This document shows positions 1 through 8,555 of a stretch of 8,555 bases of DNA, piece by piece. The notes under the pieces were generated by a model. The model was not told where the DNA came from and made no database searches. It worked only from the letters and a program-made list of their open reading frames with translations. Position 1 is the stretch's first letter, and each line of letters starts with the position of its first letter. The DNA is from an uncultured Spirochaetaceae bacterium (GTDB taxonomy: Bacteria > Spirochaetota > Spirochaetia > Treponematales > UBA12059): positions 1 through 8,555 of the forward strand of contig CALKWG010000343.1 of NCBI GenBank assembly GCA_938004315.1. The letters are read 5' to 3'. Made by a program: the position numbers and the translations under genes.

Positions 1-541
1 GGTAGAGGCGCAGGGTGGTCGGCTCGGTGGAGACGAAGAAGTCAGGTTTGAAGCCTTCTTCCTCGATGAGGTACTTCCAGCACATGCCGTCGCAGTCCTC
101 TTCTATAATAGAGAACACGAACCAGACGGAGTACTTGCCCTTGTAGCCCAGCTCCTTCAGGATACGGCCGGCGGTGATCATGCTGGCGGCGCCGCCGGTC
201 TGGTCGCTCGTGCCGCGGCCGTGCACCAGGCCGTTCTCGATGTCGCCGGAGAAGGGGTCCTTCTTCCACTGGCTGCGGTCGCCGATGCCCACGGTGTCGA
301 TATGGGCGTCGATGGCCAGGATCTTAGGGCCGCTGCCGACGCGCGCCAAGAGGTTACCTAGGCCGTCGATCCTCACCTCGTCGAAGCCGGCCTTCTCGCA
401 CATGTCCTTGAGGAAGAGGATGCGCTCCTTCTCCTTGTTGCTCATCGCGGGGACCTTGATGATCTCCGACAGGTTTTTAGCGGTCCAGTCCTTGAGGGCC
501 TCGGCCTTAGCCTTGATGTCCTTACCGTTCTGCATGCTCAT
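1..541 (-). CDS. ygeY: YgeY-type M20 family metallohydrolase (3' partial)
   Basis: The first 180 residues of a di-zinc hydrolase of the M20 peptidase/deacylase superfamily; the family is about 400 residues, so the dimerisation domain and C-terminal metal ligands lie beyond base 1. Visible catalytic-domain features are H80 and D82 in DAHIDTVG (metal ligand and its partner Asp), RGTSDQ with bridging ligand D113, and EEDCDG with E147 (general base) and E148 (ligand). The stretches DAHIDTVGIG, GRGTSDQ, EEDCDGMCW and VSTEPT match E. coli YgeY as I recall it, which separates it from ordinary M20 dipeptidases. YgeY is linked with ygeW and ygeX and is proposed to act on a ring-opened purine product, possibly hydrolysing an amide or ureido group. 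The start is ATG, overlapping the ssnA stop as ATGA. It is the last gene seen in the operon, which probably continues. Confidence 0.93.
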   Translation of the reverse strand, partial: MSMQNGKDIKAKAEALKDWTAKNLSEIIKVPAMSNKEKERILFLKDMCEKAGFDEVRIDGLGNLLARVGSGPKILAIDAHIDTVGIGDRSQWKKDPFSGDIENGLVHGRGTSDQTGGAASMITAGRILKELGYKGKYSVWFVFSIIEEDCDGMCWKYLIEEEGFKPDFFVSTEPTTLRLY

Positions 542-1860
542 TTCCTTTCCTCCATGCGCTTCCATAGTCGTATAGTCTGTTCTCGCCCGCGCGCCATGGC
601 GCCGGCGTAATCGAAGTTCGCTTTCCTATTCTCGATGATAAAGCGCCCGGCTACCATGGTGCCCGAGACCATGGCGCTCGATAGGCCGAAGGCCGCGTGG
701 CCGGCGACGTTGCCGTCCAGGAGCGGCGTCGGCGGGTCGTAGTCCCAGAAGGCCAGGTCGGCTTGGTAGCCGGCCTCGACGCGGCCGAACTTCTTGCCGG
801 GGAAGTAGCGCTCCAGGAGGCGGTTGCCGTTCTGCAGCATGCCCAGGAACGCGTCCATCCAGAGCTGGCCGCCTGCGTCGCGATGCTTGAAGAAGGCCCA
901 GTTGGCGCTCTGCAGCATGTCCGAGCCTATGCCGTCGGTGCCCAGGACCGCGTTCCTATAGAGCGGCAATTGATGGTTATAGCCTACGTCGTTGTTCATA
1001 TTGGATTGGGCGTTGTGCGCGAGGAAGGCGTCGCGTTCGTTGACCAAATCCACTTCGTCGCGGCTTAGGTAGAGGCCGTGGCCCAGTATGGTCTTGGCGC
1101 CTAGGAGCCCGGCGTCGTCCAGCCGGCGGCAGATGTCCTTGCCGTACTCGTGGCGGCTATGCACGGCGTCGAACTTGTCCTCGGCCACGTGTATATGGAG
1201 CCCGCGCCCCGTAGCCTTGACCGCGCCGGCCAGGGCGGCGAGCGTGGCATCGCCCACGGTGAAGGGGGCGTGCGCGCCTATGGCCGCCTCGACCAGGGGC
1301 TCCTCGCCGCGCGCGCGCCGGGCGTCCACGGCCTTGGCCCAGCGCAGGTTCTCGGCGACGCCGGCGGCCGCGCCCTCGGCGCCGTTGCGGTCGGTGGTCT
1401 CATAGCAGAGCACGCCGCGCAGTCCCACGGCCTCGAAGCCCTCGGACAAGGCGTCCAGGGAGCCGTCTATGAACTCGGGGCTCGCGTGGTGGTCTACGAC
1501 GCTCGTCACGCCCCAGCGTACCGCCTCCGCGGCGCCGGCCAGGCCCGAGGCGCGCACTAGTCCCTCGTCCAAGGCGCGGTCCAGTCGCCACCAGAGGTGC
1601 TTGAGCTGCTGGGCGAAGTCCTTGCTCGGCGCCACGCCGACCATGAGGCCGCGGGCCAGGGCCGAGTAGAAGTGGTTGTGCGAGCACACCAGGCCCGGGC
1701 TCAGGTAGCCGCCGGGCGAGCGGCGCTCGGCGCCGGGGTAGCGGGCGGCCAAATTTTTGCCGACTTCCTTTATTAGGGCGCCGTCGATGGCCACGTCCAT
1801 GGGCTCGGAGACCGAGCCTGGGCTAAAGTGCAGTATACGGACGTTCTCGATGAGTATCAT
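538..1860 (-). CDS. ssnA: SsnA-type amidohydrolase (chlorohydrolase/guanine-deaminase-like superfamily)
   Basis: This 440-residue amidohydrolase is almost the same length as E. coli SsnA (about 442) and resembles it throughout: VCSHNHFYS, LWWRLDRALDE, TSVVDHHASP, IGAHAPFTV, NMNNDVGYNH and LGTDGIGSDM. The metal site expected of this superfamily is visible: H61 and H63 (SHNHF), H224 with E227 (HIHVAED), H261 (LGHGLYL) and D309 (GTDG). The role is hydrolytic, deaminating a ring amine or opening a cyclic amide. E. coli SsnA was first noted for lowering viability in stationary phase and later tied to selenium-linked purine metabolism. It lies directly downstream of ygfK, as in E. coli, which suggests it acts on the YgfK product. 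The ATG overlaps the ygfK stop as ATGA and has a clear ribosome binding site. Most isoleucine codons here are ATA, odd for such GC-rich DNA. Family assignment is very secure; the substrate is inferred. Confidence 0.95.
   Translation of the reverse strand: MILIENVRILHFSPGSVSEPMDVAIDGALIKEVGKNLAARYPGAERRSPGGYLSPGLVCSHNHFYSALARGLMVGVAPSKDFAQQLKHLWWRLDRALDEGLVRASGLAGAAEAVRWGVTSVVDHHASPEFIDGSLDALSEGFEAVGLRGVLCYETTDRNGAEGAAAGVAENLRWAKAVDARRARGEEPLVEAAIGAHAPFTVGDATLAALAGAVKATGRGLHIHVAEDKFDAVHSRHEYGKDICRRLDDAGLLGAKTILGHGLYLSRDEVDLVNERDAFLAHNAQSNMNNDVGYNHQLPLYRNAVLGTDGIGSDMLQSANWAFFKHRDAGGQLWMDAFLGMLQNGNRLLERYFPGKKFGRVEAGYQADLAFWDYDPPTPLLDGNVAGHAAFGLSSAMVSGTMVAGRFIIENRKANFDYAGAMARGREQTIRLWKRMEERK
549..553 (-). 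promoter_or_regulatory. Ribosome binding site of ygeY
   Basis: GGAGG on the minus strand lies 7 bases before the ATG at 541. It is formed by the ssnA codons for its C-terminal MEERK. A second AAAGGA lies closer and would suit an in-frame ATG at 535, but GGAGG and the ATGA overlap favour 541. Confidence 0.75.
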
Positions 1861-4800
1861 ACGCGTCCTTTCGGAATGAGATAGGCATGCTCGCGCCAGA
1901 CCGTGCGGGCGAGCGATAGGAGGGCGGCCTCGGCCCCGCCGGCCGCGCCGGCAGCCGCGCCGTTCCACGCGTCGAACTCCAAGGCGCGCGCCTCGTCCTT
2001 CTCGCCCGGCTCGGTGCGCAGGAGGAGCGCCGGCTTGTCGGCCGCGCCAACGAAGGCGAAGCCGGCGTTCTTCGAGGCGCGTAGGCCAGCCTCGTCGCCG
2101 AAGAAGGTGGGCTTCCCCAGGTAGGGCTCGCCTTCGTAGGGGCAAAAGAAGCCGCAGTTGCCGCATTCGTTGCACAGCTCGTCCACGTGCAGGATCTGTA
2201 TCGCCTGCTTATAAGGCGCGCCGGCGGCCGCGGCGACCGGAAGGGCCAGATTGGCGCGGTTAGGGCAGACTTCGACGCAGCGCAGGCAGGCTGAGCCGCA
2301 GGAGAGGCAGCGCTCGGCTTCGCGCTTCACGAAGGCGGGATCGCTACCCGGCTCGGCCCGGGCGCTTTCGACGCTCGGCAGGTATTCGCCGCGGCGCGAC
2401 AGCGCGTCATAATCGGGGGCGCCGGGCGCTAGCGGCATGAGCGAGGGCTCGATCCCGGCGGCGCGGAGGATGGCATAGGCGGCCTTGCGGCCGTCCGCCT
2501 CGGCGGCGATGATGCTCGAAGGACCGCGGCGGGCGTCGCCGGCCACGTAGAGCCCGGGCACGGAGCCGGCCATGGTCGCGGGGTCGGTGACGGGCCTGCC
2601 GTCCTTGCCGACGGCCAGGCCGAGGCTGGTAAGCAGGGCCAGGTCGGGCGTCTCGCCCACGGCGGCCACGATCAGGTCGCAGGGGACGGTACGGGCGCGG
2701 GCGCTCGCGACGGGGGCGCGGCGGCCGGAGGCGTCGGGCTCGCCCAACTCCATCTCGCGCACGGTCAGGGTCGGCAGGGCGCCGGCGGCGGCGGGCGCGG
2801 CCGACTCGGGTAACGACAGCTCGTAGTAGGACACGCCGTCTGCCAACGCCGCCTCGAACTCTTCGCGGTCGGCGGGCATCTCGGCCAGGGTGCGGCGGTA
2901 GAGGATGCTCACCGAGGGCTTGCCAGGCAGGCGCGCGGCCACGCGGCTGGCGTCCATAGCGGTATTGCCGCCGCCGGCCACGACGATGGACTTGGCGCCA
3001 GCGTAGCGATTGGCGCGCTTCTCACGGGCGGCGCGGTGGGCCTCTTCTAGGAACTCGAGCGCGTCGACGATTTCGATGCCCTCGCCCTTGAGCGGCAGCT
3101 CGCGCGGCGAGGGGGCGCCGGTCGCTATAACGAAGCTCGTATAGCCTTGGGCCTTAAGCGCGGCCAGGTCTATCTTCCCGTCCCAGCCGCAGACGAACTG
3201 GGCTCCCAAGGCCTTGATGCGCTCGACGTCGGCGGCTATGTCCTCGCGGGCGATGCGGAAGGCCGGGATCACGTCGGCGGGCACGCCGCCGGGACTCGCC
3301 GCCTTATCGAAGACGGTGACCGGGTAGCCCTCCAGCGCCAGGTAATGGGCGGCCGAGAGTCCCGCGGGGCCGGCGCCGAACACGGCCGCCTTGCCCTTGC
3401 CGGCTACGGCCGGCTTCTTTACCGCCGGGATATCGGCGGCGCGGGCGCAGCCCAGCTTCATCGCGCGGATCTCCACCGAGCCTTCATAGTCTACGCGGGC
3501 GCAGGCGTACATGCACTGGTGGTCGCAGAGCACGCCCGTTATGCGGGGCAGGGGGTTATCGGCCAGGACGATGGACAAGGCGCGCTTCGCGTCGCCGGCG
3601 GCCAGGGCCTTCATGTAGGCCGGCGGCTTCTGGGCGGCCGGGCAGGCCTCTACGCAGGGCGCGGCGAAGCAGTCGGTTAGAGGTAGCTTCTTCGCTATCC
3701 GCGTCTCGCCCTTCTTGTAATCGCCGCGGTACTCGGGCGCCTTGAGCGCGTCGGCCGCCAGCGCGGCGAGCTTGGTAGCGTCGGGCCGGGAAGGGAGCTT
3801 ACCCTTCAGCGCTTCGACGGCGGCGCGGGCCATGGGTTCCAGGCGCAGGTAGCCGCCGGGCTTTAAGATATCGGTGGCTACGGTCAGGGGGCCTAAGCCG
3901 GCCTCCAGGCAAGCTTTGGCGTTGACGGCCGAGGCGCCGCCGCAGTAGCTGAAAGGCGGGCAGTCGGGTATGGCCTTGGAAAGCTCTGCGGCCAGCCGGG
4001 TAGTGATCGGGAAGAGGGCGCGGCCGGACATGTAGCGCTCGCCGCCGGGCATGCGCTTGCCGTCGTTGACGTTGGCCAGGGTGTTGGACAGCTTGATGCC
4101 GAAGCGGAGCTTCTTGGCGGCGGCCTTCGCGCGGAGCGAGGCGACTAAGGCCAAAGCCTGCGGGAACTGCAAGTCGTGCTCGAAGTTAGGCCGGGTAATC
4201 GTCACGCGTTCCCAACCGGTCGCGTCCAGGATCTGCCGAGCCGCGTCGTAGCCTAAGAGCGTCGGGTTGAGCTTGACGTAGGTATCGAAGCCCTTATCCT
4301 CGATGAGGTAAGCGCCGATGCGCTCGATCTCGTCGGGCGGGCAGCCGTGCATGGTCGATAGGGTGACCGAGTGGATGGGGGAAGCGGGCATGGCTTGCGC
4401 GACCGCTAAGGCTCGGGCCTGTCCCTCGAGGCCGAAGGCCTTGGCGAAGGCGGCGCCGCGGATTACCTCCTCGGCCTCTTTCAGGCTCGCGGCCCAGACG
4501 GGCGCGCTCTGCGGGTGCTTCGCCGGGGAGCGCATGCCCTCGATGAAGGCGTCGACCTTGGCGCCCTTGATGCCGTCCAAGGTATAGCCGACCGACATGT
4601 TGAACATGAAGCCGCCGGCCGAGCCCAAGGCGGCGCGGAGGACCTGGATGGCTATCCAGCCGCGCAGGTACTCGTCCCGCGCGTCGGCCAAGGTGAGCTC
4701 GGTCGACCACTCGACGTTGTGCCCCTCGTCCAGGGCGTCGATGCAGGGCTTGTCGATGTGCAGGGCGTCGTTCTCCTGCACGGTCTTGAGCTCGAAGACC

Positions 4801-5045
4801 CGCGAGCCGGCCAGCCAGGCGGCCACTAAGTTCGGCGCGATCTGGGTGTGCGGGCCGGCGGCCGGGCCGATCGGCAGGCTGACGCGGTAGCCGTTCACCT
4901 CGAAGCCGGGAGAGGCGGCCTCCAGGGCCAGGATGCGCTCGACGGCTGCCTTCGGTATGTCGTAGGCCGAGCCCTTGGCCGCCCATTCGCCCGCCACGCG
5001 GGTCAGTAGCTCGCGCATGGATAGCGCCTTCATGATCTTGCTCAC
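1857..5045 (-). CDS. ygfK: YgfK-type Fe-S flavoprotein oxidoreductase (putative purine/urate-reducing enzyme)
   Basis: A 1062-residue cytosolic electron-transfer enzyme; E. coli YgfK has about 1032. Order: (1) residues 50-410, a dihydroorotate-dehydrogenase-like barrel, with LPIGPAAGPHTQ (57-68), STMHGCPP (230-237), YVKLNP (256-261) and GGASAVNAKACLEAGLG (369-385); (2) residues 455-535, Cys-rich, with C459, C464, C468, C507, C511 and C515; (3) residues 551-860, a GltD-like FAD/NAD(P)H module with FGAGPAGLSA (556-565), AGGGNTAMD (690-698) and GLYVAGDA (831-838); (4) a ferredoxin tail with C913, C916, C920, C923, C927 and C958, C961, C964, C968. The set of domains is that of dihydropyrimidine dehydrogenase in a different order, suggesting NAD(P)H-driven ring reduction. 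The old name 'selenate reductase subunit' is probably misleading. The open frame extends 22 codons further upstream, but GTG at 5045 gives MSKIM..., which aligns with the E. coli N-terminus as I recall it and overlaps the upstream stop as GTGA. The C-terminal 40 residues are Ala/Gly-rich up to about 1041. Confidence 0.94.
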   Translation of the reverse strand: MSKIMKALSMRELLTRVAGEWAAKGSAYDIPKAAVERILALEAASPGFEVNGYRVSLPIGPAAGPHTQIAPNLVAAWLAGSRVFELKTVQENDALHIDKPCIDALDEGHNVEWSTELTLADARDEYLRGWIAIQVLRAALGSAGGFMFNMSVGYTLDGIKGAKVDAFIEGMRSPAKHPQSAPVWAASLKEAEEVIRGAAFAKAFGLEGQARALAVAQAMPASPIHSVTLSTMHGCPPDEIERIGAYLIEDKGFDTYVKLNPTLLGYDAARQILDATGWERVTITRPNFEHDLQFPQALALVASLRAKAAAKKLRFGIKLSNTLANVNDGKRMPGGERYMSGRALFPITTRLAAELSKAIPDCPPFSYCGGASAVNAKACLEAGLGPLTVATDILKPGGYLRLEPMARAAVEALKGKLPSRPDATKLAALAADALKAPEYRGDYKKGETRIAKKLPLTDCFAAPCVEACPAAQKPPAYMKALAAGDAKRALSIVLADNPLPRITGVLCDHQCMYACARVDYEGSVEIRAMKLGCARAADIPAVKKPAVAGKGKAAVFGAGPAGLSAAHYLALEGYPVTVFDKAASPGGVPADVIPAFRIAREDIAADVERIKALGAQFVCGWDGKIDLAALKAQGYTSFVIATGAPSPRELPLKGEGIEIVDALEFLEEAHRAAREKRANRYAGAKSIVVAGGGNTAMDASRVAARLPGKPSVSILYRRTLAEMPADREEFEAALADGVSYYELSLPESAAPAAAGALPTLTVREMELGEPDASGRRAPVASARARTVPCDLIVAAVGETPDLALLTSLGLAVGKDGRPVTDPATMAGSVPGLYVAGDARRGPSSIIAAEADGRKAAYAILRAAGIEPSLMPLAPGAPDYDALSRRGEYLPSVESARAEPGSDPAFVKREAERCLSCGSACLRCVEVCPNRANLALPVAAAAGAPYKQAIQILHVDELCNECGNCGFFCPYEGEPYLGKPTFFGDEAGLRASKNAGFAFVGAADKPALLLRTEPGEKDEARALEFDAWNGAAAGAAGGAEAALLSLARTVWREHAYLIPKGRV
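1866..1871 (-). promoter_or_regulatory. Ribosome binding site of ssnA
   Basis: AAAGGA on the minus strand lies 5 bases before the ATG at 1860, inside the last codons of ygfK. It fixes the ssnA start and rules out the longer frame that runs upstream to about 2175. Confidence 0.75.
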
Positions 5046-6409
5046 CGGTACCCCCAACAGAGATGTTTTCCGTAGCCTATAGGCGCGGCTATGCCGCCGC
5101 CCGCCACCCATACCGGGCGGCCCCGTACGTAGGTCGCCCGTATCGCGCCCTTAAGGCGCATGCCTTCGAAGGGCGTAATCGTTCCTTTACTTAAGAGCTC
5201 TTCGCCCTTGACCAGGTACTCGCCATCGGGATCGACGAGGACGAAGTCGGCGTCCTTGCCGAGCTCCAGCGAGCCTTTGCCTCCGTCCAGGCCGTAGCGC
5301 GCCGCCGCCGCCCCGCTCGTGGCTCGCAGGAAGGCCGGCAGGGACAGGCGTCCGGCCTTGTAGCCTTCGGCGTACAGATAGGGGAAGAGGGTGCCCGTGC
5401 CGGGGATACCGCCGTAATCGGTCCATACCGAGCCCGTGTTCTTCTCCTTATGAGGGGCCGGCGCGTGGTCGCTGGCTATGAACGAGATGGTCCCGTCGGC
5501 TAGGAGCTTCCACAGCCGCTCGGATTGGCCGCGATGCTTTACCGGAGGCGCGGTCTTCAAGGACGAGCCCTTGTCGGCGAAATCCTCGGCGGAGAAGGCC
5601 AGGTAATGCGGGCAGGTCTCGCAGGTCGCGCCTCCCGCGGCGATGAGCTCGGCGGCTTCGGCGGTGCCGACGTGCACGATATGTAGGGTGCCCTCGCGGC
5701 CGCGGGCCAGGGCCACGGCCGCGGCCGCGGCTACGAGCTCGGCGGACTCCGGGCGCGAGGCCACGTAGTCGTCCCAGGCCGGGTCGCGGTCCTCGGCCAC
5801 GGAGCGCTCCTTCATCGCCTTGGTGGCGGGCAGCACGACGCCCGCGTCCTCCGCGTGCAGGAGGAGAGGGCGGCCTACGGCCTCTGCTTTCGCGGCGGCG
5901 CGGCCGAGGCCGTAGTGGTCCACCGCGGTGAAGGTGTCCATGCCCGAGACCGTATAGCACTTGAATCCGACCACGTAAGGCGCTAGGGCCTCCATGTCTT
6001 CGGCCAGGGCCTGTTCGATGCGGTGGCCGGATACGCCGCCGAAGAGCGCGTAATCGACGACGCTCCGCTTCTCCATCACGTTGAGCTTCTGCCTGAGGTT
6101 TTCGAGCGTCGTCACCGGCGGCAGCGAGGTGCAGGGCATGTCCACGACGGCGGTGACGCCGCCGCGGGCCGCCGCCATGGAGCCGTGGTAGAAGTCCTCG
6201 CGGTGCGTAAAGCCCGGCTCGTTGAAGTGCACGTGCGGGTCGATGGCGCCCGGGTACAGCTCCAAGCCCTCCGCGTCGAGTACTTCCTCGCCCTCCTCGG
6301 GCTCGATGGCGTCGGCGATCTTGACGATCTTCTCGCCCACGATCCGCAGGTCGCGCTTGACCAGGCGCTCATGGCCGGGCAGGGCGCAGCGCACGTTCTT
6401 GACGATCAC
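5042..6409 (-). CDS. Cyclic amidohydrolase of the allantoinase/dihydropyrimidinase type
   Basis: This is a 455-residue metal-dependent hydrolase of cyclic amides or ureides, cytosolic and usually oligomeric. The binuclear metal site is complete: H59 and H61 in the DPHVHFNEPG motif, K150 in VGFKCY (the lysine carboxylated in this family), H185 in LLLHAED, H246 in IVHVGT, and D314 in ASDHAP. The spacing closely follows E. coli allantoinase AllB (H59, H61, K146, H186, H242, D315, from memory). CETCPHYL (263-270) and TPFEGMRLKGAI near the end are also typical. It sits where E. coli has the hydantoinase HyuA, but the DPHVHFNEPG and CPHYL regions look closer to allantoinase than to HyuA. In this operon it probably opens a ring of a reduced purine or hydantoin-like intermediate. 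Start: GTG with a good ribosome binding site, overlapping the upstream stop as GTGA. The exact substrate is unknown; allantoin, a hydantoin or a dihydropyrimidine-like ring are all possible. Confidence 0.92.
   Translation of the reverse strand: MIVKNVRCALPGHERLVKRDLRIVGEKIVKIADAIEPEEGEEVLDAEGLELYPGAIDPHVHFNEPGFTHREDFYHGSMAAARGGVTAVVDMPCTSLPPVTTLENLRQKLNVMEKRSVVDYALFGGVSGHRIEQALAEDMEALAPYVVGFKCYTVSGMDTFTAVDHYGLGRAAAKAEAVGRPLLLHAEDAGVVLPATKAMKERSVAEDRDPAWDDYVASRPESAELVAAAAAVALARGREGTLHIVHVGTAEAAELIAAGGATCETCPHYLAFSAEDFADKGSSLKTAPPVKHRGQSERLWKLLADGTISFIASDHAPAPHKEKNTGSVWTDYGGIPGTGTLFPYLYAEGYKAGRLSLPAFLRATSGAAAARYGLDGGKGSLELGKDADFVLVDPDGEYLVKGEELLSKGTITPFEGMRLKGAIRATYVRGRPVWVAGGGIAAPIGYGKHLCWGYR
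5051..5055 (-). promoter_or_regulatory. Weak ribosome binding site of ygfK
   Basis: A GGGGG run on the minus strand lies 5 bases before the GTG at 5045. It is a poor match to the consensus, so the start rests mainly on the GTGA overlap and on alignment to E. coli YgfK. A second candidate site, GGTGAG at 5046-5041, lies 7 bases before an in-frame ATG at 5033. Confidence 0.4.
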
Positions 6410-8555
6410 GATCCGGCTCCTTTCGTAACGGCCGGCGAGCCTTCGCGCGCGACCCAGGCGCGCTCGGGGATACGCTCGCCGCAGAGGAACATGAGCGCCT
6501 TCTCCGGCGTCATGGGTATGCTGTAGAAGCCCTCGGCATCCGGCCGGGCGGCCCGCAGGGCATCCAGCACGGCGAAGTAGCCAGCCATGCCGTACATGAG
6601 CGGCGGCTCTCCTACCGCCTTGGAGTTGGCCACGGTCTTGGGGTTAGGCTTATCGAAGAACTCCACGTCCATGCGCGGCATGAAGTGTGCGTCGGGCAGC
6701 TTGTAGGTCGAGAGGGTATTAGCCAGGAGCCGCCCCGCCTCGTCGAACTTGAGCTCCTCGAGCGCCGCCCATCCTAGGCCCTGGGCGAAGCCGCCCTCGA
6801 TCTGCCCAAGGTCAACGACGGGGTCGATGGAGTTCGCGATGTCGTGCACGATGACGGCGTCGTCGAAGCGGTAGTAGCCGCGGAGCGTATCGACGGTGGC
6901 GCTCACCACCGCGCAGCCGTAGACGTGGTATAAGAAGGGCGTGCCCTGCTCCTTGGCCAGGTCGAAGAAGAGGCCGGGCGTGGCGTAGAAGCCGTGGGCG
7001 GAGAGGTCCACGCGGCGCTCGTGCGCGAAGGCGACGAGCTCGGCGAAGGATAACCCGGCGTCGGCGCCGTTACGATAGACCCGTCCGTCCCTGAGCTCGA
7101 TCTCATCGGAGACGGTGCCGAGCTTCTCTGCCGCCGAGGCGACGAGGCGCTTACGTAGCTCCAGGCAGGCGACCTGGGCGGCCATGGCGTTGATGTCCGC
7201 GCCGGTGCTGGCCGCCGTGGGCATGGTATTGGCCACCGTGGTGGTGCGCGTGCTCTCGATGCGTACGGAGGCGACCTGGGCGCCCAGGGCCGCCGCGGCG
7301 ACCAAGGCTATCTTCCGCCCCACGCCCTGGCCCATCTCGATGGCGCCGGTAGAGACGCTGACCGAGCCGTCGTTATAGACGTGCACCAGCGAGCCGCCCT
7401 GGTTCATCATGATCTTGGTAAAGCTGATGCCGAAGCAGAGCGGGAAGACGGCGGCGCCGCGCTTGGAATCTCGATGCGAGGCGTTGTACTCGTCGATGCG
7501 CTTACGCAGACCCGCATAGTCGGCCTTGGCCAGGCAGCGCTCGACCGTGGCGCGGGCCCTGACGTCGGTCGCGGTCATGCCGTAGTGGAAGCTGTCTCCC
7601 TCGGATAAGAGGTTCTTCAGCTGTATCTCCGCCGGGTCCTTGCCCATGGCGCGGGCGGCTTTCTCGATGGCGCTCTCGATGACGAAGAGGCCCTGCGGAC
7701 CGCCGAAGCCCCGGAAGGCGGTGAAGGGCACGAGGTTCGTACGGCACATGGAGCCGGTCACGCGGACGTTCGGGATATGGTAGGCGCCCGCGGCGTGGAA
7801 CAGGGTGCGCGGCAATATGGCCGGCGATAGGTCGCAGGCCGCCCCGGCGTTCTGGTAATAGTCCGCTTCGAAGGCCAGGATCGTCCCGTCGGCCTTGAGG
7901 CCGATCTTGAAGTCGGACGAGTAGGGGTGGCGCTTGCCGGTGGCCTGCATATCGTCGCGACGGTTTAAATAAATCTTAACCGGACGCCCGGTCTTAACCG
8001 CCCCTAAGGCGGCGAGGGCCGCCCAGCCGTTGGCCTGGTCCTCCTTGCCGCCGAACGCGCCGCCTAAGCGCCTGGTCTCGATCTCCACCAGGTTCATGGG
8101 GACGCCCAGGACGCGGGCCGCTATCTTCTGGGTGGCCGAGGGGGCTTGGGTGCCCGAGACGATCCGGGCGCCGCCGGAGTCGTCGGCCCAGGCTATCGCC
8201 CCTTGGGTCTCCAGGTAGACGTGCTCCTGGCCGCCGTTGTCGACGCGCCCGGTGAAGATATAGTCGCAGTCCTTATAAGCCGCTTCGGGGTCGCCCATGC
8301 GCTGGGTCCGAGGTGATAGGATGAGCTTACCGAGCCTGTAGGCTTCGCGCTCGTCGACTATTGGCCGCAGGTCTTCGCGCCCCAGGATCTTGACGCGGGC
8401 GGCGGCGCGGCGCGCCAGGCTCCGCGACGAGGCGAGGACCAGGGCTAATACCTGGCCTTGGAAATGCCATTCGCCGTCGGCCAAGAGGGGTTCGTCCTCG
8501 ACCGCCGTGCCCAGTTGATTTTTACCCGGCACGTCGTCCTTCGTCAGGAAGACGA
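6406..8555 (-). CDS. Xanthine dehydrogenase-type molybdenum hydroxylase, molybdopterin-binding subunit (5' partial)
   Basis: This is the catalytic Mo-cofactor subunit of a cytoplasmic purine hydroxylase. The frame is open to the window edge, so the true start lies outside; 715 residues are visible, numbered here from the codon at 8553. The visible start (VFLTKDDVPGKNQ) is the end of the a/b-hammerhead domain, followed by the large Mo-binding domain. By alignment from memory, the substrate and Mo contacts of bovine xanthine oxidoreductase are all present: Q109 in GGQEHVYLE (Q767), E171 in GGAFGGKE (E802), R281 in AFRGFGGPQ (R880), F378-T379 in FGISFT (F1009-T1010), Q409 in EMGQG (Q1040) and the catalytic base E649 in KAVGEPP (E1261). 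This favours a purine substrate over an aldehyde. No FAD or [2Fe-2S] domain is visible; these must be upstream, as separate subunits or, for [2Fe-2S], as an N-terminal fusion as in E. coli XdhD. The stop TGA overlaps the next gene's GTG. Whether it is a selenium-dependent hydroxylase cannot be judged. Confidence 0.93.
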   Translation of the reverse strand, partial: VFLTKDDVPGKNQLGTAVEDEPLLADGEWHFQGQVLALVLASSRSLARRAAARVKILGREDLRPIVDEREAYRLGKLILSPRTQRMGDPEAAYKDCDYIFTGRVDNGGQEHVYLETQGAIAWADDSGGARIVSGTQAPSATQKIAARVLGVPMNLVEIETRRLGGAFGGKEDQANGWAALAALGAVKTGRPVKIYLNRRDDMQATGKRHPYSSDFKIGLKADGTILAFEADYYQNAGAACDLSPAILPRTLFHAAGAYHIPNVRVTGSMCRTNLVPFTAFRGFGGPQGLFVIESAIEKAARAMGKDPAEIQLKNLLSEGDSFHYGMTATDVRARATVERCLAKADYAGLRKRIDEYNASHRDSKRGAAVFPLCFGISFTKIMMNQGGSLVHVYNDGSVSVSTGAIEMGQGVGRKIALVAAAALGAQVASVRIESTRTTTVANTMPTAASTGADINAMAAQVACLELRKRLVASAAEKLGTVSDEIELRDGRVYRNGADAGLSFAELVAFAHERRVDLSAHGFYATPGLFFDLAKEQGTPFLYHVYGCAVVSATVDTLRGYYRFDDAVIVHDIANSIDPVVDLGQIEGGFAQGLGWAALEELKFDEAGRLLANTLSTYKLPDAHFMPRMDVEFFDKPNPKTVANSKAVGEPPLMYGMAGYFAVLDALRAARPDAEGFYSIPMTPEKALMFLCGERIPERAWVAREGSPAVTKGAGS
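6417..6424 (-). promoter_or_regulatory. Ribosome binding site of the cyclic amidohydrolase gene
   Basis: On the minus strand this reads GAAAGGAG, with the AGGAG core 7 bases before the GTG at 6409. It lies inside the last codons of the Mo-hydroxylase gene. It supports the GTG start and coupled translation. Confidence 0.75.

Follow-up and report, generated by a model that had tools for sequence, protein, structure and literature searches.

The reductive degradation of uric acid has been described in E. coli, where YgfK, SsnA and YgeY are members of the pathway (Li 2025, PMC12507026). The corresponding genes lie in ygeW-ygeX-ygeY-hyuA-yqeA and ygfK-ssnA-ygfM-xdhD, and according to the same source E. 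coli YgfK and SsnA have been assayed on yanthine, while successive action of xanthine dehydrogenase and XdhD also has a precedent in this bacterium. In C. difficile, a variant with UacX and UacY replaces YgfK and YgeW (PMC12507026), illustrating how steps of the pathway are swapped between lineages. The pathway has been discussed as a gut trait with a possible use against gout, and whether its origin lies in the gut or is older has been asked (PMC12990295).

The window, i.e., the whole stretch of 8,555 nucleotides analyzed here from an uncultured Spirochaetaceae bacterium, has its minus strand filled by five co-directional genes and is cut at both ends:

6406..8553, minus strand, xanthine dehydrogenase Mo-binding subunit (XdhB type), 5′ end cut, with about 60 N-terminal residues past the edge
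6406..6409, minus strand, GTGA overlap of 4 bases between the Mo subunit and AllB-like genes
5042..6409, minus strand, AllB-like cyclic amidohydrolase (allantoinase-related, in the place of HyuA)
1857..5033, minus strand, ygfK, NAD(P)H-dependent Fe-S flavoenzyme (TIGR03315)
1857..1860, minus strand, ATGA overlap of 4 bases between ygfK and ssnA
538..1860, minus strand, ssnA, amidohydrolase (TIGR03314)
538..541, minus strand, ATGA overlap of 4 bases between ssnA and ygeY, with GGAGG immediately upstream
2..541, minus strand, ygeY, M20 hydrolase, 3′ half past the window edge

The AllB-like and ygfK genes are separated by 8 bases, in which an in-frame GTG would make an overlap as well. An earlier note on this DNA proposed one overlapping transcript, which the three 4-base overlaps and the tight packing make a fair reading of the layout itself. 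It also stated rightly that E. coli keeps these functions in separate blocks, yqeB, yqeC and mocA lying between the two; in contrast, the spirochaete genes form one operon.

The E. coli-type cluster is recognizable from three of these genes, YgfK, the marker enzyme SsnA and YgeY, all of which are present in the window. In family scans, YgfK reached 1003.5 bits with TIGR03315 (cut-off 835.3) and SsnA 524 bits with TIGR03314 (cut-off 455.5). YgfK is 42.5% identical to its E. coli counterpart over 1012 aligned residues, with conserved C-terminal Fe-S cysteines, and SsnA 54% identical to E. coli SsnA. The YgeY fragment of 188 residues matched positions 4-177 of the 399 in NF009555 (197.7 bits, E 2.9e-58), a score that misses the threshold for the complete protein owing to truncation at the window end; its best models are YgeY models, it shares 46% identity with E. 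coli YgeY over 178 residues, and full-length YgeY is found in relatives. These family scores and the published pathway (PMC12507026) agree with the earlier note in tying the three proteins to anaerobic urate use.

In spirochaete relatives, the block lies inside a 12-13-gene operon, in the order adenine deaminase, xanthine dehydrogenase (two genes), AllB-like enzyme, YgfK, SsnA, YgeY, two PLP enzymes (PALP1 and PALP2), 8-oxoguanine deaminase, YgfM-XdhD (not in all) and YgeW. In 24 of the 35 loci from relatives, the five genes of the window have this same order, contig ends interrupting many of the others, and their arrangement is therefore not due to chance; ten genes, from adenine deaminase through oxoguanine deaminase, stand in order on a single contig in 18/35 loci. 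Neighbors were counted in 35 loci (L001-L034 and L060), taking as next gene the next named one, with unnamed frames skipped, and leaving aside places less than 2500 bases from a contig end with the partner absent. The xanthine dehydrogenase small subunit (FAD/2Fe-2S), anticipated near the Mo enzyme by the earlier note, adjoins the Mo subunit in 24/24 cases. The Mo subunit is followed by the AllB-like enzyme in 27/27 cases seen from the upstream gene and 27/28 from the downstream one, and the latter by YgfK in 30/30 and 30/32, respectively; the exceptions are L017, without xanthine dehydrogenase before the AllB-like gene, and L006 and L031, without the AllB-like gene before YgfK. Adjacency is complete for YgfK and SsnA (32/32), SsnA and YgeY (31/31), YgeY and PALP1 (30/30), PALP1 and PALP2 (25/25) and PALP2 and oxoguanine deaminase (22/22). 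Beyond this last gene, the 22 loci continue with YgfM-XdhD (15), YgfM at a contig end (1) or YgeW (6). The PALP1-PALP2 spacing reaches 2653 bases, and a single transcript is therefore uncertain in some relatives.

Other companions foreseen in the note were recovered to varying degrees. YgeW, which is not in the window, occurs in 29/34 relative genomes (E<1e-60). In the 20 regions retrieved, which had been picked from 24 XdhD-positive genomes after XdhD and YgeW searches, it lies 3′ of XdhD and co-directional with it. A xanthine/uracil-type permease lies within 8/35 loci, and selD and yqeB exceed their cut-offs in 18/34 and 13/34 relatives. XdhD, YgeW and the other outer genes of the operon are attributed to the host of the window from these relatives and would thus be expected there. 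The proposal that gene order follows substrate flow held loosely, with a rank correlation of 0.58 over 11 genes (p 0.06, steps ranked by the analyst): the AllB-like gene lies before both YgfK and SsnA, and the operon ends with XdhD and YgeW.

YgeX, also looked for, is nearly missing, with a strong ortholog in just 2/34 relative genomes. Among 80 YgfK loci, many of them incomplete, 43 contain PALP1, 2 contain YgeX and 0 contain both (thresholds of 150 and 120 bits for PALP1 and YgeX); two genomes encode YgeX and PALP1 together. The sequence and fold of PALP1 point to threonine synthase. From its position and the absence of YgeX, this threonine-synthase-like protein would be a candidate diaminopropionate lyase.

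Regarding the Mo enzyme, the window subunit scored 716.2 bits with TIGR02965 (XdhB; cut-off 849.5, the first 62 profile positions lying beyond the window) and 133.6 bits with TIGR03313 (XdhD; cut-off 1101.9). Its top PDB matches are the Rhodobacter capsulatus and bovine xanthine dehydrogenases, the closest being R. capsulatus 1jro_B (E 6e-145), to which the active-site residues were aligned. In an alignment of proteins of at least 600 residues (116 rows including references, duplicates removed before counting), the 26 distinct window-type sequences, window included, all possess Glu-Arg-Glu, which we take to be the catalytic set of xanthine dehydrogenases, and a gap at the column of E. coli XdhD E606, while 23/23 distinct XdhD orthologs possess Gln-Gln and E606. 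These counts exclude window-type rows below 500 bits (9 distinct) and XdhD rows below 700 bits (3 distinct), whose patterns differ, together with 20 distinct rows nearer E. coli XdhD, including split XdhD-like enzymes (11 Gln-Arg-Glu-E606, 7 Gln-Gln-E606 and 2 others). An assignment of the window subunit as the XdhD urate reductase was rejected on its 133.6 bits, its Glu-Arg pair and the gap at E606. The Mo hydroxylase, for which the note listed xdhD among the E. coli genes, is instead likely an ordinary xanthine dehydrogenase subunit, predicted to convert hypoxanthine and xanthine into urate; since the xanthine-binding set is kept, it is likely a urate maker. Unlike the R. capsulatus and bovine enzymes, window-type xanthine dehydrogenases sit in an anaerobic urate-reduction operon.

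XdhD, which is absent from the window, is present in 24/34 relative genomes and absent from 10/34. The five closest to the window on the YgfK tree (L032, L001, L008, L002 and L003) are all XdhD-positive, and L006 is an XdhD-less genome within its 12-row group. At least six XdhD-less relatives (L018-L021, L023 and L033) retain the whole block and the reversibility of xanthine dehydrogenase has been described (PMC12507026), as would suit a window Mo enzyme that itself reduces urate, to yanthine or in reverse to xanthine, making XdhD unneeded. This alternative appears unlikely: the 26 canonical active sites have no counterpart of E606, and all ten XdhD-less genomes, versus 4/24 XdhD-positive ones, encode XdhD-like Mo subunits as separate proteins (303-428 bits), a 2x2 count that ignores kinship. 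These split subunits have Gln-Arg-Glu with E606 in the eight of 14 that were read, and two of them (L150 and L151) adjoin pathway genes.

The ring hydrolase, for which the note listed hyuA among the E. coli genes, proved to be allantoinase-related. The window copy scored 357.9 bits with the allantoinase model TIGR03178, 0.05 bits above its cut-off of 357.85, and 205.8 bits with the D-hydantoinase model. Its closest solved structures are bacterial allantoinases (8hfd, 3e74 and 3hm7), with which it shares metal-site and FNEPG-type motifs; its near relatives are annotated as allantoinase or dihydroorotase in their sources. In contrast to AllB itself, the AllB-like enzymes branch off on a long stem (1.01) as a clade of their own, with 34 rows and 100/100 support, all 12 operon copies scanned (in 12 of 34 genomes) fall under the TIGR03178 cut-off, and their neighbors are genes of reductive urate degradation. 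The tree was built mostly from YgfK loci, supplemented with two genes of E. coli and 10 regions from elsewhere, and left out 120 database homologs, so that the clade may include copies from outside YgfK clusters. HyuA and the hydantoinases split off at 100/98, and HyuA-like proteins (E<=1e-60) occur in 3/34 relative genomes; HyuA was thus rejected as identity of the window enzyme, which groups with allantoinases. The AllB-like enzyme likely opens ureidomethyl-hydantoin, a predicted substrate guessed from neighborhood and chemistry. In length, ureidomethyl-hydantoin is allantoin plus one CH2.

The grouping of the AllB-like enzyme with allantoinases in the tree and its touching of the allantoinase cut-off could also suggest an oxidative operon, in which urate from xanthine dehydrogenase is oxidized, allantoin is the real substrate of AllB and allantoate is hydrolyzed by YgeY; allantoate amidohydrolase is, like YgeY, an M20 enzyme. 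We consider such an operon improbable, as YgfK and SsnA have no role in it, YgeY best matches YgeY models and a search for the uricase domain found it in only 1/34 relative genomes. Reductive pyrimidine degradation, with YgfK akin to dihydropyrimidine dehydrogenase and the AllB-like enzyme as dihydropyrimidinase, is more improbable still: YgfK does contain the Fer4_20 domain of dihydropyrimidine dehydrogenase and SsnA has been called PydB-related (PMC12507026), but adenine deaminase, xanthine dehydrogenase and 8-oxoguanine deaminase share the operon, and the AllB-like enzymes lie away from annotated dihydropyrimidinases on the tree. Least credible is a role in selenate reduction or selenium metabolism, to which the old YgfK and SsnA family names (TIGR03315 and TIGR03314) and the distribution of selD (18/24 XdhD-positive versus 0/10 XdhD-less relatives) and yqeB (16/24 versus 0/10, contig-cut pieces counted) would point, since E. 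coli YgfK and SsnA were assayed on yanthine (PMC12507026), the selenium link better suits a selenium-dependent XdhD (PMC2276186), and the YgfK tree holds just 4 independent contrasts, 2.6 in the same direction and 0 opposite, which is not significant.

From gene content and order, family placement and active-site residues, all determined here, we propose, with a probability of about 0.72, that the whole operon lets an anaerobic spirochaete oxidize purines to urate and then degrade urate reductively to pyruvate and ammonia. Adenine deaminase would convert adenine into hypoxanthine and the XdhA-XdhB pair hypoxanthine into xanthine and urate, 8-oxoguanine deaminase being a possible extra urate source. 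XdhD-YgfM, downstream in most relatives, would then remove the C6 oxygen of urate to give yanthine, which YgfK is predicted to reduce (dearomatize); opening of the resulting reduced pyrimidine ring by SsnA would yield ureidomethyl-hydantoin. Once the hydantoin ring has been opened, putatively by the AllB-like enzyme, YgeW would convert one ureido group into carbamoyl phosphate, with ATP formed via carbamate kinase, and YgeY is predicted to strip the other en route to diaminopropionate, which the threonine-synthase-like PLP enzyme may cleave. The XdhD, YgfK, SsnA, YgeW and YgeY steps come from E. coli work (PMC12507026); that spirochaetes perform the same chemistry is inferred, as are the AllB-like and PALP assignments.

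The operon thus resembles the E. coli cluster (PMC12507026) by YgfK, SsnA and YgeY in the window and by YgfM-XdhD and YgeW in most relatives. It differs by the addition of canonical xanthine dehydrogenase, adenine deaminase and 8-oxoguanine deaminase, by the replacement of HyuA by the AllB-like enzyme and of YgeX by the threonine-synthase-like PLP enzyme, and by a carbamate kinase gene located elsewhere in the genome (over cut-off in 29/34 relatives). While C. difficile replaces YgfK and YgeW (PMC12507026), spirochaetes keep both, YgeW in relatives, and replace HyuA and YgeX. A bolder reading, to which we give somewhat less than even odds, is that spirochaetes, some of them plainly non-gut, possess a self-contained operon leading from purines to pyruvate. 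It would be redox-neutral, one Mo enzyme oxygenating xanthine at C8 and another removing the C6 oxygen, so that xanthine is isomerized to yanthine at zero net electron cost. Two new enzymes, re-purposed relatives of allantoinase and threonine synthase, would then complete the route by acting on ureidomethyl-hydantoin and cleaving diaminopropionate, respectively.

Habitats are named for a few relatives, namely "LacPavin SED2" lake sediment (L026), the "SulCav" cave (L006) and Rectinema subterraneum (L033). These readable names point outside guts, and a near-complete single-operon pathway therefore seems to exist outside guts too. As read from its genes, the locus would represent the known reductive urate pathway in a new form, in which purine-to-urate oxidation and urate reduction are joined in a single operon. 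It offers the AllB-like enzyme and PALP1 as two candidate replacement enzymes, together with a naturally occurring design in one operon whose starting points would be adenine and xanthine, not urate.

The 8,555-base window is taken up by five minus-strand genes transcribed in the order xanthine dehydrogenase (XDH) Mo subunit, cyclic amidohydrolase, YgfK, SsnA and YgeY, the 5' end of the first and the 3' end of the last lying outside it. Start and stop codons overlap by 4 bases at three of the four junctions, whereas 8 bases part the genes at the remaining one; G+C is 62-73%. YgfK and SsnA exceed the curated NCBIfam cut-offs, and the two edge genes match their NCBIfam models along the parts present. 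YgfK is nearest to spirochaete genomes (best segment 74% identity, locus L028), which makes an uncultured spirochaete the likely source.

The window Mo subunit scores 716 bits with the XdhB xanthine dehydrogenase model versus 134 with that of XdhD, the urate reductase, and its best solved relative is R. capsulatus XDH. When aligned together with XdhD and XdhA of E. coli, all 26 distinct window-type Mo subunits, window included, keep the Glu, Arg and Glu at the positions holding and activating xanthine in known enzymes, and all 26 have a gap at the column of E. coli XdhD E606. This residue has been proposed to orient urate (PMC12507026). Because this pattern is unlike the Gln, Gln and E606-equivalent Glu found in E. 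coli XdhD and in 23 of 23 distinct XdhD orthologs of the relatives, the window enzyme likely makes urate rather than reducing it.

The amidohydrolase reaches 357.9 bits with the allantoinase model (cut-off 357.85) and 205.8 with that of D-hydantoinase. In a 54-row tree, 34 copies from YgfK loci form a single clade on the allantoinase side (support 100/100), separated by a 100/98 branch from HyuA and annotated dihydropyrimidinases; beyond that branch also falls the HyuA encoded at the YgfK locus L055 of Lucifera butyrica. The operon copy is the top allantoinase-model match, but under the cut-off (315-352 bits), in all 12 genomes scanned out of the 34 relatives. Since ureidomethyl-hydantoin, the hydantoin intermediate in this pathway, is allantoin plus one CH2, an allantoinase relative (AllB-like) would be a sensible stand-in for HyuA on this substrate. 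At L025, the AllB-like gene directly upstream of ygfK shows as two open frames, possibly an assembly error.

A single search across 84,980 species genomes gave 364 relatives, from which 80 YgfK loci were kept; 33 of the first 34 bear spirochaete names. Genes were named by reading the loci and by naming unknown genes on representatives. The relatives' order is adenine deaminase, XDH small subunit (2Fe-2S and FAD), XDH Mo subunit, AllB-like, YgfK, SsnA, YgeY, two PLP enzymes (PALP1, threonine-synthase-like; PALP2, cysteine-synthase-like) and 8-oxoguanine deaminase, followed by YgfM-XdhD then YgeW, or by YgeW alone. Of 35 loci (L001-L034, L060), 18 have all ten genes up to oxoguanine deaminase in order on a single contig, and 24 have the five window genes in order. 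At places far enough from a contig end, the next named gene is the expected one for adenine deaminase-XDH in 21/22, XDH small-Mo in 24/24, Mo-AllB-like in 27/28, AllB-like-YgfK in 30/32, YgfK-SsnA in 32/32, SsnA-YgeY in 31/31, YgeY-PALP1 in 30/30, PALP1-PALP2 in 25/25 (spacing 38 to 2653 bases) and PALP2-oxoguanine deaminase in 22/22. In the 22 loci that continue past oxoguanine deaminase, it is followed by YgfM-XdhD in 15, by YgeW in 6 and by YgfM where the contig stops in 1, and YgeW lies downstream of XdhD on the same strand in all 20 regions examined around XdhD. A permease gene precedes YgfK at L006 and L031, L017 has the AllB-like gene without XDH ahead of it, and L024 is without adenine deaminase. 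L006 (DYPP01000089.1, isolate name 'SulCav'), where the permease takes the place of XDH and AllB-like, is labelled Treponema denticola; this label looks doubtful because its YgfK (67% identity) clusters among those of the window's relatives. PALP2 (L007:17018-18475, ~485 residues) belongs to a large PLP enzyme family, with at least 8000 matches at E 1e-30 (8000 of 8000 scored).

The earlier note, which read the window as an operon for reductive purine breakdown, proposed looking beyond its ends for further genes, and this was done on relatives. The XDH small subunit borne out by the neighbour counts supplies the FAD and [2Fe-2S] domains, and YgeW was recovered (29/34 genomes, E<1e-60); YgeX was largely missing, with strong matches in 2/34 and, at the weak threshold of E<=1e-3, matches in 12/34. 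The same genomes, nearly all metagenome drafts in which absences are soft, hold XdhD (>=1000 bits) in 24, PALP1 (E<=1e-20) in 33, HyuA-like proteins (E<=1e-60) in 3, carbamate kinase above cut-off in 29 and uricase in 1. This sole uricase-domain gene (G017:C52:8911-9771; L143, L144) may be draft-genome contamination or a real oxidative route.

The genes selD and yqeB were found in part, SelD exceeding its cut-off in 18/34 genomes and YqeB in 13/34 (16/34 with contig-cut pieces). SelD occurs in 18/24 XdhD-positive versus 0/10 XdhD-less relatives and YqeB, contig-cut pieces counted, in 16/24 versus 0/10, as expected if XdhD is one of the selenium-dependent Mo hydroxylases described in PMC2276186. 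The YgfK tree permits only four independent contrasts, which agree or show no difference, with significance out of reach. One in-frame TGA is present in 11 of the 18 SelD genes above cut-off, as expected of selenoprotein SelD. A separate Mo subunit ~40% identical to XdhD (303-428 bits) occurs in 10/10 XdhD-less genomes and 4/24 XdhD-positive ones:

L149-L156 (e.g. L149:3246-7262, L150:4806-7584): split XdhD-like Mo subunit and 2Fe-2S subunit

All 8 examined of 14 carry Gln-Arg-Glu and an E606 counterpart. The gene adjoins AllB-like, oxoguanine deaminase, YgeW and PALP2 at L150 and PALP2 at L151, and a YqeB/XdhC-like gene follows the pair in 3/8 (L149-L156). The split enzyme is a candidate substitute urate reductase.

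In the proposed pathway, adenine deaminase and XDH would convert incoming purines to urate, which XdhD-YgfM or the split enzyme would reduce to yanthine (urate minus the C6 oxygen). YgfK would reduce the first ring and SsnA would open it, the second would be opened by the AllB-like enzyme, YgeW and YgeY would remove the two ureido groups, and a PLP lyase would yield pyruvate as the end point. Published accounts disagree on which ureido group leaves first (PMC12990295). The chemistry assigned to XdhD, YgfK, SsnA, YgeW and YgeY comes from work on E. coli (PMC12507026). Because XDH gives off two electrons and XdhD takes up two, together they would turn xanthine into its isomer yanthine at zero net redox cost. 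This relay is not new, since PMC12507026 reports that the two act in sequence in E. coli. The same paper lists Spirochaetota among SsnA-bearing phyla, with neighbourhood colouring; the sections covered (the first of three parts of the Results, the Discussion and selected passages) do not describe the spirochaete operon. Among the papers listed by searches of open-access literature, no title or abstract describes this variant, although an earlier mention is possible in Liu 2023 or Liu 2025. In contrast to E. coli, these spirochaetes join the XDH and XdhD relay with likely stand-in enzymes in a single operon, which we regard as a new form of the already known reductive urate pathway.
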